From contig JAAUPF010000005.1 in assembly GCA_012034575.1 (NCBI GenBank), positions 1-64,000 on the forward strand: 64,000 nucleotides of DNA, given 5' to 3'. The DNA is from Richelia sp. CSU_2_1. GTDB taxonomy: Bacteria; Cyanobacteriota; Cyanobacteriia; Cyanobacteriales; Microcoleaceae. The notes under the pieces were generated by a model. The model was not told the DNA's origin. It saw nothing but the letters and a program-made list of their open reading frames with translations, and ran no database searches. Position 1 is the stretch's first letter, and every line of letters starts with the position of its first letter. Positions 1-64,000 of the stretch are shown here, piece by piece. The translations under genes were made by a program, and so were the position numbers.

Positions 1-241
1 TGATGTTCTTGTTGACTACAGGAAAGTCTTCAATTCGACCATAACCGTCATAGTTTTTATAATAATCAGTGGTTTGAACGGCATGGGTGAGGAGCGATTT
101 AATCTGCTGTGCTTGATGTTCGGCTAAAAGGGAGGAATTTGCTGATACCTGTTTAATATTTTGGAGGTGGGTGTGGATGGGTGCACCCTGAAGATAGTCT
201 CGTCCCCAAAACAAAGATTTGCGTACAGTATTCGCGATCAT
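1..241 (-). CDS. CapK/phenylacetate-CoA ligase-like protein (N-terminal part, cut by window edge)
   Basis: The first 80 codons of a gene that continues past base 1. It starts at the ATG complementary to 239-241 (MIANTVRKSLFWGRDYL). The segment LLTHAVQTTDYYKNYDG followed by IEDFPVVNKN resembles the amino end of CapK-type members of the adenylate-forming (phenylacetate-CoA ligase-like) family, where a 'vPyYr' motif precedes a 'P.ltK' motif. In capsule and exopolysaccharide clusters such proteins often sit beside glycosyltransferases, and their substrate is usually unknown. It is the last visible gene of the minus-strand polysaccharide cluster, 54 bp after the GT4 gene, and is probably in the same operon. 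The AMP-binding core lies outside the window, so the call rests on the N-terminal motif only. Confidence 0.5.
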   Translation of the reverse strand, partial: MIANTVRKSLFWGRDYLQGAPIHTHLQNIKQVSANSSLLAEHQAQQIKSLLTHAVQTTDYYKNYDGYGRIEDFPVVNKNI

Positions 242-295
242 GTGGTTTTGACTCCTAATATCTAAGTTTCTTACGCTAATACAAGACTGTACAAT

Positions 296-1432
296 TTACG
301 CCGATAAAGCTTCAGCATAAAGAGCTTCATATACTTTGATTATCTGTGGCAGACCGTACTCAGTCATTCGTTCCCGTCCGCGCTTTGCCATGATGCGAGC
401 CTCTTCAGGACGATCGAGTATCCAAAGCATTGACCGAGCAAGTCCGTCTACGTCTCCTACCTTAAATAGAAGGCCGCAGCCTCCTTCTAGTAAGTCGCGA
501 GTTCCGCGGATTTCCGTACCGATAGTTGGAATCTCCAAGTACAATGACTCCATTACACAATTGGGAAGCCCCTCCTGTTCGGATGCAAGCAGGGTAGCGG
601 TTGAGGCACGCATTAAGGTCGGGATATCCGATCGCATCCCCAGAAAATGCACCTGATTTTGCACTCCCAAGTCGGCTGCTAACTGTTGCATTTCCTGCAA
701 TATTTGTCCTCTGCCGGCAAAGGCTAGGTGGGCTTGAGGTTTTCCCATCTGAGCGAAAGCTTTTAAAATATCCCAAGGACGCTTGCGGGGAATAAATTCC
801 CCTACGGAAAGAAACAAGGGATTGTCCTGACGTAGCCCCAATTCCTGTCGCACTTTTAAGACTTCGGCTGCGTCAATGGCGTTAGGATTAAAGCGATCGA
901 CATTTATTCCTGTTCCGGGTATGTAGCGAACTTTTTGAGCTGGAACTAGACCATAGCGCTGGGCTGCTTCCTCATCTTCTCGATTCACTACTACTAAATA
1001 ATCTGTCCAGGGCCCAGCTAGCCTTTCTAGTGTCAAAAACATAGCATTTTTTAGTGGTTTGCCGCCTCGGTAAAAGTGAAAGCCTTGGGCTGTGTAAATT
1101 ACCTTAAGTTTTCGTTTTTTTCTCACACTATTGAGCGCATAGCGAGCGACAAATGCTGCTACTGGCGTGGAAACATTTACAATATCGTATTCTTCTCGAA
1201 CTAACACTTGGCGGATTTGTTGCGGGGCGATGATTAAGTTGCGCGGCTCTAAGGGATTTCTTGACCAGTCAACATCCCAAACGCGATCGAACAAATCTGG
1301 GTATTCCTTGTCAGTAGAAAGTTCTTTTGCCATCGCATCTACCTGCCAACCTCGATCGCGCAGGTGCTTGGTTAGAGGAAGAAAAAAATTAAGGGTTGTT
1401 GGAATAGTAGTAACGATTAAAAGTTTGTTCAT
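296..1432 (-). CDS. Glycosyltransferase family 4 (GT-B fold)
   Basis: A 378-residue protein, normal length for GT4. The N-terminal half starts MNKLLIVTTIPTTLNFFLPL, like the acceptor-side Rossmann domain of WbpX/PglA-type enzymes. The C-terminal donor-binding domain begins near FLSVGEFIPRKRP (about residue 210) and contains the EX7E-type motif EGLPNCVMESL (about residues 288-298), the retaining GT4 signature that contacts the nucleotide-sugar. It probably adds one sugar to the lipid-linked repeat unit on the cytoplasmic face. It lies in the minus-strand polysaccharide cluster between the GT2 gene and the CapK-like gene. Donor and acceptor cannot be read from sequence. Confidence 0.88.
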   Translation of the reverse strand: MNKLLIVTTIPTTLNFFLPLTKHLRDRGWQVDAMAKELSTDKEYPDLFDRVWDVDWSRNPLEPRNLIIAPQQIRQVLVREEYDIVNVSTPVAAFVARYALNSVRKKRKLKVIYTAQGFHFYRGGKPLKNAMFLTLERLAGPWTDYLVVVNREDEEAAQRYGLVPAQKVRYIPGTGINVDRFNPNAIDAAEVLKVRQELGLRQDNPLFLSVGEFIPRKRPWDILKAFAQMGKPQAHLAFAGRGQILQEMQQLAADLGVQNQVHFLGMRSDIPTLMRASTATLLASEQEGLPNCVMESLYLEIPTIGTEIRGTRDLLEGGCGLLFKVGDVDGLARSMLWILDRPEEARIMAKRGRERMTEYGLPQIIKVYEALYAEALSA

Positions 1433-1504
1433 GTTTTTTGTTTTTCCTTACCACTTCAAGTTTAATTCTCAATCATGTCCATCAGCACAAAATGTACCCT
1501 AATA

Positions 1505-2380
1505 CTAAATATCTTCAGTTTCACTATTACATCGAGCCCAAATTTCTTTCCATTGCCTTAATTCTTTTGGAGCAACTGGATGATTACCAGTTCGATGCCG
1601 CAGGATCTTGAAATTTAGACCTGTACTCATTGCCACAACATCTACTGAAGCTTTTGCTAGTTGCTCTACTACTCCCCATGTCCATCCATATTTTTTTTCA
1701 ATCCAGGCTTTTTCTAGTAAAATTCTAGACAAGTTATAGCGACTTACTAAACTCTTCTTGAGTGATAGATTTGCCACACGATATCCTAGTAAAATATCTG
1801 GAATACAGGCAAAACGACTGTTTTGATAACTACGAACTAGAATATCATAATCTTCAATTCGAGTCGTCCAGGTTCGGTATTGATAAGTCCGAAACCATTC
1901 AATTTTACCCATCCAAGTGGGATGTAATATATTGAATCCTGCTCTCGGACGATGACAAATTTCATTGTGTTCAAGGTTGCCTTGAGTTGTTCCCATAGGA
2001 TTTCCGTCTCCATCAAAAACTAGATACTTTGTTCCTAAAAGGTCAATTTCAGGATGTTCTTCAAGATACGCTACTTGAGATTTTAGACGCTCTGGATAAG
2101 CAATATCGTCCCCATCCATTCGGGCAAAATACTTACCCTGACTAAGAGAGATAGCTTGGTTTAGACGACGCTGAAGCTTTTGGTTAAGCCCATCGGCTAT
2201 GACTCGAATTCTGGGATCTTTGAAACTCTGGGCAATCTTTAATGTTTGATCTTCAGAGCCATCATCAATTAGCAGAAGTTCCCAATGAGCATAGGTTTGA
2301 TTTAACAGAGAACGAATCGCCAATTTTAAAGTTTTTTCACAATTGAAAATCGGCATTCCAATACTGACCAGTGGTTCCAT
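1505..2380 (-). CDS. Glycosyltransferase family 2 (GT-A fold)
   Basis: A 291-residue inverting GT2-type transferase. The N-terminus has the classical strand VSIGMPIFNCEKTL (residues 5-18), then LLLIDDGSEDQT (about 36-47) for uridine-nucleotide binding, and a DXD-type metal motif MDGDD (88-92). There is no membrane helix, so it should act at the inner face of the membrane on the lipid-linked oligosaccharide. It sits 72 bp upstream of the GT4 gene on the same strand, with a 75-bp gap to the TIM-barrel gene upstream. The coding sequence is visibly more A+T rich than the window average and I saw no HIP1 octamer in it, a mild hint of transfer. Substrate unknown. Confidence 0.88.
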   Translation of the reverse strand: MEPLVSIGMPIFNCEKTLKLAIRSLLNQTYAHWELLLIDDGSEDQTLKIAQSFKDPRIRVIADGLNQKLQRRLNQAISLSQGKYFARMDGDDIAYPERLKSQVAYLEEHPEIDLLGTKYLVFDGDGNPMGTTQGNLEHNEICHRPRAGFNILHPTWMGKIEWFRTYQYRTWTTRIEDYDILVRSYQNSRFACIPDILLGYRVANLSLKKSLVSRYNLSRILLEKAWIEKKYGWTWGVVEQLAKASVDVVAMSTGLNFKILRHRTGNHPVAPKELRQWKEIWARCNSETEDI

Positions 2381-2455
2381 ATTATTCTCCTATGATTACT
2401 GACAAAATAGGTTGTCTTCAATTGCCAGGTTTTTTTATATAAAACAATAAAAAAC

Positions 2456-3691
2456 TTACTGGGATAGTTGATAGACATGAACCTCCTCTGGTTTAATTAA
2501 ACCACTAAATGTACCATTTTCAAAAATCATCCCAGATGGAAAATCGGGAAATAGAGGTTTGGCTAGTTTTTTTGTCTGAACAGGAAAAGAGAGAGAAACC
2601 TGTCTTGTTTCCGTCTGAGATGTATTGATAACAATGACATATATGATGTTACGATAAGTCCAGAAATTTGCTATTACATCATTCCATTTCGTATTAAGTT
2701 TCGTGAGAGTACCTTGCAACAAAACTGGGCTCATCTTGTTGATTTGAGCCGTGACTAACTTTAGACGATTCCAAACATCAGGATGTTCTTTAATTCTGTT
2801 CTCTTGATCCTCATAAGTATAGAATAAAATGCCGTTAACACCAGAAAGTAAAGCCTGGTAGGTCATATTATGAACCTCACTAGGTGTTGGGAAACGAGAT
2901 CCTTTCCAAGAAAAAGTTTGCAAATTAGCAATAACTGGATGCTGAGAACGATCTGCTGCGGTGCGACCCTTATTGAATACATAATTGACTTCTATTAAAT
3001 GATTGGGTAAATTCTGTGGCCGATTCTTAAAAGGATAGCCAATCGGATAAGACTGACCGCCAATTAGATCGGCAACATGAGCATAATCATCCCACTTTTT
3101 AGACCAACCACTTATACTAATATAAGTAAAATGTTTAGGATCAATAGCTTTGATTTTTTTATGAAGTTCCAAGATTTGATAACTGTTTTCATGATCTCCC
3201 ACATCATCAGCTATACTCCAGCCTAATACAGCAGGTTTATCTTTGAACTTAGCAACCACCTCCAGAGGTTCAGTCCCTTTAAATTCAGTAATGACATAAA
3301 CACCTAATCGATAAGCTTCATCAAGAAAAATATTATATTCATTAATATCGTTACATGAAGCATGAATAGTATTGAAACCGACAGCAGCCATATCTTGCAT
3401 GGCTTCTATTTTTTTTGGAAGATCTAACTGAAAATAAGTATGATACATACCCAAGGGGAAAAAAGGTTTTCCATTGACTTTAATTGGATTAATTTGAACA
3501 GCTTTATTAGATGATATATTAGACATCGCTTGGTTATTGAATACTACGCAAAAGAAAAAAAATCCCAATCCCCAGAATAAACATAATATTAATACAGATA
3601 ACAAATGATAATTTTTTACTTTTTTTATTTTGTTGATCATGGTGGCTATTTTAAATATTAAATAAAAGATTATTTCCTTCAGATATTCCAT
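2456..3691 (-). CDS. Membrane-anchored glycoside-hydrolase-like TIM-barrel protein
   Basis: A 411-residue protein. One hydrophobic segment (about residues 30-52, SVLILCLFWGLGFFFF) looks like a signal anchor, leaving the rest outside the cytoplasmic membrane. The exported part begins with PIKVNGKPFFPLGMYH, then AVGFNTIHA and GVYVITEFKG, the beta-strand order seen at the start of (beta/alpha)8 glycosidases of clan GH-A type, and GWSIADDVGDHE where related barrels carry an acid/base residue. The usual Asn-Glu pair is not obvious here, so activity is uncertain. It is embedded in the Wzx/Wzy cluster, so it may trim, modify or help export the polymer. Very A+T-rich coding. An alternative start lies at codon 18 (MINKIKK). 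Confidence 0.55.
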   Translation of the reverse strand: MEYLKEIIFYLIFKIATMINKIKKVKNYHLLSVLILCLFWGLGFFFFCVVFNNQAMSNISSNKAVQINPIKVNGKPFFPLGMYHTYFQLDLPKKIEAMQDMAAVGFNTIHASCNDINEYNIFLDEAYRLGVYVITEFKGTEPLEVVAKFKDKPAVLGWSIADDVGDHENSYQILELHKKIKAIDPKHFTYISISGWSKKWDDYAHVADLIGGQSYPIGYPFKNRPQNLPNHLIEVNYVFNKGRTAADRSQHPVIANLQTFSWKGSRFPTPSEVHNMTYQALLSGVNGILFYTYEDQENRIKEHPDVWNRLKLVTAQINKMSPVLLQGTLTKLNTKWNDVIANFWTYRNIIYVIVINTSQTETRQVSLSFPVQTKKLAKPLFPDFPSGMIFENGTFSGLIKPEEVHVYQLSQ

Positions 3692-3715
3692 ACGAAATCA
3701 TTAATTTGACTAATT

Positions 3716-4948
3716 TCAAGGAAATTGATCCTGGTGTGATTTTTTGTTGAATCGCTGATTCGTTGAAGGATTGGCTTTTACTATAATAACTCCTATCGAT
3801 AACATATAGGCTATAGTCATTGCATTTCCTAACGAGCCAAACATTCCCTCACCCATACCCAAAAACCAAAAACCAGTTGTGATTACCAGAGGTCCACAAG
3901 CATAAGGTTCTTGTTTATCATACTTTCTGAAATACTCATAAGTATAATAGAAACTAGCTACCATAAAACCTATCATGAAATAAGCTGCAATCAATCCATT
4001 AGAACCCAATGCTATAATAATACTATTATGACCCCCCAACCCAAAATTCAACTCAAAGTAATTAGTTCCGTACCCTAATAAGCTCATATCATTTATAGTT
4101 TTACTCCATATTTCTTCTCTGCCACTTAGAGCTTCTTTGTTTTGAATATTGGTAATTTGTTGTAAAATTCCTTGAGTTTGTTCACCACTTGAACTTATAA
4201 TTGCCAAACCAATAACAGTTATTAAACTCATAATAATTCCAATTAAAAGTTGCGGTTTTTGCAGTAATTTTAATAGTAAAATTAAAGACATAGCAACGAA
4301 TGCGATTAGAGATGTTCGTGCATTAGATACTAAAATTATCATTAAACTGAAAAGCCATAAAAGCAAAAATGGGAGATACCAGATATTTTGGGTTTTGTAT
4401 AAACTGCCTATTAACAATATTAAAACACCTGATGCCATTGCGGCACAAGTAAACCCTAATTGGTTGGAATTAGGAAATACCCCACTATAAATGTTGCTAT
4501 TCGATTGACTCAAAGGATTCAACAATAAAGACATAAAAATATATGGGGAAAGCCCTAAAAATAAAGATAAACTAATAATAAAATTAGCATTTTTGTCCAT
4601 TAATCTTGGAACTATTGTAAAAAAAATAAGAGGCACTGCTAACATTAACCATAGACTATCTCTGACAGAAGTTGAGTCATTATTAGCTATACCAGAAATG
4701 ACTGATACCAAAGTGAATAAACTCCAGAATAAAAATAAGGGGACTGGTTTAGTAGAAAGACCCCGCATATCAAATCTGGCCATTGCTAAAAAAAATATCA
4801 AGTCGATTCCCACTATAAAATAGCGAAGTCTTAAGATCATTGGATCTATAGGGAATTCTGCATTTCCCAAATTAATTAACGATGACGACCCAAAAAGAAT
4901 GCTTAGGCTTATAACCATTAAAAATTGTCTGCTTCCAAATTTATTCAT
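3716..4948 (-). CDS. O-antigen ligase/polymerase-like membrane protein (Wzy type)
   Basis: A 410-residue, very hydrophobic protein with roughly ten predicted membrane helices and a longer polar loop before the last ones (SGEQTQGILQQITNIQNKEALSGREEIW, read in pieces). A loop with SGREEIW followed by LLGYG and then GGHNSIIIALGSNGLIAA matches the WaaL/Wzy pattern, where Arg and a His-containing loop lie outside the membrane. In a cluster with a Wzx flippase and a Wzc kinase it is most simply the polymerase that joins lipid-linked repeat units in the periplasm. A+T rich, no HIP1 octamer noticed. The ligase alternative cannot be excluded, as the two families share the fold. Confidence 0.75.
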   Translation of the reverse strand: MNKFGSRQFLMVISLSILFGSSSLINLGNAEFPIDPMILRLRYFIVGIDLIFFLAMARFDMRGLSTKPVPLFLFWSLFTLVSVISGIANNDSTSVRDSLWLMLAVPLIFFTIVPRLMDKNANFIISLSLFLGLSPYIFMSLLLNPLSQSNSNIYSGVFPNSNQLGFTCAAMASGVLILLIGSLYKTQNIWYLPFLLLWLFSLMIILVSNARTSLIAFVAMSLILLLKLLQKPQLLIGIIMSLITVIGLAIISSSGEQTQGILQQITNIQNKEALSGREEIWSKTINDMSLLGYGTNYFELNFGLGGHNSIIIALGSNGLIAAYFMIGFMVASFYYTYEYFRKYDKQEPYACGPLVITTGFWFLGMGEGMFGSLGNAMTIAYMLSIGVIIVKANPSTNQRFNKKSHQDQFP

Positions 4949-4982
4949 TGCTTTTTGTAGAAGATAGAAATTATTGAGAAAT

Positions 4983-6143
4983 TTAAAAAACTAAATCTTG
5001 CTCCAAGCAGATCAAATAATAGTTTTGTAAATTTTGAGAGCTTCTCTGAATATTAAATACACTGCTTTCTAGAATAGTCACAGCTTCTTTTTGAGATATA
5101 GACACTGGATTTTTTTGCTTGTTAATAATTGCTTGTCCCCACACCGATTTTGGTTTTTCTAAAGAGATACGATGTATAAAAGATGGAATAATATCAGCTT
5201 CTTCTGGAATAACATCTGAAACAATACAAGGTTTTCCGGCTGCTTGTGCTTCGATCAATACTAAGCCTAGCCCTTCATAAAGAGAGGGAAAAAGAAACAA
5301 GTCTATAACAGCTAACAAACGGGGAACATCGGGACGATTTCCAGAAAAAATTACTCGATCGGCTAACGCCATCTGTTTAACTTTTTCCTCAATCATGGGT
5401 CGTAAAATGCCATCTCCTATCAATAATAAACGCATTCCAGGGTTTTTTTGAGCAACAATAGCAGCAATTTCTAAAATAAATAAATGGTTTTTTTGTTCCT
5501 CAAAACGACCAACATGACCAATGACAAAAGCATCCTCTGGAATTCCTAATTCCTGACGTAGGGCAAGTCCGTTCACAGGTGTTTTAAACGGTGTTAAGTC
5601 AATACCACAATAGAGCAATTGCCAACGGCGGTTATTCTCCCAATCATCCCCAAATAGAGCCACCGCCGAGACACGACTCGCAGCTAAGCCGGCTGTGGCA
5701 GAACTCTGAATAAAACTTTTCATTAAAGTCGTATAAATTCGTCGTAAAAAACTCGCATGGGCATCTACCTCAGCGGTATCATTATGACTATGGGCGATGC
5801 GGATCGGTACTCCCGCCTGTTTTGCCAACCAGAGAATATATCCGCTAAAGTGATGGACGTGGCTGTGAATGATGTCATAGGGGCCGTACTCGCGCAAAAT
5901 ACGCTTTAGATTACGACTGTACAACCAGGGTTTCGATCGATCTAGACAGGGAATTATCTTGCTGCCCAAGGTACGAATCTCTTCATCGTAAGCACAGGGC
6001 TGATCTGTATGAACCAGAAAATCCATCTGAAAACGATCGCGATCGATATTTCGTAAGATGTGCATGAGCCAAGTTTCTGTGCCGGCCCGGTTCATACCGC
6101 CAACAGCGTGGAGAATTCGGATAGAAGGCTTATCAACTAACAT
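4983..6143 (-). CDS. Glycosyltransferase family 4 (GT-B fold)
   Basis: A 386-residue GT4 protein. The N-terminal domain carries RILHAVGGMNRAGTETWLMH, the glycine-rich acceptor loop typical of EpsF/CapM-like enzymes. The donor domain starts at FVIGHVGRFEEQKNH (about residue 205) and includes the EX7E motif YEGLGLVLIEAQAAGKP. It has no membrane segment and should act as a peripheral cytoplasmic-face enzyme in repeat-unit assembly. It is 18 bp downstream of the flippase gene, so the two are probably translated from one mRNA. The 5' half is rich in CGATCG sites like the host genome, while the 3' end grades into the A+T-rich segment of the cluster. Confidence 0.9.
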   Translation of the reverse strand: MLVDKPSIRILHAVGGMNRAGTETWLMHILRNIDRDRFQMDFLVHTDQPCAYDEEIRTLGSKIIPCLDRSKPWLYSRNLKRILREYGPYDIIHSHVHHFSGYILWLAKQAGVPIRIAHSHNDTAEVDAHASFLRRIYTTLMKSFIQSSATAGLAASRVSAVALFGDDWENNRRWQLLYCGIDLTPFKTPVNGLALRQELGIPEDAFVIGHVGRFEEQKNHLFILEIAAIVAQKNPGMRLLLIGDGILRPMIEEKVKQMALADRVIFSGNRPDVPRLLAVIDLFLFPSLYEGLGLVLIEAQAAGKPCIVSDVIPEEADIIPSFIHRISLEKPKSVWGQAIINKQKNPVSISQKEAVTILESSVFNIQRSSQNLQNYYLICLEQDLVF

Positions 6144-6161
6144 ATGGTGGTGATTTTTTTT

Positions 6162-7472
6162 CTAATGTTTTTGGATCTTGTATATTGCATAAGCAATTAC
6201 TGCCAAACTAAAAACTACTTGAACGATCGCCCCAACGATCAGCGCGATCGCTGCCCCTCTGACTCCCTGTGTCGGAATTAACCAGAAACAGGCGATCGCA
6301 CAACTCCCCGTTACCAAAACAAACAAAGGCATTTGCACCCGAAAGTACCTAGCCGCCGTCATTCCATAACCCAAAAAGGAAGAAACATAACCAATACCCG
6401 CAGCTACCATCAGCCACGCGAACAAATCCGATCGCTCGGCATACTCCGGCTTATAAAGTAAAGTTAGGATTGGTTTGCCGGCAACAATAGCGACAAAAAC
6501 ACCTCCCATACCTAACATCAAGCCAATCCCCACCAGCTTAAGTAAAAGTGTGCGAAAAGCAGTGCTATTTCCCGCTGCATAATATTTTGCCAGCCGCGGA
6601 CTTGCAGACTCCGCTAACGAACTCACTACTATTTGTCCTGCCACCATCAGGTAGGAAATTGCAGCGAAAATACCCAGTTCCCGTTCGCCCCAATATCGCT
6701 CGATAAAGTATCGAGGAATATTAGTATTCAGCGAAAGCAACATCATCACAATACCCAGAGGTAAAGCCAGCCAAACTAACTTGCTCAAAGTTTTTACGTG
6801 CCAGCGCGGATACAAGGGATTTTGGCTGTTTGCAGGTGCAACATCGGCAACTAATAAATCTTCTGCATCTCTCTGATGCGAAGAATTATTTAAAATTAGT
6901 CTACCATTGCGAATGTCCCAGCCAAAGAGGACTAAACCCCACGCAATTGCTAAGCCGATCGCTCCTCCTACAACACTCCCAGTCAAGGAAACTCCGATGC
7001 CTAAAAGCAACAGAGATAAAGGGCCTTTAATCATCAGGGCGATCGCAATTCGATCCATCCGTTCGTGTTGTTGGATCAGTCCGTTAAACACATCGGCGAT
7101 CGACTCGAATGCCTTAGCAAGGGCGATCGTCAAAATCACCAGTGAAGTCTCCAACCGATATCCAGCTTTCAGCGTAATTCCTGCAATTATCAACAGTGCT
7201 AAACCAGTTCCAATTAACCTCAGACCCAGATAATCACTGAAAACATACTCACCTTTAGCATCCGTCGCTTGGATACCTCGCAATTGCAGGTTAGTAAACA
7301 TGATAACAGGCGCTGTCACCGCCAAACCCAAGGTAAATTGACCTACCATTTCAGGACTGCCCAATTTAGCAAGCACCACCAACATCCCCCACTGGGAAGC
7401 CGCATAAATGAGGTTGCCAGTGAAAGTCCAGGAAAAATTCCGGCGTAATGTTAATGGTTTGAGCTGCTGCAT
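6162..7472 (-). CDS. Oligosaccharide flippase (Wzx-like, MOP superfamily)
   Basis: A 436-residue integral membrane protein with about 12-14 hydrophobic helices. The N-terminus LRRNFSWTFTGNLIYAASQWGMLVVLAKLGSPEMVG is typical of the polysaccharide_synt/RfbX family, which turns undecaprenyl-linked repeat units from the cytoplasmic to the periplasmic side. A central polar loop (about residues 196-225) separates the two halves, as in other MOP transporters. The neighbours (dehydratase-EAL gene 73 bp upstream, GT4 18 bp downstream) fit a Wzx/Wzy pathway. HIP1-rich codons make it look native to the genome. Confidence 0.87.
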   Translation of the reverse strand: MQQLKPLTLRRNFSWTFTGNLIYAASQWGMLVVLAKLGSPEMVGQFTLGLAVTAPVIMFTNLQLRGIQATDAKGEYVFSDYLGLRLIGTGLALLIIAGITLKAGYRLETSLVILTIALAKAFESIADVFNGLIQQHERMDRIAIALMIKGPLSLLLLGIGVSLTGSVVGGAIGLAIAWGLVLFGWDIRNGRLILNNSSHQRDAEDLLVADVAPANSQNPLYPRWHVKTLSKLVWLALPLGIVMMLLSLNTNIPRYFIERYWGERELGIFAAISYLMVAGQIVVSSLAESASPRLAKYYAAGNSTAFRTLLLKLVGIGLMLGMGGVFVAIVAGKPILTLLYKPEYAERSDLFAWLMVAAGIGYVSSFLGYGMTAARYFRVQMPLFVLVTGSCAIACFWLIPTQGVRGAAIALIVGAIVQVVFSLAVIAYAIYKIQKH

Positions 7473-7545
7473 TCGTAACTAATAGTTAATTGGTCAATCC
7501 AAAACCGTAAATCTCTCATTCTAAATCCCTTGCCAAAGGCCACTA

Positions 7546-10350
7546 TTAACTTTTAACAGTCATAGCCTCGATCGCCCTCTCCACCTCCTCACTTGCTACT
7601 GGCTTCGAGAAAAAGTATCCCTGCCCGTAGGCGCATTTCATAGTCTTAAGCTGAGCTATTTGCTGGGAGGTTTCTATCCCAGTAGCGATCGTACTCATAT
7701 CTAGCTCCTGCGCGATCGCAATAATTTTTTGCAGAGTTTCCAAGTTACCTTCGTGAGTATCCAGCCCGCTAACCACAGAGCAATCCAGCTTCAAACCATC
7801 TAATTTCCCGTACTTCATCCGGATCAAGCGGTGCAGGCGAGTTAAAGATTTATCGCTCAAACCGCAGTGGTCGATTTGCAATTTAACCCCCAACGCTTTG
7901 AGTTTGACAAACACGGCGTTAGCCAACTCAGAATTGTGGGTCACCACTTCCTCGGAAAGTTCTAGCTTCAAGCTTGCAGCATTAAGATTTTTTTCCTTGA
8001 GAATTTGACCGACTTGCTCCACAAAATCTGGTTGGAAAAACTGTTTGCCAGTTAAGTTAACGCTAACTGTCAAAGGATGGTAGCGATCGAATTGCTGCTG
8101 CCAAATCCGCAACTGACTGGAAGCTTGCCGCAGCACCCACTCGCCTATAGGCACAATTAAACCGCTTGCTTCAGCAGCAGGAATAAACTCGCCTGGAACC
8201 AGCAATCCGCGAGTTGGGTGCTGCCAGCGCAACAGCGCCTCAAAAGCGGTAATCTTATTAGTTTCCAGCGAAACTACTGGTTGATAGTAAAGCCGAAACT
8301 CCTCAAGTTGAATTGCCTGCCGCAAATCGTTCTCTACCTGAACGGATACAACATCGCTAACACTTGCTTGCTTCAAGAAACTTCCGGCGAGATCCGTTGT
8401 TTCCTTGTCTGTCTTCGAGTGCAAATTAACCGTAGAATATCCCGGAACGTATTCAGGTACTAACTGCTCCAGCAAAAACACGATTAAATTAGCATCATTG
8501 CGATCGGCGGCTTCACAAAGATCTGCTACGTCTTCATCAATATTTTCTCGCATGATGCGGCTGGCATTGCCGACAATCATAATTTTTTCATGTTGAGTTT
8601 TGTCGTAGGTTTCGCCGGGAATAAACAGTTCTTCAAACAATTTTTCTCCGGGTCTGAGTCCCGTAAACGCAATATCGATGTCTTTCCCCAATTCGTATCC
8701 CGAGAGGCGAATTAAATCTTTTGCCAAGTCAACAATTCTGACTGGTTCTCCCATGTCGAGCATGAATACTTGACCCCCGTGACCGAGCACTGCCGCCTGT
8801 AACAGCAGTTGTACTGCTTCGGGAATTGTCATGAAATAGCGACAGATATCTGGATGGGTAATGGTGATCGGCCCGCCTTCAGCAATTTGCCGTTTGAAGG
8901 TGGGGACGACGCTGCCGCGACTGCCGAGAACGTTGCCGAAACGCACGACGACAAAGGGTTTGCCGCTGGTTTTAGCAGCTTGCAGCACCAACATTTCGGC
9001 AACTCTTTTACTGGCTCCCATAATGTTAGTAGGATTTACCGCTTTGTCGGTCGAAATCATCACAAAGTGTTCGACATCGTATTTTAAAGCCATATCTAAC
9101 AAGTTTTTTGTACCTCTCACATTGTTAGTAATGGCTTCCGGCGGATTTAATTCCATCATGGGTACGTGTTTGTGAGCCGCTGCGTGAAAAATGATATCAG
9201 GTCTAATTTTTTCAAACAGGTATTCTAAGCGATCGACAAAGCGAATATCGGCTATAAATGTGGTTAATCTGGGCGAATTGTCTGGGATTTTACCTTCTTT
9301 TTGCAAATCAGCAATTACTCTGTTTAGTTCCTGTTGAATGTTGAATACAGAGTTTTCTCCGTGCCCGACAAGGATGATTTCTTCCGGATTTGATTTTAAA
9401 ACTTGCCGGCAAAGTTCGCTGCCGATCGAACCCCCCGCGCCTGTAATTAAAACTTTTTTGCCTCTAATAAATGCAGCTACTCGATCGATCTCGGTTTGGA
9501 TGGATGCGCGGCGCAGCAAATCCTCAATTTGGACTTCTCTGACGCTACCCAAACTAACGCGGCCGCCGAGGATTTCGCTAATTCCAGGTAAAGTGCTGGT
9601 AGGAATTCCGATCGACTGACAAATTTCAACGATTTCTCGAATTTGTTTCCCCGAAGCTGTGGGTATGGCGATGATAACTTTGCGAATATTTAACTCTCTG
9701 ACTACTTGGGGAATTTGATAGCGGTTGCCCAATACACTTATGCCGCGAATCCGCAAGTTGAGTTTTTTCGGATCGTCGTCAATGAAAGCTGCCGGGTAAA
9801 GTCCTAGCTGCGGGCTGCGCTGCATTTTTTGCAGTAAAGAAATGCCTGCACTGCCCGCCCCGACTATCAACAGGCGATCGCAGTGCTGAAATTTCCGCCC
9901 TCTTTCCTGCAAGCGTTCGATCGCTGGAATGCTGAAGCGAATGCTTCCTATAATGATAAAGCTTAAGAGTGCGTCCAGCAGCAAGATCGATCGGGGCAGC
10001 GCATTCGCAGGCAAACCAGTTAAATGAAAAACAGCTTTCAGCAAAAATGTTTCTAATACTAGGGCTACACATATCAGCATCCCTATATATCCTAATTCGT
10101 CAATACCGGCATACCTCCAGTAGCGCCTGTAAAGTCCGAACGTATAAAACACTGCCAGTTTTGTCACCACGAACACCAGCGTTGCTAATATTAGCGCCTG
10201 GGTGTACGGAGCGATCGCAAAAGTGTTATCTAAACGAATGAACAGAGCTAAGAGTGGCGTAACTGCCAACACCAATGTATCTACGATCGAGAAAGGGCGA
10301 TTTCTTAACCCCATTAATCCTTTAAAAAAAAATTTCATCGCCGTATCCAT
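7546..10350 (-). CDS. Membrane nucleotide-sugar 4,6-dehydratase (FlaA1/CapD/WbpM type) fused to a degenerate EAL domain
   Basis: A 934-residue continuous reading frame. Residues about 20-145 contain four membrane helices, followed by a CoA-binding-type Rossmann domain (GAGSAGISL, about 162). A short-chain dehydrogenase/epimerase domain follows, with ITGAGGSIGSELC (about 300), the active-site segment STDKAVNPTNIMGASKR and the ending LRPGEKLFEELF, as in WbpM/FlaA1 UDP-GlcNAc 4,6-dehydratases. Residues about 672-934 add an EAL domain: EALLRW (704-709), SVNLTGKQF, KLELSEE and YGQGYFFSKP are kept. However, the metal motif DDFG reads DHCG (827-830) and the catalytic AEGVE reads ATGIE (890 is Thr). 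The domain is therefore probably a c-di-GMP sensor or scaffold rather than a phosphodiesterase. First gene of the minus-strand polysaccharide cluster. The fusion is not usual for the family. Confidence 0.9.
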   Translation of the reverse strand: MDTAMKFFFKGLMGLRNRPFSIVDTLVLAVTPLLALFIRLDNTFAIAPYTQALILATLVFVVTKLAVFYTFGLYRRYWRYAGIDELGYIGMLICVALVLETFLLKAVFHLTGLPANALPRSILLLDALLSFIIIGSIRFSIPAIERLQERGRKFQHCDRLLIVGAGSAGISLLQKMQRSPQLGLYPAAFIDDDPKKLNLRIRGISVLGNRYQIPQVVRELNIRKVIIAIPTASGKQIREIVEICQSIGIPTSTLPGISEILGGRVSLGSVREVQIEDLLRRASIQTEIDRVAAFIRGKKVLITGAGGSIGSELCRQVLKSNPEEIILVGHGENSVFNIQQELNRVIADLQKEGKIPDNSPRLTTFIADIRFVDRLEYLFEKIRPDIIFHAAAHKHVPMMELNPPEAITNNVRGTKNLLDMALKYDVEHFVMISTDKAVNPTNIMGASKRVAEMLVLQAAKTSGKPFVVVRFGNVLGSRGSVVPTFKRQIAEGGPITITHPDICRYFMTIPEAVQLLLQAAVLGHGGQVFMLDMGEPVRIVDLAKDLIRLSGYELGKDIDIAFTGLRPGEKLFEELFIPGETYDKTQHEKIMIVGNASRIMRENIDEDVADLCEAADRNDANLIVFLLEQLVPEYVPGYSTVNLHSKTDKETTDLAGSFLKQASVSDVVSVQVENDLRQAIQLEEFRLYYQPVVSLETNKITAFEALLRWQHPTRGLLVPGEFIPAAEASGLIVPIGEWVLRQASSQLRIWQQQFDRYHPLTVSVNLTGKQFFQPDFVEQVGQILKEKNLNAASLKLELSEEVVTHNSELANAVFVKLKALGVKLQIDHCGLSDKSLTRLHRLIRMKYGKLDGLKLDCSVVSGLDTHEGNLETLQKIIAIAQELDMSTIATGIETSQQIAQLKTMKCAYGQGYFFSKPVASEEVERAIEAMTVKS

Positions 10351-10852
10351 ATCTATCCTCTGACAATAACGACAACTTACGTTAAAGCATGAATGTGCCT
10401 GTGTTTACTTCACCAACTCACCAGGTTCTAGTTATAAATACTGATTCGATCGACTTGCCAAGTCCTCAAGGGCAGTAGCTCCTACAAGATGTACTCTTGT
10501 AACTATCTTGGAGATAGATTTATTCATCTGACTTACCTTATCTCACATTTCCGCACAATTGCTAGGGGTACGGTTATTTTTTTACCATATCTTTACATAA
10601 ATTTTTGCGTGCTTTGCGGTTTTTGCGGGTAAATAGGTGTTTGTCTTTACACAAAGTTGCCTGTAATACTTATTTTTTCGTTCTGGAAGTATACTCAGTT
10701 ACTCGATCGCCTTAAGATTGTTAAAGAAAATATATATTTTTTGCAAATAGGTAATTTACCGTAAAAAATATATTTGGGTTATTGACATTCGTATGTAATT
10801 ATACTAAAATTATATACTTATCTATATCAAATATTCAAACATAAATTTATCT
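10351..10852. other. Divergent intergenic region of the polysaccharide cluster
   Basis: About 500 bp between the dehydratase-EAL gene (minus) and the Wzc-type gene (plus). A+T rich, with a short hairpin ACAAGA/TCTTGT at 10484-10500 and a sigma70-like promoter near the plus-strand gene (annotated separately). No open frame or tRNA is visible. Its length and position make it the likely regulatory region for both transcription units. Confidence 0.5.
10782..10810 (+). promoter_or_regulatory. Sigma70-type promoter for the Wzc-like gene
   Basis: A consensus -35 box TTGACA (10782-10787) and TAAAAT as -10 (10805-10810) are separated by 17 bp, about 45 bp before the ATG at 10853. The surroundings are A+T rich. 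Predicted by eye only. Confidence 0.5.
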
Positions 10853-13057
10853 ATGGAACCCGCAGAAACTGGTATAGAGCTTCAGCAATACTGGCAAATT
10901 ATCAAGCGGCGCTGGCTGCCCGCGTTAATCGTATTTGCCTCAATTCTCGCATTTGTCAGCTACAGCATACTTAAGGAAAAGCCGATTTATGAAGCAGAAG
11001 GCAAGCTCTTATTAAAAAAGGCAACAGCGGGTGCTTCTTTAACCGAAGTAGGAAAAGAAATAGGACAGCTAACTCCCGCAGCAGAGCAAAGCAATCCTCT
11101 GACTACCGAGATCGAGGTAATTCGCTCTACGGAACTTGTAGACAAAACAATAAATAAATTACATTTAAAAGATGAAACAGGCAAGCGTTTGAAAACAAAA
11201 GATTTTTTAAAAAAGCTGACCGTTGCTAGCGTTCGGGGAGCGGATATTCTGACACTTTCCTACAAAAGCAAAAGTCCCAAACAAGCAGCAGAAGTTGTCA
11301 GGTATTTGATGGATATTTACCTAGAAAATAATTTAAAAGTAAATCGCTTAGAAGCTGTATCAGTCCGTCAGTTTATAGAAAAAAAATTACCTGCTGCTGA
11401 AAACTTAATGCGTTTAAATGCAGCAGCATTGAGCGATTTTAAAGAAAAAAATAAAGTAGTAAATTTAGAAGAAGAAGCTAAATCGGCGGTGGCTGTTATG
11501 GCTCAGTTAGAAAGCCAGATAGATGACGCTAAGTCTGATTTAGTCAAAGCAACTGCTAAGTCTGAAGCATTTCAAAAAGAATTGCAGATGAATCCACAGC
11601 AGGCATTAACAGCGAGCAACCTCAGCCAGTCTAGTGCTGTGCAGGAAGCTCTGAAAGAATACCAGCAAGTAGAACGTCAATTAACTTTAGAAAAAAACCG
11701 CTATCAGGAAAGCTCACCAATAATAACTAGGCTGGAAACTAAAAAAGCTTCTTTGAAAGCTTTACTAGACCAACAAATACAGCAGATTGTCGGCCCTGTT
11801 CCACAACAGTACGATGAAAGTTTGCAGATTGGAGAAGTAAAGCCAAAACTCATCGAAGAGTTTATCAAAGTAGATGTAGAACGACAAGGCTTAGCCGATC
11901 GAGTTTCTATTTTATCAAACGCGCTAGTTGGCTACAAGCAGCGAGTGCAAAGTTTGCCGACACTGGAGAAACAACAGCGCCAACTATCCAGAAAGCTGGA
12001 AGAAGCTGAATTCGCTTATGCAGAATTGCAAAAAAAACTTCAGGAAATTCGGATCGCTGAAAATCAGAAAGTGGGTAATGCTCGGATTATCCAACAAGCT
12101 AGCCTTCCTCAAGAGCCAGTAGCGTCTCGCAAATCTCTAATGTTAGTGTCAGGTGCTATGTTGGGAACTTTGGCTGGTATAGCTGCGGCTCTAGTTTTAG
12201 AATCGCAAGACAAATCTGTCAAAACTATTGATGAAGCCAGGGATTTATTTGGTTTGACATTGTTAGGAGTGATTCCCGCACATAAATCGGAAAAAAATAG
12301 CTGGGGCAATTTCCTGCGACCTAGTTCTGGTAATGGAGATTCTGAACCATCTCCGGGACAGATTGTGGTGAAAGATACTCCTCATACCAGTATCAGCGCT
12401 GCTTACAGGATGCTGCAAGCAAATCTGAGGTTTCTGTGTTCGGATAAAGAACTAAAAGTTATTGTGGTTAGCAGTTCGCTGCCGCAGGAGGGTAAGTCTA
12501 CAGTAGCTGCTAATTTGGCGGCAACTGTTGCTCAATTAGGACGCAAAGTTTTGCTGGTAGATGCGGATATGCACCGCCCGGTGCAACACCGAATTTGGGA
12601 TGTTCCCAATCAGGTGGGTTTGAGCAATGCGATTGTCGGACAAGCCCAATGGCAAAGCGCGATCGCCCCTGTGATGGATAATTTAGATCTGCTAAGTTGC
12701 GGGGTAATTCCACCTAACCCAATGGCTCTTTTAGACTCGCAGCGGATAACTTTGTTGATCGGACAATTTGCGAGCAATTACGATCTAGTCATCATCGACA
12801 CTCCTTCTTTAAATGTTGCTGCCGACGCTCCGATTCTCGGTAAAAAAGCAGACGGTATTTTAATGGTAGCGCGGCCGGGCGTACTGTATTCTGGCAGCGT
12901 GGCTTTTGCTAAAGATTTGTTAAAGAAATCCAATCAACACGTACTCGGTATGGTAGTGAATGGGGTGGTTCCCAAGAACGAACCCCACAGTCATTACTAT
13001 TTTGCGAATGAATCTTACACGCAAGTACAAAGTCCGAGCAAACAGAAAAAAGCTTAA
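10853..13057 (+). CDS. Wzc-like polysaccharide co-polymerase / BY-kinase
   Basis: A 734-residue protein. The N-terminal Wzz domain begins with IELQQYWQIIKRRWLPALIVF (first membrane helix about 20-42). A long periplasmic coiled-coil stretch (about 170-400) ends in the second helix SLMLVSGAMLGTLAGIAAAL (about 430). The cytoplasmic tyrosine-kinase domain has Walker A PQEGKSTVAANL (Lys about 548), Walker A' VLLVDADMHRP and Walker B LVIIDTPS (about 643). A short tail with three tyrosines (HYYFANESY) is the expected autophosphorylation cluster. It should control chain length and export of the polymer made by the cluster on the opposite strand. Start chosen at the ATG 45 bp after the predicted promoter. 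Confidence 0.92.
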   Translation: MEPAETGIELQQYWQIIKRRWLPALIVFASILAFVSYSILKEKPIYEAEGKLLLKKATAGASLTEVGKEIGQLTPAAEQSNPLTTEIEVIRSTELVDKTINKLHLKDETGKRLKTKDFLKKLTVASVRGADILTLSYKSKSPKQAAEVVRYLMDIYLENNLKVNRLEAVSVRQFIEKKLPAAENLMRLNAAALSDFKEKNKVVNLEEEAKSAVAVMAQLESQIDDAKSDLVKATAKSEAFQKELQMNPQQALTASNLSQSSAVQEALKEYQQVERQLTLEKNRYQESSPIITRLETKKASLKALLDQQIQQIVGPVPQQYDESLQIGEVKPKLIEEFIKVDVERQGLADRVSILSNALVGYKQRVQSLPTLEKQQRQLSRKLEEAEFAYAELQKKLQEIRIAENQKVGNARIIQQASLPQEPVASRKSLMLVSGAMLGTLAGIAAALVLESQDKSVKTIDEARDLFGLTLLGVIPAHKSEKNSWGNFLRPSSGNGDSEPSPGQIVVKDTPHTSISAAYRMLQANLRFLCSDKELKVIVVSSSLPQEGKSTVAANLAATVAQLGRKVLLVDADMHRPVQHRIWDVPNQVGLSNAIVGQAQWQSAIAPVMDNLDLLSCGVIPPNPMALLDSQRITLLIGQFASNYDLVIIDTPSLNVAADAPILGKKADGILMVARPGVLYSGSVAFAKDLLKKSNQHVLGMVVNGVVPKNEPHSHYYFANESYTQVQSPSKQKKA

Positions 13058-13171
13058 ACAGTTGAGAGTTGATAGTTGATATCTCCAACAAATTCACCCC
13101 TACAAGTATCTGCAACTGATGCTATCAGACACGATATGAAAGCGCGATCGCACTTTGATCCTACCAGACTG

Positions 13172-13591
13172 CTAAATAGTCCAATCTTCAAAATTCAAAC
13201 CGGGTACGCGCTCAAAATCCCGTCTATTTCGCGTCACTAAAATGCCCTTTCTGGAAATAACAGTAGCTGCAATCCTTAAATCTTGAGTACCGATGCGAAT
13301 TTTTTGACGCACCAGTTCGGCATAACAATTATAAGCATCCAAATCAAAAGCAAGTAAGTTAATATTTGTGAAATCCTCCAAGGTTTTTTCGAGTTGTTTG
13401 TAAGCAAATGTCATTGTATTTGCTGAGTTAGCGCTTTTTATCTGATTGAGTCGCCCATACAATTGTTCTACAACAGTAACCATTGTAATTGCAATTTCTT
13501 CATCACTGACGGTATTAATGCGCTGTATTAGTTGCGGATAACCTCTTTGTAAAAGGGAGAAATGATCTGTGTCTAACACCCACAAAGTCAT
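13172..13591 (-). CDS. PIN-domain ribonuclease toxin (VapC-like)
   Basis: A 139-residue PIN protein. Acidic metal-binding residues are visible in order: VLDTDHF (Asp7, Asp9), TVVEQLYG (Glu), GTQDLRIAA (Asp) and TRNRRDFERVPGL (Asp). These are the conserved positions of VapC-type toxins, which cleave tRNA or rRNA and are kept silent by the partner antitoxin. Its ATG overlaps the stop of the upstream gene by four bases (ATGA, 13588-13591), so translation should be coupled. The partner is not a usual VapB but a duplicated HicB-like protein. Confidence 0.85.
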   Translation of the reverse strand: MTLWVLDTDHFSLLQRGYPQLIQRINTVSDEEIAITMVTVVEQLYGRLNQIKSANSANTMTFAYKQLEKTLEDFTNINLLAFDLDAYNCYAELVRQKIRIGTQDLRIAATVISRKGILVTRNRRDFERVPGLNFEDWTI

Positions 13592-14160
13592 TGAGCTACT
13601 TCCTCCGCATCCAGTTTGCGGTAATACTCTTCCATCTCTGCATCTAGTTCGCGACGATAAGCTTCAATATCTGCTTGCATTGCTTCAAATTGCGGATCGT
13701 CTTTGTACTTACCAGCTAACTTCATCCAAGGATTGTCAGGTTTGGTTTTTTTTATTTCTAGTGAAATGACTTCAGCTTTTTCAAGTCGATCTCTCGCAAT
13801 TTTGCTAATACTGGAAATAGCCTCTTCGCGGCTATTTCCCTCAGCTTTACATTCGGATAATCCCAAAACTATCGCTTCATATTTTCCCTCTGTTTTCTGT
13901 TCGATGAGAACTGTCAAGGCTGGTATATTGGGTTTGGGTTCCGGTATTTCTAAAGAAATGAGTTCAGCTTTTTCTAAACGATTTGCGATCGCAAAGCCCA
14001 GATTTGCGATCGCCTCGTCCCGATTACTTCCCTCAGCTTTACATTCTGGTAATCCCAACACCATCGCTTGATATTTGCCTTCTGTTTCCTGTTCAATAAT
14101 GGCTGTTAAGGAAAAGTCAGTTGATTTGTCTGCAGGCTTCAGCAATATTTTAGCAGTCAT
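13588..14160 (-). CDS. Tandem HicB-like antitoxin paired with PIN toxin
   Basis: 190 residues from the ATG at 14160; an upstream TTG at 14181 is less likely. Two copies of a HicB-like module are visible: LTAIIEQETEGKYQAMVLGLPECKAEG and LTVLIEQKTEGKYEAIVLGLSECKAEG, each followed by a helix ending LEKAE(L/V)ISLEI. The duplicate is so close that internal gene duplication is clear. The C-terminal tail (NPWMKLAGKYKDDPQFEA onward) is charged and helical and is the likely toxin-blocking segment, as in other cyanobacterial PIN partners. No DNA-binding domain is obvious. Stop and toxin start overlap. The antitoxin role is inferred from overlap and position. Confidence 0.7.
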   Translation of the reverse strand: MTAKILLKPADKSTDFSLTAIIEQETEGKYQAMVLGLPECKAEGSNRDEAIANLGFAIANRLEKAELISLEIPEPKPNIPALTVLIEQKTEGKYEAIVLGLSECKAEGNSREEAISSISKIARDRLEKAEVISLEIKKTKPDNPWMKLAGKYKDDPQFEAMQADIEAYRRELDAEMEEYYRKLDAEEVAQ

Positions 14161-14334
14161 CGCAGTAAAATTAAGTAACAATGATTCCTTTGATTATAGC
14201 AATAATTATGTGGACCTAAATGTGGCGATTGCCACTTGCTTTAAGCCTGACAAAATATTCAGGGTTTCCCATCCCCGCTGATGATGGCGGATTGTTTTTA
14301 TAGCCCGATTTAAATCTAAGTCTTACAAACCTCG

Positions 14335-14366
14335 CTGTCAACTGTCAACTGTCAACTGTCAACTGT
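14335..14366. repeat. Heptanucleotide tandem repeat CTGTCAA
   Basis: Four and a half copies of a 7-bp unit (CTGTCAA) directly after the stop of the nucleotidyltransferase-fold gene. The same unit occurs on either strand at many other gene ends in the window. Confidence 0.85.
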
Positions 14367-14990
14367 TTACTCACCCATTTCTAACTTTCCCAGTACGATT
14401 AAACTTTCTAAATCTTCCACAGCATCAGGAAGGAAATTTTGTACCGCCCTTCTTACCAACCCCAAAGCAGTTTCGTCAGCACATCCCAACATCCGCGTTA
14501 AATCGCCTATATCGATACCGCGACTAGCCTGTAGTTTCATCAAAACCAGATAAGGCAATCCGATAATTGGCAACCCATCGGGGGAAGGATTGGGATTTCT
14601 AATTGCCTCTGACACCCAAGAATCTTTTGATTCAATTACATCTAAATAAGTGCCGTCCGGCAATTCCCAAGTGCTACCGCCAATGCTAAGTTCTCCCGTT
14701 CTTCTGCTACCAGATTGCTCTAATTCTCGATAAAGATTATCAGCATCCTGAGTTAATACTAAAATATCCAGGTCATCGGTCATTCGTTCAGGCATATAGA
14801 GGCGAGTAGCAATCCCTCCTACTACTACAAAAAGAGTCTTTTGAATAATTGTTTTAATGTTTGTCACGGGATGATTCCAGGTTCTTTTTTTTAGAAATTC
14901 TTGACTGCTGCCACTACCGGGACGGCATCTACGCAGTGCAATTTCAATGTAAAGTTTGCGTCTTTGTTCGGGAAGCTTGAGATTTAGCAT
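14367..14990 (-). CDS. Nucleotidyltransferase-fold protein (AbiEii/MNT-like)
   Basis: A 207-residue protein with FVVVGGIATRLYMPERMTDDLDILV (about residues 53-77, given in pieces): a Gly-Gly turn followed by DDLDI, the acid pair of the DNA polymerase beta-like nucleotidyltransferase fold. Further on, DVIESKD and GLPYLVLMKLQASR match the AbiEii/MNT-type layout, where a third acid and a Lys-rich helix follow. Such proteins act as toxins or antitoxins or have unknown roles. No HEPN partner is next to it. It lies between a PIN module and lepA. N-terminal 45 residues have no recognisable fold. Confidence 0.6.
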   Translation of the reverse strand: MLNLKLPEQRRKLYIEIALRRCRPGSGSSQEFLKKRTWNHPVTNIKTIIQKTLFVVVGGIATRLYMPERMTDDLDILVLTQDADNLYRELEQSGSRRTGELSIGGSTWELPDGTYLDVIESKDSWVSEAIRNPNPSPDGLPIIGLPYLVLMKLQASRGIDIGDLTRMLGCADETALGLVRRAVQNFLPDAVEDLESLIVLGKLEMGE

Positions 14991-15048
14991 AATTATAAGT
15001 TAAAAACTTTTGTCAGGACGATCGCCCGCGCGATCGCCCTTACCCAAA

Positions 15049-16863
15049 TTACGAATCTCGATCGAGCTTTAACACCGCCATAAAAGCCTCCTGCGGCACG
15101 TCTACAGTACCCACAGACTTCATCCGTTTTTTACCCTTAGCTTGCTTTTGCAGCAGCTTTTTCTTCCGCGAAATATCCCCGCCGTAACACTTCGCCAAAA
15201 CATCTTTTCGCAAAGCTGGAATGTGTTCCGAAGCAATTACTTTTGCGCCAATTGCTGCTTGAATCGGCACCTTAAATTGGTGGCGGGGAATCAATTCCTT
15301 GAGTTTTTCAGTCAAGCCGCGACCGACATTGTAAGCTTTATCTCGGTGTACGATCATCGCCAAAGCATCCACCGGATCGCCGTTAATTAAAATGTCCAAT
15401 TTCACCAGCGGATTTTCCCGATAGCCGATGAGATGGTATTCCATGCTCGCATAACCGCGCGATCGCGATTTCATCTGATCGAAAAAGTCCGTTACCACCT
15501 CCGCCAAAGGCAACTCGTAAATCAATGTAGTTCGCCCCTGACTCAAATATTTCATATCCTTAAAAATGCCCCGCCGACTCTGAGACAATTCCATCAACGT
15601 CCCCACATAACTTTCCGGGGATAGCATTTCTACCTGCACGTAAGGCTCCTCAATTTTATCGCGATACTGAGGGTCTGGCAAGTGGCTCGGATTGTCGATC
15701 GTCAACAATTCTCCTTTAATTGTGGTGACTTGATAAACCACCGAAGGAGCCGTCACAATCAAATCTAAATTGTATTCTCTTTCCAGTCTTTCCTGCACGA
15801 TTTCCATGTGCAGCAAACCCAAGAAACCGCAGCGGAAACCAAATCCCATCGCGCTCGATGTTTCCGGTTCGTAAGAAAGCGCCGCATCGTTGAGTTCTAG
15901 TTTTTCCAAAGCTTCCCGCAAGTCTGGAAATTGGTCTGCATCGATCGGGAACAAGCCGCAAAAAACCATCGGTTTCGCTTCGGTATAACCGGGCCAAGGT
16001 TCCGGTGCCGGCTTTTTCACCAAAGTAATTGTATCTCCGACGCGGGCATCAGCTACTGCCTTAATTGCCGCGCCCAGATAACCGACTTCTCCCGCGTGGA
16101 GTTCGTCTACTGGAATTTGAGTCGGTGAAAGCACTCCCAATTCATCGATGACATATTCTTTACCAGAAACCATCAATAAAACTCGATCGCCCTTTTTGAC
16201 ACTGCCATCCATCACCCGGAAATAAACAATTACTCCCCGATAAGCGTCGTAATAACTATCAAAAATTAGCGCCCTGAGCGGCTTATCAACAGTATCCTGG
16301 GGTGGCGGCACCTTTTCGACGATCGCCTCCAAAATATCATCAATGCCGATACCTTCCTTCGCAGAAGCTAGAATCGCATCACTACAGTCGAGTCCGACAA
16401 TTTCTTCGATTTCCCCTTTGACCCTTTCTGGTTCTGCCCCCGGTAGGTCAATTTTATTTAAAACTGTAATAATTTCTAAGTCATTTGCCAGAGCTAGGTA
16501 GACATTTGCCAAGGTTTGTGCTTCCACGCCTTGAGATGCGTCAACCACCAGTAGCGCACCTTCGCAAGCAGCGAGCGATCGCGAAACTTCGTAGGAGAAG
16601 TCTACGTGTCCGGGAGTGTCGATCAGATTCAGGACGTACTCCTGACCGTCTTTGGCAGTATAATTCATCCGAGCAGCTTGCAGCTTGATCGTGATTCCGC
16701 GCTCGCGTTCGAGATCCATGTTGTCTAAAAACTGCTCCTTCATCTCCCGTGCTTGCACTGTCCCAGTGGCCTGCAACAGGCGATCGGCCAAAGTCGATTT
16801 TCCGTGGTCGATGTGAGCAATAATCGAAAAATTGCGAATGCGAGATACAGGGACGTTTGTCAT
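15049..16863 (-). CDS. lepA: Elongation factor 4 (LepA), back-translocating ribosomal GTPase
   Basis: 604 residues from [24 protein letters not shown]. This start, rather than the in-frame one 15 codons upstream, gives the usual LepA length. Seen: G1 [10 protein letters not shown]3 DTPGHVDF, G4 NKID, then EF-Tu-like domain II, and the LepA-specific C-terminal domain ending with [19 protein letters not shown], the basic tail that contacts the peptidyl transferase centre. Cytoplasmic and membrane-associated; it rescues ribosomes stalled by stress. Single gene, no operon partner visible. The upstream 90 bp contain a 13-bp tandem repeat. Confidence 0.97.
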
Positions 16864-16943
16864 AGGAGGTATCGGCAAAAGATTGACTTTTGTTGTATGA
16901 TTGCACAAGCAAGAGTAGAGCGCTTGCTTAAACCAGTTACTGG

Positions 16944-16992
16944 GATAGCGATCTGAGATAGCGATCTGAGATAGCGATCTGAGATAGCGATC
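16944..16992. repeat. 13-bp tandem repeat upstream of lepA
   Basis: Three full copies of GATAGCGATCTGA plus GATAGCGATC. Each contains the GCGATC core of the HIP1 octamer. It sits 80-130 bp before the lepA start, in the likely promoter/leader region. The rest of the gap up to 17190 shows no gene. Confidence 0.85.
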
Positions 16993-17190
16993 GAACAGCC
17001 AGCGAGGCCAACCTCCTCGCGTTTGCTTTTTTCCTTAATTGCCGTCCGATCGAGTCAAGACGCACAAAAGGAAAAAAACTTCTCTCTATCATTGTACGGG
17101 ACGCTCTCAATCGGTTGAAGTAAAATTGGGTGCAAATCTCTAACTTCAAAATACCAGTCCAGTTAGGTTATCCCGCGTGGGGTTAGCAAA

Positions 17191-17252
17191 TACAGTTCGT
17201 ACAATACAGTTCGTACAATACAGTTCGTACAATACAGTTCGTACAATACAGT
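17191..17252. repeat. 14-bp tandem (iteron-like) array upstream of RHH gene
   Basis: Four exact copies of TACAGTTCGTACAA (17191-17246) and a partial fifth, ending 98 bp before the ribbon-helix-helix gene. Three units make 42 bp, near four helical turns, so every third copy faces the same side. This could be an operator array for the RHH protein, or only one of the many short tandem repeats of this genome. Confidence 0.85.
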
Positions 17253-17350
17253 AAGTCAACTCTAAGTCAATTCTTCCTGCCAAATCAACAGCCAGAAATT
17301 CCTATAAGGAATAGAAATTTAGGCATTAATAAAGTTAGGATTTTTTAATT

Positions 17351-17578
17351 ATGAGCGATTCCAGCATACCTTCCCACAGTTCCTCAGAGAAAGTGGAAGT
17401 ATCTATCCATATAGATTCTGAACTGCTAAACCAAATCAAGCACTTGACAAATGACCCGAGCAAAGTGATTGAAACTGCGATCAGGCAATGGCTCAGAGGC
17501 GAGCGCCGAGAAGACGATCTGGCTTTGAGCCTGCGCCGCAATCCCCCCGTTCCGCCTCGGGGCGAGTGGAACGATTGA
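17351..17578 (+). CDS. Small ribbon-helix-helix (CopG-like) protein
   Basis: 75 residues. After a Ser-rich start, KVEVSIHIDSELLNQIKHLTNDPSKVIETAIRQWLRGE (residues about 15-50) reads as one beta strand and two helices with the alternating pattern of RHH DNA-binding or CcdA-type antitoxin proteins. The C-terminal tail (RREDDLALSLRRNPPVPPRGEW) is Pro/Arg rich. No toxin gene follows within 380 bp, so it may be a stand-alone regulator. The 14-bp tandem array just upstream is a candidate autoregulatory site. Function not established. Confidence 0.65.
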   Translation: MSDSSIPSHSSSEKVEVSIHIDSELLNQIKHLTNDPSKVIETAIRQWLRGERREDDLALSLRRNPPVPPRGEWND

Positions 17579-17960
17579 AACCCGATCGCCCTTTTGGAAA
17601 TTCAAATCGGCAGGCGTACAATTCCCCTCGCCTGCAAACTCCGATTTGCATTGTCAGGAGCGTTTTATTTTTCTCAATTGCCGAGCCATCTTAAAAAGAC
17701 TGATAGGTTACTGCTACTATAGGTTTCTGCCTATCGATTGCGAAGCGGTTGCACTCCGGGTGAATTGGGAATGTCTAATAGCAATATTAGAAGGCTAAAA
17801 CTATATTAGTAAGAATTAGTATCAGAGGATGTCACAATTAAATTTGAGGGTTGTTTAATTTTAAAATTTTAATCTACCAAAAGGCGATATTTTTTATCTG
17901 TTACAAATGTAATAAAAGAAAAGATTACTCCCCATTATAGATATTTTCTCCGCTACTCTG
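17579..17960. other. Intergenic region without recognised gene
   Basis: About 380 bp between the RHH gene and the histidine kinase. A+T rich toward the kinase. I see no tRNA, repeat array or convincing small ORF. Confidence 0.4.
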
Positions 17961-19834
17961 ATGGACTCTAACACGTATTCCCGGCGATCGAGCCTCGCCT
18001 CTACAGCCTTCTTCCAAGAGTTAGGGGCAGAGCTAATATTTACCCAAGATGTCGAAGGTCAATATCTATCTTTCTACTGGGAAAAAGCCGAGCGGTACGC
18101 TCTTGCAGCAGAACAAATCGCCGATGGCCCCGCGAGTGAAACCCTGCAACCCATTGCTCCCGGACTGTACCTCGCCCGCCTGCGTCGCATTTTCGACACC
18201 CTCGTGCCCGAGCGCTTCAGCTATCAATTTTACTATGCAGGCAAACATTTTATTTTCGACCTGACGGCAGCTCCAGTTTTGGCCTCAAACGGCAAAGCTG
18301 AAAAAGTTTTAGTTATGGGGAGGCTGCTGGAAGATAGAGCAACAGATTGGTGCGCCCCAGACTCGGGTGAATTAATCCCTTATCCTGCCTTAGTACCTCG
18401 ATCGGACGATCTGCCAAAAATGCCGCTGGCAGCCCTCCGCATTCCCGGCAGAGCGCTACCTCCTTACTCGGAAATCGATCGCGAAATTATCTCTCAAATC
18501 GCTCAAAACCTCCACAGAACTCTAGATTTAGAAACAATTTGGCAGCAAACAGCTAACAGTTTGGGTGAAGTTTTAAACGCCAGCCGCTGCATCATCTGTT
18601 CCTATAAACAAGCCAGCAAAGAACTAGATTCCTCTGGGCTGCCAGCCTCAGAAAATCAACAAAATTCCAGCTTGCCAACGATCGAACTGCCCTCCCCCCG
18701 GAAATCGCCAACCTCGAATCGCAAACCCTGAAAGTAGTAGCCGAATACTGCCAAGCACCTTACTCTTCGATGCTGGGATTGGAATTGCGCGCCGCCGAAC
18801 AGCCGGGGTGGATTCAAACTTTAACTACTTTAGAGCCAGTAGCAGTTGATTACAGCCCGATCGTCCGCGATCCCTTCGATCGGAATTCAGTCCTCGTAGC
18901 GGCTACCTCCTATCAAAACCAACCTAACGCGCTGATCTGTTTGCACCGCTGCGGCGATGCTCCGGAGTGGACTGAGGGCGAACTCGAATTCGCCCGCAGG
19001 TTAGTCGCTCAAGTCGGCAGCGCGATCGCCCATGCTACCCTCTATCAAGAAGTAGAACAGGCCCGCGCCGCCGCTGTTGCCCTTTCCGAACTCAAAAGTC
19101 AGTTTCTCGCCAATACTTCCCACGAACTCCGCACTCCTCTCAACGGCATTATCGGCTTTCTCAAATTGATTTTGGACGGCATGGCAGACGATCCCGAAGA
19201 AGCGCGTCAATTTATCGAGGAAGCTTACGACTCGGCAGTACATTTGTTCAGTTTGATTAACGATATTTTGGATGTGGCTAAAATCGAAGCTGGCAAAATG
19301 CAGTTAGATCTTGCTCCCGTCAAACTCGGCGAATTGTTCCAGCAAGTGGAAAATTTTACGCGGGCTCAAATTCAGCAAAAGCAAAAAGGATTGCAATTTC
19401 AAATCCAAAAACCTGCCACCGAAGACGAGATTATTTTGTACGGAAACTACCAGCGATTGCTTCAGGTGATGTTGAATCTGGTGGGCAATGCGATTAAATT
19501 TACCAGCGAAGGCGGAATTCGCATCAGTGCCGAAATCATCGAGAAAAAAGTAACAGTTCATAACTGCCAACTTCCCGGAACGGTCAAAATCCGAGTTGCC
19601 GATACGGGGATTGGGGTTTCTCTGGACAAGCAAGACAAATTATTTGAGTCATTTTTTCAAGTTGATGGCGATCGGACCAGGCAATATGGCGGCACTGGTT
19701 TGGGATTGGCTATCTCTCAAAAACTGGTGGAAGCTATGGGAGGTACGGTAAATTTTTACAGCATGGGGGAAGGACTCGGATCTACCGTTACTTTTACTGT
19801 GCCGCTTTATCAAAAACCGCTGTTTAAAAATTAG
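17961..19834 (+). pseudogene. GAF-domain sensor histidine kinase, interrupted by a -1 frameshift
   Basis: Two adjacent frames make one protein. Frame one (17961-18731) encodes a PAS-like N-terminus (FFQELGAELIFTQDVEGQYLSFYW) and the first part of a GAF domain (ETIWQQTANSLGEVLNASRCIICSYK). Frame two continues with the rest of the GAF (LKVVAEYCQAPYSSMLGLEL), then HisKA with FLANTSHELRTPLNGI (phospho-His), the N box LNLVGNAIKF, G1 ADTGIGV, and G2 GGTGLGLAIS. The switch maps to a C6 tract at 18694-18699: one more C would give ELPSPPEIANLESQTLKVVAEY in one frame. No membrane helix; a soluble sensor. Either a sequencing deletion or a real mutation. Confidence 0.8.
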
Positions 19835-19968
19835 GCATCAGTCATCAACCATCAGTGAATTGTAATACGGGCGATCGACTTTTCTTTATGCTTTCGGATG
19901 CGCCACCACCAACATCTTCGGATCGCAGAGAAAATTTCGCGATCGACACCTCTGACAAAAAAACAGAA

Positions 19969-21099
19969 TTAATCCAACAAATTTTGACGCGGTTTAAAAG
20001 TTGCAATTTGCCGCAATTTCTCATATAATTCCCGTTCCTCATCGCTAATTTCTTTAGGAATTTCTACACTAATTTCTACTAACTGATCTCCCCGATCGCC
20101 CTTGCCTGTGGGATAGCCTTTATTAGCCAAGCGCAACCGCTTTCCCGAGGGAACTCCCGGCGGCAATTTCATTTTTACCAAGCCATCTAGCGTCGGCACT
20201 TCCACATCACCGCCCAAGACAGCTTCGCAGGGAGTCAGCGGCAATTCGCAACAAATATCCGCCCCTTCCAACCTAAAAAATGGATGGGGAGAAACAGTAA
20301 TTTTCAAATACAAATCGCCGCCGCCAATTCCTTGATTTCGCAAGCGAATTCGCTGCCCGGATACCATTGCTGGAGGCATTTCTACCTCGATCGATCGCCC
20401 GTCTTCCAAACGAATTCTTTCAATTCCTCCCGAATAAGCTCTTTCCAAACGCAAAGTTAAGCGGGCCTCAATATCCTTTCTAACTTCTCGCTCTTCATAT
20501 TCTCTCGGTTCCCTTCTGATTTCTCGATCGTCAAATTCCCTAGCTTCCCTTCTGATTTCTCGATCGTCAAATTCCCTAGCTTCCCTTCTGATTTCTCGAT
20601 CGAGATTTTCCCTTCTCCCATCGCGAGAATTAGCTACATAACTCGATTTCTTGGGCGCAGTATTCCAAGGTTCGGGAGCATCCAGGGGTGCATCGTTTGG
20701 TGTCGCTATCCTCACTTCTCGACGCCTGCCCAGCACTTGATCGAAAAATTTATCAAAATCAGAGTAATCGCTAAAATCAACGTTATCGGCTGTTTTTCTG
20801 CCGCTAGACTTACCATTTCCCCAAGATCCAAAATTGGGAAGTTTTACCCCTTGCTTGCCTTGAAATCCCTTTTGCTTCCAGAATTTACTAAACTGGTCGT
20901 ATTGAGTGCGCTTGTCGATATCCGACAGCACATCGTAAGCTTCGTTAATATCTTTAAACCTATCTTCAGCAGCTTTATCACCCGGATTGACATCGGGGTG
21001 CAACTGCCTGGCCAATCGGCGGTAGGCTTTTTTTATCTCATCAGTTGTAGCGTCTCTAGAAACTCCGAGAATTTGATAGTAATTGCGAAAGTTCTGCAT
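19969..21099 (-). CDS. dnaJ: DnaJ-family co-chaperone without zinc finger (type II/CbpA-like)
   Basis: 376 residues. The J domain (residues 5-70) has the HPD loop [12 protein letters not shown], then a linker with [12 protein letters not shown]. The middle (about 165-215) holds three tandem 12-13 residue charged repeats ([12 protein letters not shown], last copy diverged). The C-terminal substrate-binding domains begin [14 protein letters not shown] and [21 protein letters not shown]. The CXXCXGXG zinc motifs of type I DnaJ are absent. It should stimulate DnaK ATPase and deliver clients. A dnaK gene lies 0.8 kb upstream on the same strand, with a four-helix-bundle gene between. Confidence 0.9.
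20510..20605. repeat. In-frame tandem repeat inside dnaJ
   Basis: Near-identical units of about 36 bp (TTCTGATTTCTCGATCGTCA on the plus strand) encode the charged repeats [12 protein letters not shown]. Adjacent copies are nearly identical in DNA, so the expansion is recent and the number may vary between strains. Confidence 0.75.
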
Positions 21100-21104
21100 A
21101 ATTT

Positions 21105-21260
21105 AAAGAAGGAAGAAGGAAGAAGGCAGAAGGCAGAAGGATGAGGGAGGAAGAAGGCAGAAGGAAGGAAGAAGGATGAGGAAAAAGGAAGAAGTCAAGG
21201 TAAGATCAGAAAAATGACGGAACAAGAAAGGAAGAAGAAGGAAGTATGACGAATTAGAAT
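21105..21260. repeat. Purine-rich GAAGGAAGAAGG-type low-complexity repeat
   Basis: Irregular tandem GAAGGAA/GGCAGAAGG units just upstream of dnaJ on the minus strand. The complementary pyrimidine version occurs at 21766-21853 and 39460-39537. Non-coding; open frames in it are low-complexity artefacts. Confidence 0.75.
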
Positions 21261-21266
21261 GAGGTT

Positions 21267-21617
21267 TTATTGTTGCAGTTTTTTGATTGTACTGACAATT
21301 AGTCGCGTAAGTTCATCTACTTCTCGGATAACGGGTGAGATTTTTTCTGGTGTTGCTAATCCCACTTTTTCAGATATCACTAGATGAGTATCCAGTTCTC
21401 TGAGGGAACCGAGTGCTATTTGCAAATATCGAATATATTCTTGTCTGCTACCGCGTCCGTATCCCTCAGCAATATTAGCTGGTACTGATACAGATGCACG
21501 CCTAATTTGACTGGTAAGACCGTAAATTTCAGATGAATGAAATGATTTGGTCAATTCGTAGCATATTTGACAAAGATAAATTCCTCGCTGCCAGATGTAT
21601 TGTTCTCTATGACTCAT
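21267..21617 (-). CDS. Four helix bundle protein (S23/IVP-like family)
   Basis: 116 residues, all helical. Motifs SSEIYGLTSQIRRASVSVPANIAEGYGR and SRQEYIRYLQIALGSLRELDTHL (given as two separated blocks) are the family signature first seen in 23S rRNA intervening sequences and common as stand-alone genes in bacteria. Function unknown; suggested nucleic-acid or protein scaffolding. Here it is a normal protein gene, with no rRNA nearby, placed between dnaJ and dnaK on the same strand. Flanked on both sides by purine/pyrimidine repeats, so it may have been moved in. Confidence 0.85.
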   Translation of the reverse strand: MSHREQYIWQRGIYLCQICYELTKSFHSSEIYGLTSQIRRASVSVPANIAEGYGRGSRQEYIRYLQIALGSLRELDTHLVISEKVGLATPEKISPVIREVDELTRLIVSTIKKLQQ

Positions 21618-21855
21618 TAAACATATTTTTCTCCTCGATCCTACAGCATCTCATATCTAACTTACAGAATTTTACCCTCTCCACAAATAGGAAATTAAAA
21701 GCCTTGAGTAAGAAGTTTCAGGAAAAGAGCCCTAGTGAATTTTACAATAAAAATTAGCTCTTTTCCTTCTTCCTTTTTCTTTCCCTTCTTTTCCTTGTTC
21801 CTTCTTTCGTCCCTTCTCTACCTTCTGCCTTCTGCCTTCTGCCTTCTTCCTTCAA

Positions 21856-23937
21856 TTACAGCCAATCATCATCGTCGTCCCAATCATCGCTTTGACTTTG
21901 ATAGGGGCGAGTCGATCGCCCGCTGTTATTTCGCCGATCGGAGGTGCGATCGTAGGGGCGATCGTTGGAGCGATCGTAGGGATCTGGCTGGCGATCGACG
22001 GTCGATCGGCGGTAGGGTTTAGGATTTTGATAGTATCCGCTATCATCGCTGCGCCGTTTGTTATTATCCCCGCTAAAAGTTCGCTTCACTGATTCAAAGA
22101 AATCATCATCTTCATCATCCATTGCGAAGGCTGCAATTTCCCGATTCAAATCGTAAAGAGCATCCTGCAAATCCGATCCGGCTTGGTCAACTCCTCGCTC
22201 ATCATTGCGTTCCAAACTATCGCGCAATTCGCGGATTAAATTTTCGATCCGCTGGCGGCTTCTTTGAGCGAATTGCATCCCCCGATCGAGCGCAACTTCC
22301 CGCAATTGTCGCTCGGCTTGATAAGCTAAAGCTTCAGCGCGATTGCGTTTTTCCACTCTTTCCCGCTGTAATCGATCTGCTTGAGAATACTGTTCGGCAT
22401 CGCGAATCATTTGATTCACTTCTTCCTGAGTTAAAGTCGAAGCACCTTGGACGGTAATGCTTTGTTCTCTGCCCGTAGTTTTGTCCAAAGCAGTCACCAA
22501 CAGCATTCCATTTGCATCAATATCAAAAGCTACTTGTACTTGCGGAATTCCCCGAGGGGCTGGCGGAATTCCACTCAGTTTAAACCGCCCCAAAGATTTG
22601 TTATCTTTAGCTAATTCCCGTTCGCCTTGGACGATGTGAACTTCTACCACAGTTTGGTTGTTTTCCGCAGTCGAAAAAATGTCCGATCGCCGCACCGGAA
22701 TGGTAGTATTGCGGGGAATCAGTTTTTTCATCACGCCCCCGATCGTTTCCAATCCCAGGGATAGAGGCGTTACGTCCAACAGCAAAACATCGCGCACGTC
22801 ACCGCCCAAAATTCCCGCTTGAATTGCCGCACCAACAGCCACAACTTCATCAGGATTGACATTTTGATTGGGATCTCGATCGATCAAACTGCGCACGATT
22901 TCCTGCACCAAAGGAATCCGGCTCGAACCGCCCACCAACACAACTTCATCAATCCGAGACGGACTCATATTTGCATCGGCCAAAGCTTGTTTTACCGGAC
23001 GGCGCAACCGCTGCACCAAATCGCCGCACAAACCCTCAAACTGACCGCGAGTCAAGCGAGTTTCTAAATGCAAAGGACCGTCTTCATTCGCATCGATAAA
23101 CGGCAAATTAATTTCAGTAACGCCAACACCAGAAAGTTCTCTTTTCGCTTTTTCCGCCGCTTCCATCAAACGCTGCAAAGCTTGGCGGTTGCGGCGCAAA
23201 TCAACTCCTTCTTTTTCTAAAAATTGTTCTGCCAGCCAATCAACTATTTTCTGGTCGAAATCATTGCCGCCCAATTGAGTATCGCCGCTGGTAGCTTTAA
23301 CTTCAAAAACGCCATCCCCAACTTCGAGAATTGACACGTCAAAAGTACCGCCGCCCAAGTCAAAAACTAAAATAGTTTGACTTTCCTTTCTATCCAAACC
23401 GTAAGCCAAAGAAGCCGCCGTCGGTTCATTTAAAATCCGCTTGACATCGAGTCCCGCAATGCGTCCCGCATCTCGCGTTGCTTGGCGTTGCGAGTCGTTA
23501 AAATAAGCCGGAACAGTAATTACAGCCCCCGTCACTTCCTGTCCCAAATAGCGACTGGCTTCATCGGCCAATTTTCGCAAAATCATCGCCGAAAGTTCTT
23601 CTGGGGCGAAGTTTTTTTTCAATCGAGGACACTTGATTTTGATATTGCCGATATCGTCACGCCCGACTGTGTAAGCGACTCGCTTCGATTCTGGAGTCAG
23701 TTCGTTATATTTGCGTCCGATATACCGCTTGACGGCGTAAAACGTATTTTGCGGGTTGAGGACTGTTTGACGCCTCGCCATTTCTCCCACAAGGCGTTCT
23801 CCTTCTTTGGTAAAACCAACCACCGAGGGAGTCGTGCGCAGCCCTTCCGAGTTGGCAATCACAACCGGCTTGCCACCTTCCATGACGGCTACTACTGAGT
23901 TTGTCGTTCCGAGGTCAATGCCAACTACTTTGCCCAT
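21856..23937 (-). CDS. dnaK: Chaperone DnaK (Hsp70), cyanobacterial DnaK1-like
   Basis: 693 residues. Seen: [13 protein letters not shown] (phosphate 1), [26 protein letters not shown] (phosphate 2), [14 protein letters not shown] (adenosine motif), linker [13 protein letters not shown] and the beta-sandwich substrate domain. After the helical lid the tail is unlike EEVD-type: about 60 residues rich in Arg, Asp, Ser and Tyr ([11 protein letters not shown]) ending in an acidic run [11 protein letters not shown]-terminus and length are closest, from memory, to the DnaK1 class of the several cyanobacterial Hsp70s. No CIRCE element was seen upstream. Probably works with the dnaJ gene downstream. 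Confidence 0.93.
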
Positions 23938-24520
23938 GCGTCAGTTTTCTCCTGTGGCGTTGTGTAACTTTTTCAATATATAAGCGTTGAGGGCGATCGA
24001 ATTTATTGTACCTTGTCGAGCTGCAGGGCTGTGGGGGGGTTGCCTCACTCGAGGCTGAGGTTGTATGCGGATGGGCGCGATCGCGGTAGCATCAATTTAA
24101 CTCTGATTCCCTAACAAAGCCATACAATGTAAGTAATTAGGTGTTAGGTGTTAGGTGGTAGGTAGTAGGTAGTAGGTAAGTAGGTGAGTGGAAAAATACA
24201 TAAGTGTTTCCGAAGAGAGCGTAACAAAGTGGAGCGAAGCAATCGCATAGGTTTTGAGTCCTTATTATTAGGTGTTCGGTTTGAGGGTTGAGGTTTTTTC
24301 GTGCCACCTACAACAAAAAAACATCATTCCACCCATTACCTTTTTCTTCCTTCTTTCTGATGACAACTGACAACTGATGACTCACAATCTATCGACTACC
24401 TCTTTCTTCTTTCTTTCTGATGACAACTGACAGACGATCGCGAGCGGGGACGCTCGCACTACAACGATCGACTCTTCCTTCTACTTAGCAAATTTATTTA
24501 TCAAGCGGGAGCCGAAAATT
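23938..24520. other. Intergenic region with low-copy tandem repeats
   Basis: About 580 bp between dnaK and the flavin monooxygenase. At 24137-24185 there is a GGTGTTA/GGTAGTA tandem run. Later come two copies of a TTTCTTTCTGATGACAACTG segment (24351 and 24411 areas) and a short inverted GCGAGCG/CGCTCGC at about 24440. No gene recognised. Confidence 0.5.
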
Positions 24521-25771
24521 ATGGCTGTCAACTCGATCGAGCATTCTGAATTAACTCAAATTCATCCTGTCATCGACTCGCAAGAAACAAACTGCTGCAT
24601 CGTGGGAGGCGGACCTGCTGGCGCTGTTTTAGCATTGCTGTTAGCGCGAGAAAATATTCCGGTGATGCTGCTAGAAACGCACAAAGATTTTGATCGAGAA
24701 TTTCGTGGCGATACACTGCATCCGTCAGTCATGGAAATTATGGAGCAATTGGGAATAGCCGAAAAATTGCTAGAATTGCCCCATACAAAAATGCACAAAC
24801 TCTCGATCCAAGCTGCTGGGAATACAAACACTCTCGTAGATTTGACCTGTCTCAAAACCAAATATCCTTACATTACTATCCTTCCGCAAGTCAAGTTTCT
24901 GGAATTCATCACCGCCGAAGCGCAGCGCTACCCAAATTTTCAGCTCGTAATGGGAGCAAACGCGCAAGAATTGATTCAAGAAAATGGGGAGATTTGCGGC
25001 ATTCGATATCGAGGACATGGGGGATGGCATGAAGTTCGATCGACCCTAACTATCGGTGCCGACGGTCGCTTTTCTCGCCTGCGCCAACTAGCAGGTTTTG
25101 AACCGATTAAAACTTCCCCGCCGATGGATGTTTTGTGGTTCCGTTTGTCGCGCAATCCCGGCGATGTCAAAGATTTAGGTGTGGCGGGGCGAGCGGCTGG
25201 CGGTCATTTATTCGTGCAGATCGATCGCTTGGATTACTGGCAAATCGGTTATGTAATTCTCAAAGGTAGCTATCAAAAATTGCGCGATTTAGGTATCGAA
25301 AATTTGCAAAAATCGATTGTCAAAATAGCGCCGGAATTTGGCGATCGAATCGAGCAATTAAAAGACTGGTCGCAAATATCATTTCTCTCGGTAGAATCGA
25401 GTCGCCTGCCGCGCTGGTATCGCCCCGGTTTGTTGTTAATTGGAGATGCGGCTCACGTCATGTCGCCCGTCGGTGGCGTGGGAATTAATTATGCGATTCA
25501 AGATGCTGTAGTTGCGGCAAATGTACTCAGCACACCCTTGAAAAAACATCATTTGCATTTGTGGGATTTAGCAGAGGTGCAGCGACAGCGGGAATGGCCT
25601 ACACGCATCATTCAAACATTTCAATCTTTAGTGCAGGAACAAATTATTAAAGGAGCGTTAGATATCGATCGACAGTTTACACCGCCACCTGTTTTAAAAT
25701 TACCAATTGTCCGCAAATTGCTAGCGCGATTGATTGGTTTTGGAGTCGATCGAGTGCGCCTGCAAAATTGA
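24521..25771 (+). CDS. FAD-dependent aromatic-ring monooxygenase-like protein (UbiH/PHBH family)
   Basis: 416 residues. The N-terminal dinucleotide fold NCCIVGGGPAGAVLALLLARE (about 25-45, in pieces) is followed by the FAD-contact segment FRGDTLHPSVMEIMEQLG, a mid-protein GADGRFSRLRQLAG (the 'DG' motif binding both FAD and NADPH) and the 'GD' motif LLIGDAAHVMSPVGGVGINYA. These three define class A flavoprotein hydroxylases. Soluble. Substrate not readable; in cyanobacteria relatives act on quinone or secondary-metabolite rings. Stand-alone gene. Confidence 0.85.
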   Translation: MAVNSIEHSELTQIHPVIDSQETNCCIVGGGPAGAVLALLLARENIPVMLLETHKDFDREFRGDTLHPSVMEIMEQLGIAEKLLELPHTKMHKLSIQAAGNTNTLVDLTCLKTKYPYITILPQVKFLEFITAEAQRYPNFQLVMGANAQELIQENGEICGIRYRGHGGWHEVRSTLTIGADGRFSRLRQLAGFEPIKTSPPMDVLWFRLSRNPGDVKDLGVAGRAAGGHLFVQIDRLDYWQIGYVILKGSYQKLRDLGIENLQKSIVKIAPEFGDRIEQLKDWSQISFLSVESSRLPRWYRPGLLLIGDAAHVMSPVGGVGINYAIQDAVVAANVLSTPLKKHHLHLWDLAEVQRQREWPTRIIQTFQSLVQEQIIKGALDIDRQFTPPPVLKLPIVRKLLARLIGFGVDRVRLQN

Positions 25772-25941
25772 TATCGTACATCTATAGCTAGTCTAAATGA
25801 GTAGTAAATTTTTCACCCCACCCCATCCCTCACGCCACTTCCTCGACTTGGGGGGACCCCAAGATCCCAGTGGCTTCCCTTACTAAGGGAAGGGAGTAAG
25901 AGAGAGATTGTAGATTTAAACTTGCTATATACTTAAGTTAG

Positions 25942-26028
25942 AAGGAATTAAAAGCTGCAGGGGGGAATCCCGAAAAAGCTGGTTGGCTGGAATGGGAAGC
26001 CATTCAACATGAATTTGATGAAGATTGA
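25942..26028 (+). pseudogene. Possible gene remnant (C-terminal 28 codons)
   Basis: An open frame between two stops without a start codon. It encodes NPEKAGWLEWEAIQHEFDED then stop, with protein-like composition, 160 bp before a VapB-like gene. It reads like the tail of a small protein whose 5' part is gone. I cannot name the family. Confidence 0.25.
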
Positions 26029-26062
26029 GGTTATTGTAAGTATGAATTCTGCACGAGAGGTC

Positions 26063-26126
26063 AGAAACCGGGTTTTTTCGACAATCTTTGGCATTCACCT
26101 ACAGGCTTGGGAAAAACCCGGTTTCT
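26063..26126. repeat. 64-bp element with perfect 15-bp inverted ends
   Basis: AGAAACCGGGTTTTT (26063-26077) and its exact complement AAAAACCCGGTTTCT (26112-26126) flank a 34-bp loop, just upstream of the VapBC operon. It could be a non-autonomous mobile palindrome. The run of six T after the first arm also allows terminator-like behaviour. Confidence 0.7.
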
Positions 26127-26175
26127 CGGGCAGAGATGAGTAAGGCATGACAAAATTGAATTACAATACAAACTC

Positions 26176-26183
26176 AAGGAGGT
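26176..26183 (+). promoter_or_regulatory. Strong Shine-Dalgarno of the antitoxin gene
   Basis: AAGGAGGT lies 7 bases before the ATG at 26191. It is the best ribosome-binding site I saw in the window, fitting the need for excess antitoxin. Confidence 0.75.
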
Positions 26184-26190
26184 TAGAATT

Positions 26191-26445
26191 ATGCAAACTA
26201 TTAAAGTTCGATCGCGCGTAGATTCCGACGGAATGTTGCATTTGCAAATCCCCGGCGGTATCAAAGATACAGATTTGGAAGTTGTTGTTGTTTTCCAGCC
26301 CGTAGCACCCGCAACTCAGGCTAAAACGCCGGAAGAATTAGGCTGGTCGCCCGGTTTTTTTGAGACAGTAATAGGAAGTTGGGAGGGAGAACCTCTTGTT
26401 CGTCCCGAACAGTTGGAATATGAAATTCGGGAGGAATTGCTGTGA
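26191..26445 (+). CDS. VapB-like antitoxin
   Basis: 84 residues. N-terminal strands MQTIKVRSRVDSDGMLHLQIP, then DLEVVVVFQPV, look like an AbrB-like or short beta-rich DNA-binding part. The C-terminal helix region (PEELGWSPGFFETVIGSWEGEPLVR) is the typical toxin-wrapping tail of cyanobacterial VapB partners. Strong SD upstream; the last codons overlap the PIN gene start (GTGA, 26442-26445), giving translational coupling. Expected to neutralise the PIN toxin and repress its own operon. Confidence 0.8.
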   Translation: MQTIKVRSRVDSDGMLHLQIPGGIKDTDLEVVVVFQPVAPATQAKTPEELGWSPGFFETVIGSWEGEPLVRPEQLEYEIREELL

Positions 26446-26852
26446 TTTATCTTTTAGACACCAATACTTGCATTCGTTTGTTAAATCCCGATCGCAACTC
26501 ATCGGTATCTCGCCGACTAGCAATGATGCAGTCAGATGACGTAACATTATGTTCTGTCGTTCAAGCAGAACTTTATTGGGGGGCTTTTAGAAGTTCGCGT
26601 CGAGATAGCAATTTAGCTCGACTAGAACGCTTTTTCAGTGAATTTGTCAGCTTGCCTTTTGATGACGAATCTGCCATAATTTACGGTCAAATTCGCGCTC
26701 AACTAGCTGCATCTGGAACCCCGATCGGTCCTAATGACCTCTTAATTGCCTCGATCGCTCTTGCAAACAATCTAATTCTGGTAACTCACAATACCCGCGA
26801 GTTTAGCCGCGTTGAAGGTTTGCGTTTGGAAGATTGGGAGATAGAGACATAA
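26442..26852 (+). CDS. vapC: VapC-type PIN-domain ribonuclease toxin
   Basis: 136 residues, starting with GTG overlapping the antitoxin stop. Acidic residues in the VapC order: YLLDTNTC (Asp), VVQAELYWGA (Glu), IGPNDLLIAS (Asp) and THNTREFSRVEGL. PIN toxins cleave tRNA or rRNA with Mg2+. The sequence is complete and has the usual length, so the module is probably functional. It differs from the other PIN gene of the window (13172-13591) in having a VapB-type rather than HicB-type partner. Confidence 0.9.
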   Translation: MIYLLDTNTCIRLLNPDRNSSVSRRLAMMQSDDVTLCSVVQAELYWGAFRSSRRDSNLARLERFFSEFVSLPFDDESAIIYGQIRAQLAASGTPIGPNDLLIASIALANNLILVTHNTREFSRVEGLRLEDWEIET

Positions 26853-26964
26853 GTTTAGCTACTGGGGAAGGAGAGAGCGATCGCGCTTTAAGATGTTGAA
26901 GTGGGATGCCAGTAGCTTTTAACAATTTTTTTACAAGACAATGACTGAATTGCTAGGTATACTC

Positions 26965-27069
26965 TCATTGCCATTCGCGAAAAAATCGCTCGTCCTCAAC
27001 CCACTCTATTTTGAATTGGCTTTCCAAATCGTTCAGCGCAACATTTCTCCCTTGAATATTTTGTACCAT
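26965..27069 (-). pseudogene. N-terminal remnant of a cyanobacterial PD-(D/E)XK-like hypothetical protein
   Basis: 34 codons (MVQNIQGRNVALNDLESQF, then KIEWVEDERFFREWQ, stop). The pattern 'LxDLExxFxxxxVEDExFFxEWQ' is, from memory, the start of a widespread cyanobacterial nuclease-like hypothetical family of more than 200 residues. Everything after Trp-Gln is missing, so this is a truncated relic next to VapBC. Confidence 0.45.
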
Positions 27070-27200
27070 AACCTCAAACAATTTATCAAATATTTTCTTA
27101 ATTCATAATAGCAAAACTTGCTTAAATTACGTTAAAAACCTTAAATAATTGAGCTTGTAAAAACAGGGTATTGCTGAATAAGGGCAACACCCGCAGTCCG

Positions 27201-27250
27201 GCAGGGGTTTAAACCCCTGCCTCAAAGCAAAAGTCCTCTGAAAGAGGACT
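27201..27250. repeat. Pair of short perfect hairpins
   Basis: A 20-bp perfect palindrome GCAGGGGTTTAAACCCCTGC (27201-27220) and AGTCCTCT-GAA-AGAGGACT (27232-27250). They precede the 78-bp direct repeats in the spacer before pds. Confidence 0.85.
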
Positions 27251-27322
27251 AATAGACATCTGGTAAAAAGGTGATGAAAGCCTTGCCCTATTTCGACAAA
27301 AACTTAATAAGAGCGAAATGTC

Positions 27323-29038
<1,716 letters not shown>

Positions 29039-29130
29039 AAAATTGAGCATTTTTCATAAAGACTTAAAAGAATCTCCCGTTATCCCAACGGGGGAATGTC
29101 AGTTCTAATCTTTAAATTTCTTATTCTCGG

Positions 29131-30060
29131 ATGCTGCAACTGTCAAAACTCCAGTGCATGAGAACTCTGGCTTCTGTAGATGACTCCTACGAACTGTGCC
29201 GCCAAGTCACGGCGAGTTATGCCAAAAATTTTTATTTAGGCACTCAACTCATGCCCGAAGCCAAGCGTCGGGCTATCTGGGCGATTTACGTCTGGTGCCG
29301 CCGCACCGACGAACTCGTAGACGGACCGGGTTCTGAGGCCACGACCCCTGAAACCCTCAATTTGTGGGAAAAACGCCTGGAATCGGTGTTTGCCGGCCAC
29401 CCCCACGACGATTACGATGTCGCTTTGGTGGATACCCTGTCCCGCTTCCCGATCGAGATTGGGCCGTTTCGCGAGATGATTGCGGGCCAGCAGATGGATT
29501 TGTACCGCAGCCGCTACGAAACTTTTGAAGAGCTCAATCTTTACTGTTATCGAGTAGCGGGTACTGTAGGGCTGATGTCGATGTCTGTGATGGGCGTGGA
29601 CGAATCCAACCCTGCTGCTAACTGGAATTGGCATTGGGGCAATAAAATCCCCAAGGAAGAAGCTGTCGCCCTCGGTATTGCCAAGCAGTTAACTAATATT
29701 TTGCGGGATGTCGGAGAGGATGCCCGCCGCGGTCGCATTTACATTCCCTTAGAGGACTTAGCGCTGTTTAACTATACCGAAAAAGATTTGTTCAACGGTG
29801 TAATTGACAATCGCTGGCGGGAATTGATGAAGTTTCAAATTCAGCGAGCTCGCAAATTATACGCCAGTGCCGAGCCCGGAATCAAAGTTTTGAGTCCTGA
29901 CATTCGCTGGACTGTTTGGGCTGCGACGATGCTGTACAGCAAAATTTTAAATGCGATCGAGCGCAATCAGTACGATGTTTTTCAGAAGCGGGCTTACGTT
30001 ACGAATTCTCAGAAACTGCTGTGCCTCCCCGCCTCTTGGCTGAAGTCAAAAATGCTGTAA
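29131..30060 (+). CDS. crtB: Phytoene synthase
   Basis: 309 residues. First Asp-rich motif RRTDELVDGP (Asp60, Asp64), then PIEIGPFREMIAGQQMDL and YCYRVAGTVGLMS, and the second Asp-rich motif LTNILRDVGEDARRGRIYIP (about 183-202). All are needed for Mg2+-dependent condensation of two geranylgeranyl diphosphates to 15-cis-phytoene. It supplies the substrate of the desaturase encoded directly upstream; probably one transcript. Start at the ATG (MLQLSKLQCM). Six TTGACAG heptamers begin right after the stop codon. Confidence 0.96.
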   Translation: MLQLSKLQCMRTLASVDDSYELCRQVTASYAKNFYLGTQLMPEAKRRAIWAIYVWCRRTDELVDGPGSEATTPETLNLWEKRLESVFAGHPHDDYDVALVDTLSRFPIEIGPFREMIAGQQMDLYRSRYETFEELNLYCYRVAGTVGLMSMSVMGVDESNPAANWNWHWGNKIPKEEAVALGIAKQLTNILRDVGEDARRGRIYIPLEDLALFNYTEKDLFNGVIDNRWRELMKFQIQRARKLYASAEPGIKVLSPDIRWTVWAATMLYSKILNAIERNQYDVFQKRAYVTNSQKLLCLPASWLKSKML

Positions 30061-30102
30061 TTGACAGTTGACAGTTGACAGTTGACAGTTGACAGTTGAC
30101 AG
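30061..30102. repeat. Heptanucleotide tandem repeat TTGACAG x6
   Basis: Six exact copies starting at the first base after the crtB stop; complementary to the CTGTCAA units seen elsewhere in the window. Confidence 0.9.
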
Positions 30103-30167
30103 TTGGTTGTTAGATTGAGTCCTGGGGATTGCCCATGATGACATCCCCTTTGTACCAATACTCGGTG

Positions 30168-31403
30168 TCACCCAGGACTCGATGCAGTGCTGCGAGTCAG
30201 ACGGCGGATTTGAGCTTTAAATACGGCAAATCCGATCGCGACGATCGCTAAAAACCCTCCGGTAATAGCATAAACTGCACCCAAACCTGCTACTTTTACA
30301 AATGGTTGAGTGACGATCGGGGATAAAAATTGTCCCAGAAACATCGCAGCAGACAAACCTCCCAGCGCGCGTCCCCTCATTGCTTCCGGTACAGCGCTAC
30401 TCAACCATACCGTCATGTTAGGCATCAAAATTCCCAATCCCAAACCGGAAATCGCCAACCCAACCAATACCTGTGCCCAGTTAGCGGATTGACCGATTAA
30501 CAGGTAGCCGACGCCCATCAAGCCAAAAATTAAGGGCAGAAACGCCACAAATTCCATCCGCTGTTTCAGTTTGCCATAGGTGACAGATGCGATCGCGCTG
30601 CATAACGTACAAATTGCGATCGCCATTCCGCTTTGCGAGGGGACAGCCTGTACCAAAGCTTCTAAGAAAAAGGGCAATTGAACGGGAATCAAATAAAAAG
30701 CAATTTGACTTATTGTTGTCAAGCCGTAAACAATTGCCAAAATCCCTAAAGGCATCGATTGAGGCAGTGTATCTGAGGCTGATGCTGCTTCTTTTGGCAG
30801 GCTAAGGACACTGCGATCGGGCTCTAAAATAAACGCTAGGATTAGCGGTACGATCGACCAGGCAAACAGGTAAATCCCAAAAGGATAGCGCCAGTTTTGC
30901 TGGGCGAATATTCCCCCTAACGTCAGAAACACCACGCCGCCCAAACCCATAAATCCCGCTTGCAATCCCATAAATGCCGCGCGGGCGGGTCCGCTGTAGT
31001 AGTCGGCGATTAAGGTAGTGGCACTCACCATCACGCCCGCTACGGCTAATCCCAGCAGCGCGCGCCCCGCTAGAATTGCTGTCAAGCTATCCAAATATAA
31101 TCCCGAACTGCCTGCTAGTCCGTACAACAGGCTGCTGACAAGCAACAAAGGTTTGCGCCCAAAACGATCGACAATTAATCCTGCAATCGGCGAACCGATC
31201 GCAATAAATAGGGCAGGCAGAGTGATGATGAGTTTAACTAAAGTGGTGAGAGTATCGACATCGGCGATCGCGCTGGCAAAATATTGTTTCGTGGCAGGTA
31301 GTGCGGGAGAAACTGTCGCACCTGCCATTACGGTGAGACTGCTGGCCAACAATAGAGTGATTTTGGTTGTCAGAGATTGGGGATTTGGCTGTGAATTTGA
31401 CAT
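30168..31403 (-). CDS. Major facilitator superfamily transporter (drug/solute exporter type)
   Basis: 411 residues with about 12 hydrophobic helices. Between helices 2 and 3 lies GLIVDRFGRKPLLLVSSLLYG, the MFS motif A (GxxxDRxGRR), and near helix 5 there is GFMGLGGVVFLTLGG. The 12-helix layout and short loops suggest a DHA1-like exporter, but the substrate cannot be told. It converges on crtB with about 100 bp between the stops. No regulator gene is adjacent. Confidence 0.85.
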   Translation of the reverse strand: MSNSQPNPQSLTTKITLLLASSLTVMAGATVSPALPATKQYFASAIADVDTLTTLVKLIITLPALFIAIGSPIAGLIVDRFGRKPLLLVSSLLYGLAGSSGLYLDSLTAILAGRALLGLAVAGVMVSATTLIADYYSGPARAAFMGLQAGFMGLGGVVFLTLGGIFAQQNWRYPFGIYLFAWSIVPLILAFILEPDRSVLSLPKEAASASDTLPQSMPLGILAIVYGLTTISQIAFYLIPVQLPFFLEALVQAVPSQSGMAIAICTLCSAIASVTYGKLKQRMEFVAFLPLIFGLMGVGYLLIGQSANWAQVLVGLAISGLGLGILMPNMTVWLSSAVPEAMRGRALGGLSAAMFLGQFLSPIVTQPFVKVAGLGAVYAITGGFLAIVAIGFAVFKAQIRRLTRSTASSPG

Positions 31404-31599
31404 CAGCTTTAGTTGCGATTTCTCAACTCATACAGTGATGTTATAGCAGAAGCCAAAGCGATTGGGCTGCGATCGAGCTGATGAAATTATTAAGAAAACT
31501 ATTTTCTTCGCAGTTGCCTATTGCCTCTTTCCTGTTGCCTGTTGCCTGTTGCCTATTGCCTCTTTCCTGTTGCCTGTTGCCTGCTATAGCAACCGTCTT

Positions 31600-32097
31600 T
31601 CAATTGTCTGTTTTGAATTGGGCGATCGTACTTTCTAGCAATTGCTTTTCTTGCTGGAGTTTTGCTTCTAAATTTTGAATTTGTTCTCTGCGGGCTTCAA
31701 CTTCGATCGACCGGCGAGACAATTCTTGACTTTGCAAAGCCAAAGATTGCCGCCACTCTTCTGCTTTCTGGGCTTCCTCCTGCAAAAAATTGGGAGTAAA
31801 GCCTGTTGTTAAATATTTCTCCACTAATTCTAGTACCCAGTTTGTGGCTGTTTGTACGTGCAAAATCTGGTCATTTTCGCCAACTTCTGCTAGCACTAAC
31901 ACCCCTTCATTTAAAATATTAGTTGCTAAAATATTAGTTGCAAGATTAGGTCGATCGCTAACATCATTTGTCGGTAAAATAGCAACTGTTGCTCCAGAAA
32001 GCATCGCCCAAGTGCCATCAGAATTTTTACCAGACAGCAATAGCAGGCTTACTTCGCCTGAAAATTCCTGTTTTTGTACTTGGGCTAAATATAACAT
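31600..32097 (-). CDS. Hypothetical protein with C-terminal coiled coil
   Basis: 165 residues from the ATG at 32095-32097 (MLYLAQVQKQEFSGEVSLLLL). A longer frame reaching 32247 only translates tandem heptamers (NSQLSTL units) and should not be used. The N-terminal part (to about residue 85) is a predicted beta-rich domain with LLLLSGKNSDGTWAML. A central helix (ATNWVLELVEKYLTTGFTPNFLQEEA, in two parts) leads into a heptad-rich coiled coil rich in Glu and Gln. No TM segment. I recognise it only as a cyanobacterial conserved-type hypothetical; the function is unknown. Confidence 0.6.
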   Translation of the reverse strand: MLYLAQVQKQEFSGEVSLLLLSGKNSDGTWAMLSGATVAILPTNDVSDRPNLATNILATNILNEGVLVLAEVGENDQILHVQTATNWVLELVEKYLTTGFTPNFLQEEAQKAEEWRQSLALQSQELSRRSIEVEARREQIQNLEAKLQQEKQLLESTIAQFKTDN

Positions 32098-32300
32098 GAG
32101 GAATATCACAGTTGAGAGTTGAGAATTGAGAGTTGAGAGTTGAGAATTGAGAGTTGAGAATTGAGAGTTGATATTTGGTAGAGACACTGCCCCCATGCGG
32201 GCCCTGATAGTCGATAGTTGATATGCTGTTGGGTCGATCGACAGCAATAATATTAGTTAGTAATTAGCTAGTAGTGCGGATTCGCTTTCACTCCGATGTT

Positions 32301-32345
32301 GCGGACTTAAGTCCGCGCTACTAACTTTTGCGGACTTAAGTCCGC
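32301..32345. repeat. Two 16-bp perfect palindromes GCGGACTTAAGTCCGC
   Basis: Identical palindromes at 32301-32316 and 32330-32345, each next to a CTACTAAC motif, 27 bp from the 3' end of tRNA-Ser. They belong to the GGACTNNAGTCC family found at five places in the window. Their position could allow them to act as the tRNA terminator, since they lie downstream of it on the minus strand. Confidence 0.85.
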
Positions 32346-32371
32346 ACTACTAACTATTTTTATTATATTAA

Positions 32372-32460
32372 CGGAGAGGGAGGGATTTGAACCCTCGAGG
32401 GATGTTAACACCCCTAACAGATTAGCAATCTGCCGCTTTCGACCACTCAGCCACCTCTCC
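32372..32460 (-). tRNA. tRNA-Ser (anticodon GCU)
   Basis: 89 nt, class II tRNA. Acceptor GGAGAGG pairs with CCTCTCC, discriminator G, D-arm with GGCTGAGTGG, anticodon stem GCAGA/TCTGT closing loop TTGCTAA (anticodon at 32424-32426), a long variable arm typical of serine tRNA, and T-arm GAGGGTTCAAATCCCTC. CCA is not encoded. Reads AGC/AGU codons. Flanking 32098-32370 and 32461-32673 contain only heptamer repeats, palindromes and a GGGAGAGGG run. Confidence 0.95.
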
Positions 32461-32673
32461 AAGATGACAGTATCTTATACTAGCACGCACTCCCGGCATT
32501 TGTAAACCCTTACACCAAAAAATCCTCAACCCCATACCAGATATAGCATTCACCAGGGGGAGAGGGGGAGAGGGAGAGAGGGAGAGTTTTAAGTTTTAAG
32601 TTTTGAGTTTTGAATTAAGAACTGTCAATACTCAAAACTCACGCATTCAAAACTCAAAACTCCTTACCAACTA

Positions 32674-33810
32674 TCAACTGCTCGATTCTCCCCCAAAACC
32701 CCTCGCTTTCAGATGTTTTTCCCAACTGAAATTTGGACTCAAGAAGAATCTTTTAGTTTGCAAATATCCCAGCCGGTAAAGTTGAGCTTTTTGCTGGGAA
32801 TCGAGGTTAAAATCCGTCGTCGTCACCCCAGCTTCAGTCACGTCAATATTAATCACCCTACCTTTATCCATCTCCCGCTGGTGATAGCGGTCTCTCGCTC
32901 TCATCATCGTAGTAAACATTGCCGACAGTATCGATACTGGATGTTGAATCTTAATTTGACTTTCAATTCCAGTATCCACCAAGCGAAAGCCAAAAGTAAA
33001 CCACCGGGGCGGGATGGGCGTAGAACCGGATTGTCTGTCGTAAATCCACAGCGGAAAATTGCTGAGAATTCCCCCATCGACAATCAAATCTTCGCCCAGT
33101 TTTCCCGGCTCAAAAAACAGCGGAATGCTCATCGACAACCGTACCGCTTCAGCTACGCTAAAATCTTCGGCGTTTCTGTACCCTAACTCTTCGTGCATAG
33201 CCGGGGAATCTGCAGATTCTCGGCGGTGCAAATCGTCGGGAATGACTAACATTTCACCTCGGCTTAAATTTGAGATGACTACTTTTAATTCTCGATCTTT
33301 TAAGATTTTTTTAACATCGGCAAAAGTTCGCAATTTCCCCTGACTCAGAGTCTCTTCCAGCCACAGGCGGAAAGGCACTGAAGAATATTCTCCCATCTGG
33401 CGGCTGACTGTTAGAAAAAGTAGCGTCCAAACCGGAGATTGCAAGTCATCAGCGGGGTCGCCGTTTAAAATTAGAGGGCTGTTTTTTTTGGTTAAAAATA
33501 TACTGTAATCGAGCTGTCCTAACAATTCTTCCAAATCATCAATCGACAAATCTGTTGCGAGTACGGCGGCAGTAATTGCACCTGCGGAAGTGCCTGCCAA
33601 TTTTCGCCATTGGATGCCCAAATCGCTGCAGCAGCGGAGTGCTCCTAAAAATGCAACTCCCCGCACTCCTCCACCTTCAAAAACGCCATCGGCGTAAATT
33701 TGACCGCTTTCATCGGGGGGCGGAAATTTGCTGAGAATTGTTGCTTTTTGGGCTTCGGAAATCCTGAGGCCTGCTTCTTGCAAAATTTGCTGCGGGTACC
33801 ATTTAGTCAT
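32674..33810 (-). CDS. Patatin-like phospholipase family protein
   Basis: 378 residues. Oxyanion loop FEGGGVRGVAFLGAL (about 44-58), nucleophile elbow LAGTSAGAI (Ser75) and the catalytic Asp in LIVDGGILSNFPLW complete the Ser-Asp dyad of patatins, which hydrolyse acyl chains from phospho- or galactolipids. No signal peptide and no membrane segment, so probably cytosolic or peripheral. No operon partner; the next gene on the same strand is 118 bp upstream. The physiological substrate is unknown; lipid turnover is the simplest guess. Confidence 0.88.
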   Translation of the reverse strand: MTKWYPQQILQEAGLRISEAQKATILSKFPPPDESGQIYADGVFEGGGVRGVAFLGALRCCSDLGIQWRKLAGTSAGAITAAVLATDLSIDDLEELLGQLDYSIFLTKKNSPLILNGDPADDLQSPVWTLLFLTVSRQMGEYSSVPFRLWLEETLSQGKLRTFADVKKILKDRELKVVISNLSRGEMLVIPDDLHRRESADSPAMHEELGYRNAEDFSVAEAVRLSMSIPLFFEPGKLGEDLIVDGGILSNFPLWIYDRQSGSTPIPPRWFTFGFRLVDTGIESQIKIQHPVSILSAMFTTMMRARDRYHQREMDKGRVINIDVTEAGVTTTDFNLDSQQKAQLYRLGYLQTKRFFLSPNFSWEKHLKARGFGGESSS

Positions 33811-33830
33811 GAGATTTTATATTTTAGATT

Positions 33831-33871
33831 GGTAATTGGTAATTGGTAATTGGTAATTGGTAATTGGTAAT
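33831..33871. repeat. Heptanucleotide tandem repeat GGTAATT
   Basis: Five copies of GGTAATT and a partial one, 20 bp upstream of the patatin-like gene start. The same unit (or its complement AATTACC) recurs at 42450-42498 and 44589-44615. Confidence 0.9.
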
Positions 33872-33928
33872 GGAATTCTAGATTTTAGATTGAAGATTGG
33901 CAATCGGTCATCGGTCAACTGTCAACTA

Positions 33929-34774
33929 TCAACTATCAACTGCTTGACCATCCATTGCTTCTTTAACGTGTTGTTGAACTTGCGATCGCACTTGTTCGTA
34001 AGCTACTGACGCGCACCAGGGGCGGAGGGATAAAATAGTTGAATCTGGGGTAATTTCCAACACCAAACAAGTAGGCGCGGGTTCATCTAAAACTAGGGGG
34101 TGAGATTTGGCAATTTCCAAAAACTCGGCTACAGTTGGTGCGATCGCCCGATTGCCGATATCGATCCTTAAATCCACCCGCCGCGTCCCCATTGCCGTAG
34201 TATTTTTCAGCGTACCATTAAATAGCTGATTGTTAGGTACGATAATTTTAACTCGATCGTCCGTCAATACGGTTGTGGAAAAAATGCCGATGCTGTCCAC
34301 CACTCCTTTGACTTCTGCTGCTTCTATTGTATCTCCCACTTCAAACGGCCGCAAACTAATCAACATGACTCCAGCCGCAAAGTGCGATAGTGTATTTTGC
34401 CAAGCCAAACCAATTGCTAAACCGGCCGCACCTACCACTGCTACTACGCTGGTAGTTTGAATTCCCAACTGACTTAAAGCGGCGACTACTCCCACTATTA
34501 AAATTGCAATTTCAGCAGCTTGAACTAAAAATTTTCGCAGCGTTGCTTCGGTGCGACTGAGAGCTCGGCGAGTCACGCCTCCCGCAAAGCCGATCGCAAA
34601 TCTGGTAATTAATAAAATGCCGATCGCCCACAGCAGTTGAGGTACAATTTTAAATCCCAATTCTACCATTTTTGTGGAGAAGTTTTGGGCTACTTGCAAT
34701 GCTTGGATTCTTTCTGCATCTAGTTGCAGTGGTAAGGTTTGAGCTATTAGTAGAAGTCTGCCGATCGTTGTCAT
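33929..34774 (-). CDS. Small-conductance mechanosensitive channel (MscS family)
   Basis: 281 residues with three N-terminal hydrophobic helices. The pore helix TM3 has the Gly/Ala pattern VVGAAGLAIGLAWQNTLSHFAAG, followed by the beta domain start LRPFEVGDTIEA and VPNNQLFNGTLKN, all MscS signatures. It opens under membrane tension and releases solutes after osmotic downshock. The first residues (LLLIAQTLPLQL) may be a weak signal sequence. Alone between patatin-like and CPBP genes on the same strand. Confidence 0.92.
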   Translation of the reverse strand: MTTIGRLLLIAQTLPLQLDAERIQALQVAQNFSTKMVELGFKIVPQLLWAIGILLITRFAIGFAGGVTRRALSRTEATLRKFLVQAAEIAILIVGVVAALSQLGIQTTSVVAVVGAAGLAIGLAWQNTLSHFAAGVMLISLRPFEVGDTIEAAEVKGVVDSIGIFSTTVLTDDRVKIIVPNNQLFNGTLKNTTAMGTRRVDLRIDIGNRAIAPTVAEFLEIAKSHPLVLDEPAPTCLVLEITPDSTILSLRPWCASVAYEQVRSQVQQHVKEAMDGQAVDS

Positions 34775-34891
34775 GATAGTTGATAGTTGATAGTTGATAG
34801 TTTGACCTGAGCCGATCGTTGGTTTGACAGTTGGTTAATGCTCGCTAACACCATCGCTAAACACCTAGCTTTTACAGGTAACTCCAATTCC

Positions 34892-35656
34892 TTAACGGAT
34901 GGCTGTTACCATCACCAGATGAACCAGGACATGAGAAATCATTGCTGCTTCCAGTCCTTTCTGCCAGTAGAGATAGCCTGCAATTAAACCAAAAACTGAA
35001 TTAGCTACAATTATATAAGCGATCGTTAAATTATTGACTGGCGTTCCTAATGCAAAAGCAAGTGGCAAATGACCCAAACCAAACAGAACGGCTGAAAGTA
35101 CGATCGCCCCTACAAAGCAGAATGCAGGTGGTTTACCTTGTCCTTTGCCAAATATCCGCCAACCTATCCATACAAAAAGAGTCATCATTCCCCATCTCAG
35201 CAATAACTCTTCGGTAATTCCTCCATACAAAATACGAGTTAAAAATGAAGTGTTGCGGGACATTTCTGCTGCTTTTACCGTAAAATCTGATGGCAGAAAT
35301 AGTTGCGCTGATAACTGGATAGCAACCAGCAAAATACCGCCCACCAAGCCACCAATAATACCGGGGACTAATTGGGGCTTAATAGCTCGATCGAGCGCGT
35401 TTCCACTAGATATCGCCTCCGCCAAGGGTGCGGACAATGTTACTTTACGAGCGAGAAAAACTCCGATCGATACTGAAATAGTTAAAAGTAAGGTTGGCTG
35501 AATTAAAATGAGCAGCTTAATCGCCCAAACGGGAAATTGAAGTTTTATTTCTTCAGGAATGGGTAAGTTTATCCCCAATAGGGAGACAACACCAGCCATG
35601 CCCGTTAACCATAAAATTCCAAACAACTTTATTTGCATCGATCTTTGCACTGACAT
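34892..35656 (-). CDS. CPBP-family intramembrane glutamic protease (Abi/CAAX-like)
   Basis: 254 residues with about seven to eight membrane helices. Conserved motif 1 ITEELLLRWG (Glu149-Glu150, Arg154), motif 2 FGLGHLPLA (His) and motif 3 AMISHVLVHL (His) are those of the CPBP family, related to Rce1 prenyl-protein proteases; in bacteria many are of unknown target, some linked to bacteriocin immunity. No peptide or bacteriocin gene is adjacent. Complete. Confidence 0.88.
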   Translation of the reverse strand: MSVQRSMQIKLFGILWLTGMAGVVSLLGINLPIPEEIKLQFPVWAIKLLILIQPTLLLTISVSIGVFLARKVTLSAPLAEAISSGNALDRAIKPQLVPGIIGGLVGGILLVAIQLSAQLFLPSDFTVKAAEMSRNTSFLTRILYGGITEELLLRWGMMTLFVWIGWRIFGKGQGKPPAFCFVGAIVLSAVLFGLGHLPLAFALGTPVNNLTIAYIIVANSVFGLIAGYLYWQKGLEAAMISHVLVHLVMVTAIR

Positions 35657-36077
35657 TTCTGTAAACCTAGCAAGTTAACTGACATTATTTTAACACTCAT
35701 CTGGCTTTATAAGTTTGCAATAATAATGTAATGCAAATTTGCTGTTTTAAGTCACATCTTCCACAGTGTTTAGTAATAAGACTTGTGAGAATAATCTGCA
35801 TAAAGATTGTATGTTTTATCCTAGGGTAACAGAGGTAGATTGCAATCTAATGTTGGATGAGGCATTTTTTGTAGATTGTCGATCATTGGTAGATATTGTT
35901 GAAAAACCCGCCCCTTGTATCTTAAAAGAGTGAGGGCGGGTACGGGAACCGCTTTCGACCTCTTACTCGAATAACGAGCGTAGCATATTCGAGTAAGATC
36001 GCGAACCCTACCTGTTAACTGTCAACTGTCAACTATCAACTGTCAACTATCAAATGTCAACTGTCAACTATTTACAG
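35657..36077. other. Intergenic region between CPBP protease and alr with two hairpins and heptamers
   Basis: 420 bp. Contains a CCCGCCC/GGGCGGG hairpin (about 35908-35940), the perfect 13-bp hairpin annotated separately, and mixed CTGTCAA/CTATCAA heptamers from about 36012 to 36072. No gene recognised. Confidence 0.5.
35961..35998 (-). terminator. Perfect 13-bp hairpin downstream of alr
   Basis: Arms TCTTACTCGAATA (35961-35973) and TATTCGAGTAAGA (35986-35998) with a 12-nt loop, 80 bp past the alr stop. No T tract follows, so intrinsic termination is uncertain; it may instead be a dispersed palindrome or RNA-stability element. Confidence 0.35.
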
Positions 36078-37262
36078 CTACCCTGGCAATCGATGTTTGA
36101 AACCGCAAAGAATTTCCCACGAAATAGTTCCTAAAGTCTCAGCCCAATCGTCAGCAGTAATTTGATTTTTTCCATCATTTCCCAACAGAGTTACTACTTC
36201 CCCAATTTCTAAATCGGGAATAGCAGATACATCTAACATCAATTGATCCATCGTCACAGCGCCTACTTGCGGCACGAATTTTCCCCGAACTAAAACTTGC
36301 ATTTTATTGGAAAGATTGCGCGGAATTCCATCAGCATAGCCGATGCCAACTACAGCTATTTGCGTTGGCTTTTTGGCAATAAATTGATAGTTGTAACTGA
36401 CACCAGTTCCCGCTGCAATTGTTTTCACTTGAGTCACCCTTGCTTTAACCTGCATTGCGGGTTTTAAACGGACGATCGACCGCAAATGAGGTGCTGGATA
36501 AAGACCGTAGGTAGCCAAACCAACTCGCACTAAATCGTAATGCAAATTGTTATCGGTGAGGGCGGCGGCCGAATTAGCTAAATGCAGGCGCGGCGGGTTA
36601 ATTCCTGCTAGTTTAATTTGCCCGATCGTCCGTTCAAACCGAGCGTGTTGCTCTTGCATTACGGTGCGATCGAGATTGTCTGCTGTTGCAAAATGAGAGT
36701 AAATGCTGGCTAATTTTAAATTCGGCAATCGCTTGACCAAACGCACGAATTCTGTTGCTTCTTGCCAGGGCGTTCCCAATCGAGACATCCCCGTATCTAA
36801 CTTAGCGTGAACTGGCAAAGATCGATCTAAATCCCCCAGAACTTCTGCAAAAACTAGAGCTTGTTTTGGAGTGCAAATAGTCGGCTGTAATTGCCAGTGT
36901 GCGATCGCTTTTACTTGTTCCGCTGTATGCGTCGCCCCCAACAGCAAAATCGGTGCTTCAATGCCTGCTTTCCGCAGTTCAATTCCTTCGGGAATTGTTG
37001 CCACTCCCAGCCAACTTGCACCCGCTTCTAAAGCAGTTTGACTGACAGCAACCGCACCGTGTCCGTAAGCATCGGCCTTGACAACTGCCATCAATTGTGT
37101 TTGAGAAGATAAGATGCTTTTAACCTGTTTTACATTGTTATCTAAAGCTGCTAAATCGATTTCCACCCAAGCCCGATCGCACAATCCCTCGTAACCGCCC
37201 AACAATGTTTGACGGCTTTCTTTTGTTGCCGTTTCTGCGGGCTTCTTGTCTTCGCTCAACAT
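36078..37262 (-). CDS. alr: Alanine racemase
   Basis: 394 residues. PLP-binding lysine in AVVKADAYGHGAV (Lys62), barrel segments HAKLDTGMSRLG and HLANSAA, and the C-terminal domain with VGIGYADGIPRNLSNK and GAVTMDQLMLDVS. It interconverts L- and D-alanine for peptidoglycan. About 25 extra residues precede the first strand WVEIDLAALDNNVK, so a shorter start is possible. Stand-alone gene, followed by heptamer repeats. Confidence 0.96.
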   Translation of the reverse strand: MLSEDKKPAETATKESRQTLLGGYEGLCDRAWVEIDLAALDNNVKQVKSILSSQTQLMAVVKADAYGHGAVAVSQTALEAGASWLGVATIPEGIELRKAGIEAPILLLGATHTAEQVKAIAHWQLQPTICTPKQALVFAEVLGDLDRSLPVHAKLDTGMSRLGTPWQEATEFVRLVKRLPNLKLASIYSHFATADNLDRTVMQEQHARFERTIGQIKLAGINPPRLHLANSAAALTDNNLHYDLVRVGLATYGLYPAPHLRSIVRLKPAMQVKARVTQVKTIAAGTGVSYNYQFIAKKPTQIAVVGIGYADGIPRNLSNKMQVLVRGKFVPQVGAVTMDQLMLDVSAIPDLEIGEVVTLLGNDGKNQITADDWAETLGTISWEILCGFKHRLPG

Positions 37263-37623
37263 TGTAATTCACTCCTCTGTACTCACACCGATCGAAACCT
37301 ATCGGAGATTTTACCCGAAATCATAATAAAATTTTCCATTTCATCAACCCGATATCAGTTTAAAAGCTAAGAAAAGTTAAAAAAAACAGGACTTACGCAC
37401 ATCTACAGGTAATGCTTGTGCCGTACTTTACTCTCGGCGATCGTGTAAAAACCAAAACAATGCGGAAGTTATGAGAAATAATCCAACCGCAAGCAAGCAG
37501 CCCAAATCGTAAGTTATCGATCGTTAACAATCATTCACAATTCTTTAATCTAAAATCTAAAATCTAAAATCTAAAATTGTGTTGGCTGGTGTATCATAAA
37601 ACCAAAACTATCGGGGGAAAATT
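37263..37623. other. Intergenic region upstream of propeller gene
   Basis: 360 bp, divergent between alr and the peptidoglycan-binding/propeller gene. It holds an ACAGGACTTACGCAC segment (37387 area) that I recall as a common dispersed motif in related genomes, and a run of four CTAAAAT units at 37547-37577. A GGGGGAAAA sequence lies just before the ATG at 37624. Confidence 0.4.
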
Positions 37624-39282
37624 ATGGACGGACTGGCATACCTGCATTTAGCTGAAACTTGGGAAACTCCTGCAGATCGCAATCCAATGCTTAACTGGAA
37701 ACATCATTTAAATTATTTCGCTTCTGCTCCTTTACTTTTCTTGACGATCGCTCTCATAATTATTAATTCAGCAATTCCCGCCTTCGCCCTTAAAAGAGGC
37801 GATGCGGGCCCCGAAGTCGCCAAACTCCAGAAAAGCCTGAAAGAAGCAGGATATTTTTCCAAGCGGGTATCGGGATTTTACGGTTCCCTCACTGCTGCTG
37901 CGGTGAGGAAGTTTCAAGCAGACAACAATCTAAAAGTTGACGGAATTGTCGGCCCTCAAACCTTATCAGCCCTGAAAATTGGGCCGGAAAATGCCAAATC
38001 GGAAGTCGATGCTAACATATCGCAAAAGGTCGATCGAGCTGCTTCACCTTCTACAGCATCAAACAAGCCAGATCCGGTAAAAAATACAGAGCCAGAACAG
38101 GCAAAAATTCCCGATTTACAAGATAGCAATATTCCGTTTCCGGCAGCAACTGAAAAGCCCGATCGCATCAAAGACACCGACAAGGAAACTCCCGAAAAGC
38201 CGCTATTTCAAAATCTCAACTCCCCGGAAACAGCAGACAATAGCGATCGAAAACGCCCGAGAAGACTGGTCAATTCACCGGAAATTAACGATCGCGAGAT
38301 GAAGCTGGTCAAAACTATTTCCGGGAACATATCGCCGAAATCAATAGTTTATTCGGGAGACGGTTTGTTTTTCGCCCAAAACATGATGTACAGCCATACT
38401 GTCACAGTTTACGACAGAAATTTTAACTTAGTTAAAACCATTCCCGATACAGTAAAATTAGCAAACTACGGCTTTTCTAAATTCAAGGGAAATTATCGAG
38501 GCGCGCCCGTGGAAGCAGCTTTTTCTACAGATGGCAAATACGCCTATATATCCAACTATCAAATGTACGGTGCTGGCTTTGACAATCCGGGAAGCGACAG
38601 GTGTTCTCCGAGGGGAAAACACGACGAAAGTTTCATGTATCGAATTAATACCGAAACTTTGAAAATTGACAAAGTAATTGAAGTAGGTGCCGTTCCCAAA
38701 TTCAATGCTGTTTCGCCCGACAACCGTTTAGTGCTGGCTACCAATTGGTGCACTTGGGATTTGAGCGTAATAGATGCCGGGGAAAACCGCGAAATCAAGC
38801 GAGTGAAATTGGGTGCGTATCCGCGCGGAATTGTGGTTACTCCCGATTCAAAAGCTGCCTACGTTGCTGTTATGGGTTCTGCTAATATTGCCAGAGTTAA
38901 CCTCAAAGATTATTCGGTAAAATGGCTGAGAAATGTTGGCAATGCGCCGCGACATTTGACGATCGATCCTAACGGCAAATATCTTTACGCTACTTTAAAC
39001 GGTGAAGGAAATGTCGCCAAAATCGACATAGCAACGGGCAAAGTAGTAGACAAAGTTACTACGGGCGAAGCACCTCGCAGCATGACAATTTCTGATGATG
39101 GGAAGCATATTTACGTTGTCAATTATTTCTCAAATACTGTGAGTAAAGTGCGCACCAGCGACATGAAAGTGCGGGATACTGTGAGGGTGAATGCAAGTCC
39201 GATCGGAATTACTTACGATCCGCAAACCGATCGAGTTTGGGTAGCTTGTTATTCGGGCAGCATTATGGTATTTCAAGATTGA
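37624..39282 (+). CDS. Exported peptidoglycan-binding and YVTN beta-propeller protein
   Basis: 552 residues. An extended N-terminus (MDGLAYLHLAETWETP) precedes a hydrophobic segment (about 38-58, PLLFLTIALIIINSAIPAFA), a pattern known from cyanobacterial peptidoglycan-binding proteins, so this start is kept. A peptidoglycan_binding_1 domain follows (LKRGDAGPEVAKLQKSLKEAG ... VDGIVGPQTLSAL, about 60-115), then a Pro/Lys/Glu-rich linker (to about 220). Six or so 40-residue blades come next with YVTN-type strands (YAYISNYQ, AAYVAVMGSANIARV, YLYATLNGEGNVAKID, HIYVVNYFSNTVSKV). Probably a cell-wall-anchored binding scaffold; ligand unknown. Confidence 0.85.
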   Translation: MDGLAYLHLAETWETPADRNPMLNWKHHLNYFASAPLLFLTIALIIINSAIPAFALKRGDAGPEVAKLQKSLKEAGYFSKRVSGFYGSLTAAAVRKFQADNNLKVDGIVGPQTLSALKIGPENAKSEVDANISQKVDRAASPSTASNKPDPVKNTEPEQAKIPDLQDSNIPFPAATEKPDRIKDTDKETPEKPLFQNLNSPETADNSDRKRPRRLVNSPEINDREMKLVKTISGNISPKSIVYSGDGLFFAQNMMYSHTVTVYDRNFNLVKTIPDTVKLANYGFSKFKGNYRGAPVEAAFSTDGKYAYISNYQMYGAGFDNPGSDRCSPRGKHDESFMYRINTETLKIDKVIEVGAVPKFNAVSPDNRLVLATNWCTWDLSVIDAGENREIKRVKLGAYPRGIVVTPDSKAAYVAVMGSANIARVNLKDYSVKWLRNVGNAPRHLTIDPNGKYLYATLNGEGNVAKIDIATGKVVDKVTTGEAPRSMTISDDGKHIYVVNYFSNTVSKVRTSDMKVRDTVRVNASPIGITYDPQTDRVWVACYSGSIMVFQD

Positions 39283-39300
39283 AGAATTTTGTTTGTAGTA

Positions 39301-39350
39301 AGGACTTCAGTCCTTTCTTTTCTATTTAAGATTTTCAGGACTAAAGTCCT
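39301..39350. repeat. Two AGGACT-AGTCCT palindromes after the propeller gene
   Basis: AGGACTTCAGTCCT (39301-39314) and AGGACTAAAGTCCT (39337-39350). They are followed by a CTTCCTT low-complexity run to about 39537. This 360-bp convergent spacer (39283-39646) contains no gene. Confidence 0.8.
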
Positions 39351-39646
39351 CATATCGTGTCCGGTTGTATCTGTCGGACTCGCGCCTGGGTGAAGCATTT
39401 AAGTAAGTCAACCAAATTAAATGCAAAAGCCCGATCTACCAAAAGCTTACTGGTTCGCTTTTCTTCTTCCTTCCTTCTTCTTCCTTCCTTCTTCCTTCTT
39501 CCTTCTTCCTTCTTCCTTCTTCCTTCTTCCTTCTTCTTATAAATTGCGCGAGCAAACTATTTATAGTGTACTCGCGCCAGCCTCAAATAATTCAATTTAT
39601 GTTCGGGGCAGTTTTCCAGCCCGCCCCGAAAATATTCCGACACCAT

Positions 39647-40759
39647 TTAAGGACTCAAAACATACTTAGAATCCTTCGCCGGAACTTTTCCCTTTTTCGC
39701 CATAGCTTGATAAACCATCGCCGCTACTTCCGCCCGAGTTGCTGTTTGATTCGGCTGCAAAAGTTTGGGATTCGGGTGATTGACAACAATCCCAGCTTCC
39801 GTAGCAGCAGCTACTTTGTCAACAGCCCATTTCGGCACTTTTTTGCTGTCTGTATAAGACCCTAAAATTTGGCTGGCTTTCGCGGAAGGTTTCAGATTCA
39901 AACCGCTGGCTAAAGCTGCGATCGCCTCAACCCTAGGAACCTCTTTATCGGGACGAAATGCCCGATCCGGGTATCCTCTGAGATATCCAGTTTGGACGCT
40001 GCGATCGATCGCCTTAGCTGTCGGAGTTCCATCTTTGACATCTTTAAAATCAAGAGGTTTCCTGCGCGGTTCGCCCTCCGACATTCGCTGAATCAACTTC
40101 GCTAATTCCGCGCGCGTCAGCGGTTCATCGGGGCGGAATTTGTTATCCGTAAAATCAGTAAAAATTTTGCGATCGGCTAAAGCGACAATGAATGGATATG
40201 CCCAATATTTGTTAGAAACATCGGTGAATTTGACAGGACCGACTTGGGCTTTATCTGCTTGAGGTTTGGCGTTAGGTTGGAGAGCATTTTCCGATCGACC
40301 TTTGGGGAGGGCAGCGGGTTTTTCGGCTTCAGATTTGGGACCTACAGTTTTTGGACCTACAGTTTTTGGACCTACAGTTTTTGGCCCTACAATAGCAGGA
40401 GATCGAGTAGTAACAGGTTGTTCGGGATTAACATTAACCGGAGGAATCACTGGCAAAACAGGAGGAATCGCTTCTCCTAAAGGTGCAGCAGGAAATGGAG
40501 AGGGAAGAGGAGCTGCGGCCGGCGATCGCACTTCTGAATTCGGCGCAAATGGTGTTAAAATTGTGGGACTTTGCGTCGTTGTAGCGGGTTGGGAGAAAAC
40601 TGCTGGAAACTGCAAATTTCCGGTGCGGAATCGATCGGGATTTCTGCCAGTCACCCAGAAGAAAATTGCGCCGATCGCACCGAAGGCAATGACGATCGCA
40701 ATCAATTCATCAAATCCTAAAGGTTTCTTTTCCCTTGACGGGGGTTGTGATGAAGACAT
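39647..40759 (-). CDS. SLH-domain envelope protein with N-terminal membrane anchor
   Basis: 370 residues from MSSSQPPSREKKPLGFDE (ATG at 40757-40759). The 29 codons upstream in frame are translated heptamers (QLSTVNY units) and are not real. One helix IAIVIAFGAIGAIFFWVTG (about 22-40) anchors it. A Pro/Ala-rich region with four copies of VGPKT and then three SLH motifs follow: FTDVSNKYWAYPFIVALADRKI, FKDVKDGTPTAKAIDRSVQTGYL and YTDSKKVPKWAVDKVAAATEAGI (each cited only by its first part). SLH motifs bind pyruvylated secondary cell-wall polymers. Convergent with the propeller gene. Confidence 0.85.
   Translation of the reverse strand: MSSSQPPSREKKPLGFDELIAIVIAFGAIGAIFFWVTGRNPDRFRTGNLQFPAVFSQPATTTQSPTILTPFAPNSEVRSPAAAPLPSPFPAAPLGEAIPPVLPVIPPVNVNPEQPVTTRSPAIVGPKTVGPKTVGPKTVGPKSEAEKPAALPKGRSENALQPNAKPQADKAQVGPVKFTDVSNKYWAYPFIVALADRKIFTDFTDNKFRPDEPLTRAELAKLIQRMSEGEPRRKPLDFKDVKDGTPTAKAIDRSVQTGYLRGYPDRAFRPDKEVPRVEAIAALASGLNLKPSAKASQILGSYTDSKKVPKWAVDKVAAATEAGIVVNHPNPKLLQPNQTATRAEVAAMVYQAMAKKGKVPAKDSKYVLSP
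40340..40395. repeat. In-frame 15-bp tandem repeat (VGPKT codons)
   Basis: GGACCTACAGTTTTT repeated three to four times within the SLH gene; encodes VGPKT units of the flexible linker, likely variable in number. Confidence 0.8.
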
Positions 40760-40761
40760 AA

Positions 40762-40885
40762 TTTTCAACAGTTGATAGTTAACAGTTGATAGTTGATAGT
40801 TGACAGTTGATAGTTGACAGTTGATAGTTGATAGTTGATAGTCCATTGATTACCAATTACCAATTACCAATTATCAATTACCAAT
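40762..40885. repeat. Heptamer repeat cluster (TTGATAG/TTGACAG, TTACCAA)
   Basis: Mixed 7-bp units GTTGATA and GTTGACA, then ATTACCA, run through the whole gap between the SLH gene and the DUF3370 gene and create false N-terminal extensions of the former. Confidence 0.85.
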
Positions 40886-42221
40886 TCCTAGCGCCAGAAA
40901 TACTATGTTCCATAGTTTTCACTGTCAAAACTTGCGGTGCTGTCGCATCGGGAGGATAGATAAAATCAATTTTTACCGATCGCCTTTTCCCCGCTGCTAG
41001 CTTCAACTTTACCATCGGTTCCACAACTTGACCGACGCGATGCCACAAATGTACGTAACGAATTACATCCAAATCGCGATCGTCCTTGTAGCGCAGCCTT
41101 ACCGTACCTCGAAAATAGGGAAAATCCAGCGGCGGTTTGCGGAATCGCAAGCCATTTTTAGAGAGTTTTTCTTCTTTTAAAGGCGTTTCCAAACTCACCG
41201 CTACCGTTTGCGGTTTGCTGGCGCTATTGTACAGCGGCAAAGTCAAATCGTAGCGAACGCCGTAATTGCCGTGCGCTTCGTAGGCGGTGTCGGGATAGCG
41301 CGCCAACAATGGGGCTGCTTGCACTTGGGCGGTACCGAAAGTCCCGCCGCGTAAGGTAGATAGCGCGTAGGATATAGCTTTGCCACTTTCAGGAAGTTTG
41401 AGATCCGCCGTACCCCGATCGGCCAACACAGCCCGCCACAAAGAACCACGCTGCACCCCCGCAACGCGCCCGTAAACCAAATTTCCAGCAGCGCCCGGAG
41501 GGGTTGGGGTTTTGTCGCGCGGGCCCGCCAAACCGCCATTTTGCAGCAAATCCTGCCATTCTTGCAAGGTTGGAGGGCGATCGGTCCGATCGGCGTTTTG
41601 CTTGGCGTACATTGCCAAAGTCGCTGCATAAACCTTGCCCGTAGCATTCAACCGCACGAAGGTAGAACGTCCGTTAATCGGCTTTTCCAGCCCCCGCACC
41701 GGAATCGGGCGATTCATCAGCAGCGCGCTTTTTCCGGGCGCGATTGTTAATTTTTCAGGAAAATCCGGCTGTCGGATGCCCCGCAACACGCTATCTACCG
41801 CGCGAATTCCCGGCCCGGAATATACTTCGCCCTTTGGATCCTCACTTTGTTCGGGTTTTTGCTTGAAGGGCGCGTCGGGTTCCATCAGGTAACTCGCGGC
41901 CTGCAATACTTGCACGGTGACGGGCTGCGGGCCGGGATTGTACAGCAGTGCTCCGATATACAATGTTTGCAACTGCGCGGGAGTGTGAGAAAAATGGTGG
42001 GCGAACAAATTAAATTGCCCTTGAAAGGCAAAATTGAGGTGAGCGGCGGGGACTTTTTTACCCTCAGGAGGCAAAGTTGAAAGTAAAATCCCTTCCTTTT
42101 TTACCCATTCGGGACTGTCGCTATTGAACAGGGGGATGTTGTCGAGTTGTCCGGGGAGCGATCGCACTTCACCAGCTAGTACAATTTCTGCAGGTGCGGG
42201 TTTTGGGGGCGCAGATTGCAC
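40878..42221 (-). CDS. DUF3370 family protein (cyanobacteria-type exported protein)
   Basis: 447 residues from a GTG (MQSAPPKPAPAEIVLAGEVRSLPGQLD). The block VRSLPGQLDNIPLFNSDSPEWV and later FNLFAHHFSHTP, LYNPGPQPVTVQVLQAASYL and the Gly/Pro-rich beta core match DUF3370, a cyanobacterial envelope family of unknown role. A signal peptide is expected but is not in this frame. An ATG at 42313 in another frame encodes MIQKNALIARISGISAIA, signal-like, and one extra base between about 42240 and 42265 would join it to this frame. So the true gene is probably 40878-42313 with a -1 shift. Confidence 0.72.
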   Translation of the reverse strand: MQSAPPKPAPAEIVLAGEVRSLPGQLDNIPLFNSDSPEWVKKEGILLSTLPPEGKKVPAAHLNFAFQGQFNLFAHHFSHTPAQLQTLYIGALLYNPGPQPVTVQVLQAASYLMEPDAPFKQKPEQSEDPKGEVYSGPGIRAVDSVLRGIRQPDFPEKLTIAPGKSALLMNRPIPVRGLEKPINGRSTFVRLNATGKVYAATLAMYAKQNADRTDRPPTLQEWQDLLQNGGLAGPRDKTPTPPGAAGNLVYGRVAGVQRGSLWRAVLADRGTADLKLPESGKAISYALSTLRGGTFGTAQVQAAPLLARYPDTAYEAHGNYGVRYDLTLPLYNSASKPQTVAVSLETPLKEEKLSKNGLRFRKPPLDFPYFRGTVRLRYKDDRDLDVIRYVHLWHRVGQVVEPMVKLKLAAGKRRSVKIDFIYPPDATAPQVLTVKTMEHSISGARNW

Positions 42222-42359
42222 GGATTTTTTGAGGACAAATAATCCGCAGGCGGTGGCGAGGCGATCGCGGAAATACCAGAAATTCGAGCAATTAGAGCGT
42301 TTTTCTGAATCATTAAAATTAATTGCACGTAACCTTAAAATTTCATACGGTTGGTAGTG

Positions 42360-42373
42360 AGGACTTTAGTCCT
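42360..42373. repeat. AGGACTTTAGTCCT palindrome
   Basis: A single 14-bp member of the GGACT-AGTCC palindrome family, in the spacer between the DUF3370 and nblA genes. Confidence 0.7.
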
Positions 42374-42449
42374 GTCTCCCTAAGTGAGTACAATCAACCG
42401 CATTGTAACTATAGCCATTCTCCGGTAAGTGAGGTACAAGCTCAATCGA

Positions 42450-42498
42450 TTACCAATTACCAATTACCAATTACCAATTACCAATTACCAATTACCAA
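42450..42498. repeat. Heptanucleotide tandem repeat TTACCAA x7
   Basis: Seven exact copies, complementary to the GGTAATT-type repeats. With the palindrome above it occupies most of the 390-bp spacer 42222-42615. Confidence 0.9.
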
Positions 42499-42615
42499 TG
42501 TCAAAGTTTTGGATAACTATATTAATATCCCCGCACCTGCTTGGCGAGTAGGTGCGGGGATAAATTATTGCCAAATTTAAATTTTCTGGGTCGAATAGAG
42601 CGGTCGATCGAAATA

Positions 42616-42783
42616 TTACATTTTCTTCATCCAGTGCTTTAGGATGTTTTCTTTCACCATGTTTTGGCGCATGACTTCGACTAAGTATTCTTGAGCTTGG
42701 TCTAGGGTCAAGCTTTTTACTTGTTCGCGCAACACTTGCAATTTGAACTGCTGCTCCATGCTGAGACTTGTAGGCATATCCAT
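42616..42783 (-). CDS. nblA: NblA phycobilisome degradation adaptor
   Basis: 55 residues from MDMPTSLSMEQQFKLQVL. Sequence KLQVLREQVKSLTLDQAQEYLVEVMRQNMVKENILKHW (two blocks) is the helix-turn-helix dimer of NblA, which binds phycobiliproteins and delivers them to the Clp protease under nitrogen or sulfur starvation. The start at 42783 is supported by GGAGGA 10 bases upstream; an in-frame extension to 42972 has no such features. Divergent from the bilin lyase gene (236 bp between starts). Confidence 0.93.
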   Translation of the reverse strand: MDMPTSLSMEQQFKLQVLREQVKSLTLDQAQEYLVEVMRQNMVKENILKHWMKKM

Positions 42784-42879
42784 AAAATTGCTCCTCCAGT
42801 TTGCTACGTGAGGTCGATCTAGGTCTGATAGATCGGAATGACGTTCAGTGGGATTGGTTGTTTCCCTATATTGTAAACT

Positions 42880-42909
42880 ATCATAACATTGTCTTGACAA
42901 TCTGTCCAA
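42880..42909 (-). promoter_or_regulatory. Candidate promoter of nblA
   Basis: On the minus strand TTGGAC (42904-42909) and TATGAT (42880-42885), spacing 18 bp, with a TGT before the -10 box (extended -10). A TTGTCTTGACAA palindrome (42890-42901) lies between the boxes and could be an operator. About 100 bp before the nblA ATG. By eye only. Confidence 0.4.
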
Positions 42910-43018
42910 GGTGTACATTTTCGGACTCATCTTTGTCGCAAAAGTACATCTAAGTGGGGAGCCCGATATCATAAAAAAGAGAAAAACCGGGAAGCCTAAG
43001 CCAAAGGAGTTATTAATT

Positions 43019-43615
43019 ATGGATGCAATGGAGTTTTTTCAAAGCAGTGCTGGGGAGTGGCGATCGCAGCGCACCACTCACCACCTAGCTTTTCGGCAAG
43101 CGGAAATCGGGGATTCAAATATTCAGGTGACGGCGCTAGCTGCCGGTGACGAACGAGTGGCCGAGATTTGCCAGATCCACTCCGTCGATCCGAGTCGCGC
43201 GGCGGGAGGGGCCTTTGTGACTTGGCACGGATCGATGTCCTGGGATAAGGAAGATGAGAATCACAAAGGTTCTACGGTATTCGCGATCGTCCCCGATCCT
43301 GAAAATCCGCGCCAAGGCTTAATGTTGCGGGAACGCGGCTATGCGGAAACAGCACCCGTGGCGGGGCGTTTTGAGATGGATGAGGACGACGCATTGCTGC
43401 TGATTACCGAATACGAGACGATGAGTTCGATCGAACGTTTTTGGTTTGCCAATCCTAACGTGCGGATGCGGACGAGTACGGTAAAACGCTTTGGCGGCCC
43501 GAGCACTGCGACTTTTTGTACGGAAGTTCGGATTGCACCGGAGGGGGATGCAGCCCCTGAAGCAGCAGGGGATAAGGCTACTGGTAGCGAGTTTTATTCG
43601 GCTCTGGGTTGGTAA
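43019..43615 (+). CDS. cpcS: CpcS/CpeS-type phycobiliprotein bilin lyase
   Basis: 198 residues from MDAMEFFQSSAGEWRSQRTTHHL, with SD AAAGGAG at 43003-43009; an upstream in-frame extension to 42911 lacks support. The N-terminal signature FFQSSAGEWRSQRTTHHLAF and the C-terminal RFWFANPNVRMRTSTVKRFGG are those of S-type lyases, ten-stranded beta-barrels of the lipocalin/FABP group that attach phycocyanobilin or phycoerythrobilin to the central Cys of phycobiliprotein subunits. Subclass (CpcS, CpcU or CpeS) is not certain. The Pro/Ala-rich tail (PEGDAAPEAAGDKA) is a small addition. Confidence 0.88.
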   Translation: MDAMEFFQSSAGEWRSQRTTHHLAFRQAEIGDSNIQVTALAAGDERVAEICQIHSVDPSRAAGGAFVTWHGSMSWDKEDENHKGSTVFAIVPDPENPRQGLMLRERGYAETAPVAGRFEMDEDDALLLITEYETMSSIERFWFANPNVRMRTSTVKRFGGPSTATFCTEVRIAPEGDAAPEAAGDKATGSEFYSALGW

Positions 43616-43766
43616 TTTATAGTCGAAGGCAGAAGGAAAATGGCAGAAGGCAGAAGTCCGAGGAACTCATAGTAACGCTTTGGGCGATCTAAAATGTCCT
43701 AACCGTCTTGGCGGTTGCTATATGTAATAGTGTTCGATCGATCGACTGCAATTGCGATCGAACCGA

Positions 43767-44531
43767 TCATCGATTCCGCACCGCTTTCACCAGCGACTGA
43801 CAGCCCCGCAGGAAGACGGCAACATCCACCCCAAGCCCGATGTACTGAACTCCCGCATCAATCCACTGCTTGGCAATTTCGGGGTGTTCGACAAAAGTTC
43901 CTGCAGCTTTGCCTGCATTGCGGATGGTTTGCACGGCTTCTTGCATCATTTTGGTGACTCGCGGGTCGCGGACTTGGCCGGGAATCCCCAGAGATTGCGA
44001 AAGGTCGTAGGGACCGAGAAAAATTACGTCAACGTGCGGTACGGTAACAATTTCTGCGAGATTGTCGATGCCGATTTTGCCTTCGACGTGAATCACCACT
44101 AAAGATTCTTCGTTGAGTTTGTTGGTAATATCTGTGCCTGCTGCAGTGTAACGTCCGGCCCGGGTGGCGAAGGAAAGGCCGCGCGCGCCCAAGGGGCTGT
44201 ATTTAGAGCTTTTAACGGCCATTTCTGCATCGATTTTGCTTTCTATTTGCGGTATTTGAACTCCGGCGCTGCCGATATCTAGAGCTCGCTGAATTTGCGG
44301 CCCGTCGTTTTTGCGGACGCGAACGACCGGCGCAATTCCCGCGCAATCGGCGGCGCGACACAAGTCTTCGGCTGCTAGCGGATGCAAGGGGCCGTGTTCC
44401 ATATCGATAACTGCAAAATCAAATCCGGCGTGACCGCAGATTTCGATAAATGCTGGATAGCTGCAGTTCATAAATAAGCCGAGAACTGTTTCGCCTTGCT
44501 GGAGTTTTTGTTTGAGTTGGTTTTGAGGCAT
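43767..44531 (-). CDS. HpcH/HpaI-family class II aldolase
   Basis: 254 residues. FAVIDMEHGPLH (about 37-48), VRVRKNDGPQIQRALDIGSAGVQIPQI (metal and substrate loop region), and IHVEGKIGIDNLAEI then FLGPYDLSQSLGIPG place it in the HpcH/HpaI (DUF-free) aldolase/citrate lyase family of (beta/alpha)8 enzymes that cleave 4-hydroxy-2-oxoacids to pyruvate plus an aldehyde. In a photoautotroph the role is unclear; salvage of 2-oxo-3-deoxy acids is possible. Single gene. Confidence 0.88.
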   Translation of the reverse strand: MPQNQLKQKLQQGETVLGLFMNCSYPAFIEICGHAGFDFAVIDMEHGPLHPLAAEDLCRAADCAGIAPVVRVRKNDGPQIQRALDIGSAGVQIPQIESKIDAEMAVKSSKYSPLGARGLSFATRAGRYTAAGTDITNKLNEESLVVIHVEGKIGIDNLAEIVTVPHVDVIFLGPYDLSQSLGIPGQVRDPRVTKMMQEAVQTIRNAGKAAGTFVEHPEIAKQWIDAGVQYIGLGVDVAVFLRGCQSLVKAVRNR

Positions 44532-44848
44532 GAATTAAAGAGAGTTGACAGTTGACAGTTGACAGTTGACAGTTGACGGTTGACAGTTGGTAATTGGTAA
44601 TTGGTAATTGGTAATCGGTAATATCACGTCCTACCGGTTGACCGCGATCGCGATCCCTTCATAACAATATTTTCAGAGTTTTTTATTAAGGGTAATCGAC
44701 CGGACATGATATAAGTGGTGATTCTCCCGATCGCGCGATCTTCCAATCCCATAATCTCCCAATCTCCCAATCCTACAATCTAAAATCTAAAATCTAAAAT
44801 CCCCCAATTTCCCAATCCTACAATCTAAAATCGATTATTGTAACATTG
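44532..44848. other. Intergenic repeat-rich spacer
   Basis: TTGACAG heptamers (about 44545-44588) run directly into GGTAATT heptamers (44589-44615). Further on, irregular AATCTCCC/AATCTAAA units run from about 44745 to 44830. No gene recognised. Confidence 0.6.
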
Positions 44849-45358
44849 TTAATTAAAGAATCTTGCAAAAAAGTCTTTGCTTTTTTTTGCTTCTATTTTA
44901 AAACCAAACAGGCACAACGCCCATCCAAAAATACACATTCCAAAAAGCGGTAGAAAAATTGCTCCTACCGATCGATCGACCGACCAAGCTAATAAGGCTA
45001 ATACCCCAATACTCCCTGGCGTCCACAGCCAAAAAATCATAAATACCATCACAACCATATTTAAATTCATGTTAATTTTTACGTAACAGCCGGATGGTTG
45101 CGGGTGGATTTCCCCTGTAATAATAGGTAAAAACGAATTTCTGTAATTGATATTGCGGCGGAGCTTGAAAGTGTTGCCTGTAATTGTTCCCCCGTAAGGT
45201 TTATGAGATTTTTGGAACCGCAGCGGCATTCTCCAAGTTTTGGGAGGCTCGACAATTTCATCCAACTTTTGCAAGACTTCCGGAAAAGTTAAATTTGTGG
45301 TAATTGCTAAACTCTCAAAAGGTAGTAAAAATCTGTAAAATTTGATGAGGCTGTTCAT
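44849..45358 (-). CDS. Hypothetical protein with two membrane helices
   Basis: 169 residues. The N-terminal 100 residues are soluble with FRLLPF-like hydrophobics and KLRRNINYRNSFLPIITGEIHPQPSGCYVKI, a probable beta sheet. Two hydrophobic helices follow (about 103-122 and 126-150) and a basic tail (KIEAKKSKDFFARFF). Resembles small cyanobacterial conserved membrane proteins of unknown function. It is divergent from the FAD oxidoreductase gene. Function unknown. Confidence 0.6.
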   Translation of the reverse strand: MNSLIKFYRFLLPFESLAITTNLTFPEVLQKLDEIVEPPKTWRMPLRFQKSHKPYGGTITGNTFKLRRNINYRNSFLPIITGEIHPQPSGCYVKINMNLNMVVMVFMIFWLWTPGSIGVLALLAWSVDRSVGAIFLPLFGMCIFGWALCLFGFKIEAKKSKDFFARFFN

Positions 45359-45522
45359 GGGGTTAATCCTGACCTAGCTGCAAGCAGATTTACGGGCATC
45401 GAAATCTCAAATCTCAAATCTCAAATCGCCTGACTGCACCCACAATCCCAGTATATTAGAAAATAAACATTGGGACGCTGCAAGTGTCTTTACCGATCGC
45501 CAAATTCAAGCGACAATCTCCG

Positions 45523-47640
45523 ATGAAACTTCCGAAACAGATATTTTGCCTCAAAGCTCGATCGCTCGCCACCCTCACCCTCGGTATAATTGGTTTGCTA
45601 TCGAGCATTTCGCCAGCCTTTGCCGCGCCTCCTCGCAATCCCGACAAAGAGGAAACTTGCGACATTCTCGTAGCAGGTGGCGGGCTGGCGGGTGCAGCTA
45701 CCGCCTACGAAGGTTTGCTGGCCGGTCGCACTGTTTGCGTTACCGAAATTACTGACTGGGTAGGCGGCCAAATTTCCGCTCAAGGAACCTCCGCCCTCGA
45801 CGAAAGAGATACTCAACGATCTCGCTTATTCTTCCCCCGCGGCTATCTGGAATTGCGACGCAGAATCGAGGAACATTACGGTCGTTTAAATCCCGGCGGC
45901 TGTTGGGTTAGCTATTCCTGTTTCATGCCTTACAACGGTCACAAACTGTTATTTGAAATGTTGCAATCGGCTGCTAGCAGAGGAAACGGCACTCTTAAAT
46001 GGTATCCGAATACTGTTATTAAAGAACTGGCAATTACTCCGGCTGTAGCGGCAAATGCGACAGGAGGGCAGCAAATTAAAAGTGCGATCGCCATCCAACA
46101 CAAACCAGCAGCAAATACCCCGCCAATCAACACCGAAACTCTTTCTCAAGTTATCGAAGATGCCTATCGCTACGAAAATTCTGCGCGATTTAATAAAACT
46201 ATTATTCGCTTTATTCCTAAATCTTCGACCCCCCCTAACCCCCCCTTAGTAAGGGGGGGGACAGGAGGTTCTCCCCCTCTACAAGGGGCGGCTAAGGGTA
46301 TCAACTGGTACGTCGTTGATGCCACTGAAACAGGCGAATTAATCGGACTCGCCGACGTTCCCTACCGCCTGGGAATTGACCCGCGATCGCCCTTGGAACC
46401 TTCTTCAGCCAGCCCTAACGGCGATCCTTACTGCACTCAAGGTTTTACCTACACGTTTGCAATGGAAGCAACGAAGGAACCGCAACAGCATCAAGTGCCA
46501 TCTTTCTACCAGCAATACGCGCCTTACTACAGTTACGAATTGCCGCGATTGGCTAGCTTTCCCCTAGTTTTCAGCTACCGCCAAATTAGAACAATGAGAC
46601 CGGATGAAAGACGACCTTCCGACCCGAAGAAATTCCCGATTTATCCGGGGGATATTTCCATGCAAAACTGGACTTGGGGCAATGACTACCGCCCCGGTAC
46701 GGAACGGGATAATTTAATTTTTACTCGGGAACAGTTGCAAGCCTCTGGTCAACTGCAACCGGGCGGCTGGATGGGCGGTTTGCGAACCGAAACTTTGCGC
46801 CGGGGCGAAGAACACGCTAAGGGATATTTCTACTGGCTGGTAACGGGAACTACAGATTCGCAATTGGGAAATAATGTGAAAAAACCTTATCCTAACAATC
46901 GATTTTTAAGCGGCTTGAATTCGCCGATGGGAACGGTTCACGGACTTTCTAAATATCCTTATATGCGGGAAGGAAGGCGAATTATCGGGCGGCCGAGTTT
47001 CAATCACCCTCAAGGGTTTATGGTGTGGGAAATCGATATGTCTCGGAATAATTTTCGGACTGATTTTTACCGCCAGAATTTGTCGGAACAAGAGTATCGG
47101 AATATGTGGCTGGCTTTGGGTGGCTTGAATGCGCCGGCTTTGGCCGTGGGAGCTCAATCGGTGGAGGATACAAAGGCTCGATCGCGCGCTACAATTTATC
47201 CTGATTCTGTTGGTATCGGTCATTACGCGATCGACTTTCACCCCTGCATGGCTAACAGCCCGCCGGAAGCACCGGGAAATACCGAACGCGAAGGTACTCG
47301 CAAAGGTCAAGGACAAGCTTATCCGTTCCAAATTCCGCTGCGGGCGATGATTCCGCAGAAGATTGACAATATGTTGGTGGCGGGTAAAAGTATTGCGACG
47401 AGTCACACGGCTGCTGCTGCTTATCGAGTGCATTCTTTTGAATGGTCTGCTGGGGCGGCGGCGGGAATTACGGCGGTTTTTGCATTAGAAAATAATCTCG
47501 TTCCTTACGAATTGGTCGATGAATTGCCGTCTCGCGAACCGAACTTGGAAGCTTTGCAATTGCGCTTGCAGGAAAGTGCCAATCCGATCGCATTTCCGGG
47601 TACTTCTATTTTCAACAGCAATTGGGCAAATTGGAAGTAG
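45523..47640 (+). CDS. Exported FAD-dependent oxidoreductase with in-frame palindromic insertion
   Basis: 705 residues from the ATG at 45523 (MKLPKQIFCLKARSLATL); an upstream GTG at 45484 is possible. A signal peptide ends near SSISPAFAAPP. The FAD fold DILVAGGGLAGAATAYEGLLAG (two pieces) and VGGQISAQGTSALDE, and the C-terminal DNMLVAGKSIATSHTAAAAYRVHSFEWSAG are those of the FAD_oxidored family seen in many secreted bacterial proteins. At about residues 235-260 the segment SSTPPNPPLVRGGTGGSP and PPLQGAAKG is a translated palindromic repeat (46226-46300) that breaks the conserved NWYVVDATETGEL region. Reaction unknown. Confidence 0.85.
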   Translation: MKLPKQIFCLKARSLATLTLGIIGLLSSISPAFAAPPRNPDKEETCDILVAGGGLAGAATAYEGLLAGRTVCVTEITDWVGGQISAQGTSALDERDTQRSRLFFPRGYLELRRRIEEHYGRLNPGGCWVSYSCFMPYNGHKLLFEMLQSAASRGNGTLKWYPNTVIKELAITPAVAANATGGQQIKSAIAIQHKPAANTPPINTETLSQVIEDAYRYENSARFNKTIIRFIPKSSTPPNPPLVRGGTGGSPPLQGAAKGINWYVVDATETGELIGLADVPYRLGIDPRSPLEPSSASPNGDPYCTQGFTYTFAMEATKEPQQHQVPSFYQQYAPYYSYELPRLASFPLVFSYRQIRTMRPDERRPSDPKKFPIYPGDISMQNWTWGNDYRPGTERDNLIFTREQLQASGQLQPGGWMGGLRTETLRRGEEHAKGYFYWLVTGTTDSQLGNNVKKPYPNNRFLSGLNSPMGTVHGLSKYPYMREGRRIIGRPSFNHPQGFMVWEIDMSRNNFRTDFYRQNLSEQEYRNMWLALGGLNAPALAVGAQSVEDTKARSRATIYPDSVGIGHYAIDFHPCMANSPPEAPGNTEREGTRKGQGQAYPFQIPLRAMIPQKIDNMLVAGKSIATSHTAAAAYRVHSFEWSAGAAAGITAVFALENNLVPYELVDELPSREPNLEALQLRLQESANPIAFPGTSIFNSNWANWK
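46226..46300. repeat. Palindromic element inserted in a coding sequence
   Basis: The hairpin CCCCCCCTT-AGT-AAGGGGGGG (46239-46259) and a second partial stem CCCCCTCTACAAGGGG (46272-46287) resemble a dispersed intergenic repeat of cyanobacteria. Its length (about 75 bp, a multiple of 3) keeps the frame, adding about 25 Pro/Gly-rich residues to the oxidoreductase. Confidence 0.75.
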
Positions 47641-48192
47641 CCATCAGTCATTAGTCAGTAGGGGCGGTGCCCCCGTGCCCGCCCTCATTAGTCATTAGTC
47701 ATTAGTCATTAGTCATCAGTCATCAGTCATTAGTCATTAGTCATTAGTTAGAGTAGAGTGCGTCGCTGAGATAATTCTTTGGCTTTTGCCAAAATTCAAG
47801 AGCGACGCATTTTACCATTAGTTAGATCGAGTCCTCTCGATTACCAGTAATAAAATAAGGTTCGTAGTGCGGACTTCAGTCCGCTCTTCTCGAACTGAAG
47901 TCCGCACGCTCGATCTATCCAATCGCGGTCAACAGATCGGATATGATATTATTAGTTTAAGTTAGAACCAACAAACCGATAAAGATGGAGAAGTGCTGAT
48001 GATTCAGATCGATCGGTCAAATACCGCCATCGTTGGACTGGATTTGTATACAGTCACTAGCAAACGTTTGTTTCGCTTTCCGCATCTCTTTCTGTCGGCA
48101 CGGGTTCTATAACTTTGCTATAGAATCTGTTTAAATATGCTAAAATTACCAACAATAGCTCCGAATCGCGGTAAAATTAGTCCGCAAACATT
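47641..48192. other. Repeat-rich intergenic region
   Basis: About 550 bp. TCATTAG/TCATCAG heptamers run from 47643 to about 47745. A MITE-like pair TGCGTCGCT (47759-47767)/AGCGACGCA (47801-47809) is followed by a perfect 14-bp inverted repeat GTGCGGACTTCAGT (47867-47880)/ACTGAAGTCCGCAC (47894-47907). Short open frames are present but none convincing. Confidence 0.7.
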
Positions 48193-49121
48193 ATGTCGGA
48201 AACATTAATTGACAAAGAAATTGACGAAGAAATTGACAGAGATCTGCCTCCCGCATTTCCAGACCACACGCAACTCCCAGAGTCTGACGGTACTTTCGTG
48301 AAAAATTTTCAGGAGCATCCTCAAAGTATAATTCTGACCGATTCGATCGGACCTATCTTGCAACAGAAACATCCCGACGGACGCTACTGCATCGGTCAAG
48401 ATAGCGGTATTTATTGGCGCGAAACCGAGCCGCCGGAAGAAGGGGCAGAGGCACCCGATTGGTTTTACGTACCGAACGTTTCAGCACGCCCGGAACAAGG
48501 AAAATACCGCCGCTCTTACGTGCTGTGGCGGGAACTCCTGGCACCTTTAATTGCTTTGGAATTTGCTAGCGGTAACGGTAGGGAAGAACGGGATGCAACT
48601 CCTCTAGAAATAACCGATACAGGAGAAGTGCAAAAACCCGGTAAGTTTTGGGTTTACGAGCAAATCGTTCGCATTCCTTACTACGGAATTTATGAAATTA
48701 AAAATGATAAGTTAGAAGTCTATCATTTGAGAGATTTAACTTATCAAAAATGGCACCCAACCAACGGGGTCACTATCCAATTGACCCCTTAGGAGTTGAG
48801 TTGGGACTGTGGCAGGGCAGCTATCAAAATCAAACGCAAGTTTGGTTGCGGTGGTGGGATAGTGAGGGTAATTTGTTATTAACCGGCGACGAAAGAGCTG
48901 AGCTTGAAAAACTCAGAACGGAACAAGAACGTCAGCGTGCCGAACAGGAATCTCAAAGAGCCGAACTCGAACGCCAGCGCGCCGAACAGGAATCTCAAAA
49001 AGCCGAACTCGAACGCCAGCGCGCTGAAATGGCCGAACGAAAAGCGGCGCAACTTGTAGCGCGACTGCGAGCAATGGGTATCGATCCCGAGGCAGATGAT
49101 TTTGATGCAGGTGATAGTTAG
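48193..49121 (+). pseudogene. Uma2-family PD-(D/E)XK nuclease-like protein, frameshifted
   Basis: The first frame (48193-48792) has the Uma2 pattern DWFYVPNVSARPEQGKYRRSYVLW and LIALEFASGNGREERD, with the D...E-x-x core, then PGKFWVYEQIVRIPYYGIYE. It stops after LTYQKW. The second frame (from 48750) continues the family with MAPNQRGHYPIDPLGVELGLWQG, LRWWDSEGNLLLTG and a Glu/Arg/Gln coiled coil (ERQRAEQESQRAELERQR, repeated). One extra A in the A5 run at 48746-48750 would read TYQKMAPNQRGHYP in one frame. Uma2 genes are highly amplified in cyanobacteria; role unknown, probably nuclease. Confidence 0.75.
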
Positions 49122-49231
49122 TTGAATCGCAATATTAATTTAGAGACAATTGCTGTGTCCTTGCCCATCTACGTTCGATCGAAATGAATCTCGCAAAATG
49201 AATTTCACAAAATGAATCTCGCAAAATAACT

Positions 49232-49525
49232 TTAAGTGGACTCTAGCGGAGCCATTGTCAGACCGGCGCGGCTTAACTGCATATGATAGAGTTCTGCTTG
49301 TTCTTGCGGGCCTACCCACACGGTAGCTTGCCCTTCGTGGTGAACTTGGTTGGTGAGCTTCCACGCCCGATCGCTCGTCATTCCGGGAATGTATTTTACC
49401 AAACATTCAGCTACGTGCTGAAAGGTGTTGAAATCGTCGTTGAGAACAATCACCCGATAATTGGGATAAGGCTTGCGGGTAACTTGACTCGACCGATCGG
49501 GAGCTATGGTTGGTGAAGAGGTCAT
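49232..49525 (-). CDS. clpS: ATP-dependent Clp protease adaptor ClpS
   Basis: 97 residues from MTSSPTIAPDRSSQVTRKPY; the extension to 49576 has a hydrophobic, unlikely start. PNYRVIVLNDDFNTFQHVAECLVKYIPGM contains the ND-DFN pocket residues for N-terminal degrons, and the DRAWKLTNQVHHEGQATVWVG helix contacts ClpC. Delivers N-end-rule substrates to ClpC-ClpP. It may also matter for NblA-driven phycobilisome breakdown, which uses the same ClpC. Stand-alone gene downstream of the fermentation operon. Confidence 0.93.
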   Translation of the reverse strand: MTSSPTIAPDRSSQVTRKPYPNYRVIVLNDDFNTFQHVAECLVKYIPGMTSDRAWKLTNQVHHEGQATVWVGPQEQAELYHMQLSRAGLTMAPLEST

Positions 49526-49840
49526 CGCGCGAACAGCCACTGAAACTACAAATTGTAAAAGAGTTACCAATTCCACTATAACACAATTTCACAATTTTTT
49601 AACAGCTACTGGGAATTTCGATCGGCTGCCAGGTTGACGATCGAACCCTACTCTGGCACTGTAGCGCGCGACTCAGATGGCGGGTACTGGCTGGGGCGAT
49701 CGCAGTTTTCGCCCCAGGGGTGCCAGTCCGATCGTAGTTGAGATTCTTTTTGGAAGACATCTAATGTTGAGTTTCTCTGCGTTCAACCCAACCTACTTTT
49801 TCTGCGAACTGTTTCGATCGTGCATTTAGCTAATAGGATA

Positions 49841-52470
49841 TCAGACTAAAGTTAACTCTCGATCGACTTGCGAACTATCGCTTGTAGAATAAGCTTGCAG
49901 CAAAAGCTGCTTCAAATCTGCAATCAGCGGATAGCGAGGATTCGCCCCCGTACATTGATCGTCAAAAGCGCGCTCCGCCATATCTTCTACCCGAGCAAAA
50001 AAGAAATCATCGCTCATTCCCTGACCGGCAATTGCTTCCTGAATCGTGCTGGGAATATCTACTTGACGCTTCAATTCTTCCACGGCGGCAATCAATTTTT
50101 CAACTTTTTCCTCTTCAGTATCGCCGCCCAAATTCAGATAATCGGCAATGCGAGCGTAGCGCCACTTGCTGTTAGGATATTTGTTCTGAGAAAAAATCGC
50201 TTGTTTGAACGGAACATCCGTAGCATTGTAGCGAATTACGTGGGAAATCATCAGCGCGTTTGCCAAACCGTGAGGTACGTGGCAAGTCGCGCCTAATTGG
50301 TGGGCGATCGAGTGACAAACTCCCAGAAAAGCATTCGCAAATGCCATACCCGCGATCGTGGCGGCATAATGTACTTTTTCCCGCGCTTTCGGATCGCCAG
50401 CACCATTTTTGTAAGCGCTGGGTAAGTATTTAAACAGCAGTCGAATTGCTTCTAAAGCTAAACCGTTGGTATACTCGGAAGCTAACACCGAAACGTAAGC
50501 TTCTAAAGCGTGAGTTAGCGCGTCAATTCCGCCGTAAGCTGTCAGTTTCTTCGGCATATGCAGCGTAAGTTCTGGATCGACGATCGCCATATTTGGAGTC
50601 AAAGCGTAATCGGCCAGCGGATATTTAAATCCCGATCGCTCGTCGGTAACAACTGCAAAAGGCGTGACTTCCGAACCCGTTCCTGAAGTAGTCGGAATTG
50701 CCACCATCATTGCTTTTGCTCCCAAAGGCGGCAGTTCGTATACCCGCTTGCGAATATCCATAAACCGCATCGCCAATCCTTCAAACTCAATTTCTGGATG
50801 TTCGTACATCAGCCACATTACTTTAGCAGCATCCATCGGCGAACCGCCACCAAAAGCAATAATTACATCGGGATGAAAGCTGTTGCAAATTTCCAAACCT
50901 TTGTGCACTGTAGCTAGGGAAGGATCGGGTTCTACATCGTAAAATGTATAGTGAGCGATGCCGATTTCTTCCAAACTATCCGTGACTTCCCGAATCAATC
51001 CCAACTCAAACAAAGGTTTGTCCGTCACGATTAAGGCGCGCCCTTTTCCTGCCAAATCCCTCAAAGCTACAGGCAGACAACCAGACTTAAAATAAATCTT
51101 GGGAGGGATGCGGAACCACAGCATATTTTCGCGCCGTTCTGCTACTGTTTTGATATTAAGCAAGTGGTGCGGTGTCACGTTTTCCGAAATTGAATTATCG
51201 CCCCAGCTACCGCAGCCGAGTGTGAGGGAGGGATCGAGGCGGAAGTTGTACAAATCGCCGATCGCGCCTTGAGAAGAAGGGGTATTAATCAACACCCGCG
51301 AAGTCTCTAATTTGCTTTCAAAATAGCGGATGTGGCTTTGATTGTGGGGGGCTGTGTAGAGTACGGAAGTATGTCCGTGGCCGCCAAAAATTACCAACGC
51401 TGCGGCTTTTGCTACGGCGTCAGCAAAGTCATTGGCGCGGTACATTGCCAGGATCGGCGACAGTTTTTCGCAAGCAAATGGTTCTTCTTTGCCGATGGTC
51501 TCTACTTCTCCAATTAAAACCCTAGTATTTGCCGGCACTGAAAAACCTGCAATTTCTGCTACTTTTTGCACGGATTGTCCGACTATTTCGGCATTCAAGC
51601 GACCGTCAATTAAGATTACCTGCCGCACTTTTTCCCGTTCTTCGGGATTGAGGAAATAAGCACCGCGCTTGATAAATTCCAGTTGCACTGCATCGTACAC
51701 TTCACTGACAACAATTACCGATTGTTCCGAAGCGCAAATCGTGCCGTTGTCGAAGGTTTTGCTGAGCAAAATCGAGCTGACAGCCATTTGAATGTGGGCG
51801 GTTTCATCGATGATGGCGGGGGTATTTCCCGCGCCGACACCGAGGGAGGCGTGTCCTGAAGAATAGGCTGCTTTTACCATTCCCGGCCCGCCAGTTGCCA
51901 AGATTAATTTGATATCGTGGTGCTGCATCAATGCTTGGGAAAGCGGCACGGTGGGTTCGTCAATCCAGCCAATAATATCGGGCGGTGCTCCCGCAGCTAC
52001 CGCGGCATCGAGGACGATTTTTGCTGCTGTTGCGGAACAGGATTTGGCGCGGGGATGGGGGGAAAAAATGATGCCGTTGCGCGTTTTGAGGGCGATTAAA
52101 GATTTGAAAACTGTGGTGGAAGTCGGGTTAGTTACGGGTACGATTCCTGCTAGCAATCCCACGGGTTCGGCAATGCGTTCGTAGCCGAAATGCTTGTCGG
52201 ATTCGATGATGCCGCAAGTCTTGTCGTTTTTGTATTGTTGTAAATCATTTCTGAGGCAAAATGATTTTTGATTGCCTTATCTTCGATGACTCCCATACCC
52301 GATTCTTTGACTGCTGCTTTAGCTAGGGGAATGCGGGCGGCATTGGCTGCTAAAGCTGCTTGTTTGAAGATGCGATCGACCTGTTCTTGAGTGTAGCTGG
52401 CAAATTCAGCTTGGGCTGCTTTCACTTTTTGAATTAGAACTTCTAATTCATCTAAACTGGTAACTTTCAT
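49841..52470 (-). pseudogene. adhE: Bifunctional acetaldehyde/alcohol dehydrogenase AdhE, frameshifted near the N-terminus
   Basis: Frame one (52470-52150) gives the start MKVTSLDELEVLIQKVKAAQ and VKESGMGVIEDKAIKNHFASEM. Frame two (from 52162 back in phase at about 52230) gives GLLAGIVPVTNPTSTTVFKSL, active-site Cys in NGTICASEQSVIV, and the iron alcohol dehydrogenase part with GGGSPMDAAKVMW, the His metal ligands GGIDALTHALEAYVS and CHSIAHQLGA. Between them, adding one base at 52234/52235 restores NNYKNDKTCGIIESDKHFGYERI, the expected AdhE link. Converts acetyl-CoA to ethanol with two NADH. Otherwise full length (about 876 residues). Confidence 0.88.
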
Positions 52471-52747
52471 GGGGTTTTCCTGATATTGTTTTTTTTTCGT
52501 AACTTATGAACTTGCGACTCTTTAACGGTGCTGTATGGCACTCCTGCCAATAGTAGATGTGAGATTTGGGATGTGAGATTTTAAATTTTAAATCGCCAAT
52601 CTCCAATGGCATGATGCACCCTACTAATTGTGCCCGTTGTGTCGGGGACTGTACTTCTTTCTTTACATTCTTTACATCCTTTACATCCGTTACATCCGTT
52701 ACATCCCGTACATTGCGCGTTGCCGAACTTCCTTATTCCTGCTCAAA

Positions 52748-53488
52748 TTACAGGGTGCTAGATCCGATCGCACTTACTCCGCGGCTGCGAAAAATATCGA
52801 CTGTTTGTTGCACGAGTTCCGGCGAAGCAGCAGGTGTATCTTGGAGTTGGTAATCGAGTTGAAAATCTTTCCATTTGTATTCTCCCATTTTATGAAATGG
52901 CAATACTTCTACTTTTTCCACATTGGTCAAACCGACAATAAAATCCGCTAGTTTTTCTATATTTTCACTGACATCCGTGAGGTGAGGAACTAGAACAAAT
53001 CGAATCCATGTCGGCTTGCCAATTTCGCTAAGATATTTTGCCATTGCTAAAGTAGGCTCGATCGAAACATTGGTAACTTTGTAATACAGTTCGGGAATGT
53101 AGGATTTGATATCTAATAACACTAAATCCGTCATTTCCAAAACAGGTTTAGCAACTTCTAAGGGGCAGAATCCTGACGTATCTAGGGCTGTATGCAAGCC
53201 GATTTGATGGCAGCGATCGAAGATTTCCCGCACAAATTCCGGCTGCATCAAAGGTTCGCCGCCGCTGACAGTAACGCCTCCTTTGCGCAAGTAAGATTTG
53301 TACTTTTGAATTTGCTCGATTAAATAATCGATGGTTACTTCTTTGCCATCATGAAAATTGCGACAATCAGGATTGTGACAGTAAAGACAGCGTAACGGAC
53401 AGCCCTGAGTAAAGATGATAAACCGAATTCCCGGACCATCTACAGTACCGAATGTTTCGATAGAATGAATGCGACCAATTTCCGACAT
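52748..53488 (-). CDS. pflA: Pyruvate formate-lyase activating enzyme
   Basis: 246 residues. Radical SAM motif CPLRCLYCHNPDC (Cys30, Cys34, Cys37), preceded by TVDGPGIRFIIFTQG and followed by VSGGEPLMQPEF and DTSGF, is the PflA pattern. It uses S-adenosylmethionine and a [4Fe-4S] cluster to make the glycyl radical in PflB. Placed between pflB (148 bp upstream) and adhE on the same strand, an operon order seen in fermentative cyanobacteria. Complete, unlike its two neighbours. Confidence 0.95.
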   Translation of the reverse strand: MSEIGRIHSIETFGTVDGPGIRFIIFTQGCPLRCLYCHNPDCRNFHDGKEVTIDYLIEQIQKYKSYLRKGGVTVSGGEPLMQPEFVREIFDRCHQIGLHTALDTSGFCPLEVAKPVLEMTDLVLLDIKSYIPELYYKVTNVSIEPTLAMAKYLSEIGKPTWIRFVLVPHLTDVSENIEKLADFIVGLTNVEKVEVLPFHKMGEYKWKDFQLDYQLQDTPAASPELVQQTVDIFRSRGVSAIGSSTL

Positions 53489-53636
53489 TTAATTCACTCT
53501 TTTGGGGTTGTATTACCAAAGGATCGATGAGATAATCCCCAATAAATCATCTGCGTTAATTTGCGTTAATCTGTCTTTATCTGCGGTTCCCTTACCCATC
53601 GAGTAGTGATACAATCAGCCTCACAACTGCTAAAAT

Positions 53637-55864
53637 TTAGACACGTTCGTGGAAAGTCCGTTTAATCACATCTAATTGCTGTTCGCGGGTAAGCTTGATG
53701 AAATTAACTGCATAACCGGAGACGCGAATAGTTAGCTGCGGGTAGTTTTCGGGATGTTCCATCGCATCTAATAATGTTTGCCGATCGAGCGCGTTAACAT
53801 TCATGTGATGGCCGCCATCTTGGAAGTAGCCGTCTAGCAAACTAACTAGATTGTTGGTTCGATCGTCCTCAATTCTGCCCAAAGCTTCGGGTAGAATTGA
53901 AAAGTATTCGAGATGCCATCTTGACAATCTTTGTAAGGCAGTTTTGCGACCGAAGATAATGATGCGATCGCCCCGGAGGCATCTCGCCCGTGCATCGGAT
54001 TAGCACCGGGAGCAAAAGCTTCCCCAGCTTTGCGTCCGTCCGGCGTGCTGCCAGTTTTTTTGCCGTACACTACGTTAGAGGTAATTGTCAGTACCGATTG
54101 AGTCGCTACGGCATCGCGATAGGTTTTGTGTTTGCGAATTTCGTTCATGAAACTTTCCACAAGTTCCACGGCCAAGCTATCAACTCGATCGTCATTGTTG
54201 CCGTACTTGGGATATTCGCCTTCCGTCACGTAATCTATTGCTAAACCTCGCTCGTCGCGCAGGACTTTAACTTTGGCGTATTTGATTGCTGAAAGGGAAT
54301 CCGCCACTACAGAAAGTCCGGCAATTCCGCAGGCCATCGTCCGGTAAACATCGCGATCGTGCAATGCCATTTCCAGCCGTTCGTAGCAGTATTTGTCGTG
54401 CATGAAGTGAATGATATTCAGCGTATTGATATAGGTTTTTGCCAACCACGCCATCATTTCTTGAAACCGCGCTCTTACCTCTTCGTAATCGAGATATTCC
54501 GACGCAATCGCCGGGAATGGCGGGGCGATTTGTTCGCCGGACTTCTCGTCTTTACCGCCGTTAATTGCATACAGCAATGTTTTTGCCAGGTTAACTCGCG
54601 CGCCGAAAAACTGCATTTGCTTGCCAATTCGCATCGCGGAAACGCAGCAGGCGATCGCGCAGTCATCGCCGTATTGTGGACGCATTAAGTCGTCGTTTTC
54701 GTACTGGATCGAACTTGTATCGCTGGATATTTTCGCGCAGAATTGTTTGAAGTTTTCCGGCAAGTTTTCCGACCACAAAACCGTGAGGTTTGGTTCCGGT
54801 GCCGTACCGAGGTTAGAAAGGGTATGCAGGAATCGGAAACTGTTGCGAGTTACCAATGTCCTGCCGTCATTTCCCATACCGCCGATCGACTCTGTTACCC
54901 AAGTCGGATCGCCGGAAAATAGTTGGTTGTAGTCGGGAGTTCGCAAAAATCTTACCATGCGGAGTTTCATCACAAAATGGTCGATCAGTTCTTGCAATTG
55001 TGATTCGGAACTCGCGCCGCTTTGCAAATCGCGCTCGAAATAAATGTCCAAAAACGTCGATACGCGACCGAGGGACATCGCTGCCCCATTTTGTTCTTTT
55101 ACTGCTCCCAAATAGCCAAAATACACCCACTGAACTGCTTCTGTTGCATTGGCTGCGGGCTTGCCAATATCAAAGCCGTAGTTAGCAGCCATTGCTTTCA
55201 ATTCAAACAATGCCCGAAGTTGCTCGGATAACTCTTCGCGCAAGCGAATTGTTTCCTCATTCATCGCCTCTACTTCGAGGGATTCTTGCTGGTTTTTTTT
55301 ATCATCAATCAGTCGATCGACTCCGTACAAAGCAACGCGCCGGTAGTCGCCGATAATCCGCCCGCGTCCGTAGGCATCGGGCAAACCCGTGATGATACCG
55401 GAATGCCTTGCCAGACGCATTTGGCGGGTGTAAACATCGAATACCCCATCGTTGTGAGTTTTGCGATATTTCGTAAATATCTTTTCAGTTTGCGGGTCGA
55501 GTTGATAGCCGTAAGCTTCTAAACCTGCCTTGACTACGCGAATTCCGCCCAAGGGCATAATCGCGCGTTTCAAAGGTCGATCTGTTTGCAAACCTACTAT
55601 TTTTTCTAAGTCGCGATCGATGTATCCTGCTGCATGGGCGACGATCGATGTGGGGACTTTTGTATCGACATCCAGTATGCCTTGTTCGCGCTCTTGCTTC
55701 ATTAATTCCAAGACTTGACGCCAAAGCTGCTGGGTTGTTTCTGTGGCTGCTGTGAGAAATTCTCCATTCCCTTCGTAGGGGGTGTAATTCTTTTGAATGA
55801 AGTCTCTAACGTCGATTTCTTTTGTCCAATTGCCTTCAGTAAAGCTCTGCCATTCTAACAACAT
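53637..55864 (-). pseudogene. pflB: Formate C-acetyltransferase (pyruvate formate-lyase), frameshifted near the C-terminus
   Basis: About 740 residues over two frames. Frame one (55864-53846) has the N-terminal part [20 protein letters not shown], active-site pair [14 protein letters not shown] and [20 protein letters not shown]; after CQDGISNTF it runs out of frame. Frame two (53927-53637) carries [20 protein letters not shown], and the glycyl-radical motif [13 protein letters not shown]. One extra T in the T4 run (minus strand; 53900-53903) restores [15 protein letters not shown]. Splits pyruvate and CoA to formate and acetyl-CoA without oxygen. First gene of the operon. Confidence 0.9.
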
Positions 55865-56527
55865 AGCTTGCTTTCACCTTAAATTTTTGTTAGCCATCGA
55901 GATTTTGTTTTCCGAATCTCTTTACAGATTATAGTTTTTTTATCCTCGATTAAAATTATACTACCACGGTTTGTTACAAAACTTTATTTTTCGTGTTTTG
56001 TCAGAATTAAGTGACAATTAAAATATATAGTATTCTCATATATCTTGTATTTCTGAGTGAGATATGATATACTGAAAAAGTAACATAGATCACAGTTTCA
56101 CAACTTAAATGCTGTTAACATTAGGTTAAGTGAAAAAACCCCTATGAAAGTTTTTGAAGAAAGTTTGTGAAGTCATCGAGAAGCTGCGGGAAAAAATAGA
56201 GAACGCAAGAAAAGACGCAAGAAAAGAGTAGAAAAAAAGTCAAAACAGAGCTGCCAACAATTGAGAGCAAAAACTGAGAGCAAAAACTGAGAGCAAAAAT
56301 TGAGAGTTCAAATTGAGAGCAAAAATTGAGAGTTCAAATTGAGAGTTCAAATTGAGAGTTCAAATTGAGAGTTCAAATTGACAGGTGATTTTTGTATGGC
56401 GGTAATTTTTAGCTGCAACTTTTAGCTGGAACATAGCAAAATCTGGTACATAGCAAGATTAAGCGCGCAACATTAAGCGCCCAAGATTAGAGCAACATTA
56501 AGTGCAGGTTAATTCAAGTAGGATATT
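55865..56527. other. Divergent regulatory region between pflB and the ACD-GNAT gene
   Basis: 660 bp, A+T rich. TAACATAGATCACAG at about 56081 resembles half of a CRP-type site. A TGATATACTGAAAAAG promoter-like stretch lies nearby. From about 56260 to 56391 there is a 14-bp tandem repeat (ATTGAGAGTTCAAA and ATTGAGAGCAAAA variants, about nine units). No gene recognised; likely control region for the fermentation genes. Confidence 0.5.
56260..56391. repeat. 13-14 bp tandem repeat (TTGAGAGTTCAAA / TTGAGAGCAAAAA)
   Basis: Eight or nine units with two alternating versions, ending 140 bp before the ACD-GNAT start. Partly palindromic (TTGA...TCAA). Confidence 0.8.
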
Positions 56528-59263
56528 ATGCAGGTAAATTCAATGAATCCAAGCACTGCGAGCGATCCGGCTCACGATATTTGGAAAGAACAGCGCCATC
56601 CACTAGATTGGATTTTTCACCCTCAGTCCGTGGCTGTCATCGGTGCCACAGAAAGAGAAGGCAGCGTCGGACGCACGCTGCTGTGGAACTTAATTCAGAA
56701 TCCTTTTGGCGGGACGGTGTTTCCCGTGAATCCCCAGCGCCACAGCGTCTTGGGGCTGAAATCCTATCCCGATATAGCCAGCGTCCCGGAAACAGTGGAT
56801 CTGGCAGCGATCGCAACGCCTGCTGCCACTGTTCCCCGAGTAATTCGCGAATGTGTCGCGGCCGGGGTGAAAGCAGCAGTAATTCTTTCGGCTGGTTTCA
56901 AAGAAATCGGTCCGGCTGGGGAGGCTTTAGAAAGGGAAGTTCTCAGTGCCGCGCGCCTGGGCGGAATGCGGATTATCGGCCCTAACTGCCTCGGGATCAT
57001 GAATCCCGTGATGGGACTGAACGTTACGTTTGCCAGCACGATCGCCCGTCCGGGTAATGTCGCCTTTATCAGTCAAAGCGGCGCTCTGTGTACCTCGATT
57101 CTCGACTGGAGTTTGGGCGAAAATGTCGGTTTTAGCGGTTTCGTGTCGATTGGCTCCATGCTCGATGTCGGCTGGGGCGATCTGATCGAATATTTCGGAG
57201 ACGATCCGAACACTCACAGTATCGTTTTATACATGGAATCGATGGGCGACGCTCGATCGTTCCTGTCTGCCGCCCGCTCCGTGGCCCTCGACAAACCGAT
57301 TATCATTCTGAAAGTAGGGCGTACCGACGCCGCCGCCAAAGCCGCCGCTTCCCACACTGGGGCGCTGACCGGCAGCGATGACGTGCTCAATGCTGCTTTC
57401 CGCCGCTGCGGGGCCCTGCGAGTGCATACAATTTCCGATTTGTTCGACATGGCAGAAATCCTCGCCAAGCAACCGCGACCGAAAGGCAACCGATTGTCGA
57501 TCGTCACTAACGCTGGCGGGCCCGGAGCGATCGCTACCGATGAGCTAATTAGCGGTGGCGGCACCCTGGCAGAGCTCGCGCCCGAGACGAAGCAAAAATT
57601 GGATGAGTTTCTGCCCCCGCAGTGGAGTCACCACAACCCGATCGATATTTTGGGCGATGCTAGTTGCGATCGTTACGCCAAAACTCTAGAAGTAGTCGCG
57701 CCCGATCCCAACAGCGACGCCTTGCTGGTGATCTTGACTCCCCAAGCCATGACAGATCCTACCGCCACAGCAGAAAAACTCACAGCTTACAACAAACTCG
57801 GCAAGCCCTTACTCACAAGCTGGATGGGCGGCGTGGAAATAGCAGAAGCCACAGAACTTCTAAACAAAGCCAAGATTCCCACTTTTCCCTACCCCGATAC
57901 CGCAGTCAGGTTGTTCAACTATATGTGGCGGTACAGCTACAACCTGCGCGCTATCTACGAAACACCTTTGCTTTCGAGCGATTGCGAAATCGGGGCTGAT
58001 GCCCGCGCGACTGCTGCCAAAATTTTGAATGCTGCCAGCCAAAGCGGCCGCACTCTGTTAACCGAGTACGAATCAAAACAGTTGCTGGTAGCTTACGGCA
58101 TTCCCACCGTACCGACAGAAATTGCTGCGACTTGGCCCGAAGCTGTGGAAATTGCCGATCGCCTTGGCTATCCAGTGGTACTTAAATTGCATTCTGAGAC
58201 GATTACCCACAAAACCGACGTGGGAGGCGTCCAGCTCAATTTAAGCAATGATAGCGCTGTAGTTAGTGCCTTTGGAGAGATCGCCGAGCGGGTGCGGGCG
58301 ATCGATCCTGCTGCGTTTCTCGGCGTTACCGTGCAGCCGATGGTGAAGTTGGAGGGCTACGAACTAATTTTGGGCAGCAGTATCGATCCGCAATTCGGGC
58401 CGGTGATGTTGTTTGGTACCGGCGGGCAATTAGTTGAAGTTTTTCAAGATCGATCGATTGCAATTCCGCCTTTAAATACTACCCTGGCGCGCCGGATGAT
58501 GGAGCAAACGCGCATCTATAAAGCTTTGCAAGGAGTGCGGGGGCGCAAGCCAATTGACTTGGGAAAACTCGAACAATTATTAGTTCGTTTCAGTCAATTA
58601 ATTGTCGAGCAACCTCAGATTTCCGAGATCGATATCAATCCGCTGTTGGTATCTCCAGAAGGCGCGATCGCCCTTGACGCGCGCGTTGTTCTCCACGCCG
58701 AGGAAAAAGTTATTTCACCTGCGATTCGCCCCTATCCAGTGCAATACTTTCAAGAATGGCAAAACCTCCAAGGCGATCTCTTAACAATCCGTCCGATTCG
58801 CCCGGAAGATGAGCCTTTAATGGTACATTTTCACGAAGAACTTTCAGAAGAAAGCGTGTATTTGCGCTACGCGCACGCGATCAAGTTAAAACACCGCACC
58901 TCTCACGAACGTTTAGCGCGAATTTGTTTTATCGACTACGATCGGGAAATGCTGTTAGTGGCCGATCGCCAAGATCCGGAAACAGGGGAACACCGGATTG
59001 TGGGAGTAGCTCGCATCAGCAAAATTCACGGTACAAACGAAGGTGAATTTGCCTTAATTGTGAGCGATCGCTACCAGCATCGCGGTTTGGGAACTGAATT
59101 ATTGAAGCGGCTGCTGCAAATTGGCAAGGAAGAGAAATTAAGCGCGATCGTCGGCTACATTCTTAATAGCAATCACCAGATGCAGAGCCTCTGTAAAAAA
59201 CTGGGATTTGAGCTGCAACCAGATTTGGACGAAGGAATGTTGAAGGCTATTTTTGTCTGCTGA
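56528..59263 (+). CDS. ADP-forming acetate-CoA ligase fused to GNAT acetyltransferase
   Basis: 911 residues. Order: CoA-binding domain ([21 protein letters not shown], from about 35), succinyl-CoA-ligase-like domain with the phospho-histidine motif [13 protein letters not shown] (His276), ATP-grasp domain (about 510-720; [20 protein letters not shown] and [21 protein letters not shown]), then GNAT (about 755-910; [18 protein letters not shown]). The same layout occurs in Pat/PatZ lysine acetyltransferases, in which, from memory, that His is lost; here it is kept, so ATP-making acetyl-CoA to acetate conversion is plausible. Divergent from pflB. Confidence 0.87.
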
Positions 59264-59435
59264 TCGAGTCTCAAACGCAGGCATTCTAAGTTTGGGGTGC
59301 GCGCCCTAAAGGTGTATCAATGATGCGATCGCTCTTGGAAAACGGGCGATCGTACTTGCTGAATTTGTTCGTATTTTTGAGATGGAAATAGTGCGATCGG
59401 CAAACCACTGGTCCAACCGGGAAAATCCCGATCTG

Positions 59436-59496
59436 TAGGGTGCGTCGCCACCAACTTTTCAATGAATATCGAATAACTTGAAAGTGACGCACCTTA
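59436..59496. repeat. MITE-like element with GTAGGGTGCGTC ends
   Basis: Arms GTAGGGTGCGTC (59436-59447) and GACGCACCTTAC (59485-59496) are complementary with one mismatch; 61 bp total. The arms share TGCGTC with the pair at 47759-47809. Between the ACD-GNAT and NB-ARC genes. Confidence 0.7.
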
Positions 59497-59504
59497 CTGT
59501 TTGA

Positions 59505-60899
59505 CTACTCGCGATCGATTTTCGCATATTGTCTCACTACGGGCGATAAACTAAAAAGCGATCGATCGCCCGCTTCTAATTTTTCGATTAATCCTCTCCT
59601 TCCCAAAGATTGCAGCGCGTCGAACAGTTCTGGGGGCGATATTTGCACTTTTTCTATAATTTGAGAAATAGCAACAGCATCGATTTCATTGGCGATGCAG
59701 CACATAACCTGTTTCTCTAATTCTGACAGGCGATCGAACTGCTGCTGCAATATAGCTTTCAATTCTTCTCCCAAGAACAGCATATCATACTTTAAGAACT
59801 CCGCCACTCGGCTGCTAAATAATTCTTGAATTGCGAATGCAACTATTTTTAACCACAGCGGATTGCCTCGGTAAGTATTAATCAAACATTCCCATTTGTC
59901 TTCATCAAGCAAACCTTTTTCTCTGAGGATTTCGCTTGCTGCTGCACCTAAACCGCCGACTTGCAAGCTGTGACAGCGGCTGTTTTCCCTGCTTAAGGCG
60001 ACAATTTCTCTAGGCGGTTCCCAGCTATTGAGGATTAAACAACTGTTGTGGCAAGTTTCGCCGATAAGTTTGAATAGGGTACAGTAGTTTTGATATTCAG
60101 GTCGATAATTTCCAGCTATTTGTCCGCTGCTGAGGATTGTTTGCACGTCATCTAGGATGATGAGACAGCGGTGCGATCTCACTTTTTCCATTAGCAGCGA
60201 TAGCAGTTCATCGGTACTGGCTGGCAATTCGGTTTCTGGGAGATTGGATAAAAATTTAATTAAGCTTTTTAGGGTTGTTTGGAGAGTTGGGGATGTGCCG
60301 AGACTCCGCCAAATTACAAATTCAAATTGATGCTGAACTTGCGGGAGGAGGTGAAGTGCGAGATTGGTTTTTCCAATCCCGCTGATGCCTAATATTGCGA
60401 CGGTGCGACAGCGTTCTTGTATGATCCACTGTTGTAGGGTGGCGAGTTCGGATGTGCGATCGTAAAAGGATGAAGCGATATCTGGTGCATCTCTTAAATC
60501 TTGGCGGATTGGGGATTTGGTGGTTTCTGAGGGAGAGGGCGATCGGTCTTTTGGAGTTTTTGGAGAATGTGAAGTGTCTCCACAGACATTGACGCTACCA
60601 ATTTGTACAGAGTTTTTCTCAACAGTTGATGAAACGATAGAGATATGTAATCTTTTGAGTGTAGATTTAAAATTAGATTTATTAACTGGTTCACCTAAAG
60701 CCTCTGAAAGTAGCTGCCATATTTCTGAGGCGACTTTTTTAACGTGTTCCTCAGTACAGTTACAAGTGGTCGCTATCTCCCCGTATTTTTGACTGGACCA
60801 AACACCAGTTAGTATGGTTTCCTGCAAGCTACTTAAGTGTTTGCCAGTTTTGGTAAACGCTAAGTCGTCCGCCAACTTTAAAACCTGTTGAATGTCCAT
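59505..60899 (-). CDS. HTH (vMAP-M9-type) + NB-ARC ATPase without sensor repeats
   Basis: 464 residues from MDIQQVLKLADDLAFTKTGKH (ATG 60897-60899; the frame runs 19 codons further but family starts align here). Residues 1-75 form the helix-turn-helix domain linked to vWA-MoxR-associated proteins in cyanobacteria (ILTGVWSSQKYGEIATTCNCTEEHVK). After a linker of Pro/Ser, the NB-ARC core follows: TVAILGISGIGKTNLAL (Walker A), RCLIILDDVQTIL (Walker B), SCLILNSWEPP, GGLGAAASEIL and NPLWLKIVA (GxP-like). Then a winged helix ending FSLSPVVRQYAKIDRE. Typical relatives continue into WD40 or TPR repeats; here the protein stops. Confidence 0.82.
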   Translation of the reverse strand: MDIQQVLKLADDLAFTKTGKHLSSLQETILTGVWSSQKYGEIATTCNCTEEHVKKVASEIWQLLSEALGEPVNKSNFKSTLKRLHISIVSSTVEKNSVQIGSVNVCGDTSHSPKTPKDRSPSPSETTKSPIRQDLRDAPDIASSFYDRTSELATLQQWIIQERCRTVAILGISGIGKTNLALHLLPQVQHQFEFVIWRSLGTSPTLQTTLKSLIKFLSNLPETELPASTDELLSLLMEKVRSHRCLIILDDVQTILSSGQIAGNYRPEYQNYCTLFKLIGETCHNSCLILNSWEPPREIVALSRENSRCHSLQVGGLGAAASEILREKGLLDEDKWECLINTYRGNPLWLKIVAFAIQELFSSRVAEFLKYDMLFLGEELKAILQQQFDRLSELEKQVMCCIANEIDAVAISQIIEKVQISPPELFDALQSLGRRGLIEKLEAGDRSLFSLSPVVRQYAKIDRE

Positions 60900-61123
60900 A
60901 GGTTGGATAGATGTAGACTTTTTAACGATTATCCGACTTTTTCCCACTTTTTGCAACCTTTTGGTACTAAATCTTATCTTGTTATTGTTTTTGACAGCAA
61001 TATTTTAATTTTTAACTCCCTACCAAATACTACTTTTTTAAATTGACAGATCCTAGAAATAATATCAAAATAAGTAGATAAGCGAGAAGGACTATAACTA
61101 TATTAATTAAGAGGCAGCCAAAC

Positions 61124-61357
61124 ATGGTAATCGTTCAACTGATTTCAGCAAAAACTGGAGAACCTATCAAAGGCAAAAGAGTTTCCGTTGGTAATAACGA
61201 TTTATTAAGTCTGGGAGTTACAGATCGTCAAGCCACAAACAATAGGGGAGAAGTTGAATTTCCCAAGATTAAGCCCTGTAATAGTGGCACTATTTATATT
61301 GATGGCAATAGTGTTTATAAAGGTAAGATAGAGGGTTTCCAGAGAATATATCTTTAA
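61124..61357 (+). CDS. Small hypothetical beta-rich protein
   Basis: 77 residues, MVIVQLISAKTGEPIKGKRVSVG, then LGVTDRQATNNRGEVEFPKI and GTIYIDGNSVYKGKI. The pattern 'xxTGxPIxGxxVxV...T(D/N)xxGxVxF' is that of carboxypeptidase-regulatory or transthyretin-like beta-sandwich domains. No signal peptide, so probably intracellular. Divergent from the NB-ARC gene (225 bp between starts) and followed 35 bp later by a small membrane protein. Not named; family identity is an inference. Confidence 0.55.
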   Translation: MVIVQLISAKTGEPIKGKRVSVGNNDLLSLGVTDRQATNNRGEVEFPKIKPCNSGTIYIDGNSVYKGKIEGFQRIYL

Positions 61358-61379
61358 ATAAAGTTTTGATTTTTTATTT

Positions 61380-61384
61380 GGAGG
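61380..61384 (+). promoter_or_regulatory. Shine-Dalgarno deciding the membrane-protein start
   Basis: GGAGG 8 bases before the ATG at 61393; favours this over the upstream TTG at 61366. Confidence 0.6.
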
Positions 61385-61392
61385 CAATACAG

Positions 61393-61737
61393 ATGAATGA
61401 ATCTTCCCGCAAACTCAAAAAGAAATACTTGATTACCTGGACAATTATAGGAGTTATTGTCGGATTTCTAATTTCCTTAGGAGTGGTGTTTCAAGCGGGG
61501 GCTGCTTTTGGGACTGCAATAATGGCAACGCTGATTGGTGGACCAGGTGCCATGTTTGTTTTCGCAGGGATAGGATTTTTTATTGAGGGATTAACTAAAT
61601 ATAATTGGCGGTTTGGAGAAATTGAACACCAAGCTTGGATTTGGCACATTTACCCAATATTCGCAACTTTTCTGTTGGTAATTGGTATAACTTCAGTTGG
61701 CCTCTCAATAATGACACTGGGTAAATTTCGTTGGTGA
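61393..61737 (+). CDS. Small integral membrane protein
   Basis: 114 residues from MNESSRKLKKKYLITWTII. Three hydrophobic helices are seen: about 12-33 (ITWTIIGVIVGFLISLGVVF), 38-62 (FGTAIMATLIGGPGAMFVFAGIGFF) and 84-108 (WHIYPIFATFLLVIGITSVGL). The N-terminus is basic and short, so N-in. Only an aromatic stretch (KYNWRFGEIEHQAWIW) links helix 2 and 3. I recognise no family. In one likely transcript with the beta-rich protein upstream and next to an NB-ARC ATPase, so an effector or partner role is possible but unproven. Confidence 0.6.
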   Translation: MNESSRKLKKKYLITWTIIGVIVGFLISLGVVFQAGAAFGTAIMATLIGGPGAMFVFAGIGFFIEGLTKYNWRFGEIEHQAWIWHIYPIFATFLLVIGITSVGLSIMTLGKFRW

Positions 61738-62135
61738 TATCGATCGAACACGAAAAACAATAGCCAAAGCGATCGCCCCTATCTTCCTGCTGCAAAATTT
61801 CTTTGCTATCAATAGCTTGAGAAGAGGCGATCGCTCGTATATTAATTTATTGTGGCAATCGGATATTTAATACCGATATCAATAGTACTGCCAAAATAAC
61901 CGACAGGGAGCGATCGAACCACATCTCTACTAAACTCAAGCTAAAAATTTGAAAACTTAGGACTTCTAAAAGATGGGAATTCTTTTAATTTTGCTGCCCT
62001 CCCGGCCCTTTCGGTGGCGCTTTATAAGTAACTACTAATTCTCTAATTACTGCTATTCTCTATCTTCCTGCTTCAGCGTTATAACAAGTGCAATTGTCCT
62101 TGCTTTCCTAAAGTGCGATCGCCTCAAATTACTCT
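61738..62135. other. Intergenic region with HIP1 sites only
   Basis: About 400 bp between the membrane protein gene and hicA (converging). Contains several GCGATCGC-type octamers and one CCTCCCGGCCCTTTCGG GC-rich spot near 61996. No gene or strong hairpin recognised. Confidence 0.4.
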
Positions 62136-62393
62136 CTACAGATTGCTTAAAAAATCTTCCACTGAAATTCCAGCCTGATTGAGAATGCTTCCCAAAGTCC
62201 CAACAGCCAAAGTTTTTCGCTGTACCGGTACAACACAGCCTACTTCGATCGTCCTTTGCGGATTTTCTGGATCGATTGCGGGTATTTGTTTCTTCAAAAT
62301 AACGTGACTTCCCCGCTGGCGAACCCGGACAAACCCTAAGCGTTCTAAAGCACTGATAGTTTCTGCACTACTAACTCTGGGAAGTCTAGGCAC
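62136..62393 (-). CDS. hicA: HicA-type mRNA interferase toxin
   Basis: 85 residues. SSAETISALERLGFVRVRQRGSHVILKK (in two blocks) contains the Gly-Ser-His catalytic motif of HicA, a dsRBD-like fold; the tail VPVQRKTLAVGTLGSILNQAGIS is the usual second half. Cleaves mRNA and tmRNA unless bound by HicB. Start overlaps the hicB stop by 8 bp (62386-62393), so translation is coupled. Longer than the minimal ~60-residue HicA because of an insertion AIDPENPQRTIEV. Confidence 0.9.
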   Translation of the reverse strand: MPRLPRVSSAETISALERLGFVRVRQRGSHVILKKQIPAIDPENPQRTIEVGCVVPVQRKTLAVGTLGSILNQAGISVEDFLSNL

Positions 62394-62592
62394 TTAACAC
62401 CTCAAATGTTGTTAGTAAACGCGGGGAAGTTTTAGGTAAAGGGAATTCTTCTAAATAGAGTTCTGTTGCTTCTTTCAGATTGGCGATCGCTTCTTCAATT
62501 GTTTCTCCCTGACTGGCAGTTCCCACTTCAGGACATTCTGCCACGTAAACATCTTCTTCCCAATAAACAATTGCTGTAAAAATACGAGGCAT
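62386..62592 (-). CDS. hicB: HicB-type antitoxin
   Basis: 68 residues. FTAIVYWEEDVYVAECPEVGTASQGETIEEAIANLKEATELYLEE (quoted in part) is the partial RNase H-like HicB fold. No C-terminal HTH or RHH domain is present, so it binds toxin but may not bind DNA alone. Upstream of hicA with overlap; antitoxin first is the usual order for this class. Confidence 0.9.
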   Translation of the reverse strand: MPRIFTAIVYWEEDVYVAECPEVGTASQGETIEEAIANLKEATELYLEEFPLPKTSPRLLTTFEVLSA

Positions 62593-62664
62593 ATTTTTGG
62601 CAATACTTACTTAGTTTTCAGTCTACTTTTTATTTTAGCACATCTGTCGATCGCACTCTATTTG

Positions 62665-62886
62665 TTAAGTGCGATCGGGATTGCCTTCTTCATACACCAT
62701 TAAATCCCCCGGTTGACAGTTTAGTGCTTTGCACAAAGCATCGAGAGTTGCTTCATCAATTCTCGTCAATCGGCGGCGGGTTTTGATTTTAGAAACAGAT
62801 GTTGGGTGCATCCCAACTAAAGCAGCTAACTCTTTGTTGCTGATATTGCGCTCGGCCATTACAACTGCCAATTTCCAACGGATCAC
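62665..62886 (-). CDS. XRE-family HTH transcriptional regulator
   Basis: 73 residues. MIRWKLAVVMAERNISNKELAALVGMHPTSVSKI (first half) and RIDEATLDALCKALNCQPGDLMVY form the five-helix Cro/C1-type HTH, YozG-like subfamily; DLMVYEE is typical of its end. It lies 72 bp upstream of hicBA on the same strand, so it could regulate that module. Confidence 0.88.
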   Translation of the reverse strand: MIRWKLAVVMAERNISNKELAALVGMHPTSVSKIKTRRRLTRIDEATLDALCKALNCQPGDLMVYEEGNPDRT

Positions 62887-63107
62887 TCTTGATGCTCAAC
62901 TACTAGGCAGGACTTTGCAAGCTGATATTAGCATCCCGCAACCTTCACTCACACTTGTTTTGTCGCAACGGCAATATTTATTGTCGTACCGCTTGACGTG
63001 CAGCAGCAGACAAACTATACTCAGGATGTACCAACGGACAAGCGATCGCCCCTTTGCCTCGAAAACTCAAGGGCGATCGCTATCCGACTATTGTGTAGTT
63101 AAAACTC

Positions 63108-63341
63108 ATGATATCACAGCCAAAATCCGTTCCCGAACTCCTGCGGGAAGAAATTCCCAATGCACCCACAGGCAAACAACCGATCCGATTGTTGATTTGC
63201 GGGATTCCCAAAGGAGTAGAAAGCATCATCAACCTGCTGCAGGTTTTAGGTTTTGCAGAAGTTGGCGAGTGGAGTCCGCCTTTACCGTCCCCAATTGCGG
63301 GTGAAATTATGCGGATTTTAACCCGTTACTGGAAAGAGTAA
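63108..63341 (+). CDS. Small conserved-type hypothetical protein
   Basis: 77 residues: MISQPKSVPELLREEIPNAP, then RLLICGIPKGVESIINLLQVL and GFAEVGEWSPPLPSPIAGEIM. The even hydrophobic pattern and 'VESIIxxLxxLGFAEVGEWSPxLP' block look like a real small cytosolic protein that I recall from other cyanobacteria without known function. It is in a different frame from a longer meaningless ORF covering the same bases. No operon partner. Confidence 0.6.
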   Translation: MISQPKSVPELLREEIPNAPTGKQPIRLLICGIPKGVESIINLLQVLGFAEVGEWSPPLPSPIAGEIMRILTRYWKE

Positions 63342-63427
63342 TTTTTGAGGGCGATCGCTCTTACTTTAGTAAAATATCTAAGAGCGATCGCCCTTGCTGC
63401 AGTGAAGTGCGATCGCTCTTTATCTCT

Positions 63428-63796
63428 TTAGCCTAAAGTTAACAATCCTGCCCCAAAATTCACCGCCAACGGCAACATTTTCAACCATTGCAAACCCAAA
63501 ATCGACTCAGGAATTCCGGAGCGTGCCAAAACGGGAATTACATATTCCTGCCCATCCACTACAACTCTTCCCTCATAGATATCAAAATACTCCTCACCCC
63601 GCGCCGTTTGCATAACTCGTTCGCTTTCAGTCATTAACCACCCCAAACTCATACAATCTTGAGTATCCAGGGCTAACCAACCAGTGGTAAATCCAGTATC
63701 TAATAACACTTCAACGGGAAATCTTTCCCCATCAGCCGCAACTAAATCAATTTCAAACAATAACTCTCCTGCTTCCCCAAACCAGCCATCCATCAT
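63428..63796 (-). CDS. Retropepsin-like aspartic protease-fold protein
   Basis: 122 residues from MMDGWFGEAGELL (ATG at 63794-63796). VEVLLDTGFTTGWLAL carries the Asp-Thr-Gly active-site triad of retropepsin-like (clan AA) proteins, and ESILGLQWLKMLPLAVNF near the end is the matching 'ILG' strand. One lobe only, so it should dimerise to form an active site. The start overlaps the stop of the gene before it (ATGA), giving strong support for this start and for coupling. Substrate unknown. Confidence 0.75.
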   Translation of the reverse strand: MMDGWFGEAGELLFEIDLVAADGERFPVEVLLDTGFTTGWLALDTQDCMSLGWLMTESERVMQTARGEEYFDIYEGRVVVDGQEYVIPVLARSGIPESILGLQWLKMLPLAVNFGAGLLTLG

Positions 63797-64000
63797 AAAG
63801 TGCCGCAAGCCCCAGTCTCATTGATGCGGTGAATGCCGATCGTCCCTTTTGGGTACTTTGCACGAGCTTTCCGAATAGCAGTTTCTTCATCTGGATCTAT
63901 GAAATAGTCCCCACTGTTTGGTTCAATAATCATAAACCAGTTGTAATGCTTATCTATTAGTTCAAGACTGACTCTTTTAAAAACCTCTCGATAGCGCTGG
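63793..64000 (-). CDS. Hypothetical protein, C-terminal part (cut by window edge)
   Basis: The last 68 codons of a gene entering from the right edge: YREVFKRVSLELIDKHYNWF, then NSGDYFIDPDEETAIRKARAKYP and GIHRINETGACGTL, stop TGA at 63793-63795. Mixed alpha/beta, no motif I recognise with certainty. It overlaps the retropepsin-like gene by four bases, so both form a two-gene unit, as in toxin-antitoxin or accessory pairs. Confidence 0.6.
   Translation of the reverse strand, partial: QRYREVFKRVSLELIDKHYNWFMIIEPNSGDYFIDPDEETAIRKARAKYPKGTIGIHRINETGACGTL

Follow-up and report, generated by a model that had tools for sequence, protein, structure and literature searches.

A degenerate EAL domain fused to a cyanobacterial sugar-nucleotide dehydratase: a candidate non-cleaving c-di-GMP receptor

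Background

The locus described here raises the question of what an EAL domain that has lost residues needed for cleavage of c-di-GMP does at the C-terminus of a membrane-bound sugar dehydratase. The gene lies in a polysaccharide cluster of Richelia sp. CSU_2_1, within a window of 64,000 nucleotides (contig JAAUPF010000005.1, positions 1 to 64,000). A sequence-only reading of this window had proposed that the fused domain could let c-di-GMP directly control the first step of polymer synthesis. The gene was compared here with its relatives in other cyanobacterial genomes with respect to architecture, distribution, residue pattern, descent and selection.

Architecture of the fused gene

Positions 7546-10350 of the minus strand form a single ATG-started frame of 934 codons without interruption, exactly as the sequence-only reading had it. 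The features of this gene are as follows:

7546..10350, minus strand: whole fused gene, 934 aa (ORF reading)
9934..10293, minus strand: membrane anchor at the N-terminus, residues 20-139, with four TM-like segments (hydropathy; helices in predicted model)
9613..10140, minus strand: CoA_binding_3, residues 71-246 (Pfam)
8572..9453, minus strand: Polysacc_synt_2, PglF/WbpM-type 4,6-dehydratase, residues 300-593, with T434 D435 K436, M444 and K448 (Pfam, E 7e-118)
8332..8448, minus strand: linker between dehydratase and EAL, residues 635-673 (length and sequence vary among relatives)
7600..8331, minus strand: degenerate EAL domain, residues 674-917, with H828 and T890 replacing Asp and Glu (Pfam, E 5e-62)

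All three Pfam domains score above their curated cut-offs. The EAL domain, which had been described as a full domain on a FlaA1/CapD-type membrane dehydratase, is indeed complete by profile (Pfam EAL positions 2-236 of 236 matched).

Among the sequences in the PDB, the dehydratase part is matched best by WlaL (5bju; E 2e-87), which we take to be PglF of Campylobacter jejuni. The active-site pattern TDKxnMx3K given for PglF and WbpM (PMC8987622) is present in the window protein at the residues listed above, and these catalytic residues are conserved in all 41 fused sequences with letters at these positions (the 42nd row being a partial frame). The membrane anchor (TM segments from hydropathy only) and CoA_binding_3 are found N-terminally, as the PglF/WbpM/CapD type requires. 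The dehydratase part is probably a membrane 4,6-dehydratase of this type, with UDP-GlcNAc as its presumed substrate. PglF, WbpM and CapD enzymes are not known to extend beyond the dehydratase domain; the window protein shares their active site and N-terminal membrane part but continues for about 240 further residues of EAL domain at its C-terminus.

Genomic neighbourhood

The fused gene is surrounded in the window by the following genes:

296..2380, minus strand: two glycosyltransferase genes, group 1 at 296-1432 and family 2 at 1505-2380 (Pfam)
3716..4948, minus strand: Wzy-like polymerase (Wzy_C 29.7 bits, below the cut-off of 31.7)
4983..6143, minus strand: glycosyltransferase, group 1 (Pfam)
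6162..7472, minus strand: Polysacc_synt (Wzx) family flippase, the next gene downstream (Pfam)
10853..13057, plus strand: Wzc-type chain-length determinant / tyrosine autokinase, the divergent neighbour (Pfam)

One gene without a Pfam match lies between the Wzy-like gene and the two end glycosyltransferase genes. As the contig starts at base 1 of the window, the polysaccharide cluster is cut off there.

Parts of this arrangement recur at other loci. In family group f1, a Wzc neighbour is found at 11 of 12 loci and a Wzx neighbour at nine of 12; both are kept at six of the eight f58 loci, and Wzc is present at both f15 loci. Neither Wzx nor Wzc was found at the fused loci of f14, f17 and f20, most of which were available with only 1.5 kb of flank, and six f20 fused loci with 3 to 4 kb of flank were likewise without them. 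MurJ-type flippases and glycosyltransferases lie near the fused gene in genomes G012, G453 and G463, accompanied in G012 and G453 by a Bac_transf priming transferase; in G012, a DegT aminotransferase gene lies approximately 14 kb from the fused gene, with a transposase gene between them. These surroundings are consistent with a pathway of the Wzx/Wzy-like kind, whose sugar may be a 4-amino-4,6-dideoxy one.

Distribution among cyanobacteria

An intact fusion is present in 11 of 29 genomes of the window's genus; apart from the window's own genome, ten genomes of the genus have full-length relatives at 66-87% identity. One more genome (G410) carries the fusion in two overlapping frames, and the other 17 gave no match at E 1e-100. 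The search of the window's family covered 61 genomes, and the 32 of them that lie outside the genus gave no match at E 1e-200. Across the order, 79 of 388 genomes matched at E 1e-200 and an intact fusion was identified in at least 39, a number that includes copies whose listed match ended at the dehydratase and which were read out further; like the other genome counts of the fusion, it is a lower bound because of the strict E limits. These 39 belong to six family groups (11 in f1, 11 in f20, nine in f17, three in f14, three in f58 and two in f15). Beyond them, the order contains two genomes with broken frames (G410 and G441) and two with a truncated EAL remnant (G423 and G503).

Confinement of the fusion to the order was disproved by a class search of 388 genomes, which yielded at least five more fusions outside it (G832 in f30; G830, G712, G807 and G763 in f34). 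One of these five copies, that of G763, apparently sits on a Pseudanabaena plasmid: of 312 plasmid records matching at 1e-80, only plasmid ABRG53f of Pseudanabaena sp. ABRG5-3 covers at least 80% of the protein, and its fusion gene is annotated merely as "polysaccharide biosynthesis protein". A contig profile search with the full-length alignment was unspecific, since both of its peptide patterns lie in the dehydratase, and the EAL was seen in none of the 80 loci listed. An assembly artefact or join in the window is ruled out by the full-length copies in independent genomes. The fusion is real and old, and not a chance event.

Residue pattern of the degenerate EAL domain

In the window protein, the motifs FEALLRW, N765, E797 and GQG are kept, as had been read from the sequence, while DDFG has become DHCG and AEGVE has become ATGIE. 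Other EAL residues kept are Q690, E704, R708, D827, K854, D856, E893 and Q910. In PA3825, metal 1 is bound by Glu39, Asn98, Asp130 and Asp160; metal 2 is bound by Asp161 and Asp183 when it is magnesium, and when it is calcium contacts Asp160 and Glu217, not Asp183 (PMC5301497). The metal ligands given for RocR are E175, N233, E265, D295, D296 and E352, and its substrate-binding residues are Q161 and R179 (PMC7911125). The Glu of EGVE is the catalytic base (PMC12900916). When the PA3825 and RocR sites are mapped by alignment and motif, E704, N765, E797 and D827 correspond to the metal-1 ligands, H828 to the second Asp of DDFG, D856 to Asp183 of PA3825, T890 to the first Glu of AEGVE, and Q690 and R708 to Q161 and R179 of RocR. 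By analogy with the contacts of FimX, E893 and Q910 are presumably also pocket residues. The ligand contacts of FimX are listed in PMC7288161.

These positions were compared between 46 fused EALs and 37 control EALs. The fused set brings together all 39 intact copies from the order, the five from outside it and the EAL frames of the two broken copies (G441 and G410); the truncated copies at loci L164 and L169 were left out. The controls, which are not a random sample, are those other EALs that score closest; 29 of the 37 come from fusion-carrying genomes and eight from genomes in which no fusion was found. Locus L213, at one stage taken as a fused copy on the basis of frame length, was moved to the controls, since its product is of the REC-PAS-GGDEF-EAL type and its motif is intact.

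All four metal-1 ligands are conserved in 46 of 46 fused EALs, and Q690, R708, E893 and Q910 are equally invariant. The second Asp of DDFG is lost in every one of them (N in 27, H in 12, K in three, R in two and Q in two), as is the first Glu of AEGVE (T in 36, A in three, V in three, and I, S, M and L in one each); D is never found at the former position nor E at the latter. The DHCG and Thr pointed out by the sequence-only reading are thus correct for the window and too narrow for the family: DHCG is only the version of the window's genus, the second Asp being elsewhere N, R, Q or K, and Thr alternates elsewhere with A, S, I, V, L or M. Both the second Asp and the AEGVE Glu are present in 37 of 37 controls, which are canonical at all these positions except for one Gln at E893. 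With Q690 and R708 kept and the residues needed for cleavage lost, the fused EALs have the pattern of the receptor type and not that of active phosphodiesterases. At position 856, 41 of the 46 still have Asp, one has N and four have H; in most fused EALs, metal site 2 is therefore damaged and not completely erased. Lys854 is retained in 43.

The two sets also differ in the stretch between D827 and K854, which spans exactly 20 residues in 37 of 37 controls versus 24-27 (41 of 41) and 23-25 (the five others) in the fused EALs, an insertion of 3-7 residues. Loop 6 of the fused EALs does not read DFGTGYSS, so that both the loop and the spacing expected of an active phosphodiesterase are missing. 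In BlrP1, the strands bearing the two Asps and the Lys are directly connected to the compound helix at the EAL dimer interface (PMC3989770), which places the insertion in or next to the compound-helix stretch. The loop insertion and the retention of all metal-1 ligands go beyond what the sequence-only reading had noted. With gaps ignored, 16 positions are invariant in a set of 42 fused rows (Q690, P691, E704, A705, L706, R708, W709, F722, W750, N765, D827, E893, Q897, Q910, G911 and P917), compared with 29 in 36 controls. An AlphaFold model of the EAL part alone had a pLDDT of 39.9; for the full protein, modelled with 23 dehydratase rows, it was 70.8 overall and below 50 over most of residues 639-934.

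Origin and loss of the fusion

In the EAL tree, the 46 fused EALs lie on one side of a single branch that separates them from the 37 other EALs (bootstrap 100, SH-aLRT 99). The same single clade was obtained in an earlier tree of 42 fused rows, which include L169, and 36 other rows. In the dehydratase tree (94 rows, quick method), fused and unfused proteins are intermixed: the best tree has eight switches between the two states, of which at least four are forced by well supported branches; an earlier tree of 88 rows had seven changes, six of them forced. One unfused clade consists of 19 rows, 18 from group f18 and one from Nostoc sp. NMS2. The trees excluded L038-L108, duplicate loci (L138, L139, L174-L178, L180, L181 and L193) and the partial L024. 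For the 94-row tree, L228 (whose matches are those of L212), the frameshifted L161 and eight outgroup rows on long branches (L020-L023, L033, L036, L037 and L131) were left out as well.

The trees do not distinguish gain from loss of the EAL. Because the fused EALs form one clade while fused and unfused dehydratases are intermixed, a single fusion followed by loss in several lines appears to be the simplest explanation; whole-gene transfer, for example to Pseudanabaena, may also have occurred. Group f58 displays the stages of such a loss beside the divergent Wzc gene: the EAL is complete at L163, L167 and L168, reduced to a remnant at L164 and L169, and missing at L162, L165 and L166. A Wzx gene lies downstream as well at all of these loci except L164 and L169, where just a middle piece of the EAL is left, without the EAL motif. 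Apart from these two remnants, the EAL is simply absent from relatives that lack the fusion. It was also considered whether unfused relatives encode the EAL as a separate neighbouring gene, in which case the sequence-only reading would have allowed for a fusion error in the window; none was seen within the flanks of the unfused loci (as a rule 1.5 to 4 kb). The G410 copy is split by small indels in the linker: aligned with L018, its nearest relative, it shows a gap of five bases and, close by, one of three bases in the opposite row. The G441 copy carries a frameshift. The repeated loss of the EAL from the dehydratase indicates that the domain is dispensable.

Where the EAL is retained, it is under purifying selection that is looser than that on the dehydratase. 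Over 15 pairs (which share members), the dN/dS of the EAL ranged from 0.036 to 0.446 (median 0.175) and that of the dehydratase from 0.057 to 0.321 (median 0.097), the EAL having the higher value in 12 of the 15.

Possible functions of the fused EAL domain

Cleavage is predicted to be absent, given that neither the second Asp of DDFG, which belongs to metal site 2, nor the first Glu of AEGVE is left; as metal site 1 and the dinucleotide pocket are invariant, binding of c-di-GMP is predicted to be retained. We hold it moderately probable, from these residue patterns, that the dehydratase-fused EAL is a non-cleaving, c-di-GMP-binding receptor that regulates sugar-nucleotide supply. Binding would alter either EAL-EAL pairing or the packing of the EAL on the dehydratase, and the changed dehydratase activity would determine how much of a 4-keto-6-deoxy amino-sugar precursor reaches the surrounding polysaccharide cluster. 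The sign of the effect, with c-di-GMP raising the sugar supply, is guessed by extension of the general rule. The step under control, put forward earlier as the first step of polymer synthesis, would more narrowly be the first step towards one nucleotide sugar. EAL domains that bind without cleaving are established in FimX and LapD (PMC7288161; LapD also PMC3032553). In FimX, the EAL Glu and the Lys are retained and take part in binding of metal and ligand (PMC3527489), so the kept Lys854 is no argument for activity.

The main rivals of a receptor are a docking module and a vestigial domain. As a docking or oligomerisation module without c-di-GMP binding, similar to BluF, the EAL would recruit the flippase, the polymerase or the neighbouring BY-kinase. 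EALs that have no phosphodiesterase activity and work through partners are on record (BluF, PMC3509220), and both the predicted loss of cleavage and the remodelled compound-helix stretch would suit such a role, to which we give a small but real chance; it offers no explanation for the invariance of Q690, R708, E893, Q910 and the metal-1 site in 46 rows, residues that are fixed although so few positions are invariant in the 42-row fused set. The EAL might instead descend from one ancestral fusion, have lost cleavage and now be decaying and being discarded. The eight switches of state in the 94-row dehydratase tree, four or more of them forced, the remnants at L164 and L169, the split frames of G410, the frameshift in G441 and the higher dN/dS of the EAL in 12 of 15 pairs would all agree with a vestigial domain. 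We nevertheless consider it unlikely, given that dN/dS is well below 1 in 15 of 15 pairs and that not one of the 46 rows, inside or outside the order, has a changed pocket or metal-1 residue. The uniform degenerate motif is best described as a conserved family signature, which would suit a receptor better than decay.

Two further functions appear improbable. The pocket could have been re-purposed for another ligand, such as pGpG, another cyclic dinucleotide or a feedback nucleotide sugar, and the intact metal site 1 recalls the FimX EAL, which binds pGpG with magnesium held by the EAL Glu (PMC3527489); Q690 and R708, the invariant counterparts of the RocR substrate-binding residues, make this hard to sustain. 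Least credible is a still active phosphodiesterase that lowers c-di-GMP locally at the polymer machinery. All 46 rows do have the EAL Glu, the Asn, the next Glu, the first Asp and the Gln, and most have Lys854 and D856, but the EGVE Glu and the second Asp are absent from every row, loop 6 is altered, and domains without the EGVE Glu are classed as inactive (PMC12900916).

Several observations count against the receptor reading itself: the repeated losses of the EAL and its looser constraint, the Asp that persists at D856 in 41 of 46 rows, the f58 remnants without an EAL motif, and the Wzx and Wzc neighbours that were not found around most fused copies outside f1 and f58.

Comparison with known systems

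The fused EALs resemble those of FimX and LapD in fold, in the loss of catalytic residues and in the kept pocket, and FimX also keeps the metal-ligand EAL Glu. LapD has KVL (PMC3032553) and FimX, as described in PMC5301497, is without a DDFGTG motif, whereas the fused EALs keep all four metal-1 ligands. Unlike in FimX and LapD, the output of the fused EAL would be an enzyme in the same chain. The sequence match of the fused EAL to FimX and LapD is weaker than that to its best-matching EALs. BcsA, Alg44, PelD and HfsJ affect polymerisation, export or glycosyl transfer and are not known to act on nucleotide-sugar supply. They are comparable to the proposed receptor in that c-di-GMP acts directly on the polymer machinery (PMC7288161), and differ from it in the receptor domain (PilZ in BcsA and Alg44, GGDEF in PelD). 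A UDP-GlcNAc dehydratase also serves as a control point in Staphylococcus aureus, where CapE is controlled through tyrosine phosphorylation by CapAB, the BY-kinase of the same pathway; CapD, the nearer relative, was not phosphorylated in that study, as reported in PMC6441080.

The sequence-only reading did not know the fusion as a described class. In agreement with this, a dehydratase-EAL fusion is described in none of the titles and abstract openings listed from the open-licence literature on EAL and c-di-GMP, where absence is weak evidence, and PMC7063779, PMC8846402 and PMC13075795 nowhere contain the word "dehydratase". No degenerate EAL receptor on a metabolic enzyme of polysaccharide making was found described in the open-licence literature either. 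Degenerate EAL receptors as such are already known; the placement of a degenerate EAL on a nucleotide-sugar dehydratase appears to be new, and a receptor role is probable.

Conclusions

It is possible, and we suggest it tentatively, that these proteins contain a distinct class of one-metal EAL receptors that arose once and has to date been found only on cyanobacterial PglF/WbpM/CapD-type dehydratases. Through such receptors, c-di-GMP would gate the production of a nucleotide sugar at a stage before polymerisation, and in some groups an adjoining BY-kinase would act alongside. The kept metal site 1 and the two lost cleavage residues, set against the 37 intact controls, amount to a natural experiment on binding versus cleavage, and the natural EAL losses, which in f58 occur at the same locus, provide matched pairs for probing the effect of the EAL. 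If the receptor role is true, a second messenger controls precursor supply by way of a receptor fused to the enzyme itself, and c-di-GMP would decide which sugar enters the polymer and not only how much polymer is made.

Genomic context of the fused genes

One of the fused copies found outside the order (L212:11971-14823) is carried on plasmid ABRG53f of Pseudanabaena sp. ABRG5-3, which was typed as non-mobilizable. It is flanked by a divergent tyrosine autokinase on one side and by a PKS/NRPS cluster on the other. Among the other neighbourhoods read, a GH123-like protein is encoded close to the fused gene in genome G453, as are DUF4832/DUF4874 proteins in G012 and G463. Within the polysaccharide cluster of the window, a Pfam search returned no match for the 411-aa protein encoded at 2456-3691. 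The 197-aa frame at 13588-14181 contains two near-repeats of approximately 50 residues each, which appear HicB-like by eye.

Variation in the EAL domain

In the distant fused copy of G830 (L215), the second Asp of the DDFG motif is replaced by Gln, the first Glu of AEGVE by Leu and E800 by Ser, and the loop reads DQIN. Judged from its sequence, this EAL domain is among the most degenerate of the fused set. The G410 copy is split into two overlapping frames (L173:5840-5980) by small indels in the linker, and may represent a pseudogene, an assembly error or two proteins. In two genomes of family group f58 (L164:3995-6382 and L169:3530-5932), the EAL domain is reduced to a middle piece, within Pfam positions 53-156 and lacking the EAL motif, that shares a reading frame with the dehydratase. 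This remnant may be a domain undergoing loss or one that has been re-used.
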